In this document: positions 1 through 37,127 of the stretch, in pieces
Numbering within the stretch: the stretch's first letter is position 1
Layout of the letters: each line of letters starts with the position of its first letter
Assembly (NCBI GenBank): GCA_030681595.1
Contig: JAUXSB010000008.1
Span: 153,587-190,713 of the forward strand
From: Candidatus Omnitrophota bacterium
GTDB taxonomy: Bacteria; Omnitrophota; Gorgyraeia; Ghiorseimicrobiales; Ghiorseimicrobiaceae
Reading direction: 5' to 3'
Length of the DNA stretch: 37,127 nucleotides
Program-made: the position numbers and the translations under genes
Notes under the pieces: model-generated
The model's database searches: none
The model's input: the letters and a program-made list of their open reading frames with translations, nothing else
Told to the model about the DNA's origin: nothing

Positions 1-1
1 C

Positions 2-559
2 GCAAGGGCTGTAGCTATAGCCGGCGATAGCGATATTATCGTGACTAAGGAGGGAGATAATACCAGCGACCTAAAAATTCTCTCTAAATTGATTTCAAAG
101 ATTAATGATGGATATGATTTGGTTTTGGCTTCATGTTATGCAAAAGAGGGCGCTGTTTTAGACGCGCCATTATTGCGTAGGATACTAAGCAGGGCAGCGA
201 ATATGCTGCTTGCGTTATGCATAGGGATAAAAGGCGTGCATACCTATAGTTCTTTTTATCGCGCTTATAGCGCAAGGTCGCTGAAAGAAATGCTCTCAAT
301 TTACGACGGCAGGCTCATAGAACAGGATGGCTTTGAATGCATGGTTGAGTTACTCATAAAATTTGGCAGGCATAAAAAATTTAAGATTGCGGAAGTCCCT
401 ATGACGCTGGATGGAAGCCGGAGGGTGGGCAGAAGCAAAATGCGTATCTTAAAAACAATAAAAGGTTTTGTAAGGGTGATTTTAAAGCATGGAATGTTAT
501 ATAGGGTAAAACAGATATTTAAAAAAATTAGGGGTGGGCCGAGCTATGAGTTTAAGTAG
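2..559 (+). CDS. GT2 family glycosyltransferase, 5' end cut by window edge
   Basis: The reading frame is open from base 2, so the gene begins before the window; the GTG at 41 is internal. Only the second half of the enzyme is visible. The segment GDSDIIVTKEGDNTSDL carries the acidic EGDNTSD motif seen in dolichol-phosphate-mannose-synthase-like GT2 enzymes, where acidic residues bind metal and sugar nucleotide. The later piece with EQDGFECMVELL and VPMTLDGSRRVGRSKM fits the usual acceptor loop of this family. No membrane segments follow, unlike the GT2 at 6801. The family transfers a sugar from a nucleotide donor to a polyprenyl phosphate or a growing glycan. The 3' end overlaps the next gene by 14 bases, which suggests translational coupling. 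Family is confident; donor and acceptor are unknown. Confidence 0.85.
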   Translation, partial: ARAVAIAGDSDIIVTKEGDNTSDLKILSKLISKINDGYDLVLASCYAKEGAVLDAPLLRRILSRAANMLLALCIGIKGVHTYSSFYRAYSARSLKEMLSIYDGRLIEQDGFECMVELLIKFGRHKKFKIAEVPMTLDGSRRVGRSKMRILKTIKGFVRVILKHGMLYRVKQIFKKIRGGPSYEFK

Positions 560-1415
560 AAAATCTGTAAAAATCGGCATGGCGCAATTGTTAGTTGAGG
601 GTGGTGAGCCGGAGCGGAATTTAGCCAGAGCCGAAAAAATGATTAAGGATGCGGCTTGCAAGGGATGCCAGATCGTGCTGCTTCCGGAAGTTTTAGATTT
701 AGCCTGGACGCATCCAAGCGCAAAAACAGAAGCACAGCCGATTCCCGGGCCTTATAGCCAACGGCTTTGTGCCGCTGCTAAAGAATACGGTATTTACGTC
801 TGTGCCGGATTAACCGAGAAACAAAAAGAAAAGGTGTATAACACCGCTGTATTTATTGATAAAGAAGGGGATATTTTGCTTAAGTACCATAAAATAAACC
901 TCTTAGACGTGGAACAGCCGTTTTATGCGGTTGGGCAGTCTCTTTCTGTGATAGAGACGCCTTTTGGCTTAATCGGGATAAACATATGCGCGGATAACTA
1001 TTATGATTCATTGCATATCGGCCATGCTTTGGCAAGGATGGGAGCGCAAATAATTTTGTCTCCTTCTTCCTGGACAGTCGATTATTCTATTGATGAAACC
1101 AAAGACCCTTACAGAGAGAAGTGGATAGGCCCGTATTCAATTTTGGCAAAACTTTATAATATAGTGATTGTTGGCACGACGAGCGTTGGGTATATTGTGG
1201 GCGGGCCTTATGAAGGCAAGAAAATGGTTGGTTGCTCTATCGCGGTTAATAAAGACGGCGTAATCGCCAGAGGGCCTTATTTAGAATTTGCCGGAGAACT
1301 TATTGACATAGATATAGAGATTCCGCAAAGAAAGGAAAAAGGAACAGAAATAGGGGTAATGCTGGGTAAGAAAGGATATAGATTCGAAGACCTGAAAGAT
1401 TTGCGCGATATTTAG
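546..1415 (+). CDS. Carbon-nitrogen hydrolase (nitrilase superfamily)
   Basis: A 289-residue protein with the complete nitrilase triad: Glu48 in LLPEVLD, Lys116 in YHKINLL and Cys148 in INICADN. The length matches stand-alone amidase members. The ATG at 546 is preferred over the GTG at 534 because a purine-rich AGGGGTGG lies just upstream and the family's first strand (KIGMAQL) starts about eight residues in. Family members hydrolyse amides or nitriles, and in glutamine-dependent NAD synthetase the same fold supplies ammonia to a PP-loop ATPase. The next gene is a PP-loop amidotransferase, so a role as its glutaminase is attractive. That is inference; it could instead be an independent amidase such as an N-carbamoyl hydrolase. 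It has no signal peptide and should be cytoplasmic. Confidence 0.9.
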   Translation: MSLSRKSVKIGMAQLLVEGGEPERNLARAEKMIKDAACKGCQIVLLPEVLDLAWTHPSAKTEAQPIPGPYSQRLCAAAKEYGIYVCAGLTEKQKEKVYNTAVFIDKEGDILLKYHKINLLDVEQPFYAVGQSLSVIETPFGLIGINICADNYYDSLHIGHALARMGAQIILSPSSWTVDYSIDETKDPYREKWIGPYSILAKLYNIVIVGTTSVGYIVGGPYEGKKMVGCSIAVNKDGVIARGPYLEFAGELIDIDIEIPQRKEKGTEIGVMLGKKGYRFEDLKDLRDI

Positions 1416-1451
1416 TAAATACCAAAATTTTATATAATGAGAGGGAAGAAA

Positions 1452-2702
1452 ATGGAAAATTTAACTAATGAGTTGAAAGATGGCGCGGCTTTATCGGGCG
1501 CGCCGGCAAATGATGGCGGGAAAATAGCCTTAGAGCCGAAGCCTAATAATCAAATCAGGGTTTGCAGCCGTTGTATTATGGATACTACTGCACCTGGGAT
1601 TGTTTTTGATGAAAAAGGAGAATGTGGTTTCTGTAAATTGCATGATAAGCTTGAAAAATTATACCCTCTAAATGAAGATGGCGAAAAAATATTAAATAGA
1701 TTAATCGTAAAGTTGAAGAAGAAAGAGCGAAGCTCGAAATATAATTGTATTATTGGCGTCAGCGGCGGAAGAGATAGCACATATTTATTATATTTAGCAA
1801 AAAAGATATGGGGATTAGAGCCGCTGGCAGTCCATTTTAATGACGGTTTTGATAATCCGGTGGCAGGCGAAAATATAAAAACCGCTGTTAGAAAATTAGG
1901 CGTTGATTTAAGGACGATAACATCAGACTGGCGGGAATCAAAAGATATCAGGATAGCTTTTTTAAAAGCTTCTGTACCAAACCTTGAGGTCGGCACAGAC
2001 TTGGGGATATTTGCGACATTATACGGAGTCGCCGCAAAAGAGAATGTTAAGCATATCCTTACCGCGCATTCTTTCAGGACCGAAGGGATATCGCCGCTTA
2101 CCTGGAATTACCTGGATGGTAAATACCTTAAGAGTATATTGGAGAGGTTTGGAACGGTTAGGCTGAGGGAGTGGAAGCCGGATGACCCGGGTTATAATTT
2201 AAGCCTGTACCATTTATTTTATTATATGTTTTTAAAAAGAATACAAGTCGCGACACCGATGTATTACATCAAATATGTCCGCAAGGATGCCGAGCCGATT
2301 ATCGAAAAAGAGCTGGGATGGGTAAATCCCGGGGCGCATTACTTTGATGATTTATGGCAAAGCCTGCTCTCTTACGTATATAGAGTAAAATTTAATGCCG
2401 ATAAGCGCAAGTTTAATTATTCGGCCCTTATCCGTTCAGGCCAAATGACTAGAGAAGAGGCGCTTGAACGCGTTAGGAGTGTTTATGTGATAGAAGACCC
2501 TAAGATAATCAGCCTTTGCATAAAGCGTTTAGGCATTAGCCAAGAAAAGTTGAATGAGTTTATATCTTATCCGCCTAAAACATTTCAAGATTACCCTAAT
2601 TATTATAATTTTGTAAAGCCGTTTAAGTTCTGGATTAAGATGGCAAGCAGGATGCAGTTAATTCCCGCCGGAACTTATGATAAGCTTTTTAATTGCATAT
2701 AA
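1452..2702 (+). CDS. N-acetyl sugar amidotransferase (PP-loop, WbpG/PseA-like)
   Basis: A 416-residue protein with the layout of the N-acetyl-sugar amidotransferase family: a zinc-ribbon-like CxxC pair (Cys38/41 and Cys58/61) about 40 residues before a PP-loop ATP pyrophosphatase motif, SGGRDST at 104-110. Known relatives (WbpG, PseA/LegG-type) adenylate an acetamido group and replace its oxygen with ammonia to make acetamidino sugars in O-antigen or flagellin glycans. WbpG normally relies on HisH/HisF-like partners for ammonia, and none is encoded in this window; the neighbour is a nitrilase instead. The ATG at 1452 is chosen because GAGAGGGAAG sits ahead of it; the ATG at 1437 would put that purine run inside the gene. 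An N-terminal tail of about 35 residues looks unstructured. Confidence 0.88.
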   Translation: MENLTNELKDGAALSGAPANDGGKIALEPKPNNQIRVCSRCIMDTTAPGIVFDEKGECGFCKLHDKLEKLYPLNEDGEKILNRLIVKLKKKERSSKYNCIIGVSGGRDSTYLLYLAKKIWGLEPLAVHFNDGFDNPVAGENIKTAVRKLGVDLRTITSDWRESKDIRIAFLKASVPNLEVGTDLGIFATLYGVAAKENVKHILTAHSFRTEGISPLTWNYLDGKYLKSILERFGTVRLREWKPDDPGYNLSLYHLFYYMFLKRIQVATPMYYIKYVRKDAEPIIEKELGWVNPGAHYFDDLWQSLLSYVYRVKFNADKRKFNYSALIRSGQMTREEALERVRSVYVIEDPKIISLCIKRLGISQEKLNEFISYPPKTFQDYPNYYNFVKPFKFWIKMASRMQLIPAGTYDKLFNCI

Positions 2703-2705
2703 TTA

Positions 2706-3668
2706 ATGAAATATCTTAGGTTTTTTTTAAATGCCGCAGTCAGCATAATAATTATCGTTTTAATCCTGCAAAAAATAAATTTCGCAGAGGTTTTTGATAT
2801 TGTCCGCCATTCCAAGATGCCATTTTTCCTCTTGTCGCTTTTTATCGGTGCCTTAAGCATCATCATAAATGCTTTTCGCTGGCATCTTTTGTTAAAACAT
2901 TTAGGCTATGTGCATAGTTTAGGCTCTTTATCAAAGGTATCCTTTATCGCCTTATTCTTTAATACTTATTTGCCGGGAGGCATCGCCGGCGATATTGCCC
3001 GGGTTGCTATTTTTCCTAAAGGTAATGGCCAAGAGATGGATAAGGCGCAAACCAGCAAAGTCGCGGCTTCTGTTATCACGGATAGAGTGGTGGGCATGGT
3101 AGGACTTATGATTTTAGCGCTATTAGGGTTGGCGTTTTCTTATGAATTACTCTTTGGGTCAAAGATATTGCCGATATTCGCGGTAATGGCGGTTGTTATT
3201 ATCTTTATTTTTTTCATCTTGTTTAGCAAGAGGGCGCAGCATTTTATTAATGATGTAGTCATGCCTTCTTTTAAGCTGTTGAGCCCGCTGAAATCGGCTG
3301 TAAAGGATGTATCGCGCGCTCTCCTGGCCTATAGGGATAATTATTTAATTTTTGTTAAAGTTATTTCTTTGAGCATGGCCGCGCATTTATGCGTGGTGGG
3401 ATACTTTTTTTTGTTGGCGCGTTCCATAGGAGTGAGTATTAGTTTTTTGAAGCTCCTGGCATTTGTGCCGGTGATTGAGTTTATTTCGGCTCTGCCTATC
3501 AGTTTTGGCGGGGTGGGGGTACGCGAGACAGCGACTATATTCATGTTTTCATCGGAAGGTATTAACGCCCCGGAGGCGATGAGTGTATCGTTGCTTTCTT
3601 TTGTCGTAATTTTATTGCTGGGGCTTGTCGGAGGAGGATTCTTTGCCTGCAGAAACAATAAAAATTGA
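2706..3668 (+). CDS. Flippase-like integral membrane protein (UPF0104/AglD-like)
   Basis: A 320-residue protein made mostly of hydrophobic helices (about eight). It carries two hallmarks of the lysylphosphatidylglycerol-synthase TM-region/UPF0104 superfamily: FLNTYLPGGIAGDIAR and, near the C terminus, PISFGGVGVRET. In bacteria and archaea, stand-alone members such as AglD-like proteins lie in glycan loci and are thought to act on lipid-linked sugars or phospholipids, but the biochemistry is poorly defined. It starts three bases after the previous stop. The C-terminal soluble aminoacyl-phospholipid domain of MprF is absent, so lysyl-PG synthesis is unlikely. Confidence 0.85.
   Translation: MKYLRFFLNAAVSIIIIVLILQKINFAEVFDIVRHSKMPFFLLSLFIGALSIIINAFRWHLLLKHLGYVHSLGSLSKVSFIALFFNTYLPGGIAGDIARVAIFPKGNGQEMDKAQTSKVAASVITDRVVGMVGLMILALLGLAFSYELLFGSKILPIFAVMAVVIIFIFFILFSKRAQHFINDVVMPSFKLLSPLKSAVKDVSRALLAYRDNYLIFVKVISLSMAAHLCVVGYFFLLARSIGVSISFLKLLAFVPVIEFISALPISFGGVGVRETATIFMFSSEGINAPEAMSVSLLSFVVILLLGLVGGGFFACRNNKN
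3630..3637 (+). promoter_or_regulatory. Strong ribosome binding site deciding a TTG start
   Basis: GGAGGAGG lies five bases before the TTG at 3643, inside the last codons of the upstream gene. It supports that TTG over the earlier in-frame TTG at 3625, which would read through the Shine-Dalgarno sequence. Confidence 0.75.
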
Positions 3669-4968
3669 GAAAAATAAACTAACCAAGCGGCATATTTTGC
3701 GCTGGGCATTGATCGGTTTATTTATAAGATTTATATTTATGCCGTTCTTATTCCTTGGACCGGATATTTTTTATATAAATTATTTCCCGTTTAAAGCCGT
3801 GACAGGAGGCGCTTGGGACCCGTATTTATTTTTAGAACAGGCTTTCCCCGGCCAGGCCCATTATGATTATTATTACCCTCCGGTGCCGTTTATTATTCAT
3901 AGTATTTTTATGCTTCCGTTTACGTTTTTTTTGCCTAACCTTAATAATTTGTTTGGCGTTTTCGGGGAATGGAAGTTTATTTTAGACGGCTCAACAGCGC
4001 ATTTCGCCAAGCTTTTAGGCGACTATGATTTATTCCGGACGCTTTTTATTTTTAAAATACCGTATCTTTTATTTGATTTTGCCGCGGGATGGCTAATCCT
4101 CAAGCTATTAAATAGTGACGCAAAAAAGAGCCTTTTTGCTTATAAGCTTTGGATGTTTAACCCGTTCTTACTGCATGCCTGTTATGGCTTGGGCCAAATG
4201 GATATCACGGTTGTCTTTTTTATGCTCGCCGCTATCTATTGTATTAAATTAGATAAAAAATATCTTGCCATGGTATTGCTATCGTTAGGATTTTTGACAA
4301 AGACATTTTTCTTGATCTTGGTTCCTTTGGCAATCTTGATTTTGGGCAGGTCATTTAGAGAGCGGCTGAAATTGTTTGGCGCCTTTATTGTTACCGCCTG
4401 TGTTTTCATTGTGCCGTTTTATCTATCGTCAAACGTTATTAATAAAGCGCTCCTGCTTGCGCCTTCCGGAGTGCCTTTATTGAAACGGGCTTTGTTTTTT
4501 CTGGGGTATTCTGCCATTGCCTTACCTTTATTTTTTTTAAAAAAGGGAAAAATTGAGCTGGATTTGGTTATTTCAAGTTTTGCCGCTTCCCTTTTATTGT
4601 TCTATTCTTTTTATTCCCTTACAACCAGGTATTTTGTTTTGGTAACGCCTTTATTGTTGTACCTGGTTGTTAAGAACAGAAAATTATGGTTTTATATCGC
4701 GATTTTCTCTATTGCTCTACTTGAGCTGGGTATCGCGGCGACTTGGCAGCAAGGGGAATTGTTGGCAAGCCTAAATCCCGAGTTTTTTTCCGGACTGCCG
4801 AAAACTGATGCTTTCATTAATTTATTCTTTAATCTTAAATATGTGCATCAATTTATGTATAGGCTGTTTGTCTTTTCTTCGGTTGCCATGGTTATTCATC
4901 TTCTGGCAGTCAACAGGAAATATTTTAATTTTCCATTTTTAGGGGCTATGAAAAATGACAAAGCTTAA
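3643..4968 (+). CDS. GT-C fold membrane glycosyltransferase (GT87/PMT-like)
   Basis: A 441-residue, many-helix membrane protein. The first loop, containing YYPPVPFIIH, and the block MFNPFLLHACYGLGQMDITVV match the pattern of polyprenyl-phosphate-sugar dependent GT-C enzymes; the NPxxL...GQxD motif is typical of GT87/DUF2029 and PIG-M-like mannosyltransferases. Such enzymes take a sugar from a lipid phosphate carrier and add it on the outer face of the membrane. The TTG start at 3643 follows a perfect GGAGGAGG and overlaps the previous gene by 26 bases. The 3' end overlaps the next gene by 14 bases. Sugar and acceptor are unknown; a donor-making GT2 is encoded at 6801. Confidence 0.75.
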   Translation: MPAETIKIEKNKLTKRHILRWALIGLFIRFIFMPFLFLGPDIFYINYFPFKAVTGGAWDPYLFLEQAFPGQAHYDYYYPPVPFIIHSIFMLPFTFFLPNLNNLFGVFGEWKFILDGSTAHFAKLLGDYDLFRTLFIFKIPYLLFDFAAGWLILKLLNSDAKKSLFAYKLWMFNPFLLHACYGLGQMDITVVFFMLAAIYCIKLDKKYLAMVLLSLGFLTKTFFLILVPLAILILGRSFRERLKLFGAFIVTACVFIVPFYLSSNVINKALLLAPSGVPLLKRALFFLGYSAIALPLFFLKKGKIELDLVISSFAASLLLFYSFYSLTTRYFVLVTPLLLYLVVKNRKLWFYIAIFSIALLELGIAATWQQGELLASLNPEFFSGLPKTDAFINLFFNLKYVHQFMYRLFVFSSVAMVIHLLAVNRKYFNFPFLGAMKNDKA

Positions 4969-5704
4969 GATTCTTTTATTGTCGGCGCTTTTTCTGCTGA
5001 TAATACTTGCGATATTTCTGATTTTCCCATTTTTACGAGGCAAGCTTTCTCAAGAGCCGTTGTATTTTAGCGACATAGGTTCGTATAATATCCCTCCGGA
5101 TGCGATAGAGGTTAACGTAAATAATAGCTACGGCCAGTCTTTTATGCCGAATTTTGATAATCTTTTTATGGTATCGATTTTTATTAAGAAGCAAGAATTG
5201 GATAATTCTAAAGAGCTCTTTTTTCATCTTAAAAAGAATAAGAGCGATAAAGATGACTTGGTGCGAATAGGGTGGAGGTATGACCAAATCCGCTATAATG
5301 AAAATAGCTTCTACTTAGCGCACCCGCAGCCGGACCCCAAGAAGGAAGGCTTTCATTTTTATTTTCAATTTCCGCCAATCAGCGATTCAAAGGGTAAAGA
5401 ATTTTATTTTTATTTTGATTCTCCTCAGGCAGAAGCGGGCGGGGGAATAAAAATAGGCGCCTGGGATAAAAGGCAAGATTACCCTGCTTTAGTCGGCGGA
5501 AGCCGGTACTTAAATCATGCGCCGGAAAAAGGTTTTATCGCTTTTATGACTTATCATACATGGCGCGGAGGGCCGAAAGATTTGTTTAGGCAAATTGCCG
5601 CCCGGATTTCTAAAGACGCCGTATTTATGAATTTTTATGCCTGCCTTTTACTAATTAACTTTATCGGTATATTGGCTATCGGAAGGTTTAAAAATAATGG
5701 CTAA
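4955..5704 (+). CDS. Membrane-anchored protein of unknown function
   Basis: I do not recognise this 249-residue protein. It has one hydrophobic helix at the N terminus (about residues 5-25), a soluble middle of roughly 190 residues rich in aromatic and beta-type sequence (HFYFQF, EFYFYFDS), and a second hydrophobic helix near the C terminus (YACLLLINFIGILAIG). That places the middle on the outside of the membrane. The alternating pattern suggests a beta-sandwich such as those appended to GT-C enzymes. Its start overlaps the GT-C gene by 14 bases and its end overlaps the radical SAM gene by 8, so it is probably translated with both and may be an accessory subunit of the GT-C enzyme. That role is inference. 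Confidence 0.65.
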   Translation: MTKLKILLLSALFLLIILAIFLIFPFLRGKLSQEPLYFSDIGSYNIPPDAIEVNVNNSYGQSFMPNFDNLFMVSIFIKKQELDNSKELFFHLKKNKSDKDDLVRIGWRYDQIRYNENSFYLAHPQPDPKKEGFHFYFQFPPISDSKGKEFYFYFDSPQAEAGGGIKIGAWDKRQDYPALVGGSRYLNHAPEKGFIAFMTYHTWRGGPKDLFRQIAARISKDAVFMNFYACLLLINFIGILAIGRFKNNG

Positions 5705-6776
5705 GCTAACTAAATATGTAAGGCTATCTTCGCATATTATGCGTAACCGGTTGGGACTTTCCGGTAATCCTTGCTTCGTAACTTTTTTTGTTACATTACG
5801 CTGTAATCATAAATGCGTTATGTGTGATGTATGGGGAAAGAAGCCGTCTGATGAGATGTCATTGGAAGAGGTGGAAAATATTTTCCGGCAACTAAAATTT
5901 CTTGATGCCGTAAGGTTGAGCGGCGGAGAGCCGTTTTTACGTAAAGATCTTTCTGAAATTGTGAATATTATTCAAAAACATAGCAACCCTTTGCTCATTC
6001 ATATTACAACCAATGGTTTTTTGACCGATGCCATAGGTGCTACATTAACACGGATAAATGACCTTACTCGCGTTCACCTTAAGATTTCTATAGACGCGGT
6101 CGGTATCAATAATGATAGGATAAGGGGCCTGCCGGGGGCTTATGAGCGAGCCCTTAATAGCCTTGCTATATTAGGTGAATTTAAGAAAAAAGGGTTGTTT
6201 GTCGCGGTAAATCAAACAATATCCGATAAGTCATCAATAGAAGACAGCGCCGAGTTAAAGCGTGTCTGTAACAAGCATAAAGTGCCCCTTTTGATGCAGA
6301 TTGCTTATAATGACAGCGTATTATATGGCTCCAAAAATGATGTCAGTGCTATGCCTGATAAGAAAGGCTCATTCTCGCCTTTTTACAATTTTAGCGAACA
6401 GGAACTGCGTTTTGTTTTAGATAAAATGCTAAGCGAGGCAAAAGAAACAGCTTCCTTGCCTGAAAGGCTGGTAAAAAAATATTATGTTCACGGTTTAATT
6501 AACCGGATGTTGCATGGAAAAGCGCATCCTAATCCCGCCTGCGTTGCTTTACGCAGCCACCTCAGGATTTTACCGGATGGGCTGGTGCCGGTTTGCCTCT
6601 ATGACAGCACGATAGTGGGTGATCTTAAAAAACAAAGCGTACGAGAGGTGCTTACTTCTGATAAAGCCAGAGAAGCCATTGTTAGGGTTAAAAAGTGCAA
6701 GGGTTGCTGGGCGGAGTGCGAGGCCGTACCTAACGGTATATATCGCGCTGATTTTTTAAGGGCTCTTTTTTATTAA
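5697..6776 (+). CDS. Radical SAM/SPASM domain protein
   Basis: A 359-residue protein with the radical SAM cluster motif CxxxCxxC at Cys36, Cys40 and Cys43 (TLRCNHKCVMCDVW) and the GGE-type SAM-binding motif (LSGGEPFLRKD). The C terminus has several spaced cysteines (NPACVAL, PVCLYD, KKCKGCWAEC) fitting a SPASM/Twitch auxiliary iron-sulphur cluster. Family members modify peptides, sugars or cofactors by radical chemistry. Here the neighbours are all glycan genes, so a sugar or lipid-linked intermediate is the likeliest substrate, but the sequence does not say which. It overlaps the preceding gene by 8 bases. Confidence 0.9.
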   Translation: MAKLTKYVRLSSHIMRNRLGLSGNPCFVTFFVTLRCNHKCVMCDVWGKKPSDEMSLEEVENIFRQLKFLDAVRLSGGEPFLRKDLSEIVNIIQKHSNPLLIHITTNGFLTDAIGATLTRINDLTRVHLKISIDAVGINNDRIRGLPGAYERALNSLAILGEFKKKGLFVAVNQTISDKSSIEDSAELKRVCNKHKVPLLMQIAYNDSVLYGSKNDVSAMPDKKGSFSPFYNFSEQELRFVLDKMLSEAKETASLPERLVKKYYVHGLINRMLHGKAHPNPACVALRSHLRILPDGLVPVCLYDSTIVGDLKKQSVREVLTSDKAREAIVRVKKCKGCWAECEAVPNGIYRADFLRALFY

Positions 6777-6800
6777 ACCTTAAAAGGAAGGAATAAAATT

Positions 6801-7643
6801 ATGAGTAATATTTCGGTTTCAGTAATCGTCCCTCTGTTTAATGAAGAAAAAGTAATTGCCGGTTTTGTTAAAGAATTGCTTTCGTTAAAAAAAGCGAATT
6901 GGGAAATAATTATAGTGGATGATGGCTCAACCGATAAGAGCGCTGAACTTGTTTTGGAGAATGATATTACTCTCTTGCGCCATCAGGCCAACCGCGGATA
7001 TGGCGCGGCGATAAAAACCGGAATTGCCAAAGCAAAGAATGACGTAATCGCGATCGTAGACGCGGACGGGACTTATCCTTTATCCGAGTTGCCGCATCTC
7101 TTAGAATTTATAGGTGGTTTTGATATGGTGGTCGCAGAGCGTAAAAGCGGCGTCTCCGTTGCAAGGATCCCGGCCAAGTGGGTATTAAAAAAGCTGGCAG
7201 AATATCTGAGCGGCTCTAAAATACCCGATTTAAATTCAGGGTTTAGGGTATTTAAAAAGAGCATTGCCGAGAGGTTTTTAAGGATATTGCCGGACGGTTT
7301 TTCTTTTACCACAACCATTACGCTGGCAATGCTGACAAATGGCTATAGCGTAAAATATGTCCCGATAAATTACCAGAAGCGGATAGGTAAATCTAAAATC
7401 CACCCCATTAATGATACCTTGGCTTTTCTGCAACTTATTATCAGGACAGTGCTTTATTTTAATCCTTTAAAGATTTTTATTCCCATGAGCCTGATGTTGT
7501 TTTGCGCTTCTATCCTGGTATTATTGTTGAGCCGTTTTTTATTAGGCTATGTTATGGATGTGACTGTGGTGATGTTATTTATTTCCGGAATTCAGGTTTT
7601 AGCTATCGGCATGATAGCGGACTTAATAGATAAACGTATTTAA
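6801..7643 (+). CDS. Polyprenyl-phosphate sugar synthase (GT2) with C-terminal membrane helices
   Basis: A 280-residue GT2 enzyme. The N-terminal strand (VSVIVPLFNEEKVI), the nucleotide-binding IIVDDGSTDKS, the RGYGAAIKTGIAKA segment and the metal-binding VDADGTYP are diagnostic of the DPM1/GtrB-type branch. Two hydrophobic helices at the C terminus (about residues 225-270) resemble those anchoring GtrB-like enzymes. The usual reaction is transfer of a sugar from UDP or GDP to undecaprenyl phosphate, making the donor for GT-C enzymes; three such enzymes lie in this window (3643, 10922, 12657). AAGGAAGGAAT precedes the ATG. The sugar is unknown. Confidence 0.87.
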   Translation: MSNISVSVIVPLFNEEKVIAGFVKELLSLKKANWEIIIVDDGSTDKSAELVLENDITLLRHQANRGYGAAIKTGIAKAKNDVIAIVDADGTYPLSELPHLLEFIGGFDMVVAERKSGVSVARIPAKWVLKKLAEYLSGSKIPDLNSGFRVFKKSIAERFLRILPDGFSFTTTITLAMLTNGYSVKYVPINYQKRIGKSKIHPINDTLAFLQLIIRTVLYFNPLKIFIPMSLMLFCASILVLLLSRFLLGYVMDVTVVMLFISGIQVLAIGMIADLIDKRI

Positions 7644-7693
7644 ATTAGTTGTCCGAAGCATATTCAGGTATTATTCGAAGGAGGAAGATAGGG

Positions 7694-9127
7694 ATGAAGC
7701 TGCTTTTAGTTAATCCGCCTTATCAGATAGAAAAATATTACGGTAGGGTGGCAAAATTGGGTTTTAATTTTCCGCCCATGGCTATTTTGTGTTTGGCAGC
7801 ATACATCCGTGATAAAGGCCACGAAGTAAAAGCGTATGATTTCCAGGCAAATGAAGAAGATTTTTTTAGCTTGCTTGATGATTTTAAGCCCGATGTGGTT
7901 GGGATCACCTGCCATACCGCGTTGGTTTACAGCACTATTGATTTATCTAAAAAAATAAAACAGGTTTTAGGCGCCTGCCGTATTATTGTCGGCGGAAGCC
8001 ATCCTTCAGTAAGGCCGCAAGATTTGTTGGCCGAAGGCTCTATTGATATTGTGGTAAGAGGCGAGGGGGAATTAACCCTTCTTGAAATTTTAGAATATTT
8101 GGAAGGTAAAAAAAACCTGCCCGATATCTTGGGGATTACATATAGGGACGAGTCAGGCGCCTTAATAGCGAATGGCGATAGGCCCCTGATAAAAGATATT
8201 AACACGTTACCGATGCCCGCCTTGGATTTATTGCCGCATGACCGCTACCGCGCAAGCCCGGATATGAGGGTAGGCAAAAAAGTAATGATGCTTTCTACTG
8301 CCAGGGGTTGTCCTTATCGCTGCACTTTTTGCGCTATGAAAGAATCTTTTAGCCAAACATACAGGTCCAGAAGCGTAGAAAATATTTTTAAAGAGATTGA
8401 TTTCTATGTGCAGAATTATTCCGCAGACGGGTTATTCATTGTGGATGAACTATTTACCGCCAATAAGAAGCGCGTATTAGAATTTTGTAACTTGATGATA
8501 GAAAAGGGGTATAGCAAGTCCATAAGTTGGTGGGCGCAGACAAGGGCTGACTGTGTTGATGATGAGATGTTAAAGGTAATGCGCCAAGCCGGCTGTCGCA
8601 TGCTTTCTTTCGGCATAGAATCGGGTGTTGACCGGCTGCTTAAGAGTATCCGGAAGAATATTACCATAAAACAGGTAAAAAATGCCGTGAAGATGGTTAA
8701 TAAAGCAGGAATAGACGCGCGGGGAAGTTTTATCTTAGGGCTTCCCGGAGAGACGTTCTCTGATTCAATAAGGACGATATTATTTGGCCTTTCGCTTCCC
8801 TTGCAGAGGCTAAAATTTGGCCTGGCAACTCCTTTTCCCGGGACAGAGCTATGGGATATCGCTGTCAGGGAAGGAAAGATTAAAGAAAATGAAGATTGGG
8901 ATCGTTTTAGCCTTATGGCAGGGTATACTAAACATGAGGCCCCTTATGTACCGCAAGGCAGGACAAGCAAGCAATTAAGGACGCTGCAGTTGATCGGTAA
9001 TTTTCTTTTTTTTATAAAACCCGGTACAGTTATTAGCGTCCTAAGGTATTATGCTTCATTCGGCGATTTTAAAGGGCTATTGTTTTCATTTAAGGAATTT
9101 CTAAAGGCAACGTTCCTAAGAAAATAG
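7694..9127 (+). CDS. B12-binding domain radical SAM protein
   Basis: A 477-residue protein with an N-terminal cobalamin-binding Rossmann domain (MKLLLVNPP, FPPMAILCLAAYI, DVVGITCHT, IIVGGSHPS, VRGEGE) followed by a radical SAM domain with CxxxCxxC at Cys206, Cys210 and Cys213 (RGCPYRCTFC). The DxHxxG lower-ligand motif of methionine synthase is absent, as is usual in this family. Members include class B methylases and ring-forming or cleaving enzymes. The ATG at 7694 is chosen because GAAGGAGGAAG lies 8-10 bases before it and the B12 domain always opens with this strand; upstream in-frame starts add only a basic tail. Substrate unknown. It is one of three such proteins in the window. Confidence 0.92.
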   Translation: MKLLLVNPPYQIEKYYGRVAKLGFNFPPMAILCLAAYIRDKGHEVKAYDFQANEEDFFSLLDDFKPDVVGITCHTALVYSTIDLSKKIKQVLGACRIIVGGSHPSVRPQDLLAEGSIDIVVRGEGELTLLEILEYLEGKKNLPDILGITYRDESGALIANGDRPLIKDINTLPMPALDLLPHDRYRASPDMRVGKKVMMLSTARGCPYRCTFCAMKESFSQTYRSRSVENIFKEIDFYVQNYSADGLFIVDELFTANKKRVLEFCNLMIEKGYSKSISWWAQTRADCVDDEMLKVMRQAGCRMLSFGIESGVDRLLKSIRKNITIKQVKNAVKMVNKAGIDARGSFILGLPGETFSDSIRTILFGLSLPLQRLKFGLATPFPGTELWDIAVREGKIKENEDWDRFSLMAGYTKHEAPYVPQGRTSKQLRTLQLIGNFLFFIKPGTVISVLRYYASFGDFKGLLFSFKEFLKATFLRK

Positions 9128-9144
9128 GAAAATTTTATTACGCG

Positions 9145-10149
9145 ATGACACTTAAAGCAATCTTGAGCAACCTAATATTATCCCGTTTGGATATAGCAAG
9201 GATTAAGCGTATCTTAGGCGATACGCCGGTTTTAAGCGTATTTTTTAAGCTTATTTCGCAATCTTTAATCGATAGAGAATACCCAACACACCTTTTCCTA
9301 GAAACTACGCGGGCCTGTAACCTGCATTGTAAGTCTTGCCCGAGGAGTATATTAACTTCCGGTTACGGGCACATGAATTTCGATTTATTTAAGAAAATAA
9401 TTGATGAAGCGGGGCTATTCGGGAGAAGGAACTTTTGTTTGCATATGCTTGGCGAACCCCTCATGCATCCGGAAATTATAAAGCTCGTGGGCTATATAAA
9501 AAGCTCCCCGGTTAGGCATGCGATTCTTTTAACAACCAATGGATATTTTTTAGACGCGCCTAAGGCGAAAGCGTTGATAGAGAATAGAGTGGATAAGATA
9601 GTGGTAAGTATTTTTTCTTTGCGTAAAGACCGCCTTAATTCGTTAACCGGCAATACCGATATAACAAAAGTAGTGGATAATATAAGTTCCGCGGCTATGT
9701 TAAATAAACAGTTAAGCGGTAAAACAAATATTTATATCCGTTTTCTTCTACATCCGGAAAATCAGGATGAATTAGAAAGCGTAAGCGCTTTGGCAAAGCG
9801 TATCGGAGTTCATCTGGAAGTTAGGGCCACGCATAATTATAGCGGTCTTATTACGGATAATTCAAGCAAAGAAGTAACGCCAGGGAAGCGCTACCCTTGT
9901 TATCATCCGTGGTTTTCGCCGGCGATTACATGGGATGGCAAGGTTGTTTTATGCTGCAATGATTGGAATTATTCTGAAATTTTAGGCGATGCCACTAAGG
10001 ATACGGTAGCAAACATATGGCAGGGTAGCAGGATAAAAGAGCTAAGGAAGCTGCATCTTAAAGGGCGTTATGATGAAATTAACCTATGCAAGGCTTGCAA
10101 TGTCTGGAGCCTTTATCCGGATATATTTTTTAAAATGCAAAAAAGCTAG
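9145..10149 (+). CDS. Radical SAM protein with SPASM-like C terminus
   Basis: A 334-residue protein with CxxxCxxC at Cys58, Cys62 and Cys65 (TRACNLHCKSCPRS). The SAM-binding motif is degenerate: the usual GGEP is replaced by HMLGEPLMHPE. The C terminus carries clustered cysteines (YPCYHPW, VLCCNDW, NLCKACNVW) with the order expected for a SPASM auxiliary cluster. It follows the B12-binding radical SAM gene by 17 bases and precedes a methyltransferase by 9, so the three may act on one substrate. An N-terminal extension of about 45 residues precedes the barrel. Function beyond radical chemistry cannot be assigned. Confidence 0.88.
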   Translation: MTLKAILSNLILSRLDIARIKRILGDTPVLSVFFKLISQSLIDREYPTHLFLETTRACNLHCKSCPRSILTSGYGHMNFDLFKKIIDEAGLFGRRNFCLHMLGEPLMHPEIIKLVGYIKSSPVRHAILLTTNGYFLDAPKAKALIENRVDKIVVSIFSLRKDRLNSLTGNTDITKVVDNISSAAMLNKQLSGKTNIYIRFLLHPENQDELESVSALAKRIGVHLEVRATHNYSGLITDNSSKEVTPGKRYPCYHPWFSPAITWDGKVVLCCNDWNYSEILGDATKDTVANIWQGSRIKELRKLHLKGRYDEINLCKACNVWSLYPDIFFKMQKS

Positions 10150-10158
10150 CTATAAAAA

Positions 10159-10917
10159 ATGGAACCTAAAGAACACAGAGAGCTTTATAAACTGGAAGAT
10201 GATTATTGGTGGTTTAAGGCAAAGCGCCGTCTGGCACTTAGCGTTGTTAACAGGTTAAAGAAAAAACAACATAGTCGCGTTTGTTTATTGGATGTAGGCT
10301 GCGGGACGGGCGCAATTTTGCAAGCGCTAGAGAAGTTTACTTATAGCGTCGGCATGGAAAAATACCCGGAGGCTTTAAAGTTCTGCCGCCAGAGAAAGAT
10401 TAACCGGCTGGTAAATGCCGCGACAGAAGACCTCCCCTTTAAGAAGGGTTCCTTTGATATAGTATTAGCCATGGATGTTTTAGAGCATTTAGATAGCCAT
10501 TCTAAAGTTTTAGATGAATTATCGCGTGTCAGTAAAGAAGGAGCAAGTTTGATTGTCCATGTCCCGGCGTTTATGTTTTTTTGGAGCGATCACGACCTTG
10601 CGGTTGGGCATAAAAGAAGGTATAGCGCGAAAATGCTTATTGAGCTTTTGGAAAAACATAATTTTAAGGTTAAATTTATAAATTACCGGCTTTTTTCTTT
10701 CTTTATCTTAGGGGTGGTGAGAAAATATTATATTATGATTAGGAAGATGTTAGCTCGCGATAAGAGCGTTAAGTCGCACAGGCCGCCCGCCCCCGGCATG
10801 ATAAACGCGATTCTTTATAATATCATAAGAGTAGAAGACTTTATCTCCGGCTTCGTGCGCCTGCCGTTTGGTTTATCTATTTTATGTATCGCGGAAGCTA
10901 AGCCTGATAAAAAATAA
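10159..10917 (+). CDS. Class I SAM-dependent methyltransferase
   Basis: A 252-residue protein with the class I motif I LLDVGCGTGAIL (residues 43-54), the acidic VGMEKYPEAL strand, and the post-II block FDIVLAMDVLEHLDSH. The N terminus (EHRELYKLEDDYWWFKAKRR) is the E..hWWf..rR signature of a methyltransferase group common in polysaccharide loci. The last 80 residues contain short hydrophobic stretches that may touch the membrane. The likely role is O- or N-methylation of a sugar or lipid-linked intermediate; the acceptor is unknown. Confidence 0.88.
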   Translation: MEPKEHRELYKLEDDYWWFKAKRRLALSVVNRLKKKQHSRVCLLDVGCGTGAILQALEKFTYSVGMEKYPEALKFCRQRKINRLVNAATEDLPFKKGSFDIVLAMDVLEHLDSHSKVLDELSRVSKEGASLIVHVPAFMFFWSDHDLAVGHKRRYSAKMLIELLEKHNFKVKFINYRLFSFFILGVVRKYYIMIRKMLARDKSVKSHRPPAPGMINAILYNIIRVEDFISGFVRLPFGLSILCIAEAKPDKK

Positions 10918-10921
10918 GCCC

Positions 10922-12652
10922 ATGCTTAAAAAAATTAATTTTTTAGTGTTCGCAGCCGTTGTTATAAACTTAGTGCTGAATATTTACGGAAATACCTGGG
11001 GCCTTCCTTTTCGTTGGCATGCCGATGAAAGCGTTGTTAACACGCTGCATATGGCAGGGCAAAAAACCCTGATTGATCCGATAGGAGAGTTCCTCAAGCC
11101 CACAGGGTACAACATATTTTTATTGATAACTTTCATTCCGGCTTATGTTTTTTTAAAAATCGTTAATTACCCTTTAGGCGAACTAGGACAGGCGGCATTG
11201 GTCTCCTGGAATAATGTAGCGATTAAGTTTCCTGATTTCGCCGGAGGTATTTACCTATATGCGAGAGTAGTTTCTGCGGTATTGGGTGCTCTTTGCGTAT
11301 ATTTGATTTATCTCTTGGGCAGGGAGATGTATGAAGAGAAGGCAGGGGTATTTTCCGCTGTCTTTTTAGCGATCAGTATGGGTTTTATCGCGGTGAATCA
11401 TTTTGCCCAGTATGTTTCATTGCTCAATTTATTAATTATATTAGTCTTGCTGCTATGCGTTAAGGCGCAGAAATCTGATTCCGCGGCTGACATGCGAAAA
11501 TTATTATTTTCCGCTTTTTTATTTTCCGGCTTTGCGGCCTCTGTCCATATAAACGCGCCTTTATTGTTATTGCCGCTATCCTTAACTTTTATTTATAGTT
11601 TTAACAAATTAGCCAATAAATTTAGTTTAAAGGTTTTGATATTGTTTGGCTGCGGATTGGCCTACATTACAGGGATACTTTTAGGTACTCCTTCTTTGCT
11701 GACTAATCTTAAGGATTACCTTTCCGGCACCGCGTACGGAGGGATAGTTTCCGCTAATACAATATTTGGTAGCGCGCCTATATTCATTGGGCCGGTTAAT
11801 TATTTTTTTGAAGTGCTGTCCATATTCGGATTACCGATATTCTGTTTGGTCTGTTTGGGGTTAGCACGTTGGATTTTTTCGCCGGCTGATATTTCCCGGC
11901 CCCAGATAACCGTCTGTAGTTTTATTTTGAGCTACTATTTCATAATGACAGTATTAAATCAGGATAAGTATCCGCAGGATAAATATATCATCGCGATCAT
12001 TCCTTTATTGGCTATTTTCGCGGGTAAGTTTGCGAGCGATCTAATTAAGGCGCGCGCCTTTCCCCGCGCCGCGAAATTTTTATTTTTTTCTTTAATCATC
12101 ACTTATTCCATTTTTTATTCCATAAAAGCCGACCGGTATTTCCTATCCGGCGATACAAGGTACGCATCAACTAAGTGGGTATACCAAAATGTGCCATCGG
12201 GTGCCAAACTTGAAGTTTTTGACCAGCTAGACTATGTTTTGTCCAGTTCCCTAATTAAAGAGTATGAAATAATTTATTTAGGTAGGAGTTCAAAGAAATT
12301 TTACGGTAAGAACTTTTTTAAGTGGAATAAAGTAGCGGGTAGGGAAGATTATATGAAGATGATTAGTGAGAATGATTCATCTTCCGACTACATTATTATT
12401 GATTTAAACGATGTGAAAGGGTTTCTTGCCTCGGACAGCGTTTCTCATATAGCCTGGTTAAATGAGTATGTGAGGGCTCTTTTCAGGAATCAGAAGAATT
12501 ACCGGTTAGTTAAAAAGTTTGAGCCGCAGAATAAGAAAATCGAGAATAATTACGGCTTAGTTTATTTTAAAAATATGCTTTGGGATCCTATCCCGTGTTA
12601 TCGTACCACGGCGAATACAATCTATATTTTTAAAAAGATTGGTTTTAATTAA
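10922..12652 (+). CDS. GT39/PMT-family membrane glycosyltransferase
   Basis: A 576-residue, roughly eleven-helix protein. The first periplasmic loop has TWGLPFRWHADES with the catalytic-type acidic pair Asp35-Glu36, the signature of PMT/ArnT-like enzymes that use polyprenyl-phosphate sugars. The last 150 residues or so form a soluble outer domain (from about SIKADRYFLSGDTRY). The ATG at 10922 is four bases past the previous stop and gives the expected N-terminal helix; a TTG at 10868 would add a tail inside the upstream gene. Acceptor and sugar unknown. Confidence 0.85.
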   Translation: MLKKINFLVFAAVVINLVLNIYGNTWGLPFRWHADESVVNTLHMAGQKTLIDPIGEFLKPTGYNIFLLITFIPAYVFLKIVNYPLGELGQAALVSWNNVAIKFPDFAGGIYLYARVVSAVLGALCVYLIYLLGREMYEEKAGVFSAVFLAISMGFIAVNHFAQYVSLLNLLIILVLLLCVKAQKSDSAADMRKLLFSAFLFSGFAASVHINAPLLLLPLSLTFIYSFNKLANKFSLKVLILFGCGLAYITGILLGTPSLLTNLKDYLSGTAYGGIVSANTIFGSAPIFIGPVNYFFEVLSIFGLPIFCLVCLGLARWIFSPADISRPQITVCSFILSYYFIMTVLNQDKYPQDKYIIAIIPLLAIFAGKFASDLIKARAFPRAAKFLFFSLIITYSIFYSIKADRYFLSGDTRYASTKWVYQNVPSGAKLEVFDQLDYVLSSSLIKEYEIIYLGRSSKKFYGKNFFKWNKVAGREDYMKMISENDSSSDYIIIDLNDVKGFLASDSVSHIAWLNEYVRALFRNQKNYRLVKKFEPQNKKIENNYGLVYFKNMLWDPIPCYRTTANTIYIFKKIGFN

Positions 12653-12656
12653 GAAT

Positions 12657-14021
12657 ATGCCGAATAAATTGCCATACAAATATATAATATTGGGAATTCT
12701 GTTTGGGATTATCTGTTTTTTAAAGCCGATTATTTTTTTGCTCGTTTCTATAGTCGCCATTTTTATGGTTTTTATATCGGGAACAGATAGCTCGGATAGG
12801 ATTGTTTTAAGAAGGTTAGTCATCGTAGCACTTGTCTCGCGTTTTTTATTTACGGCGATTGCCATTTTTTCCGTTCCCGCCTTAGAAGGGCACTTTAAAG
12901 GCGCGTTTATGGAAAACGTAATAGGCCATAACCTCCAGTTGTTCAGGGATTTTCATCGTGAAATTCTAAATGGGCGGCATCTCGCGGATTATTTTTTAGG
13001 TAAATACGCAGACGCGCCGATGAAGGAAGTAGCGCATTCCGGGGCGACAACTTTTTTGAATGTTGGCGCGTATTTTAGGGCGTGGCTAAATTTGATTTTT
13101 GGCGAATCCATATTGAATTCATTTGTTTTTCCCTTGATCTCTGTTGTTACGGTAATTTTCGCTTATTATCTGGCTAAGGAGATTTTTAACAGGAAAGCGG
13201 CTGTCGTTTTTTCATCCATGATGGCAGTTTTGCCTTCGTTTGTGGTATGGTCATGTATAAATATGCGCACTTCAATAGGTATTATTGCGATGCTGATCTC
13301 GGGTTATGGGCTTATTAAATTTTCCAAAGAAAACAATTTTAAATTTCTTATATATTTAATATTTGGCGCAAGCATGATTAATTTTGCTAAAGACAAATTT
13401 TTTGTCCCGTTTATCGCGATAATCCCTTGGTTATTGTTTTTATGTTTTAAAATTAAATTTTGGAAGAAAGTGATCGTTTCAATTTTGATGTTTGTGTTGG
13501 TCGCCTGCGCGGTAGAAAGAATACCGTTTGCCCGCAATCGGGTGCAAAGCCTGTTTGTGGATATGTTGTCCCGCCAGAAGAGCTTTGCGGTATATGAACA
13601 CGGAAGCAATTACGCGATATACGACGATTTTTTTTATCAGCAAGATTTAAAGAAAGTCGGATATGTTTCACCGTTGGTTTTCATAAAAGCTTTGCCTAAG
13701 GGCGTGGCCTATTTGTTGTTTTCTCCTTTTCCATGGAAAATTAATAATCAGCTAAGGTTATTTTCATACCCGCAGATTATATTATGGTATTTTTTATTTT
13801 TATTTTCCTTGGTTGGGATATTGCTAGGGCTGCGCTATAGGCTGCAGATGGTATTGCCAATTTTAATATTTTCCGCCTACTGGATTATTTTACTGGCTCT
13901 TACAATGGGCAATGAAGGCATTGCTGCCCGCCAAAGAGACCTGGTTCTGCCGTTTTTTTATTTATTTGCTAGCGCGGCAATCTTGCATTTTTTAGGGAAA
14001 GATTTCCTGGAACTAAAATAA
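12657..14021 (+). CDS. Second GT39-like/GT-C membrane protein
   Basis: A 454-residue hydrophobic protein with about ten helices. The block FVFPLISVVTVIFAYYLAKEIFNRKAAVV matches the middle of GT39-type enzymes (helix followed by a short basic turn), and NMRTSIGIIAMLISGYGLI fits the next helix pair. The catalytic acidic pair is not obvious; FRDFHREIL in the first outer loop is a candidate. The ATG at 12657 is preferred over the TTG at 12639 because it opens outside the previous gene, four bases after its stop. The annotation is weaker than for the preceding gene: it could be an O-antigen-polymerase-like protein, though the spacing of helices favours GT-C. Confidence 0.65.
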   Translation: MPNKLPYKYIILGILFGIICFLKPIIFLLVSIVAIFMVFISGTDSSDRIVLRRLVIVALVSRFLFTAIAIFSVPALEGHFKGAFMENVIGHNLQLFRDFHREILNGRHLADYFLGKYADAPMKEVAHSGATTFLNVGAYFRAWLNLIFGESILNSFVFPLISVVTVIFAYYLAKEIFNRKAAVVFSSMMAVLPSFVVWSCINMRTSIGIIAMLISGYGLIKFSKENNFKFLIYLIFGASMINFAKDKFFVPFIAIIPWLLFLCFKIKFWKKVIVSILMFVLVACAVERIPFARNRVQSLFVDMLSRQKSFAVYEHGSNYAIYDDFFYQQDLKKVGYVSPLVFIKALPKGVAYLLFSPFPWKINNQLRLFSYPQIILWYFLFLFSLVGILLGLRYRLQMVLPILIFSAYWIILLALTMGNEGIAARQRDLVLPFFYLFASAAILHFLGKDFLELK

Positions 14022-14022
14022 A

Positions 14023-15498
14023 ATGAAGATTTTATTAGTGAATACACCAATCCGTTTTAACTCCTGGCAAAACCTGGAAATGCCATTGGGCATTGCCTAT
14101 ATTGCCGCCGAACTTGAAAAGTGCCGTCATCAGGTTACGATTAAAGACTATGAGGTCGAATTTTTTAGCACCGAGCAGCTAGAGAAGGAGGTAAGCGATT
14201 TTAATCCGGATATCATTGGTATTTCGTTTAGGTCTTCTTCTTATGGCGCGGCAAAGAAAATCGCAGCCTTCATTAAATCAATAAAGCCTGATATTTATAT
14301 TGTTTTAGGCGGCCATCATGCCAGTGCTTTTAGTAAGGAAACACTAATGGACATTCCTGCTGATTTTGTGGTGAGAGGCGAAGGCGAATATGTAATGAGG
14401 GATTTAGTCGAGATGATTAGTAAAAAAGGTGATTTCGCAAAGATTCCCGGCCTTGCGTACCGCTTTAACGGCCAGATTATCGACAATCCTCCGGCAGAAA
14501 ATATAGCGGATTTAGATAGCATAAGTTTTCCGGCATGGCATTTATTACCGATAGATAAATACGTTACCGGCTCAATTCTTACCAGCCGGGGTTGTCCGTT
14601 TGATTGTATATATTGCGATAAAGGCGTATCAACAAGGAAGGTGCGTTTTAGGTCGATTGAGAATATTTATAATGAAATCGGCGCGTTTGAGAAAAGATAT
14701 AAAAAGGGCAGGATTTATTTTATCGACGACTATTTCTTTTTGCATAAAGAACGCCTAAAGAGCCTTTTTTCCCTTATTTTAAAAAATAGCGAAGTTAAAA
14801 TCCGCTGGTATTGCCAGGCAAGGGTTGACGGGGTTAAGGATATAGAGCTCCTTAAGCAGGCTAAAAAGTGCGGCTGCGAAATGATTATTTACGGAGTTGA
14901 AACCGGTGATGAAGAAGAACTGAAATATATCAACAAGAAGTCCGGGCTTGCGCAGGCAGAAGAAGCAATAAAAAATACGCGAAAGGCGGGTATTAAAGCA
15001 AGAGCCAACTTTATGATTGGTTTTCCTGTTTCTACGGTTAAAACCGTAAGCAACTCTATCCGTTTTGCCAAAAAGTTGAATGCCGACCTTTACAGGTTCT
15101 TTGTTGTTTCGCCTTTACCGAATACTGTTTTATGGGATAGGGTTATAGCGCAACACCCTGAGATCGCAAAAGAAGCCTGGGATAAATTCGATTTTTACAG
15201 TGCTAGCTTTGATACCGCAGGGATAAGAAAAGAAGATTTGGTAAAATACGTATTAGCCGGCTACGTTTATGTGCTAAAAAACAGGGTATTATTCGAGCTA
15301 ACCATCGGCCTTATTCCGCGCTTGTTTAAACTACTTTTTCTCTTTATTAAGACGAGAAGAATCAGGGGAAACCTGTCTAAGGCTTTCCCTTCAAGCGTAA
15401 ATCTTTTTCTGGAAGAATGGTTTATTATGCGCCATATTCCGCATAAAGATAGGTTAACTTATTTAAAAGAGATGCTTGTTATTGCAGGCAAGTTTTAG
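14023..15498 (+). CDS. B12-binding domain radical SAM protein
   Basis: A 491-residue protein with an N-terminal cobalamin-binding domain (MKILLVNTP, PLGIAYIAAEL, DIIGISFRSSSYG, IVLGGHHAS, VVRGEGE) and a radical SAM domain with CxxxCxxC at Cys191, Cys195 and Cys198 (TSRGCPFDCIYC). The barrel continues through IYFIDDYFFLHKERL and YGVETGDEEEL. The C-terminal 100 residues are basic and partly hydrophobic, as in membrane-associated members that act on lipids. It starts one base after the preceding stop. Substrate unknown; class B methyl transfer is the commonest known reaction of this architecture. Confidence 0.92.
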   Translation: MKILLVNTPIRFNSWQNLEMPLGIAYIAAELEKCRHQVTIKDYEVEFFSTEQLEKEVSDFNPDIIGISFRSSSYGAAKKIAAFIKSIKPDIYIVLGGHHASAFSKETLMDIPADFVVRGEGEYVMRDLVEMISKKGDFAKIPGLAYRFNGQIIDNPPAENIADLDSISFPAWHLLPIDKYVTGSILTSRGCPFDCIYCDKGVSTRKVRFRSIENIYNEIGAFEKRYKKGRIYFIDDYFFLHKERLKSLFSLILKNSEVKIRWYCQARVDGVKDIELLKQAKKCGCEMIIYGVETGDEEELKYINKKSGLAQAEEAIKNTRKAGIKARANFMIGFPVSTVKTVSNSIRFAKKLNADLYRFFVVSPLPNTVLWDRVIAQHPEIAKEAWDKFDFYSASFDTAGIRKEDLVKYVLAGYVYVLKNRVLFELTIGLIPRLFKLLFLFIKTRRIRGNLSKAFPSSVNLFLEEWFIMRHIPHKDRLTYLKEMLVIAGKF

Positions 15499-15511
15499 CA
15501 GGGTTAATTCA

Positions 15512-16735
15512 ATGGCAAACAAAAGTAACATCTTATACATTAGCTACTTAGGCATGTCGGAGGCGATACCGAAATCTCAAGTGTTGCCTTATCTTTTACG
15601 GCTGTCTGAATATTATAAGATTCATTTGCTGAGTTTCGAAAAAAAAGAATTAATAAGAAATAACCACGATGAGTTTAAAAATGTGGAAAGGCAGTTAAAA
15701 GAGAAGAAAATAACCTGGCACAGGCTCCGTTACCATAAGAACCCCAGGATCATTTCTTCTTTTTTTGATATTTTTATAGGTACTGTGTATGCTTTTTATA
15801 TCGTTATCCGCTATAGAGTATCAATGGTCCATGCCCGTTCGAATGTGCCTATTGGCATCGGTTTTATATTAAAAATATTTACCCGCATTAAGTTGCTTTA
15901 TGACCGGCGCGGTATAATGGCAAAAGACCATATTGAACATAGCGCCTGGAAAGAGGAGGGATGGCTTTATCGCCTCGCAATTTATTTTGAAAATATAGCG
16001 ATTAAAAAAAGCGATACGATAGTTGTTTTATCGGAAAAGATGAACATCTATTTAAAGGATAATCTTAAAAACAATAATTTGATTACAACTATTCCTTGCT
16101 GCATTGATATTAATAAATTCCAGTATAACCAGGCTGCAAGAGCCGAATTGCGAAACAAGCTTGGCTTGGGACAGAAGTTTATATTAGCCTATAGCGGATC
16201 CGTAGGGACTTATAATCTTTTGGATGAAATGTTTGATTTTTTTAAAGTACTGCGCGTTTTTATCCCTGATTCGCATTTTCTTATTCTTACGCAGAATAAG
16301 GATGTGGTGTCTGATTCACTTCTGAAGAGGGGTGATATCAATAAGACGGAAGTTACACTGATGAGTGCCGCTGGCGACGACATGCCGTTATATCTATCAG
16401 TTGCGGATGCGGCCTTGGCTTTTAGGAGGGATTCGCCTACCGCGATAGCCGCCTCTCCCACTAAACTGGGAGAATATCTTGCTTGCGGCCTTCCGGTTAT
16501 ATCAATGTCAAAAATCGGGGATGTCGCAGAGATCCTTGCTGCCAATAAAATCGGCATAGCCATAGATAGCTATAACGAAGACGAATACAAAAAAGCAATT
16601 AGCGGGCTGATCTTTTTATTTAAAGAAGAAAAAGCGCTGAGCCAGCGTTGCCGTAAGTTTGCCGAAGATTTCTTTTCTTTAGAACGCGGTGTCTCTCTTT
16701 ATCGCCAAATTTATGATTGTTTAACTAAAAGATGA
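15512..16735 (+). CDS. GT4 family glycosyltransferase
   Basis: A 407-residue GT-B enzyme. The donor-binding C-terminal half shows the GT4 layout: LAYSGSVGTYNLLDEMF, a central HFLILTQNKD strand, then SPTKLGEYLACGLPVISMSKIGDVAEIL, whose glutamate binds the nucleotide sugar. The N-terminal half (SYLGMSEAIPKSQVLPYLLRL) is acceptor-side. A GCAGGG Shine-Dalgarno precedes the ATG at 15512; an earlier in-frame start lies inside the upstream gene. It should be cytoplasmic or membrane-peripheral and extend the lipid-linked glycan. Sugar and linkage unknown. Confidence 0.88.
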   Translation: MANKSNILYISYLGMSEAIPKSQVLPYLLRLSEYYKIHLLSFEKKELIRNNHDEFKNVERQLKEKKITWHRLRYHKNPRIISSFFDIFIGTVYAFYIVIRYRVSMVHARSNVPIGIGFILKIFTRIKLLYDRRGIMAKDHIEHSAWKEEGWLYRLAIYFENIAIKKSDTIVVLSEKMNIYLKDNLKNNNLITTIPCCIDINKFQYNQAARAELRNKLGLGQKFILAYSGSVGTYNLLDEMFDFFKVLRVFIPDSHFLILTQNKDVVSDSLLKRGDINKTEVTLMSAAGDDMPLYLSVADAALAFRRDSPTAIAASPTKLGEYLACGLPVISMSKIGDVAEILAANKIGIAIDSYNEDEYKKAISGLIFLFKEEKALSQRCRKFAEDFFSLERGVSLYRQIYDCLTKR

Positions 16736-17862
16736 AAATTTGTTTTTTTATAAAATATGAAATTACATGGGGCAGCAGCAGGGAGCGCGTCGGTATTTAT
16801 CTCGAATCGTTAAAAAAAAGAAACCACGAATACCGTATAATTTCTGTTATTCCCGATAAGCTAAGCGGTATCGGATTAGGCAACAGGTCCGATACATCAG
16901 TTTTATTTAGATGGTGTTATTCATTGTGGTACAGCAAGATTTTAAAATACCTAAAGTTCATTTTTTTAATAAAAGTATCTCCGGCATTCGATGTCATTGT
17001 TATCCAGAAAGTAAATATTCCCGTAATTTTATTAAAGTTACTTAAAGCGCGGAATAAAAATATTGTCTTTGATTTCGATGATTTATGTTTTTTACCCGAA
17101 AGCGCAAAAGATATCGGTTTTTGTCAGAAACTTAAATTAAAATGGCGGCATTGGTACCAGGACCCTAAAATTTTGGCCATGTTTAGCCATGTAATCGCGG
17201 GCAACAAATACTTGGCGAAAATAGCAAAGGATGCCAAGCAAACAAACGTTACAATTATCCCCACCCCGGTTGATTGCAGGGCGTATTCTCCGTGCCAGAG
17301 AGGTAAAAATTACCCTTTAGTCATTGGGTTTACCGGTGCCGGAGAGAATCACCTGCGCCATCTTAAATTATTGATAAATCCCCTGGCGCGGATAGGAAGG
17401 ACGCATAAGTTTATATTCCGTTTGATCGGAGCGATGCATTCGGATAAAATAAAATCATTATTTTCTTCGGCTAATTATAAATTTGATTGTATTGATTGGT
17501 TGGGGGCAGGCGAATTACCATGCGCCATAGGCTCTTTTGACATCGGGGTGATGCCGCTTGTTGATGATGCTGAGGCAAGAAGCAAATGCGGATTTAAGGC
17601 TTTGTTATATATGGCAAGCGCTGTAGCGACTGTGGTTTCGCCTGTGGGAATTAATTCCGAGATAGTTCGTGACGGAGTAAACGGATTATGGGCCGCCAGC
17701 GAAGATGAGTGGTTTACGAAGCTGGCTCTCCTCATTGATAACGAAGAGATGCGGCATAGCCTGGCGTTAAAGGGCAGAGAAAGCGTAGAGAATAATTATT
17801 CTATCGATAAGGTGTCGGCTTTATTTATTGATGTGCTGGAAGCCGCAGCTAAAGGTCAATAG
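16732..17862 (+). CDS. GT4-like glycosyltransferase, tandem paralogue A
   Basis: A 376-residue GT-B enzyme whose start overlaps the previous stop in ATGA form. The N-terminal half has the unusual FDFDDLCFL motif; the C-terminal half has IGFTGAGENHLRHL and the donor-site block CGFKALLYMASAVATVVSPVG followed by IVRDGVNGLWA. It shares these blocks in order with the next gene (YDFDDAVFL, CAFKIIQYMAVGIPTVASKVG, VIEDGVNGF), so the two arose by duplication of one ancestor. The usual EX7E glutamate is replaced in both by an alanine- or lysine-rich K-C-[GA]-F-K segment. Probably adds a hexose to the lipid-linked glycan. Confidence 0.83.
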   Translation: MKICFFIKYEITWGSSRERVGIYLESLKKRNHEYRIISVIPDKLSGIGLGNRSDTSVLFRWCYSLWYSKILKYLKFIFLIKVSPAFDVIVIQKVNIPVILLKLLKARNKNIVFDFDDLCFLPESAKDIGFCQKLKLKWRHWYQDPKILAMFSHVIAGNKYLAKIAKDAKQTNVTIIPTPVDCRAYSPCQRGKNYPLVIGFTGAGENHLRHLKLLINPLARIGRTHKFIFRLIGAMHSDKIKSLFSSANYKFDCIDWLGAGELPCAIGSFDIGVMPLVDDAEARSKCGFKALLYMASAVATVVSPVGINSEIVRDGVNGLWAASEDEWFTKLALLIDNEEMRHSLALKGRESVENNYSIDKVSALFIDVLEAAAKGQ

Positions 17863-18909
17863 ATGCCAGATAAAATTAATACCAAGATATTATTCATTGT
17901 TCCTTATCCGACCCAAGGCCCGAGCAACCGTTTTAGGGTTGAGCAATATTTGCCTTATTTAAAAGAAGCGGGGATAGATTTTACTTTAAGGCCTTTTTAT
18001 AATAGCTCTATATACAGAATATTATATAAAAAAGGGAATTACTTTAAGAATGCTGTATTTTTGATATTCTTTACTTTACGCAGGATAAAAGATATTTTTG
18101 CTTCCCGGCTATACGATGTAACTTTTATTCATCGCGAAGCGTTTCCTTCGTTGGGGTATTTATTCGAGGTTTTCTTTAGATTGTTTTCAAAGAAACTGGT
18201 TTATGATTTTGATGATGCCGTATTTTTAAAAAAACCGGCAAAGACAAGAAAAACAATTGAGATTAGCGATTATGTTATCGCGGGCAATAGTTTTCTTAAG
18301 GGCTATGCGGCCAAACACAATAGCAATGTAGCGGTTATTCCGACCTGCATAGATACGGATAGGTATAAGCCAAGACCCCGCGTTGTTAATAATGATAAAT
18401 TGGTCATCGGCTGGATCGGTACTTCTTTTACGTCGATCTATTTGGATTTATTAAGAGATGTTTTTAGAGAAATTGCCCGAAGATATAAAAATGTGGAATT
18501 TAGGATAATCGGAGCGAATTTTTTAGAGCCGGGTATCCCTCTCGTCAGCAGGGAGTGGTCGCTTAGTACGGAGATAGAAGACCTGCAAGGATTTGATATC
18601 GGCATTATGCCGTTGTTTGATGATGACTGGGCTAAGGGTAAATGCGCTTTTAAAATAATTCAATATATGGCCGTAGGAATTCCTACGGTTGCGTCAAAAG
18701 TTGGAATGAATATAGATGTAATAGAAGACGGTGTAAACGGTTTTTTAGTAAGCGATAAAAAAGGATGGTTGGACAGGCTTGTTTTTCTTATTGATAACGC
18801 TGATATACGGGAAAAATTAGGCAGGGCGGGCAGGATGGTAGCTGAAACTAAATATTCGGTTAAGGCGAACGCCCCAATTTTATTGGAATTATTGAATTTT
18901 AGGAGATAG
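17863..18909 (+). CDS. GT4-like glycosyltransferase, tandem paralogue B
   Basis: A 348-residue GT-B enzyme beginning on the base after the preceding stop. It shares the DFDD motif (LVYDFDDAVFLKKP), an AGNSFLKGYA segment matching AGNKYLAKIA of the upstream paralogue, VIGWIGTSFTSIYLDLL at the start of the donor domain, and GKCAFKIIQYMAVGIPTVASKVG at the donor site. A putative nucleotide-sugar dependent enzyme; because the two copies are divergent, they probably make different linkages. Substrate unknown. Confidence 0.85.
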   Translation: MPDKINTKILFIVPYPTQGPSNRFRVEQYLPYLKEAGIDFTLRPFYNSSIYRILYKKGNYFKNAVFLIFFTLRRIKDIFASRLYDVTFIHREAFPSLGYLFEVFFRLFSKKLVYDFDDAVFLKKPAKTRKTIEISDYVIAGNSFLKGYAAKHNSNVAVIPTCIDTDRYKPRPRVVNNDKLVIGWIGTSFTSIYLDLLRDVFREIARRYKNVEFRIIGANFLEPGIPLVSREWSLSTEIEDLQGFDIGIMPLFDDDWAKGKCAFKIIQYMAVGIPTVASKVGMNIDVIEDGVNGFLVSDKKGWLDRLVFLIDNADIREKLGRAGRMVAETKYSVKANAPILLELLNFRR

Positions 18910-18911
18910 TA

Positions 18912-19895
18912 TTGGGATTTGATAAAATTGATTATATCCGGGGCGGTAAACAAAAGGCACTCTACGGGGATTGTGATGTAATCTCCGTTTTATGCCCGCT
19001 TTGCCAAATGAGCGGATATAAAGAGATCTATAAAGAAAGAGGTGTCTTGGGCATAGTCAAGTGCTCGTCTTGCGGTTTGATTTATGTCAATCCGCGCCTG
19101 AAGTCGCCGGAAGAGGCTTATTGGGGAGATAGCGAGAAGTATTTTGAAGAGGCGCGCCTTATTTTTGAGGGCAAGGCTAAACATCATCGCGACGAAAATT
19201 ATTTAGAAGACATAAGAATTATTCAAAGATACAAACCAACCGGAAAATTCCTGGATATCGGGACAAATATGGGCTTTTTTTTACGTCTTACCAAAGGGTT
19301 AGGCTGGGATATCCATGGCGTAGAGCCATCTTCTACCTTATCGGAGATGGCAAGGCGTTATTTCGGGCTCAATGTTAAAACAGCATTTTTAGAAAACGCC
19401 GGTTTTGCCGGCGATTTTTTTGATGTCATCACTCTGATCGATGTTTTTGAGCATTTGCCCCAGCCAAAAAAAATCCTAAACGAAATTCATAGAATTTTAA
19501 AACCGGATGGCCTACTTTTTATTAAAGTCCCCAACGGGCTTTTTAACTTGTTAAAATTAAATTTAGCAAGAATTACCGGTAAACTAAAAGATTATGACAT
19601 ATTTGATTCCTATGAGCATGTTGTGCATTATTCGCAAGATACGCTTAAATTAACGCTTAAGAATAGCGGCTTTGAAGCAATTAAGGTATTGATAGGCAAG
19701 CCGGTACAGATTCCCGTCTGGCATAAATACGTCGGCCACTATTACCAGTATCCTTCACCATGGGCCCTCGATTTTAAGCACAGGATTGGGCGCGAATTTT
19801 TTTATTTAATCTCTTTACTTGAGTACCGGTTAAGGTTAAATAAAGTCGGCTATTTTGCTCCTAATATTATTGCTGTTGCAAAAAAAATAATATGA
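18912..19895 (+). CDS. SAM-dependent methyltransferase with N-terminal zinc ribbon
   Basis: A 327-residue protein. Two CxxC pairs (Cys28/31 and Cys51/54, in LCPLC and KCSSCGLIYVNPR) form the zinc ribbon found in many sugar methyltransferases. The SAM domain follows with FLDIGTNMGFF (residues 113-123), the acidic GVEPSSTLSEMA strand, and FDVITLIDVFEHLPQPKKIL. The start is the TTG at 18912, six bases after AGGAG at 18901; no ATG fits ahead of the zinc ribbon. It lies between glycosyltransferases and the transglutaminase-fold gene, whose start it overlaps by 4 bases. Expected to methylate a sugar, perhaps capping a chain; the target is unknown. Confidence 0.87.
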   Translation: MGFDKIDYIRGGKQKALYGDCDVISVLCPLCQMSGYKEIYKERGVLGIVKCSSCGLIYVNPRLKSPEEAYWGDSEKYFEEARLIFEGKAKHHRDENYLEDIRIIQRYKPTGKFLDIGTNMGFFLRLTKGLGWDIHGVEPSSTLSEMARRYFGLNVKTAFLENAGFAGDFFDVITLIDVFEHLPQPKKILNEIHRILKPDGLLFIKVPNGLFNLLKLNLARITGKLKDYDIFDSYEHVVHYSQDTLKLTLKNSGFEAIKVLIGKPVQIPVWHKYVGHYYQYPSPWALDFKHRIGREFFYLISLLEYRLRLNKVGYFAPNIIAVAKKII

Positions 19896-20614
19896 AAAAA
19901 AGAGTTATTTTTTTATTAGCTTGCGTAATGCTTTTATTCTTGCTGAATGTCCAAGTGACTACGCGTAAAGGCATTGATTATAAGGTAGAAGCATTAAGGC
20001 TGCCTTTATACCTTAAAATTTTAAATTTTTATGACCGGCATTTAAACTATAAATGGTTAGTTAATAATATAGTTAACGCTAAAAGTAGCGATAGCGAAAA
20101 AGTAATGGCGATCTTTAACTGGACTATAGGTAATATTAAGGAGCAACCGGGAAGCCTTCCGGTGGTGGATGACCATGTTTGGTCAATTATTGTGCGTGGA
20201 TACGGAGCATCAGATCAATTTTCCAATGTATTTACAACTCTTTGTTATTATGCCGGGTTAAAGGCATTTTTTGCCAGGGTTTACAATTTTGACAATACGC
20301 AAAAAGTAGCGTTTTCTTTTGTCAAAATAGGTAATAATTGGCATATCTTTGAGCCGCACAGGGGGGTATATTTCCTTAATAAGGAGAATAGTCTTGCCTC
20401 TATAGATGATATTTCCCGCGGCAATTGGATAGAGAAGAAGCTAAAGGACAGTGATACATCAGGTGGTATAAGGTTTTCGGACTATTTTTCCCAAGTTGCC
20501 AGTATTGATTACGAACTTTCTCATCGTCATTCCCGGGCCGCCCTGCAATCTCCCATTAATCGCTTCCTCCATATACTATTAAGCAACATAACTCCTGTAT
20601 TGACAAAGCAATAA
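19892..20614 (+). CDS. Transglutaminase-fold protein, probably non-catalytic
   Basis: A 240-residue protein with an N-terminal hydrophobic helix (VIFLLACVMLLFLLNV), so it is exported and membrane-anchored. Residues 60-170 follow the transglutaminase-like pattern: SDSEKVMAIFNWTIGNI, then RGYGASDQFSNVFTTLCYYAGLKAFF, where GASDQ occupies the place of the GxCxD nucleophile motif, then GNNWHIFEPHRG for the terminal W...[DE]P. The catalytic Cys is Ser107 here, and no His occurs between residues 121 and 150 where one is expected. The fold may therefore serve binding rather than catalysis. It overlaps the methyltransferase gene by 4 bases and holds the -35 box of the next promoter at its end. The family call is moderate. 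Confidence 0.6.
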   Translation: MKKRVIFLLACVMLLFLLNVQVTTRKGIDYKVEALRLPLYLKILNFYDRHLNYKWLVNNIVNAKSSDSEKVMAIFNWTIGNIKEQPGSLPVVDDHVWSIIVRGYGASDQFSNVFTTLCYYAGLKAFFARVYNFDNTQKVAFSFVKIGNNWHIFEPHRGVYFLNKENSLASIDDISRGNWIEKKLKDSDTSGGIRFSDYFSQVASIDYELSHRHSRAALQSPINRFLHILLSNITPVLTKQ

Positions 20615-20627
20615 GTTGTGTTATACT
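20600..20627 (+). promoter_or_regulatory. Sigma70-type promoter for the GbsR-like regulator
   Basis: A perfect -35 TTGACA (20600-20605) and a -10 TATACT (20622-20627) are separated by 16 bases. Transcription would start near 20634. The -35 box lies inside the last codons of the upstream gene. This is the clearest promoter in the window and suggests a transcription unit starting here. Confidence 0.8.
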
Positions 20628-20634
20628 GACAATG

Positions 20635-20650
20635 TTTAGAATGTTCTAAA
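20635..20650 (+). promoter_or_regulatory. Palindromic operator at the predicted +1
   Basis: TTTAGAATGTTCTAAA is a perfect 7+2+7 inverted repeat beginning 7 bases after the -10 box and ending 20 bases before the regulator's ATG. Its position over the predicted start of transcription suits a repressor, most simply the GbsR-like protein encoded immediately downstream. Autoregulation is inferred. Confidence 0.6.
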
Positions 20651-20670
20651 AACTGTAAAAGAGGTGTATT

Positions 20671-21168
20671 ATGAACAGTAAAAAATTGGAAATGGCCCAG
20701 CATAAATTCATGGAAGGCATAGGGCGCATGAGCCATGCTTTTGGCTTTAATAAGTTCGTGGCTCAGCTTTACGCACTTTTATACCTCAACGGGCGGCCTT
20801 TTTCTTTAGATGAGATGGTGGAAGTATTGGGGGTGAGCAAAGGAAATATCAGTATAAATATCCGTGAACTGGAAAGATGGGGGGCGGTAAAGAATGTTTG
20901 GGTCAAGGGCTCAAGAAAAGATTTTTATCAGGCAGACCCGGATATAAAAAAGATTTTCTTAAATAAGGTCAAGTCAGCCTTACAGAAGAGGTCTTCCGAA
21001 ATCTCTAATTTAGCCGAAGAGTTTGGGCAGGCATTAAATTCGCTTGACGGTGATCTTACGCCTGAAGAAAGCGGGACTGTTTCTGCCTATAATGAACGGC
21101 TAAAAGCGTTAGAAGAATTTAAGCATCTGGCAGCAAACGCGGCGTTGTTTCTCGAAAAGCTGGTTTAA
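20671..21168 (+). CDS. GbsR/MarR-family transcriptional regulator
   Basis: A 165-residue protein. The segment KFMEGIGRMSHAFGFNKFVAQLYALLYLN opens like GbsR-type regulators (COG1510), followed by a winged helix-turn-helix: SLDEMVEVLGVSKGNISINIRELERWGAV with wing KNVWVKGSRKDFYQ. The C-terminal 75 residues are predicted helical (dimerisation). GAGGTG precedes the ATG by 4 bases. Members control osmolyte uptake or polysaccharide genes; a link to this glycan locus is inferred from position. It has its own promoter and a palindrome between promoter and gene. Confidence 0.88.
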   Translation: MNSKKLEMAQHKFMEGIGRMSHAFGFNKFVAQLYALLYLNGRPFSLDEMVEVLGVSKGNISINIRELERWGAVKNVWVKGSRKDFYQADPDIKKIFLNKVKSALQKRSSEISNLAEEFGQALNSLDGDLTPEESGTVSAYNERLKALEEFKHLAANAALFLEKLV

Positions 21169-21170
21169 AA

Positions 21171-21561
21171 ATGAGTATGGAAAAGCCTTGTATCGCGCCA
21201 AAAGAGCACCACAATTATGTCGTTTTTTTCTTACCTTTGTTTGTAACCTGCGCTGCCAATGTTGCATTAACTTACATAATAGCGGCTTAAAAAACCAGCT
21301 TTCCGGAGAACATTAGGAAGGATAACGGTTAGCCTAATGGCTACGACACTTATATTAGAGGCCTCGGTCTTATATTGGCAGCCATCTTTTTAGCGGTATA
21401 ATAGCCTGGAAGACGAGGAACTGTATAAGTGTTTCCGCTCGGTGTTTTCATCGAGTAATAAGCATGGCAAGATTATCTCGCGTATCGGCAGCGAATTTTG
21501 CGTAAAAATAAAGCCCTTCTGGGATAGTAAAACTTATGAGGATATTTTTATTCATAATTGA
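21171..21561 (+). pseudogene. Decayed radical SAM gene
   Basis: The gap before the ABC transporter gene (about 370 bases) holds no intact gene but shows protein-like pieces in different frames. From 21242 one frame reads CNLRCQCCINLHNSGL, a textbook CxxxCxxC radical SAM motif preceded by FFLTFV, and is then broken by several stops. A second frame, open from 21394 to the stop at 21559-21561, reads NSLEDEELYKCFRSVFSSS and onward with normal codon use, and runs into the ABC gene's start. The first 39 codons from ATG 21171 lie in a third frame. Several frameshifts are therefore needed to restore a gene. Radical SAM identity of the first half is fairly secure; the second half is only assumed to belong. 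Confidence 0.55.
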
Positions 21562-23296
21562 AATATTCAAAAAGTTTCCTTCGCTCTTGATTATTAGCGC
21601 GTTGTTGCTGGCTTTTGTCAGCCTTATTGAAGCCGCGACAATTTTTACAATTGTTCCCATGGTGGATTTTTTTCTTAATCCTGACCTTGCCGGTGCCAGC
21701 CCAATTACCCTTAAAGCGGCAAGCATCGTTAAATCATTAAATCTGTCTGTTACGGTAGGAAATTTTGTGATTATTTTTCTCCTTCTAAGCGTTATAGGCA
21801 GTGGATTTCAACTTTTAGTCAGGCATTACATTTTAAAGACTAAGTATGTCGTAGTGCGCGACCTTATGGTAGGGTCTTTTAAAGATTTCTTTAATGCTCA
21901 ATGGCGTTTTTTTAGCAACGTCAAACAAGGCGTATTGCTTAATGCATTTTTTAAGGAGACGATGGTTGTCGGTAATGCTTTTGGGGCGGTAGAATTATTC
22001 TTTTCATATACCGTGCAGTTGGTACTATATTTAGCGGTGCCTTTTTACATATCATGGAAAGTTACTTCAATAAGCTTACTTGTCGCGGTCTTCTGTGCCG
22101 CTCCCCTTACATTATTCGGTAGAGTTAACTATCTTTTAGGTAAGCTTAATACTTCTACCGCCAATCAGATGAGTTCTATTATCCAAGAAAGCTTAAGTTC
22201 CGCGAAACTTATTTTGGGTTTCGGCAACCAGCGTGAATCTGTACAGATGCTGGATGAAGCATTCGATGCCAATCGTAAGGCGGCAATTAAATCGCAGATC
22301 CTCAATATTGCCATTCCGCGCATATATTACCCGTTAGGCTTATTGGCATTAATCATCGCTTTATTTTCCGCCCGTAAGTTAGCGGTCCCTCTTTCAGAAA
22401 CAGCGGCTCTTCTCTATTCATTTTTAAAAGTTATACCTTTTATCGGGCAAATTACAGGGCAGAAAAATGCTTTGGATAATTTTTTCCCCAGCTATGAGCA
22501 GGTGGCCGCGTTGCGCAATAGCGCTAATGAACTCAAACAAGAAACGGGCGAGAAAAAATTTTCCGGCCTTGCCAGAGAAATACTTATTAAGGATGTCTCT
22601 TTTGCTTACCCGGGGCACGAAAAGGTGTTGAGCGATATAAATATACGTATCCCTAAGGGCAAGATGATCGCTTTTGTCAGCAAATCAGGGGAAGGCAAGA
22701 CAACTCTTCTTGATTTGGTAATGGGTTTTTACAAGCCGACCATGGGTGGGATTTTTATAGACAATACGCCGCTGGATGAGTTTGATATCATTTCTTACAG
22801 GAAACACCTCGGTTATGTACCGCAGGAAAATATTTTATTTAATTTAAGTATTCGGGATAATCTTCTCTGGTCAAAACCTAATGCAAGCAATGAGGAGATA
22901 CGACAGGCTTGCCAGCAGGCAAACGCCATTGATTTCGTAGAGGGTTTTCCGAAGAAATATGACACGCTGGTGGGCGATCGAGGGGTACGCTTATCAGGGG
23001 GACAGGCGCAACGTATCGCTTTGGCGCGCGCGATCTTGCGTAACCCGGATATTCTTATCTTGGATGAGGCGACAAGCTCGCTGGATACTTATTCCGAGCG
23101 CCTGATTCAGGTCGCCATTGAGAATATCGCGAAAAAGACCACAATTATTATTGTCGCTCACAGGCTTTCAACCATTGTGAATGCCGATTACATATATCTT
23201 CTAAAGGATGGAAGGGTATTGGAAGAGGGTACTTATCCGGAATTGATTAAAAAGAATGGTGAATTTTGTAAGATGTCGCAGCTGCAGGTGTTGTAG
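21536..23296 (+). CDS. MsbA-type ABC exporter (permease-ATPase fusion)
   Basis: A 586-residue half-transporter: six membrane helices in residues 1-310, then an ATPase domain. Walker A reads SKSGEGKTT (Ser382 in place of the first Gly), the signature is LSGGQAQR, Walker B is ILILDEATSS and the H-loop is IIIVAHRLST. It acts as a homodimer in the inner membrane and would export a lipid-linked glycan or lipid-A-like molecule; that this locus also holds a Wzx flippase suggests two products or two steps. The Shine-Dalgarno is weak. The start is fixed by the typical first helix. Confidence 0.9.
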   Translation: MRIFLFIIEIFKKFPSLLIISALLLAFVSLIEAATIFTIVPMVDFFLNPDLAGASPITLKAASIVKSLNLSVTVGNFVIIFLLLSVIGSGFQLLVRHYILKTKYVVVRDLMVGSFKDFFNAQWRFFSNVKQGVLLNAFFKETMVVGNAFGAVELFFSYTVQLVLYLAVPFYISWKVTSISLLVAVFCAAPLTLFGRVNYLLGKLNTSTANQMSSIIQESLSSAKLILGFGNQRESVQMLDEAFDANRKAAIKSQILNIAIPRIYYPLGLLALIIALFSARKLAVPLSETAALLYSFLKVIPFIGQITGQKNALDNFFPSYEQVAALRNSANELKQETGEKKFSGLAREILIKDVSFAYPGHEKVLSDINIRIPKGKMIAFVSKSGEGKTTLLDLVMGFYKPTMGGIFIDNTPLDEFDIISYRKHLGYVPQENILFNLSIRDNLLWSKPNASNEEIRQACQQANAIDFVEGFPKKYDTLVGDRGVRLSGGQAQRIALARAILRNPDILILDEATSSLDTYSERLIQVAIENIAKKTTIIIVAHRLSTIVNADYIYLLKDGRVLEEGTYPELIKKNGEFCKMSQLQVL

Positions 23297-23299
23297 CTT

Positions 23300-23802
23300 G
23301 AGGTTTAATTAACTTGTTATACTCGGGGGCCGAATTGATTTTATTCAATAAACCGTTACAGGACCTTGTTAATTTTCGAGGCGTTGGATAGCCTCCGGGA
23401 TTTCATTTTTAAGGTTTCAGCGATAGTTTTGTGCTTTAATAAGAGGCAGGTAGAGTCAATGATGATGAGAGCGGCAATAGCAACTTTGTATTGTTCGATG
23501 GATTACGGAGAGCTTGGGAGTATTTTGGAAAGACAGGCGTTCTGTTTGATTCAATAGGTCAAAGACCAGTCAAGAATGATATAATTTTAAACAAAAATGG
23601 AGATTTTCGCGATCTATATAATGACCGACTCGAGCCGGGTAATTTTTTACCGGAAGATATTAACGAAAATAACATCATAGAAATAGATTATTTTAGCTAC
23701 GTGAGCGGCCTGCCGTTACTGACAGCGGATGTTGAGTTTAAAAGATCCGGTATACAATCGCCGTTTCGAAGGTTACTCTCTGAAATAAGGAAGCGACTAT
23801 AA
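23300..23802 (+). pseudogene. Degenerate gene remnant of unknown family
   Basis: Between the ABC exporter and the flippase gene, 500 bases contain coding-like pieces in shifting frames. One frame reads AELILFNKPLQDLVNFRGVG up to a stop near 23389, another DSLRDFIFKVSAIVLCFNK, and a third is open from 23440 to the stop at 23800-23802 (about 120 codons, SNFVLFDGLRRAWEYFGKTG and onward, ending in SEIRKRL). The longest piece could still be translated from a TTG at 23482 or ATG at 23491 but has no good Shine-Dalgarno. I do not recognise the family. The simplest reading is a gene whose 5' part has frameshifted and decayed while its 3' end remains open. Confidence 0.45.
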
Positions 23803-23803
23803 A

Positions 23804-25108
23804 ATGGAAAAAGCGCATAGGCGCCAAATTATTAAGAATTTTTCTAGCCTTATCTTCGCGCAGGTAATTTATAAGCTTATTTCTTTTTTTACAATGATAA
23901 TTATCGCGCGGTTTTTAGGCCCGGATAATTTCGGTATCTTTTCATATGGATTATCTTTTGTATGGTTATTTTTATTTATATCGGATTTCGGCTTTACTGA
24001 AATTTTTATACGGGATGTATCGCGCGATAAATATTTATTAAAACAATACGTAAATAACATATTTAGCCTCAAATTAATTATCGGGTCACTGGTTTTGCTA
24101 TTAATTTTTTTCTTATCCCTGCGGTTTTCTTCAGACATAAGCAAATTTTGGGTATGCTTAATCTTGGGGTTATCTGTCGTTTTTGATTCTTTTGTATATT
24201 TTTTTCGTTCGATATTCCGTGTCCGGGAAGCCATGGAAAAAGAAGCCGCGCTCACTGTTGTTGAAGCTGTTTTAAAAATTGTGGCGATATATTTTATAAT
24301 TAAAATTAAGATTGGCCTTCAATCCGTAATTTTGGTATCATTGGCTTTCCTTGCTGCAAGCACTCTAAATCTGATACTCAATACCTTGAGTTTTGTCTCT
24401 CTCTATGGTATTTTTTCTTTAACTATCAATAAAAGATTATCGGCCCAACTTCTAAAAAATTCGCTTCCGTTTGCGCTTATATATATATTAAGTCTTATTA
24501 ATTTTCGAGTTGATATTTTAATGCTTTCTTCTAAAATCGGCGACAGGGCCGCTGGATGGTTTTCGGCGAATTATAAATTGTTGGAACAGTTCTTTCTTAT
24601 CCCGATTACATTGTCTTATGTATATCTACCTATTTTTTCCCGTATCGCTTATTCTGGCGATGCCATGCATAATCTGGCGTTAAAAACAATAAAGATACTT
24701 TTGCCTGCTGGCATAGTAATCCCGGCGCTATTTTATTTTTTCGGCGGCACAATTATTTCTGTGATATACGGGGAAGAGTTTATTGAATCAGCCAAATATC
24801 TTTATATCCTCTCATTTTCGCTTTTACCATTTTTTGTAAAACCTATAATAGAAAAAGTATTTTATGCAGTGAATAGACAGTGGGTTATTTTTTCTGTATA
24901 TTTATGCGGGGCCGCGTTAAATATTTTTTTAAATTGCATTGCCATACCGAGGTGGGGCATAAACGGAGCATCTCTTTCAACCTTTTTATCAGAGTGTATT
25001 GTAATTATCGTTTCTTTTGTTATTTATTTGCGTTATCGTAAAACCGTAGGCCTTAATTATGATGCTGAGTTGCAAAATAATCTAGCAATGAATAAATTTA
25101 CTTGCTAA
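23804..25108 (+). CDS. Wzx-like polysaccharide flippase
   Basis: A 434-residue, 12-14-helix protein of the MOP/oligosaccharide flippase superfamily. The first 35 residues (NFSSLIFAQVIYKLISFFTMIIIARFLGPDNFGIFSYGLSF) are the standard opening of RfbX/Wzx proteins, and FFGGTIISVIYGEEFIESA with WGINGASLSTFLSE match later conserved blocks. It should flip an undecaprenyl-diphosphate glycan to the outer face of the inner membrane. It is preceded directly by the degenerate gene and followed by about 200 bases holding a mobile-element remnant. Substrate specificity is not readable. Confidence 0.9.
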   Translation: MEKAHRRQIIKNFSSLIFAQVIYKLISFFTMIIIARFLGPDNFGIFSYGLSFVWLFLFISDFGFTEIFIRDVSRDKYLLKQYVNNIFSLKLIIGSLVLLLIFFLSLRFSSDISKFWVCLILGLSVVFDSFVYFFRSIFRVREAMEKEAALTVVEAVLKIVAIYFIIKIKIGLQSVILVSLAFLAASTLNLILNTLSFVSLYGIFSLTINKRLSAQLLKNSLPFALIYILSLINFRVDILMLSSKIGDRAAGWFSANYKLLEQFFLIPITLSYVYLPIFSRIAYSGDAMHNLALKTIKILLPAGIVIPALFYFFGGTIISVIYGEEFIESAKYLYILSFSLLPFFVKPIIEKVFYAVNRQWVIFSVYLCGAALNIFLNCIAIPRWGINGASLSTFLSECIVIIVSFVIYLRYRKTVGLNYDAELQNNLAMNKFTC

Positions 25109-25110
25109 AA

Positions 25111-25136
25111 TGAATCTTTTAAAAAAGATAGATTCA
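25111..25136 (+). other. Small hairpin after the flippase gene
   Basis: TGAATCT (25111-25117) and AGATTCA (25130-25136) form a 7-base stem with a 12-base A/T-rich loop, just after the flippase stop. No T-run follows, so it is not a convincing terminator; it may still protect the mRNA end. Confidence 0.3.
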
Positions 25137-25157
25137 CTTGACCTTCTCTCTAAAAAA

Positions 25158-25296
25158 TGTACCATTTCCTGGTTGAGTATTTTGCGCTATAGTGAGACTG
25201 TAATCAGGAGGCCTATGGATGAAAAAACGGTTTATGGAAGAGCAAATTGCTTATGTCATTTCCATTTCGATATGTAGGTTTTACTACAACCGTTGA
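25158..25296 (+). mobile_element. Remnant of an IS3-family element (orfA start)
   Basis: ATG at 25219, preceded by CAGGAGG, opens a 25-codon frame reading MKKRFMEEQIAYV. This closely resembles the first residues of IS3-family OrfA transposase subunits (M-K-K-R-F-T-E-E-Q-I). The frame then diverges and stops at 25294-25296; no helix-turn-helix region, orfB or right end follows. The sequence from TGTACC at 25158 could be the left terminal repeat, as IS3 ends begin with TG, but this is a guess. The rest of the element seems to have been deleted up to the next gene. Confidence 0.5.
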
Positions 25297-25317
25297 GTTT
25301 TTTAAGAAAAATTCGCT

Positions 25318-26775
25318 ATGAGAATACTGTTAGTGCAACCACCTTTTACTATTTTTAAATCTGAAAGCAAGAAATGCCATCCGCCACTCGGTCTTGCTTA
25401 TTTAGCAGGAATATTGAAACAAGAACATCATATTTCAGTCTTAGACGCTTTAGCAGAGGGATATCATAATCAGGAAAACCTTAATAGGGAATATGTAAGA
25501 TACGGTTTATCATTTAATGGCATCAAAAAAAGGATCGAATTCCTTAAGCCGGATGTGGTTGGGATTTCTTGCCTTTTTTCAGCACAGGCCGAAAATGTTC
25601 ATCAGATATGCAGCATTGTCAAAGAGGTAAACAAAAAAATTATTACTGTGGTTGGCGGTGCCCATCCTTCCGCAAAACCCGAAGAAACCATTTATGATAA
25701 TAATGTTGATTATACGGTTATTGGCGAAGGAGAAAATGCCTTTAGCGCCTTACTAGAATGTTTGAATGACAAAAAAGACATTTGTGGAATAGATGGTATC
25801 GGTTTTAGGCACAATGGTGATATAAAAGTTAATAGAAGAAAAAAATATGAAGACGATCTCGACAATCTGCCATTTCCACATTGGGATATTTTTCCATTAG
25901 AAAGATATTTTGAAATTAATAATCCTCATGGTAGTCCAGCGCGTAAAGTTCCTTTCTTGCCGATGATTACTTCTAGGGGTTGTCCTTTTGAATGTATTTT
26001 TTGTTCAATTCATAATTTATGGGGAAGAAATTATCGGACAAGGTCAGCTGAAAACGTATTATCAGAAATGAATAATCTGAGGACAAAATATGGAGTTAAA
26101 GAGATTTTGTTTGAAGACGATAATCTTACCCTTGATAAAGAACGTGCCATATCGATATTTCGCGGCATAATCGATCGAAAGTTTGATATATGTTGGAATG
26201 TGCCTAACGGGTTAGCGGTAGAGACTCTAGACGATGGAATAATGGAGCTGATGAAAAGAAGTGGTTGTTATCGTATAAGTATCGGGGTCGAGTCTGGAGA
26301 CGAGTATATGCTGAAAAATATAATCAAAAAGCCCATAACGCTAATGAAAATAAAACCCATTATAAATAAAGCCAAAAGATTAAATATAGAAACAGTAGCG
26401 TTTTTTGTGGTAGGGTTGCCAGGAGAAAACCATGAGAGTTTAAAAAATACCTTTCGCTTTGCCGAAAGCTTAGAAGCGGATAACATCAACTTTTTTTTTG
26501 CTACTCCTTTGCCGGGGACACGATTATTTGAAGTATGTAAAAAAGAATCCCTAATTAATACCGATATTGACTATGCGAGATTAAAATCTGATTGTCCTAG
26601 TTTCGCAACTAAGGAATTTTCAATAAATGAATTAAGGAAAGCCGTTGCTTACGAAAAATTAAAGTTATATTTCTTATTTTTGTTAAGGCATCCCGGAAGA
26701 TTCTTCTCTAAATTTGTAGATAAACTTTTAAAGGATCCAGCTTATTTTTTAAGGTTTAAGAGAAGACATTTTTAA
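25318..26775 (+). CDS. B12-binding domain radical SAM protein (third copy)
   Basis: A 485-residue protein with a cobalamin-binding domain (MRILLVQPPF, HPPLGLAYLAGIL, DVVGISCLFSAQ, VVGGAHPSAKPEE, VIGEGEN) and a radical SAM domain with CxxxCxxC at Cys222, Cys226 and Cys229 (RGCPFECIFC). YRISIGVESGDEYML and VVGLPGENHESL are typical barrel blocks. It is more AT-rich by eye than its neighbours and is bracketed by an IS3 remnant and a broken copy of the next gene, which suggests it arrived separately. The Shine-Dalgarno is weak (AAGAAAAATT). Substrate unknown. Confidence 0.92.
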   Translation: MRILLVQPPFTIFKSESKKCHPPLGLAYLAGILKQEHHISVLDALAEGYHNQENLNREYVRYGLSFNGIKKRIEFLKPDVVGISCLFSAQAENVHQICSIVKEVNKKIITVVGGAHPSAKPEETIYDNNVDYTVIGEGENAFSALLECLNDKKDICGIDGIGFRHNGDIKVNRRKKYEDDLDNLPFPHWDIFPLERYFEINNPHGSPARKVPFLPMITSRGCPFECIFCSIHNLWGRNYRTRSAENVLSEMNNLRTKYGVKEILFEDDNLTLDKERAISIFRGIIDRKFDICWNVPNGLAVETLDDGIMELMKRSGCYRISIGVESGDEYMLKNIIKKPITLMKIKPIINKAKRLNIETVAFFVVGLPGENHESLKNTFRFAESLEADNINFFFATPLPGTRLFEVCKKESLINTDIDYARLKSDCPSFATKEFSINELRKAVAYEKLKLYFLFLLRHPGRFFSKFVDKLLKDPAYFLRFKRRHF

Positions 26776-26781
26776 ATCACG

Positions 26782-26889
26782 ATGTTTAGAAACCAAAATA
26801 TAATCTGCATAACAAGCATAGATTGGAATTTTATTTGGTAGCAGCACCAAACTATTGTGTCCACATTTGCTAAGAAAACAAAAAGAGCA
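26782..26889 (+). pseudogene. Decayed copy of the first 36 codons of the following GT4 gene
   Basis: From ATG 26782, 36 codons align end to end with the first 36 codons of the next gene, in the same frame and directly abutting its start at 26890. By hand count, 22 of 36 residues are identical (for example ICITSIDWNFIW against ICISSIDWDFIW). Codon 20 is TAG (26839-26841) where the intact gene has CAG. Many third positions differ, so this is not a fresh slippage product but the broken start of a diverged homologue. Confidence 0.8.
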
Positions 26890-28764
26890 ATGCTTAAGAA
26901 TGAAAATATAATCTGCATATCTTCTATTGACTGGGATTTCATCTGGCAGGGGCATCAGGAAATAATGTCCACATTCGCGAATGCCGGCAATCGGGTTTTA
27001 TTTATTGAAAATACCGGTATAAGGCCGCCTGCCTTAAGGGATATCCCCCGGATAAAAAAACGCATCGTTAATTGGTTTAAAAGCGTAAAAGGTTTTAGAA
27101 AGGAAAGGTATAATCTCTATATATATTCTCCTATATTTATTCCTTTTCCATATTCAAGATTAGCCCGATGGGCAAATAGGTACTTGATTTTATCTCATCT
27201 TAAGCGCTGGCTTAAGCTGATGAAGTTTGACAACCCTATCATCTGGACATTCTTGCCGACCCTAACCGCCTTGGATATTATCGCCAGTATAGAAAAAAAG
27301 GCCTTAGTTTATTATTACATCGCGGATTTTGACCAGTTGACGCATGATTCTAAAAAATTAAAAAAAGCCGAAGAGAGGTTAATGCGAGAATGTGATGTTA
27401 TCTTTGTCCAGGGAGAATATTTTCGCAGGAAATGTCTTAAGTGTAACAAAAATGTGTTCATATTTCCCTTTGGCGTAAGCAAAGAAATCTTCGATAATTT
27501 TAAAAATAAGGCTGATAAAATTTTTTTGGAGGATTTAGGCGGTATAAAGGGTCATATTATTGGGTATGTAGGCGGGCTACATCGCCATATAGATTTCGGG
27601 CTTATCCGTTATATTGCCCGTTCTAATCCGCAATGGTCGATAGTTTTAATCGGCCCTATACAGGAATCCTTGGACGATATAAAAGATTTAAAAAATGTGT
27701 ATTGTTTAGGCAAGAAAGATTTTACGCAGCTGCCTGCGTACATAAATCGTTTTGATGCCTGTATCGTGCCGTATATGTTAAGCGAATACACCAATACGGT
27801 ATATCCGACTAAGATAAATGAATATCATATCATGGGAAAACCGGTAGTTTCTACAAATTTACCGGAAGTTATTAAGCATGATCCTGAAAATTTAATCTTT
27901 ATCGCCAAGGATTATGAAGAATTTAGCGGCCTTATAAAAAAGGCGTTAGAAACCGCTAAAGACAAAGATGCGGTCGCTAGAAGGATTAAATCTGCCGAGA
28001 AGAATAGCTGGTATAATAGAATAGAAGAAATGAGCGGGATAATACAAACTGCCGTGGCTAATAAATCTCTTGAGGAGCCGCTCAACTGGCGCGAGAAATT
28101 CATCGGGCTATATGCAGTATCCCGGGGTAAAATAGTTAAGTTTTCCTCCGCAGCCGTCATATTGTGGCTTTTGCTATTTTATACGCCTTTAGTATGGTTT
28201 TTGGCTGAGCCGTTAAGATTTTATCAGGAGCCCAAGGTTTCAGATGCGATAGTGGTTTTTGCCGGAGGCGTAGGAGAGAGCGGGCGGCCCGGGCAGGGTT
28301 ATGAGGAAAGGGTAAAACACGCGGTAGAATTATATAAAAGAGGATTCGCAGAGAATATTATTTTTTCTTCCGGGGCAGTGAGCACATTTCCTGAGCCATA
28401 TGTGATGAAGGCGCTGGCAATATATTTGGGCGTTCCCGAAAGTGCTGTAATCATTGAAGATTTGGCGGCTAGCACTTATGAGAATGTGAAGTTTACGGAT
28501 AAGATATTAGACGCGAAAAAATGGGAAAAAATTATCCTGATAAGTTCGCCTTACCATATGCGCAGGGCAGCGCTGGTTTTTGCTAAAATCGCTCCGGAAA
28601 AGAAGATAGCATTTGTTCCGGCGAAAAGTTTATTTTACAGCCACCAGAAGAGTGAGGAGTTAGGCGGCATAAAAAAATTTAGGCAGATTGATTTGCGCCA
28701 GATTAACGGGATACTACATGAATATTTGGCGATATGCTATTATTGGGCGAAAGGTTACATTTAG
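26890..28764 (+). CDS. Fusion of GT4 glycosyltransferase and DUF218 (SanA/ElyC/YdcF-like) domain
   Basis: A 624-residue two-part protein. Residues 1-390 are a GT-B glycosyltransferase: IIWTFLPTLTALDII and VYYYIADFDQLTHDSKK on the acceptor side, GYVGGLHRHIDFGLI and the donor block YPTKINEYHIMGKPVVSTNLPEV on the other. One membrane helix follows (about 421-437, ILWLLLFYTPLVWFLAEPL). Residues 450-620 are a DUF218 domain: SDAIVVFAGGVGESGRPGQG, ERVKHAVELYKRGF, IIFSSGA, EDLAASTYENV and ILISSPYHMRRA. The helix would place DUF218 in the periplasm, where SanA and ElyC act in envelope homeostasis. The ATG at 26890 is chosen over a GTG at 26857 that lies in the decayed copy. Confidence 0.87.
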   Translation: MLKNENIICISSIDWDFIWQGHQEIMSTFANAGNRVLFIENTGIRPPALRDIPRIKKRIVNWFKSVKGFRKERYNLYIYSPIFIPFPYSRLARWANRYLILSHLKRWLKLMKFDNPIIWTFLPTLTALDIIASIEKKALVYYYIADFDQLTHDSKKLKKAEERLMRECDVIFVQGEYFRRKCLKCNKNVFIFPFGVSKEIFDNFKNKADKIFLEDLGGIKGHIIGYVGGLHRHIDFGLIRYIARSNPQWSIVLIGPIQESLDDIKDLKNVYCLGKKDFTQLPAYINRFDACIVPYMLSEYTNTVYPTKINEYHIMGKPVVSTNLPEVIKHDPENLIFIAKDYEEFSGLIKKALETAKDKDAVARRIKSAEKNSWYNRIEEMSGIIQTAVANKSLEEPLNWREKFIGLYAVSRGKIVKFSSAAVILWLLLFYTPLVWFLAEPLRFYQEPKVSDAIVVFAGGVGESGRPGQGYEERVKHAVELYKRGFAENIIFSSGAVSTFPEPYVMKALAIYLGVPESAVIIEDLAASTYENVKFTDKILDAKKWEKIILISSPYHMRRAALVFAKIAPEKKIAFVPAKSLFYSHQKSEELGGIKKFRQIDLRQINGILHEYLAICYYWAKGYI

Positions 28765-28799
28765 TTTTGGGATGAAAAACTTTTACGAAAGGGGATAGA

Positions 28800-30002
28800 A
28801 TGAAGTTTATTGATGAAAAGGGGAGGTTGTTCGGGAAAATTAATGTGATCGATTTTCTTGTGCTTTTTTTTCTGTTTTGTTTAGTCCCCATGGTTTATTT
28901 CGGCTATAAAATATTTACAAAGCCAGCGCCCGTAGTAGAAAAAAGGGCCGATAGAAAGCTTATCGATGTTGAAATCGCCGTTTCATTTATAAAATTAAAT
29001 CCGGATATCGCGAGTCTTATTTTGGCAGGCGATAAAGAATTAGATAGTGACGGCAGCGTGACCGCGGAGATTATCAAGGTTTCCAAAATGGAGCCTTATT
29101 TTTATGAGTTCGCGCTCGATAATGACAGACAGCGGGTACTCATAAAAGACGATACTCTTAAAAAAATAAATACCGAGGTTAAATTAAAGGCCGAAGTAAG
29201 GCCGGATGGGTTATATTATAAAAATGAGAAAATCGCGGATAAACAGGTCTTTAATTTTAAAACCTCTAAATATGGCGCGGAGTTTATCCGTCAGGAAAAC
29301 TTAGAAGAAAGGGAGCTGTATTTTAATGTCGTTTTTAAAGATTTAAGCGAAGATGCCATTGCGGATATCGCAGTAGGAGATAAAGAAGCCGATAATACGG
29401 GGAGAAATATAGCAGAAATCATAAAATTAGGAAAAATTGAGAATAGCCAGATTGGAATTAATATGGGGGGAGTTAATTATGTGGCAGGCGAGGACGAGCA
29501 TAAAAAGCAGTTAGCCGCGAAAATGAAATTTTTGTGTAATTTGCGCGCAAGCAAATATGTTTATTTTAAAGATCGGCTTATGAATTTTGATATACCTTTT
29601 CAATTTAAAACTGATAAGTACAATTTAAACGGATTTTTGCTCAATAATTATTCTGAAGAAAAATGGATACGCCTAAGGGTTAAATTTTCCGGTTTAGTTT
29701 CTGATGTGGCTAGCGTAATTCAAAAAGGAGATACGGAACGAATAGTTAACGGGCAGGCAGTCGCCATGATAGAAAAGATTATAAGCAATAAACCTGCCGA
29801 GGTGTTATCTTTAAATAACGGTGTCTTTATTGCGCTCAGCCACCCGTTTAATATGGATATAGAGGCATCATTGAATGTATTATGCGTTGAAAAAGATGGC
29901 GCATACTATTTTAAAAATTATCCGGTAAAAATCGGAAATAGTATTAATTTTAGCCCGGAATTTTATTCGGTAGTAGGGATAATCGTCAGAGTAGGCGAGT
30001 GA
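28800..30002 (+). CDS. DUF4330 protein with three tandem repeats
   Basis: A 400-residue protein that opens with the DUF4330 signature MKFIDEKGRLFGKINVIDFL and one membrane helix (about 18-38). The remaining 350 residues form three diverged repeats of about 105 residues (roughly 55-158, 172-275, 289-395). Each begins with an amphipathic strand (IDVEIAVSF, ELYFNVVFK, WIRLRVKFS), has I..GDKE followed by an acidic G turn and an A-I-I-K segment, and ends with a [YF]xK aromatic block (YYKNEK, YFKDRL, YYFKNY). The repeats lie outside the membrane. Function unknown; DUF4330 proteins often lie in envelope polysaccharide loci. A GAAAGGGGATAG Shine-Dalgarno is present. Confidence 0.85.
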   Translation: MKFIDEKGRLFGKINVIDFLVLFFLFCLVPMVYFGYKIFTKPAPVVEKRADRKLIDVEIAVSFIKLNPDIASLILAGDKELDSDGSVTAEIIKVSKMEPYFYEFALDNDRQRVLIKDDTLKKINTEVKLKAEVRPDGLYYKNEKIADKQVFNFKTSKYGAEFIRQENLEERELYFNVVFKDLSEDAIADIAVGDKEADNTGRNIAEIIKLGKIENSQIGINMGGVNYVAGEDEHKKQLAAKMKFLCNLRASKYVYFKDRLMNFDIPFQFKTDKYNLNGFLLNNYSEEKWIRLRVKFSGLVSDVASVIQKGDTERIVNGQAVAMIEKIISNKPAEVLSLNNGVFIALSHPFNMDIEASLNVLCVEKDGAYYFKNYPVKIGNSINFSPEFYSVVGIIVRVGE

Positions 30003-30004
30003 TT

Positions 30005-30580
30005 ATGCTAAGGCCAGCGTTAGATACGAGCGTTAGTTTAGTATTGCCAAAACTTATATTTAAATATGTCAAATTTATTTATAAGGGAATAGTTTCTTTA
30101 TATAAAAATAGCCTGATACGCCGGTTATCCGGTAGATTTAGCGAAAAAATAATAACGTACTTTACTTATAGTATTTTTGGTTCAATTACCCAAAGAAAAA
30201 ATACGGAATATCTTGTTTTATACAATAGCCGCCTGGCGTTATTTTTTATGAATTGCGGCAAGAGGTATAAAAATGGGTTATTAGGTTATTCAAGCATAAG
30301 TAAAACGGTAAGGCAGATAAAATCGATTAAGGCGGATTTTATTCTTTCGCCATTGCGGATAATCGGCATTATGATTATTAGCGCTGTTGCCGCGAATATT
30401 TTCTTAAATATTCTTTTTAATAACGATGTTTCGCTATTAGGCTGGATGACGCGATGCATGTTTATTGTAGTGGGGATTATTGGCGCCTCTTGCAAGACAG
30501 ATTTGCAGGCACTTAAGAACGGTAGTTTTATAGTAAAGAAAATTTTTAGCCCAATATGTGCGGAATTTGCGGAAAAATAA
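30005..30580 (+). CDS. Two-TM protein of unknown function
   Basis: I do not recognise this 191-residue protein. The first 115 residues are basic and soluble (SLYKNSLIRRLSGRFSEKII, SISKTVRQIKSIKADFILSP); two hydrophobic helices follow (about 118-136 and 148-165). It is sandwiched between the DUF4330 gene, which it overlaps or nearly touches (GTG at 29999 or ATG at 30005), and the asparagine-synthase-like gene, which starts 25 bases before it ends. The tight coupling implies a shared role. The ATG is preferred over the GTG because the GTG overlaps the previous stop; either is possible. Confidence 0.65.
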   Translation: MLRPALDTSVSLVLPKLIFKYVKFIYKGIVSLYKNSLIRRLSGRFSEKIITYFTYSIFGSITQRKNTEYLVLYNSRLALFFMNCGKRYKNGLLGYSSISKTVRQIKSIKADFILSPLRIIGIMIISAVAANIFLNILFNNDVSLLGWMTRCMFIVVGIIGASCKTDLQALKNGSFIVKKIFSPICAEFAEK

Positions 30581-32463
30581 GCCTTAATGCGGGCGAAGTG
30601 GACCGAAATGTAATTCAAAGAATGACCGATGTGCTTGCGCATCGCGGCCCGGATGAAGAAGGGGTATACCTATCAGGAGGGATTAGCCAAAATTCGCCTG
30701 TTAGGGTCGCGTTAGGGCACAGGAGATTAAAGATTATTGATTTGTCGTCTAACGGGCATCAGCCGATGGGCAATGAAGACGGCTCTGTATGGATAGCCTA
30801 TAACGGGGAGATTTATAATTTTAAAGAACTGCGCGCTGAATTAGAAGAAAAGAAGCATATTTTTAAATCAAATACCGATACAGAAGTCATCGTTCATCTT
30901 TATGAAGAGTTGGGCGTTGATTGCGTAAAGCATTTAAGGGGGATGTTCGCGTTTGCCATATGGGATAAGAAAAAAGAGCGTTTATTCCTCGCGCGGGATA
31001 GGTTAGGCAAGAAGCCTTTAAATTACGCCTACAAAAATGGAAGTTTGATATTTTCTTCAGAAATAAGGCCGATATTAGAAGATCCATCGATTAGCCGCAG
31101 CGTAAAAATAGAATCACTGCATAATTATCTTAGCTATCTATATGTGCCTTGCCCTGAGACGATGTTTGAGGGGATAAATAAACTTGCGCCCGCGCATATT
31201 TTAGTTTGGGAAAAAGGCGAGATTAAAATAGAGAAGTATTGGAGTTTAAGCTACGCCAAAAAAATAAAAATGCCGCAGGAGGAATATTGCCAAAAAATAT
31301 TAGAGCTCTTTACTGACGCGATAAAGGCTAGGTTAATAAGCGATGTGCCCTTAGGCGTATTTTTAAGCGGCGGAATAGATTCGTCGGCGGTAGTGGCATT
31401 GATGAGCAAGGTTTTAAATAGGCCGGTTAAGACTTTTTCTATAGGTTTTAACGAAGCTTCTTTTAATGAGCTTAGATACGCGCGTATAGTCGCTAATACT
31501 TTTTGTACGGAGCATAAAGAGTATGTTGTGACGCCAAAAGCCTTAGATATTTTGCCGAAATTAATCAGGCATTTTGGCGAGCCCTTTGCTGATTCTTCAA
31601 GTATCCCGGAATATTATCTTTCTATGCTTGCGCGTAAGGATGTGACTGTCGCGTTAAGCGGAGATGCCGGAGATGAGCTGTTTGCTGGTTATGACCGGTA
31701 TGCGGCGAATAAACTGGCAGGATATTATAGCTCATTTCCTCGTTTATTTCGTAATCGGATCAGCCGTTTTCTGGAAAAATTTCCCGAATCAACGGCTAAA
31801 AAGGGTATTATTAAGAGAATCAAGCGATTTATTAATGCCAGTGATTTACCGAAAGAGAAAAGATACGCTGCGTGGGTATCGGCTTTTGACAATGTATTAA
31901 AAGAAAAAATTTATTCCCGCCAGATGCAAGAGCGCTTAGAAAACATTGATTCCTGCGATTATATCTTAGATATGTATCGTAAATCGGACGCGGTAGACTT
32001 TATAGATTCAACGTTATTTGTAGATACTATGACATACCTGCCGAATGACTTATTGGTAAAGGTTGATATTGTTTCTATGGCAAACTCTTTGGAAGTACGT
32101 TCGCCATTTTTGGACCATAAATTAGTAGAATTTGCCGCGCAGATTCCTTCTTCCTTGAAATTAAAAGGGTTAACTACGAAGTATATCTTAAAACAGGCAT
32201 TAAGAAAATTGCTTCCTAGAGAGATTATACAGCGTAGAAAAGAAGGCTTTGGAGTACCTGTCGGGCGATGGTTTCAGAATGAGATTAAAGACTACGCCTA
32301 TAACTTATTATTAAGTAAGCCTAGTATCGGGAGGGGCTATTTTAGGCCGGAGGCAATCAGAGAGATGTTTAATGAGCATATAAGCGGAAAGATTGACCAC
32401 GGGCAACGCATTTGGATTTTGTTAAATTTGGAGCTTTGGCATCAGGCGTTTATCGATAAATAA
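30556..32463 (+). CDS. asnB: Asparagine synthase-like glutamine amidotransferase
   Basis: A 635-residue protein starting MCGICG, so Cys2 is the N-terminal nucleophile of a class II glutaminase domain (AHRGPDEEG, YNGEIYNFKELR, then EVIVHLYEELG). The synthetase domain has the PP-loop SGGIDSS (271-277), SGDAGDELFAGYDRY and LEVRSPFLDHKLVEF. It matches AsnB in full length. In polysaccharide loci AsnB paralogues often amidate uronic acids or other sugar or lipid carboxylates rather than aspartate, so the symbol refers to the family only. It starts inside the end of the unknown two-TM gene. Confidence 0.9.
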   Translation: MCGICGKISLNAGEVDRNVIQRMTDVLAHRGPDEEGVYLSGGISQNSPVRVALGHRRLKIIDLSSNGHQPMGNEDGSVWIAYNGEIYNFKELRAELEEKKHIFKSNTDTEVIVHLYEELGVDCVKHLRGMFAFAIWDKKKERLFLARDRLGKKPLNYAYKNGSLIFSSEIRPILEDPSISRSVKIESLHNYLSYLYVPCPETMFEGINKLAPAHILVWEKGEIKIEKYWSLSYAKKIKMPQEEYCQKILELFTDAIKARLISDVPLGVFLSGGIDSSAVVALMSKVLNRPVKTFSIGFNEASFNELRYARIVANTFCTEHKEYVVTPKALDILPKLIRHFGEPFADSSSIPEYYLSMLARKDVTVALSGDAGDELFAGYDRYAANKLAGYYSSFPRLFRNRISRFLEKFPESTAKKGIIKRIKRFINASDLPKEKRYAAWVSAFDNVLKEKIYSRQMQERLENIDSCDYILDMYRKSDAVDFIDSTLFVDTMTYLPNDLLVKVDIVSMANSLEVRSPFLDHKLVEFAAQIPSSLKLKGLTTKYILKQALRKLLPREIIQRRKEGFGVPVGRWFQNEIKDYAYNLLLSKPSIGRGYFRPEAIREMFNEHISGKIDHGQRIWILLNLELWHQAFIDK

Positions 32464-32470
32464 ATTTAAT

Positions 32471-33646
32471 ATGTTAAGGAAGGCAAAAATTTTACGCATC
32501 ATTGCCCGGCTTAATATCGGCGGGCCATCAATAAATGCCGTACTTCTTACTGCCGGCTTAAGCGAAGAACATTTTGAATCTTTGCTTGTAACAGGAAAGG
32601 TGGGCGCTAACGAAGGGGACATGGCTTATTTAGCCGAAGAGAAAAAAATAAAGCCGGTGTTCGTTAAATATTTTCAGCGCAGTATAAATCTGTTTAAGGA
32701 CCTAGTAACTCTTTTAAAAATATATAAAATAATTTTAAGGTTTAAACCCGATATTGTCCATACTCATACAGCAAAGGCAGGGGTTTTAGGCAGGCTGGCA
32801 GCGATAATATTTAATTTGTTCAATAGAAAAAAAATAAAAATAGTGCATACTTTCCATGGGCATGTTTTGAGCGGATATTTTAGCAGGTTTTCGACAATAT
32901 TTTTTGTATGGGTTGAAAAAATTCTGGCGCGATTTACCGATTTGATTGTAGCTGTCAGCGATGAGGTTAAAAAAGATATATTGTCCTTGAGGATCGGCGA
33001 TGAAACGAAGATGAAAGTTATTTATTTGGGATTTGAATTGGATAAATTCTTAGATATTAAACACAGAAAAAATCCCGCGGTATCAAATATCGGTATAATC
33101 GGCAGGTTAGTCCCTATAAAAAATCATAAGATGTTCATTGACGCCGCGAAATTGTTATTAACCGAACCCCGAACCCCGAACCCCGAACCCCGATTTTTTA
33201 TTATCGGCGATGGAGAATTGCGGCAAGAACTAGAGGGATATGCCGAAAAGCTGGGTATTGATAATAGAGTTGAGTTTCTGGGTTGGCAGAAAGATTTAAC
33301 AAGGGTATATGAAAACTTAGATATTGTTGTTTTGACATCTTTGAATGAAGGTACGCCGGTTTCTTTAATTGAGGCATTGGCTTCGGGTTGCGCGGTAATC
33401 GCCACAGATGTAGGGGGTGTTAAAGATATTATCGGCAGGCAGGTTTTTCCGGAAATAGCGGAGAATGGCATATTAGTTAGACCTAACGACAGGGTTGGTT
33501 TTAGCGATGGGCTTAAACTGTTGTTAGGCGATGAAAGATTAAGGCTCGGGCTTGCTACTTCCGGCCGAGAATTTGTACGCAATAAGTTCAGCAGCAAAAG
33601 GTTGATAAACGACATGGAAATGCTGTATAATAATTTGTTAGCGTAG
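32471..33646 (+). CDS. GT4 glycosyltransferase with internal heptamer array
   Basis: A 391-residue GT-B enzyme: RIIARLNIGGPSINAVLL at the start, DIVHTHTAKAGVLGRLAA and FHGHVLSGYFS on the acceptor side, GIIGRLVPIKNHKMFIDAA and NEGTPVSLIEALASGCAVIATDVGG at the donor site. This last block has the EX7E-type glutamate of retaining GT4 enzymes. Residues about 231-242 (TEPRTPNPEPR) are encoded by four copies of the 7-base unit GAACCCC, in the surface loop before the FFIIGDGELR strand where relatives have an unrelated loop. The gene starts 7 bases after asnB. Sugar unknown. Confidence 0.9.
   Translation: MLRKAKILRIIARLNIGGPSINAVLLTAGLSEEHFESLLVTGKVGANEGDMAYLAEEKKIKPVFVKYFQRSINLFKDLVTLLKIYKIILRFKPDIVHTHTAKAGVLGRLAAIIFNLFNRKKIKIVHTFHGHVLSGYFSRFSTIFFVWVEKILARFTDLIVAVSDEVKKDILSLRIGDETKMKVIYLGFELDKFLDIKHRKNPAVSNIGIIGRLVPIKNHKMFIDAAKLLLTEPRTPNPEPRFFIIGDGELRQELEGYAEKLGIDNRVEFLGWQKDLTRVYENLDIVVLTSLNEGTPVSLIEALASGCAVIATDVGGVKDIIGRQVFPEIAENGILVRPNDRVGFSDGLKLLLGDERLRLGLATSGREFVRNKFSSKRLINDMEMLYNNLLA
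33164..33193 (+). repeat. GAACCCC heptamer tandem array inside a GT4 gene
   Basis: Four perfect copies of GAACCCC plus a partial GA, within codons for residues about 231-241 of the GT4 enzyme. Seven is not a multiple of three, so gain or loss of one copy would shift the frame. Confidence 0.9.
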
Positions 33647-33704
33647 GGCGTATAGCGTTTAGCGCATAGTTAATAAAATAATAGACGCTATCTACTAAAC
33701 GCTA
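33641..33704 (+). repeat. Heptamer-like repeat and 10-base inverted repeat between genes
   Basis: At 33641-33668 four imperfect 7-base units appear (GCGTAGG, GCGTATA, GCGTTTA, GCGCATA). TAGCGTTTAG (33653-33662) is matched by the inverted CTAAACGCTA (33695-33704), so the copies face each other across 32 bases. A run of A follows on this strand, so as a terminator it would serve only the minus strand, where nothing is coded. Confidence 0.6.
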
Positions 33705-33723
33705 AAAAAGGGGATAGACACAT

Positions 33724-34692
33724 ATGAAATGTTTAATTACTGGCGGAGCAGGTTTTATCGGTTCGCATCTGGCGGATAAATTAATTGGGGCAGGCAACTA
33801 TGTTGTGGCTTTAGATAATTTATCTACAGGCAGGTATGAGAATATAGCGCATTTATCAGGCAACAGTAATTTTAAGATAGTGGTCGGCAGCATTCTGGAT
33901 GAAAAGATAGTGGATAAATTAGTAGATGAGGCGGATGTGGTTTTTCATCTGGCGGCGGCTGTAGGAGTTGATTTAATAGTGAAACGTCCGCTTGAATCAA
34001 TGACTACGAATATTAAAGGAAGCGAAACGGTGCTTGAGGCGGCGTACAGGTACCACAAGAAAATCCTGATTGCATCTACTTCCGAGATATACGGCAAAAA
34101 CGTTAACGGGCCCCTGAAGGAAGAGGACGATAGGATTTTAGGCTCTCCCTTAAAAAGCCGCTGGAGCTATTCTACTGCTAAAGCAATAGACGAGATTCTC
34201 GCCTATATTTATTGTAAAGAAAAGGGGTTGCCGACAATAATAGTGCGGCTATTTAATACTGTGGGGCCACGCCAGACTGGCGCTTACGGCATGGTTATTC
34301 CCAGGTTTGTGGTGCAGGCTATTGAAAACAAAGATATCACAGTTTTTGGAGACGGCAAGCAATCGCGGTGCTTTTTGCATGTGGGAGATGTTGTGGATGC
34401 TTTATCAAAGCTAATGAATACATCTGCCGCGATAGGGGAAGTTTTTAATATCGGCAGCCAAGAAGAGATTACCATTAAGGGATTGGCCGAACGCATAATA
34501 GAAATGACAGGCAGCAAATCAAAAATTATTTATATACCTTATGATAAAGCCTATGAGCAGGGTTTTGAGGATATGCAACGGCGCATACCGGATACAGGCA
34601 AGATAAAAAAACTTATTGGTTTTAAGCCGACCATTGGTTTAGAAGGGATAATCAAAGACGTAATTTCCTATTTTAGCAAACCGAATAAATAA
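33724..34692 (+). CDS. SDR epimerase/dehydratase acting on a nucleotide sugar
   Basis: A 322-residue extended SDR. The NAD-binding motif is ITGGAGFIGSH (residues 5-15); the catalytic pair is Tyr149 and Lys153 in WSYSTAKAIDE with the serine/threonine of ASTSEIYG. RLFNTVGPRQTGAYGMVIP and VFGDGKQSRCFLHVGDV match the substrate side of GalE/UDP-glucuronate-decarboxylase-like enzymes. It would convert a UDP- or GDP-sugar for this pathway; epimerase, decarboxylase and dehydratase cannot be separated by eye. AAAAAGGGGATAG is the Shine-Dalgarno, eight bases before the ATG. Confidence 0.88.
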   Translation: MKCLITGGAGFIGSHLADKLIGAGNYVVALDNLSTGRYENIAHLSGNSNFKIVVGSILDEKIVDKLVDEADVVFHLAAAVGVDLIVKRPLESMTTNIKGSETVLEAAYRYHKKILIASTSEIYGKNVNGPLKEEDDRILGSPLKSRWSYSTAKAIDEILAYIYCKEKGLPTIIVRLFNTVGPRQTGAYGMVIPRFVVQAIENKDITVFGDGKQSRCFLHVGDVVDALSKLMNTSAAIGEVFNIGSQEEITIKGLAERIIEMTGSKSKIIYIPYDKAYEQGFEDMQRRIPDTGKIKKLIGFKPTIGLEGIIKDVISYFSKPNK

Positions 34693-34694
34693 TC

Positions 34695-36539
34695 ATGCAG
34701 CCTATTTACTATAAACTATTTTTTTACTCTTTTTTTCTATCTTTTATTATCACGCCATTGATTCGTTATCTGGCGCTTAAGTTTAATTTTGTTTCATACC
34801 CCAAAGAAGACCGTTGGCATAAGAAGCCCACGGCTATTTTTGGCGGGGTAGCCATATTTATCGCAGCCGTAATCCCGCTATTTTTTATAGCGGATTTTGG
34901 TAACCGCCAGCTTTCCGGTTTTATTTTAGGCATATTTATAATGTTTATCTGCGGCATAATAGACGATATCAAAAAATTAGCGCCTCAGGTAAAAATATTA
35001 TTTCAGATAGTCGCAAGTTGTGTAATAATTTATTTTGGGATTAGCATTAAAATAAATCCTGTTTACTTTTCTAGTTTGCCGGATGTCGCGGCTAAATTGA
35101 TTGATTTACTGGTTATTCCTCTTACTATACTCTGGGTGGTGGGCATCACTAATGCTTTTAATTTGTTGGATAATATGGACGGCCTTGCCGTAGGGATAGC
35201 CGCGATATCTTCGCTTATGCTATTTTTTTCAGGAATATTCATCGGCAGTGTTAATATCCCGATTATCGCCATAGGGTTGGCAGGCGCCTGCTTTGGTTTT
35301 TTGCCTTATAATTTTAATCCAGCCAAGATATTTATGGGCGATTCAGGCAGTATGTTTTTGGGATTTTGCCTATCTTCAGTTGCCTTAATGGGCACGGGTG
35401 CCAGGACGTTTTCGAACCTATTAATTACTTTAGCCATACCGCTGCTTATCTTAGTTGTTCCGATATTCGATACGGCATTAGTTACGCTTATGCGTAGTTT
35501 TAACGGTAAATCGATACTAAAAGGCGGCAAAGACCATGCTTCTCATCGGCTTGTGGCTTTAGGGCTATCGGAAAAAAAGACGGTACTCCTTTTGTACCTT
35601 GTAAGTATATTGTTTGGCGTGATTGCTTTGGCTTATTCAAAACTTGACGCGCTAGTTGTTTCTATCTTGGCAATTTTAACCCTGATTGTGCTTTTATTTT
35701 TCGGAAAGTTTCTCTGCGAGGTAAAGTCTTATCCGACGAATGAAGGGATGGCTGCCGCGCGTAATGGAAAAATAAAAGAAGAGAAAGTTATCTTAAATAC
35801 AGTAATACTCCATAAAGGAAAAATTTTAGAAATATTGGTTGATTTTTTGCTTATCTGTATTTCGTATTATTCGGCGTATCTATTGCGTTTTGAGGGAGTT
35901 TTGTCTGACCATAATTACTACCTTCTCAAGACTACTTTACCATGGATTATCGTTATAAAGCTTGTATGTTTCTACTATTTTAATCTTTATGGCGGTATAT
36001 GGCATTTTACAGGCATGAGTGATTTTGTTTCCGTGTTTAAGGCGGTTACTATCGGGTCTGCGCTGAGCACGCTATATATTACTTTCGCGGACAGATTTAA
36101 AGACCACTCTAGGGTTATAATTATATTGGACTGGATGTTGACAGTTTTTTTCATATCTTTTGCCAGATTTATCTATCGTTTTCTGCAGGAGTATTTTTAT
36201 GGGTATAAACAAGGCAAGCGGATTTTGATTTTTGGAGCCGGTGCTTGCGGTGAATTATTTTTAAGGGAAATAAAATATAATAAAATACTTAATTACAAGC
36301 CCGTTGGCTTTATCGATGATGATAAAAAAAAGAATGGTAAAGCTATACATGGGTTAAAAATATTAGGCGCACGAAAAGATTTGGGGCGCTTTATAAAAGA
36401 AGAGAATATTGAGGAGGTAATCATAACGGTACCTTCTTTAGGCAAAGAAAGCTGCAGTGATATCTTGGAAACCTGCAGCCGGCTTAATATCGTGTGTAGA
36501 AGTATTACGAAAATAATGGATATTGAAAGATGGGCTTAA
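34695..36539 (+). CDS. Fusion of WecA/MraY-type phosphoglycosyl transferase and CapD/WbpM N-terminal half
   Basis: A 614-residue protein. Residues 1-340 form the polytopic glycan-initiating transferase (WecA/TagO/RgpG group): IIDDIKK with Asp90-Asp91, NLLDNMDGLAVG (156-167), FMGDSGSM (213-220) and the HASHR loop (281-285). After a linker of about 35 residues come four membrane helices and a Rossmann domain (KRILIFGAGACGE, about 508-520, FIDDDKKKNG) matching the membrane and CoA-binding-like regions of CapD/WbpM/PglF. The catalytic SDR half of those dehydratases is missing; the protein ends at MDIERWA, where that domain would begin. It begins 3 bases after the SDR gene. The first half should attach a sugar-1-phosphate to undecaprenyl phosphate. 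Confidence 0.88.
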   Translation: MQPIYYKLFFYSFFLSFIITPLIRYLALKFNFVSYPKEDRWHKKPTAIFGGVAIFIAAVIPLFFIADFGNRQLSGFILGIFIMFICGIIDDIKKLAPQVKILFQIVASCVIIYFGISIKINPVYFSSLPDVAAKLIDLLVIPLTILWVVGITNAFNLLDNMDGLAVGIAAISSLMLFFSGIFIGSVNIPIIAIGLAGACFGFLPYNFNPAKIFMGDSGSMFLGFCLSSVALMGTGARTFSNLLITLAIPLLILVVPIFDTALVTLMRSFNGKSILKGGKDHASHRLVALGLSEKKTVLLLYLVSILFGVIALAYSKLDALVVSILAILTLIVLLFFGKFLCEVKSYPTNEGMAAARNGKIKEEKVILNTVILHKGKILEILVDFLLICISYYSAYLLRFEGVLSDHNYYLLKTTLPWIIVIKLVCFYYFNLYGGIWHFTGMSDFVSVFKAVTIGSALSTLYITFADRFKDHSRVIIILDWMLTVFFISFARFIYRFLQEYFYGYKQGKRILIFGAGACGELFLREIKYNKILNYKPVGFIDDDKKKNGKAIHGLKILGARKDLGRFIKEENIEEVIITVPSLGKESCSDILETCSRLNIVCRSITKIMDIERWA

Positions 36540-37127
36540 TTGTTATTGATAAGATTATTATGTTTTTTTTATGCCTGATGATTTTTTTTCTGCCGATTTC
36601 TAAAGCAGTTATAGAAGTTTCGGCAACTATTTGCATAATCGGCTGGGCCATAAAGCGTATTCTGATTTTCACCCGAGATTATGAAGGTATGTTTAAAGCG
36701 GCAAAAAAATTTCTCATTAGCGATTTTTCATTAGGCCAGTCTATTTTTTTATTTATCATGGCTAATTTGATGGCGGTTGTGTTTAGCTCAAATCCCGCTT
36801 TAAGCATAAATGCCTTTTTTTTAAAACTTATGGAGTATGTCTTAATATTCATTATTGTCGTTGATGTTGTTAATACAAAAAAGCGCTTTAATCTGGTTGT
36901 TTGTGTTTTATTGTTTTCTTTGTTATTTATTGGCCTGGATGGTTTTTTCCAGGTTATTGCTAAGTATGATTTATTCCGCCACAGGAAATTATTTCAAAGC
37001 AGGGTTACGGCATCTTTTATCAACCCAAATGATTTAGGCTCATATCTAATTACGCTAATACCTCTGGTTTTGTCGATGATTTTCGTTAATTTTAATAAAA
37101 AGGTTAAGGTATTATTACTAATTACCG
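36530..37127 (+). CDS. O-antigen ligase/polymerase (Wzy_C family), 3' end cut by window edge
   Basis: The frame is open from ATG 36530 (overlapping the previous gene by 10 bases; ATG 36560 is an alternative) to the last base, giving 199 visible residues with about six membrane helices. GLDGFFQVIAKYDLFRHRK followed by RVTASFINPNDLGSYL is the well-known block of Wzy_C/WaaL proteins preceding the large periplasmic loop. The protein would join a finished glycan to lipid A or another acceptor, or polymerise repeat units. Only the first half is present. A short frame at 36855-37037 on the same strand is a shadow of it. Confidence 0.85.
   Translation, partial: MGLIVIDKIIMFFLCLMIFFLPISKAVIEVSATICIIGWAIKRILIFTRDYEGMFKAAKKFLISDFSLGQSIFLFIMANLMAVVFSSNPALSINAFFLKLMEYVLIFIIVVDVVNTKKRFNLVVCVLLFSLLFIGLDGFFQVIAKYDLFRHRKLFQSRVTASFINPNDLGSYLITLIPLVLSMIFVNFNKKVKVLLLIT

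Follow-up and report, generated by a model that had tools for sequence, protein, structure and literature searches.

Which protein supplies ammonia to an N-acetyl sugar amidotransferase (NASAT) that is encoded without HisH and HisF? The question is raised by two neighbouring genes in a stretch of DNA of 37,127 nucleotides from Candidatus Omnitrophota bacterium (the window), the first encoding a nitrilase-superfamily protein (NIT) and the second a NASAT of the WbpG/WbuX/PseA family. An earlier note, made from the letters of the window, had suggested that the pair may be a two-gene version of glutamine-dependent NAD synthetase, in which a nitrilase glutaminase is joined to a PP-loop ATPase. The genome comprises 1.94 Mb and is 93.9% complete, and the window is located on its contig C11.

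The nitrilase and the amidotransferase of the window

The features of the pair are given below. Residue counts over 80 refer to the best 80 of 148 nitrilase relatives from the public-genome scan described in the next section.

546..1415, + strand: NIT, nitrilase-superfamily protein, proposed glutaminase subunit (PF00795, 114 bits; 12-sequence alignment; pairing)
687..689, + strand: codon of catalytic Glu48 of NIT, invariant in the best 80 of 148 relatives
891..893, + strand: codon of catalytic Lys116 of NIT, invariant in the best 80 of 148 relatives
912..914, + strand: second Glu of the NIT site (E123), in the loop after the catalytic Lys; E in 74/80, G, A or C in 6/80
987..989, + strand: codon of catalytic Cys148 of NIT, invariant in the best 80 of 148 relatives
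1437..2702, + strand: NASAT (TIGR03573, 228.3 bits against a cut-off of 203.2)
1563..1574, + strand: first CxxC of the zinc tetracysteine motif of NASAT (C43, C46), kept in 77/78 clade members
1623..1634, + strand: second CxxC (C63, C66), kept in 77/78 clade members
1761..1778, + strand: PP-loop SGGRDS of NASAT (residues 109-114; S109GGRDST), invariant in 78/78 clade members

NIT has 289 amino acids when counted from the ATG at 546, and a GTG further upstream, at 534, is a possible alternative start. The PF00795 fold and the Glu-Lys-Cys triad place it in the nitrilase (CN-hydrolase) superfamily, as do Foldseek matches to nitrilases. The earlier note had positioned the triad correctly. Three nitrilase-family genes were found in the window genome: NIT, a NadE-like gene with a nitrilase domain (on contig C57) and an Lnt-sized ORF.

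NASAT belongs to its family by a TIGR03573 score above the curated cut-off, the PP-loop SGGxDS and the tetracysteine CxxC...CxxC, which bears out the identification made from SGGRDST and the two CxxC pairs. It is the only NASAT above the TIGR03573 cut-off in the genome, and its closest solved chain is 8WEX. It is not a NadE-type PP-loop synthetase, as the NAD+ synthase model gives it 20 bits and TIGR03573 gives it 228. In its accessible part, the NASAT structure paper (PMC10607449) describes the zinc tetracysteine motif and likens the PP-loop to that of NadE, and that part does not name the ammonia source. Dedicated HisH and HisF partners, which are usual for the family yet outside its definition, are lacking for the NASAT of the window. 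The likelier start is the ATG at 1452, with GAGAGG just 5' of it. The gap of 36 bases reported earlier holds for this start; from the ATG at 1437 the gap is 21 nt.

The pair recurs across phyla

NIT was used as the query against 384 genomes of the phylum. Close orthologs were present in 13 genomes, the window genome included. The other 12 share 59-74% identity with NIT, below which there is a sharp fall to at most 37%. A NASAT adjoins the ortholog in 12 of the 13 genomes; in G064, the two genes share a contig at a distance of about 3 kb.

Public genomes were scanned with an alignment of NIT orthologs (12 sequences), and the best 80 of 148 stretches encoding a relative were kept. Among these best 80 of 148, a NASAT was nearby in all 80 loci and directly adjacent in 79, with the order NASAT-nitrilase in two of the 79. 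In the remaining locus (L099, the G064 locus), the two genes are 3.2 kb apart and a nitrilase remnant is next to the NASAT. The 80 relatives are from Omnitrophota, Bacteroidota, Acidobacteriota, Myxococcota, Nitrospinota, Bdellovibrionota, Verrucomicrobiota and Pseudomonadota. The set is uneven: over half is one genus (Hymenobacter and its relative Solirubrum account for 44 of these best 80 loci), and some Omnitrophota loci are records already present in the phylum search. Since the scan chose loci by nitrilase sequence alone, the NASAT pairing was not built in, and it is more than chance. Operon pairing with a PP-loop amidotransferase, as expected of a class IV glutaminase, was thus found in 80/80 of the best 80 of 148 loci.

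A single-frame ORF fusing nitrilase and NASAT was searched for among the pair loci and none was found. Five loci, four of them from Bacteroidota, have neither a NASAT ATG nor a common start codon upstream of the Cys motif in the following regions.

L096:10805-10900, locus without NASAT start
L097:3885-3980, locus without NASAT start
L104:10780-10870, locus without NASAT start
L107:10795-10890, locus without NASAT start
L112:10795-10890, locus without NASAT start

In all five, the NASAT frame is +1 relative to the nitrilase. Codon-position differences of 27, 8 and 71 just past the nitrilase stop indicate that the region after the stop is translated in the NASAT frame. From these sequence features, the five loci are candidates for a +1 programmed frameshift that would yield a fused nitrilase-NASAT protein. 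Broken copies also occur: the G109 nitrilase (L029:1433-2244) and the L134 NASAT (L134:3810-5176) each extend over two frames.

Nitrilase and HisH/HisF exclude each other

No HisH or HisF homologue is encoded in the window, as previously noted, and C11 has neither a clear PF00977 match nor a PF00117 match. Clear HisA/HisF (PF00977) matches of the window genome are confined to the histidine operon on contig C59, which also includes HisH; GATase (PF00117) matches are on C2, C7, C57 and C59. HisH/HisF homologues elsewhere in the genome, which the earlier note had named as evidence against its proposal, are therefore absent beyond the histidine operon.

For the locus scan, profiles of HisF and HisH were built and searched against flanks that reach 10 kb at most and are shorter where the contig is short. 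HisH/HisF was found within these flanks in 0/81 nitrilase loci. The neighbourhood check that had been proposed for the pair thus gave both recurrence and absence of the usual partners. At other NASAT loci of the same phylum, HisH and HisF were both present within 5 kb in 34/40 and missing in 6/40, and none of these 40 canonical loci has a nitrilase of the NIT type. Nitrilase and HisH/HisF are mutually exclusive NASAT partners, locus by locus, and the pair is a real, conserved replacement of HisH/HisF.

We also considered whether the NASAT borrows the histidine HisH/HisF in trans, the nitrilase being unrelated. One histidine HisF is retained in most genomes searched, as this would require. Genome-wide PF00977 searches of 12 genomes from Hymenobacter and its relative gave exactly two matches in all 12, namely HisA and HisF, with no second HisF beyond the histidine one. 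However, the nitrilase pairing is constant, and the pair-bearing genomes G064 and G398 (Bdellovibrionales) have no HisA/HisF match at all (zero for PF00977 at E <= 1e-20), possibly owing to incomplete assemblies. In addition, the hisF of the window genome (G000:C59:26868-27642; L007, L008) is itself interrupted by a short repeat-like, frame-changing insert, which is either real or an assembly error. Given the genome-wide PF00977 matches, we rejected borrowing as the main explanation and consider it extremely improbable.

The partnered amidotransferases form one clade

A tree of 98 NASAT sequences was built by a quick method with SH-aLRT support and without bootstrap. The 31 nitrilase-partnered NASATs and one orphan form one clade (SH-aLRT 100). 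The clade is marked by HFND (31/31 clade NASATs versus 0/67 others) and by a W...[DN]PG stretch (26/31 versus 1/67). One clade NASAT, L169, has no adjoining nitrilase, and its genome encodes one elsewhere on the contig. The nearest group includes five HisH/HisF loci and three HisF-only loci. Since the clade is single and its nearest relatives mostly use HisH/HisF, a single replacement of the partner is suggested. The simplest history suggested by the tree is that HisH/HisF was swapped once for the nitrilase and that the pair then spread horizontally.

One candidate for a nitrilase-specific contact element, the C-terminal extension of NASAT, was discarded, as it also occurs in the nearest HisF-using group. 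Several other arrangements were seen among the NASAT loci. L157, L160 and L161, of the nearest HisF-using group, have HisF nearby without HisH. ORFs matching both HisF and HisH are next to the NASAT in L184, L191 and L199, and L193:4947-7439 is a tandem NASAT-NASAT fusion ORF with a frame of 831 amino acids.

Gene context of the pair

The genes flanking the pair in the window are as follows.

2..559, + strand: GT2-family glycosyltransferase of the polyprenyl-phosphate type, 3' part (PF00535 on the whole gene, L017:723-1514; weak NF041391/PRK10714-like matches)
2706..3668, + strand: flippase-like membrane protein, LPG_synthase_TM / TIGR00374 (PF03706, 161 bits; TIGR00374 above cut-off)
3625..4968, + strand: predicted membrane protein of about 8 spans, no family assigned (hydropathy estimate)

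The GT2 reading frame overlaps the NIT start by 14 nt. The protein at 3625..4968 had no match in Pfam or NCBIfam; it is placed near where other NIT-NASAT loci encode a protein with 7-10 spans. The surrounding island encodes glycosyltransferases, GT-C-like (PMT_2) proteins and B12-radical SAM enzymes, and no aminotransferase or Gfo/Idh gene was found near the pair in the window. Five B12-binding radical SAM genes in about 35 kb among glycosyltransferases are unusually dense for a glycan island.

Window 7649-9127: B12-binding radical SAM gene
Window 14023-15498: B12-binding radical SAM gene
Window 25318-26775: B12-binding radical SAM gene
L217:7696-9096: B12-binding radical SAM gene
L217:13847-15355: B12-binding radical SAM gene

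Also encoded in the same island (window 30556-32463) is an asparagine-synthase-type protein that carries a class II glutaminase domain of its own.

In 20/36 non-Hymenobacter loci, at least two of a DegT aminotransferase, an SDR 4,6-dehydratase-like protein, a Gfo/Idh dehydrogenase and a NeuD-type acetyltransferase are encoded near the pair. Enzymes of these types produce N-acetylated diamino sugars. Of the 36 loci, 21 encode an ArnC/PgfS-like GT2 or a small EamA membrane protein, often directly 5' of the pair, and 12 encode a protein with 7-10 membrane spans. Judged by family names, this cassette fits a role in which an N-acetylated diamino sugar would be put onto a polyprenyl-phosphate carrier, flipped and transferred. 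In Hymenobacter (L084-L155), the position of the pair is fixed, next to valS and an acyl-CoA reductase-like gene, and resembles a core-genome location. These loci lack DegT, SDR and Gfo/Idh genes near the pair, and a NeuD-type acetyltransferase is near in 23/44. Across such very different contexts, only NIT and NASAT are constant.

The Hymenobacter loci bear on a further alternative, that the clade NASAT has ceased to form amidines and that the pair makes a different nitrogen group, perhaps on a substrate other than a sugar, the nitrilase still providing the nitrogen. A conserved core locus largely free of sugar genes would suit this, as would the clade's own signatures, HFND in all members and W...[DN]PG in most. 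On the other hand, the NASAT of the window still exceeds the TIGR03573 cut-off and retains the tetracysteine and the PP-loop, and amino-sugar genes are beside the pair in many other lineages. We regard this alternative as very unlikely.

Kinship of the nitrilase and structure models

By sequence, the solved structures closest to NIT are PH0642-type amidases and Nit2. By fold (Foldseek), they are Nit2, N-carbamoylputrescine amidase and the glutaramide-bound P. horikoshii amidase. NIT scores 86 bits to the nitrilase model NF040852 versus 47 to the NAD+ synthase model, NadE is absent from its PDB profile matches at 1e-10, and it shares 24% identity with the NadE-like nitrilase domain of the same genome. 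No closer kinship to the NAD synthetase glutaminase domain than to other nitrilases was therefore found, and a NadE-derived nitrilase was rejected on the profile scores and PDB matches. Since NIT is more distant from NAD synthetase than from PH0642/Nit2-type amidases, it is probably not a borrowed NadE subunit; its position among nitrilases looks like independent recruitment.

Beside the catalytic Cys, position 149 is Ala or Ser in NIT versus Glu in the NAD synthetase glutaminase. This lack of Glu149, the absence of the second Glu in 6/80 of the best 80 of 148 relatives, and the nearness to general amidases weigh against an ammonia supply by NIT. One alternative is that the NASAT uses free ammonia and that the nitrilase is a separate pathway enzyme acting on an amide, carbamoyl or acyl group of the same sugar or carrier. 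The closest solved relatives of NIT are indeed amidases and carbamoyl-amide hydrolases, and a NodU/CmcH-type carbamoyltransferase is near the pair in nine Bacteroidota loci, directly downstream in several (e.g. L104:11960-13663, L144:12021-13655). Moreover, free ammonia is the in vivo substrate of many single-domain NAD synthetases (PMC3376133). Nevertheless, free ammonia leaves both the exclusion between nitrilase and HisH/HisF and the one-clade switch unexplained, and the retention of the two genes together in very different gene contexts also argues against it. We consider this alternative unlikely.

NIT and NASAT of the window are in one frame, and the read-through of TAG and TAA was folded as a single chain. 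For the chain 546-2699 (67 alignment rows), AlphaFold predicted the single domains well (pLDDT 85.5) and gave a pTM of 0.60, about the value for independent domains. The L081 read-through fusion (23 paired rows) gave a pTM of 0.51, poorer than the window model. With these pTM values, neither model gives a confident domain orientation or interface, or a basis for proposing an ammonia tunnel. The fused model aligns nearly full length with glutamine-dependent NAD synthetases in Foldseek, with an rmsd of 22-27. The fused model has the same predicted folds in the same order as NAD synthetases, which refers to domain order and not to spatial arrangement. The loop after the catalytic Lys has the lowest confidence of the nitrilase domain in the window model and is low in the L081 model also. 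The ammonia tunnel of NAD synthetase is gated by the corresponding loop, called the YRE loop (PMC6946656).

Proposed function

The best explanation, which we consider probable, is that the nitrilase supplies the NASAT with ammonia. As the pair travels together across many phyla in place of HisH/HisF, NIT is probably the ammonia feeder. The best reading of the pair looks like a class IV (nitrilase-type) glutaminase serving a NASAT. The two genes would encode one ATP-dependent amidotransferase. The PP-loop of NASAT would activate an N-acetylated sugar by adenylation of its acetamido oxygen, and ammonia would displace AMP to give an acetamidino (amidine) group. NIT, replacing both HisH (glutaminase) and HisF (conduit), would hydrolyse a primary amide, most likely that of glutamine, through its Glu-Lys-Cys triad. 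NASAT would receive the ammonia from it in the way that the PP-loop subunit of glutamine-dependent NAD synthetase is served by its nitrilase subunit. We infer glutamine as the substrate, the glutaminase activity, the direct complex, the channelling and the amidine sugar product. The amidino-sugar product appears least supported in Hymenobacter, with the pair beside valS and most sugar genes missing.

A more extended proposal is possible, though doubtful. The pair would be a second family of nitrilase-glutaminase amidotransferases in which HisH/HisF was replaced once, and some Bacteroidota would fuse the two proteins by a +1 programmed frameshift. As part of the ArnC/EamA/membrane-transferase-like cassette of Omnitrophota and other lineages, the pair would yield a cationic amidino sugar bound to a polyprenyl-phosphate carrier, as a counterpart of L-Ara4N decoration.

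The class IV nitrilase-like glutaminase is given solely as a component of NAD synthetase in PMC3376133, and we found no literature joining NASAT with a nitrilase in a search that left most subscription papers outside. If ammonia supply by NIT is true, this would be a second, independent recruitment for another PP-loop enzyme, showing that nitrilases can be reused as sources of ammonia and that NASAT can exchange its HisH/HisF module. A gene pair that occurs throughout Hymenobacter and sporadically in several other phyla would also gain a function, and amidino groups would be expected in places where they have never been sought. The pair occurs in cultured Hymenobacter strains, so this reading is directly testable.

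Comparison with known systems

WbpG/WbuX/PseA NASATs with dedicated HisH and HisF (AglZ/HisF2 type) share TIGR03573, the PP-loop SGGxDS and the tetracysteine zinc motif with the NASAT of the window, and many window-type loci are also among amino-sugar genes. In contrast, the window-type pair has a nitrilase instead of HisH/HisF, and its NASATs are a separate clade with HFND and mostly an added W...[DN]PG stretch.

The closest solved relatives of NIT in sequence and fold (PH0642-type archaeal amidase, mammalian Nit2, an omega-amidase, and N-carbamoylputrescine amidase) act on primary amides or ureido groups and share 20-25% identity with NIT in the fold search. We know of none that partners an ATP-dependent amidotransferase.

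The NAD synthetase of Thermus thermophilus (TTC1538-TTC1539) is encoded by a two-gene operon for a nitrilase subunit and a PP-loop subunit; the complex uses glutamine, and the PP-loop subunit alone is active only with ammonia (PMC3376133). It differs from NIT-NASAT in the PP-loop family and the substrate, and NIT does not derive from the NAD synthetase glutaminase as far as can be judged from sequence. In addition, complex formation and glutamine use are demonstrated for T. thermophilus and are predicted for NIT-NASAT. Both are operons of a nitrilase and a PP-loop amidotransferase, with domain folds in the order of fused NAD synthetases. Together with the exclusion of HisH/HisF and the single clade, this precedent favours the view that the pair of the window may be a two-gene version of the nitrilase and PP-loop arrangement.

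Follow-up and report, generated by a model that had tools for sequence, protein, structure and literature searches.

A glycosyltransferase joined to a DUF218 domain through one membrane helix, conserved in many uncultured bacteria

What does a DUF218 domain work on, and what does it mean when one is joined to a glycosyltransferase? The DUF218 proteins ElyC and SanA shape the balance between envelope glycans and peptidoglycan in E. coli, and a 2026 paper names the mechanism of SanA as an unanswered question (PMC13251401). A fusion of DUF218 to a transferase, conserved in many uncultured bacteria, offers a direct way to address what the domain works on. Such a fusion is encoded in the stretch of 37,127 nucleotides analysed here (the window), which belongs to a draft genome of a Candidatus Omnitrophota bacterium. 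The component domain kinds are known, but no description of the transferase-helix-DUF218 architecture was found in the literature searched on DUF218, SanA/ElyC and Omnitrophota transferases, a search with most subscription journals and all bioRxiv preprints outside its scope.

One frame with a transferase, a membrane helix and a complete DUF218 domain

GT-B transferase, single membrane helix and full DUF218 domain together form one polypeptide and are conserved as a unit (Table 1). The frame is uninterrupted. In the relatives' frames and in the alignment the start corresponds to the ATG at 26890, which is likely the true start rather than the GTG at 26857; this agrees with the originally predicted frame of 624 residues. 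Directly upstream, the beginning of the gene family recurs in degenerate form and in frame with the GTG; this copy looks like the remnant of a lost or recombined relative. Both Pfam domains were scored in all 64 members of alignment A1 (the window protein, 62 loci and L004; A2 and A3 were also made without L004), so that the predicted joining of a GT4-type transferase to DUF218 via one helix is borne out.

Table 1. Features of the fusion gene and its surroundings in the window.
Feature	Position	Strand	Basis or remark
Wzx-like flippase candidate	23804..25108	+	Pfam Polysacc_synt; NCBIfam Wzx_EPS below cut-off
Degenerate second copy of gene-family start	26782..26877		About 32 codons; in-frame TAG
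Whole fusion frame	26857..28764	+	635 aa from GTG; 624 aa from ATG 26890
GT-B glycosyltransferase half, residues 1-393	26890..28068	+	Pfam Glyco_trans_1_4; TuaH model below cut-off; fold matches
Linker and single membrane helix, residues 394-445	28069..28224	+	Hydropathy, charge, modelled helices
DUF218 domain, residues 452-614	28243..28731	+	Pfam; separately folded model matches YdcF
DUF4330 protein	28800..30002	+	Pfam; often next gene in relatives
Small predicted membrane protein	29999..30580		Two genes past the fusion; no Pfam or NCBIfam match
Asparagine-synthase-type amidotransferase of glycan clusters	30556..32463	+	Pfam/NCBIfam; recurrent cluster
WecA-like sugar-phosphate transferase joined to CoA_binding_3	34695..36539	+	Pfam Glycos_transf_4 and CoA_binding_3

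In the transferase half, Glyco_trans_1_4 was matched at residues 223-354 (E 1.6e-10, 41.8 bits against a cut-off of 27), and fold matches were obtained to sucrose-phosphate synthase, MshA, GumK, BshA, PimA and PglA (Z 27 to 31). The Pfam score and the GT-B fold place this half with GT4-type enzymes. Two glutamates are expected in the EX7E motif of these transferases; E311 is invariant, but the consensus at the position eight residues earlier is T or N. The label GT4 thus fits by domain and fold but is approximate. A Phmmer search of the PDB with the whole protein returned a single row (E 0.96), which was judged to be a chance match.

The list from the whole-protein fold search was filled by the transferase, and the DUF218 half was therefore folded separately, with the helix and without the transferase (pLDDT 92.4). 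DUF218 (PF02698) was matched at E 1.4e-26 over its full profile (1-133), with 93.4 bits against a cut-off of 27.6. The model resembled E. coli YdcF (PDB 3ca8; Z 16.2, rmsd 3.0, 179 residues), the next rows reaching Z of 12.7 or lower. YdcF was not among the best 50 Foldseek matches and was found by a second structure comparison; a sequence-profile match to it was obtained at E 4.1e-4.

With SanA and ElyC aligned in, R69, T125, H149 and R152 of SanA fell on R474, T529, H556 and R559 of the fusion, and T165, H189 and R192 of ElyC on the last three of these. R474 is kept in 63 of the 64 members, T529 in 60, H556 in 55 and R559 in all 64; eight members have Asn in place of H556. SanA E182 was placed by MAFFT against G607, with the invariant E611 four residues further on, and has no sure counterpart. 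In a study of SanA, the T125A, H149A and E182A mutants were unable to complement, the exported protein functioned from the periplasm, and the triad phenotype was interpreted as enzymatic (PMC12176290). In a second study, function was also destroyed by R152E and by changes in the pocket, which is predicted to face the membrane helix (PMC13251401).

The window protein has one hydrophobic segment (19-residue windows starting at residues 415-424), its hydrophobic part running from about 415 to 442; helices were modelled at 400-431 and 434-442. Exactly one segment exceeded the hydropathy threshold in 47 of the 64 members, none in 11, two in 5 and three in 1. Over the same members the mean net charge is +4.5 at residues 400-420 and -0.4 at 440-455. 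This pattern follows the positive-inside rule and points to an N-in/C-out orientation. By hydropathy and charge the DUF218 half is predicted to be periplasmic and the transferase cytoplasmic, a topology that fits the one first proposed.

Distribution and history of the two halves

Among 77 loci in public genomes, sorted by hand, both halves are present in 69, six run into a contig end (L064, L069, L070, L078, L079, L081) and two carry the transferase only (L060, L067). Seven of the 69 stand outside A1: L020 (whose values match those of L021), L027, L038, L052, L062, L072 (cut/partial) and L055. When 384 genomes of the window's phylum were sampled, 61 gave a match at E <= 1e-60. In 55 of these, again sorted by hand, the fusion spans query residues 1 to 569 or more; in one (G164) it is split between two contigs, and five contain transferase-type relatives only. 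Record titles name Omnitrophota, Acidobacteria, Methylomirabilota, Rokuibacteriota, Nitrospinota, Chloroflexi, Cyanobacteria and others; nearly all records are metagenome bins, and isolated odd titles may reflect misbinning. Two members, L031 (2227-5247) and L077 (7017-9857), have three domains, with a NodB-type polysaccharide-deacetylase domain encoded in the same frame ahead of the transferase and DUF218.

A DUF218 match was obtained in 56 of 193 sampled genomes of the phylum, and the only one in the source genome is the fusion itself. Some genomes of this phylum, L094 and L095 among them, have DUF218 matches inside very long open frames, the longest reaching 22,400 aa.

In the three scorable close pairs (L063, L065, L066) purifying selection acts on each half, with dN/dS of 0.11 to 0.27, which rules out a pseudogene. 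The original prediction was open to two objections, a missed frameshift and a lack of other examples. Frames of equal length in independent genomes, together with purifying selection, dispose of the former, and the counts given above of the latter.

The nearest named relative of the window protein is L005, at 83% identity. Between window 26890-28761 and L005 8001-9869, the transferase is 89% and the DUF218 half 73% identical. The DUF218 half has more synonymous change, and third-position identity drops after about residue 480. The dN/dS was 0.088 in the transferase half; the DUF218 half is saturated at synonymous sites and hence gave no ratio. The contrast hints at recombination of one half or at a faster-changing stretch.

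The two halves share a distance history, with a correlation of r 0.63 between their distances (none of 2000 permutations was as high). The fusion looks old. Within the transferase, two parts correlate more strongly (r 0.83), and some exchange between the halves is thus possible. In a quick tree of the transferase half, with 24 of 66 inner branches open, two distant transferase-only paralogues (L097 and the second copy of L059) stand apart from every other row. L060 lies within a starred set of 10 rows together with the window and eight other fusions. Because it is nested among fusions, L060 most likely lost DUF218 and retained the transferase and its neighbours; no DUF218 match was found in its genome, a bin of unstated completeness. 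L067 ends just past the conserved Trp that opens the linker, which suggests loss of DUF218 there as well. The divergent, transferase-only L096 is likewise placed among the fusions; its branch is long and its position unsure.

Surface-glycan clusters and the role of the DUF218 half

The fusion is located in surface-glycan gene clusters. The WecA-like protein of the window likely starts a lipid-linked glycan. Other neighbours in the window are a B12-type radical SAM protein, a small membrane protein, a second transferase and an epimerase-type enzyme. Across 80 stretches, the recurrent clusters were an stp2-like transferase (46), the amidotransferase (31), an epimerase (29) and the WecA-like protein (28). 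A polysaccharide deacetylase was present in 21, in 11 of them just before the fusion, and DUF4330 in 17, in 14 of them just after it. These tallies come from a home-made frame caller and clustering, with many stretches ended by contig ends and some frames on the wrong strand, and they include near copies, as L003 and L005 are apparently the same genome. Stand-alone DUF218 genes occur in glycan clusters of L090 and L091.

Three further observations concern these neighbourhoods. The small membrane protein two genes past the fusion keeps its position in several relatives. The WecA-like/CoA_binding_3 protein is without its usual catalytic partner domain, and this form recurs in relatives, e.g. L073. 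An XrtA/PEP-CTERM cluster was rejected, since neighbours scored 636.7 of 816.9 bits for TIGR03108 and 148.7 of 409 for TIGR03088; the source genome has an exosortase on another contig.

The conserved fusion, the WecA-like initiator in the cluster and the stand-alone DUF218 genes make a link between DUF218 and lipid-linked glycan assembly well supported by genomics. The original prediction had hinted that DUF218 acts on the same glycan as the transferase: the functional link to glycan assembly is supported, and direct action on the transferase's own product is something we infer. The reading we favour, though tentatively and short of an even chance, is a bitopic two-sided protein in which the DUF218 half works on the transferase's lipid-linked glycan, or on its carrier, once flipping has taken place. 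On the inner leaflet, the transferase would extend a WecA-primed intermediate, linked to undecaprenyl diphosphate, by a sugar. Once this was flipped, the DUF218 pocket near the outer leaflet would bind or process the same lipid-linked glycan or the spent carrier, keeping the supply of glycan and of carrier in step with their use. The fusion would tie an otherwise freestanding partner of the ElyC/SanA type to one pathway.

The conservation of both domains across members, loci and genomes, the positive-inside charge, the correlation between the halves, the kept pocket residues, the WecA-like initiator, the GumK/PglA-like fold, the stand-alone DUF218 genes of L090 and L091 and the deacetylase fusions of L031 and L077 speak for this two-sided model. 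Against it stand L060 without DUF218, Asn for H556 in eight members, the unsure counterpart of SanA E182, the 11 members without a hydrophobic segment over threshold, and the lower correlation between the halves than within the transferase.

In a more specific form, which is possible but doubtful, the DUF218 half would be a periplasmic enzyme whose substrate is the lipid-linked glycan that the attached transferase produces. It might, for instance, trim, release or re-charge this glycan and so allow the carrier to be recycled. If this enzyme reading were true, the fusion family would show what class of substrate the whole ElyC/SanA family handles, and in the deacetylase-transferase-DUF218 members successive steps would be arranged along a single polypeptide.

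The conserved pocket would also suit a periplasmic sensor, which on binding finished or surplus glycan outside would signal through the helix and slow sugar addition by the fused transferase inside. The short linker and the long modelled helices running from the transferase into the membrane helix agree with this. So does ElyC: the protein is reported to inhibit synthesis of the phosphoglyceride-linked form of ECA, an undecaprenyl-made glycan, and is proposed to exert feedback on ECA synthesis from the level of periplasmic cyclic ECA (PMC8609368). However, one bitopic helix would transmit a signal poorly unless dimerised, and the SanA triad phenotype was read as enzymatic (PMC12176290); a sensor is rather unlikely.

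L060, which manages without DUF218, suggests that the transferase step itself can do without it. This, and adjoining genes with membrane segments such as DUF4330, would suit a scaffold or anchor by which the transferase is held at the membrane as part of an assembly complex and which makes no use of its own pocket. But the pocket residues are conserved in 55 to 64 of the 64 members, which disfavours a mere anchor, and both halves are under purifying selection in the scorable close pairs; such a role is improbable. Very improbable is that the halves serve unrelated steps and came together through an accident of genome history. Losing one half is possible (L060, L067), but the fusion has been retained in many lineages and under many phylum labels, and its conservation inside glycan clusters favours a shared pathway. 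A sequencing, assembly or frameshift artefact can practically be set aside, for the source genome is a draft of 72 contigs but the same unbroken architecture is present in 69 of 77 loci and in 55 of 384 genomes.

The conserved fusion links a single DUF218 lineage with a single transferase and a single glycan cluster. This reduces the search for a substrate from the envelope as a whole to one pathway, and the halves are separable for assay.

Comparison with known proteins

On the transferase side, the best NCBIfam model is that of TuaH, a teichuronic acid transferase (NF047676). Its score of 120 bits is far under the cut-off of 550, so membership was rejected, and the model has no helix or DUF218 part. 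The solved GT-B transferases GumK and PglA, which work on lipid-linked acceptors, share the fold (Z 29.2 and 27.6), matched over residues 3-390 only, whereas identity is 16% and 14% and neither has a DUF218 half.

On the DUF218 side, YdcF shares the fold, but at 15% identity; it lacks a transferase and is predicted to be cytoplasmic (PMC12176290). ElyC (b0920), tied to ECA and lipid-carrier use, is alike in its DUF218 domain and its context of glycan assembly. It differs in having two membrane helices and no transferase (PMC8609368), and the fusion scores 22.4 of 205 bits with the NCBIfam ElyC equivalog, too low for membership. The E. coli protein SanA (b2144), bitopic and periplasmic, likewise carries DUF218 behind one membrane helix, and four of its pocket residues have counterparts in the fusion. 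It lacks the transferase half, and with 21.5 of 363 bits for the NCBIfam SanA model the fusion is not assigned to that equivalog either.
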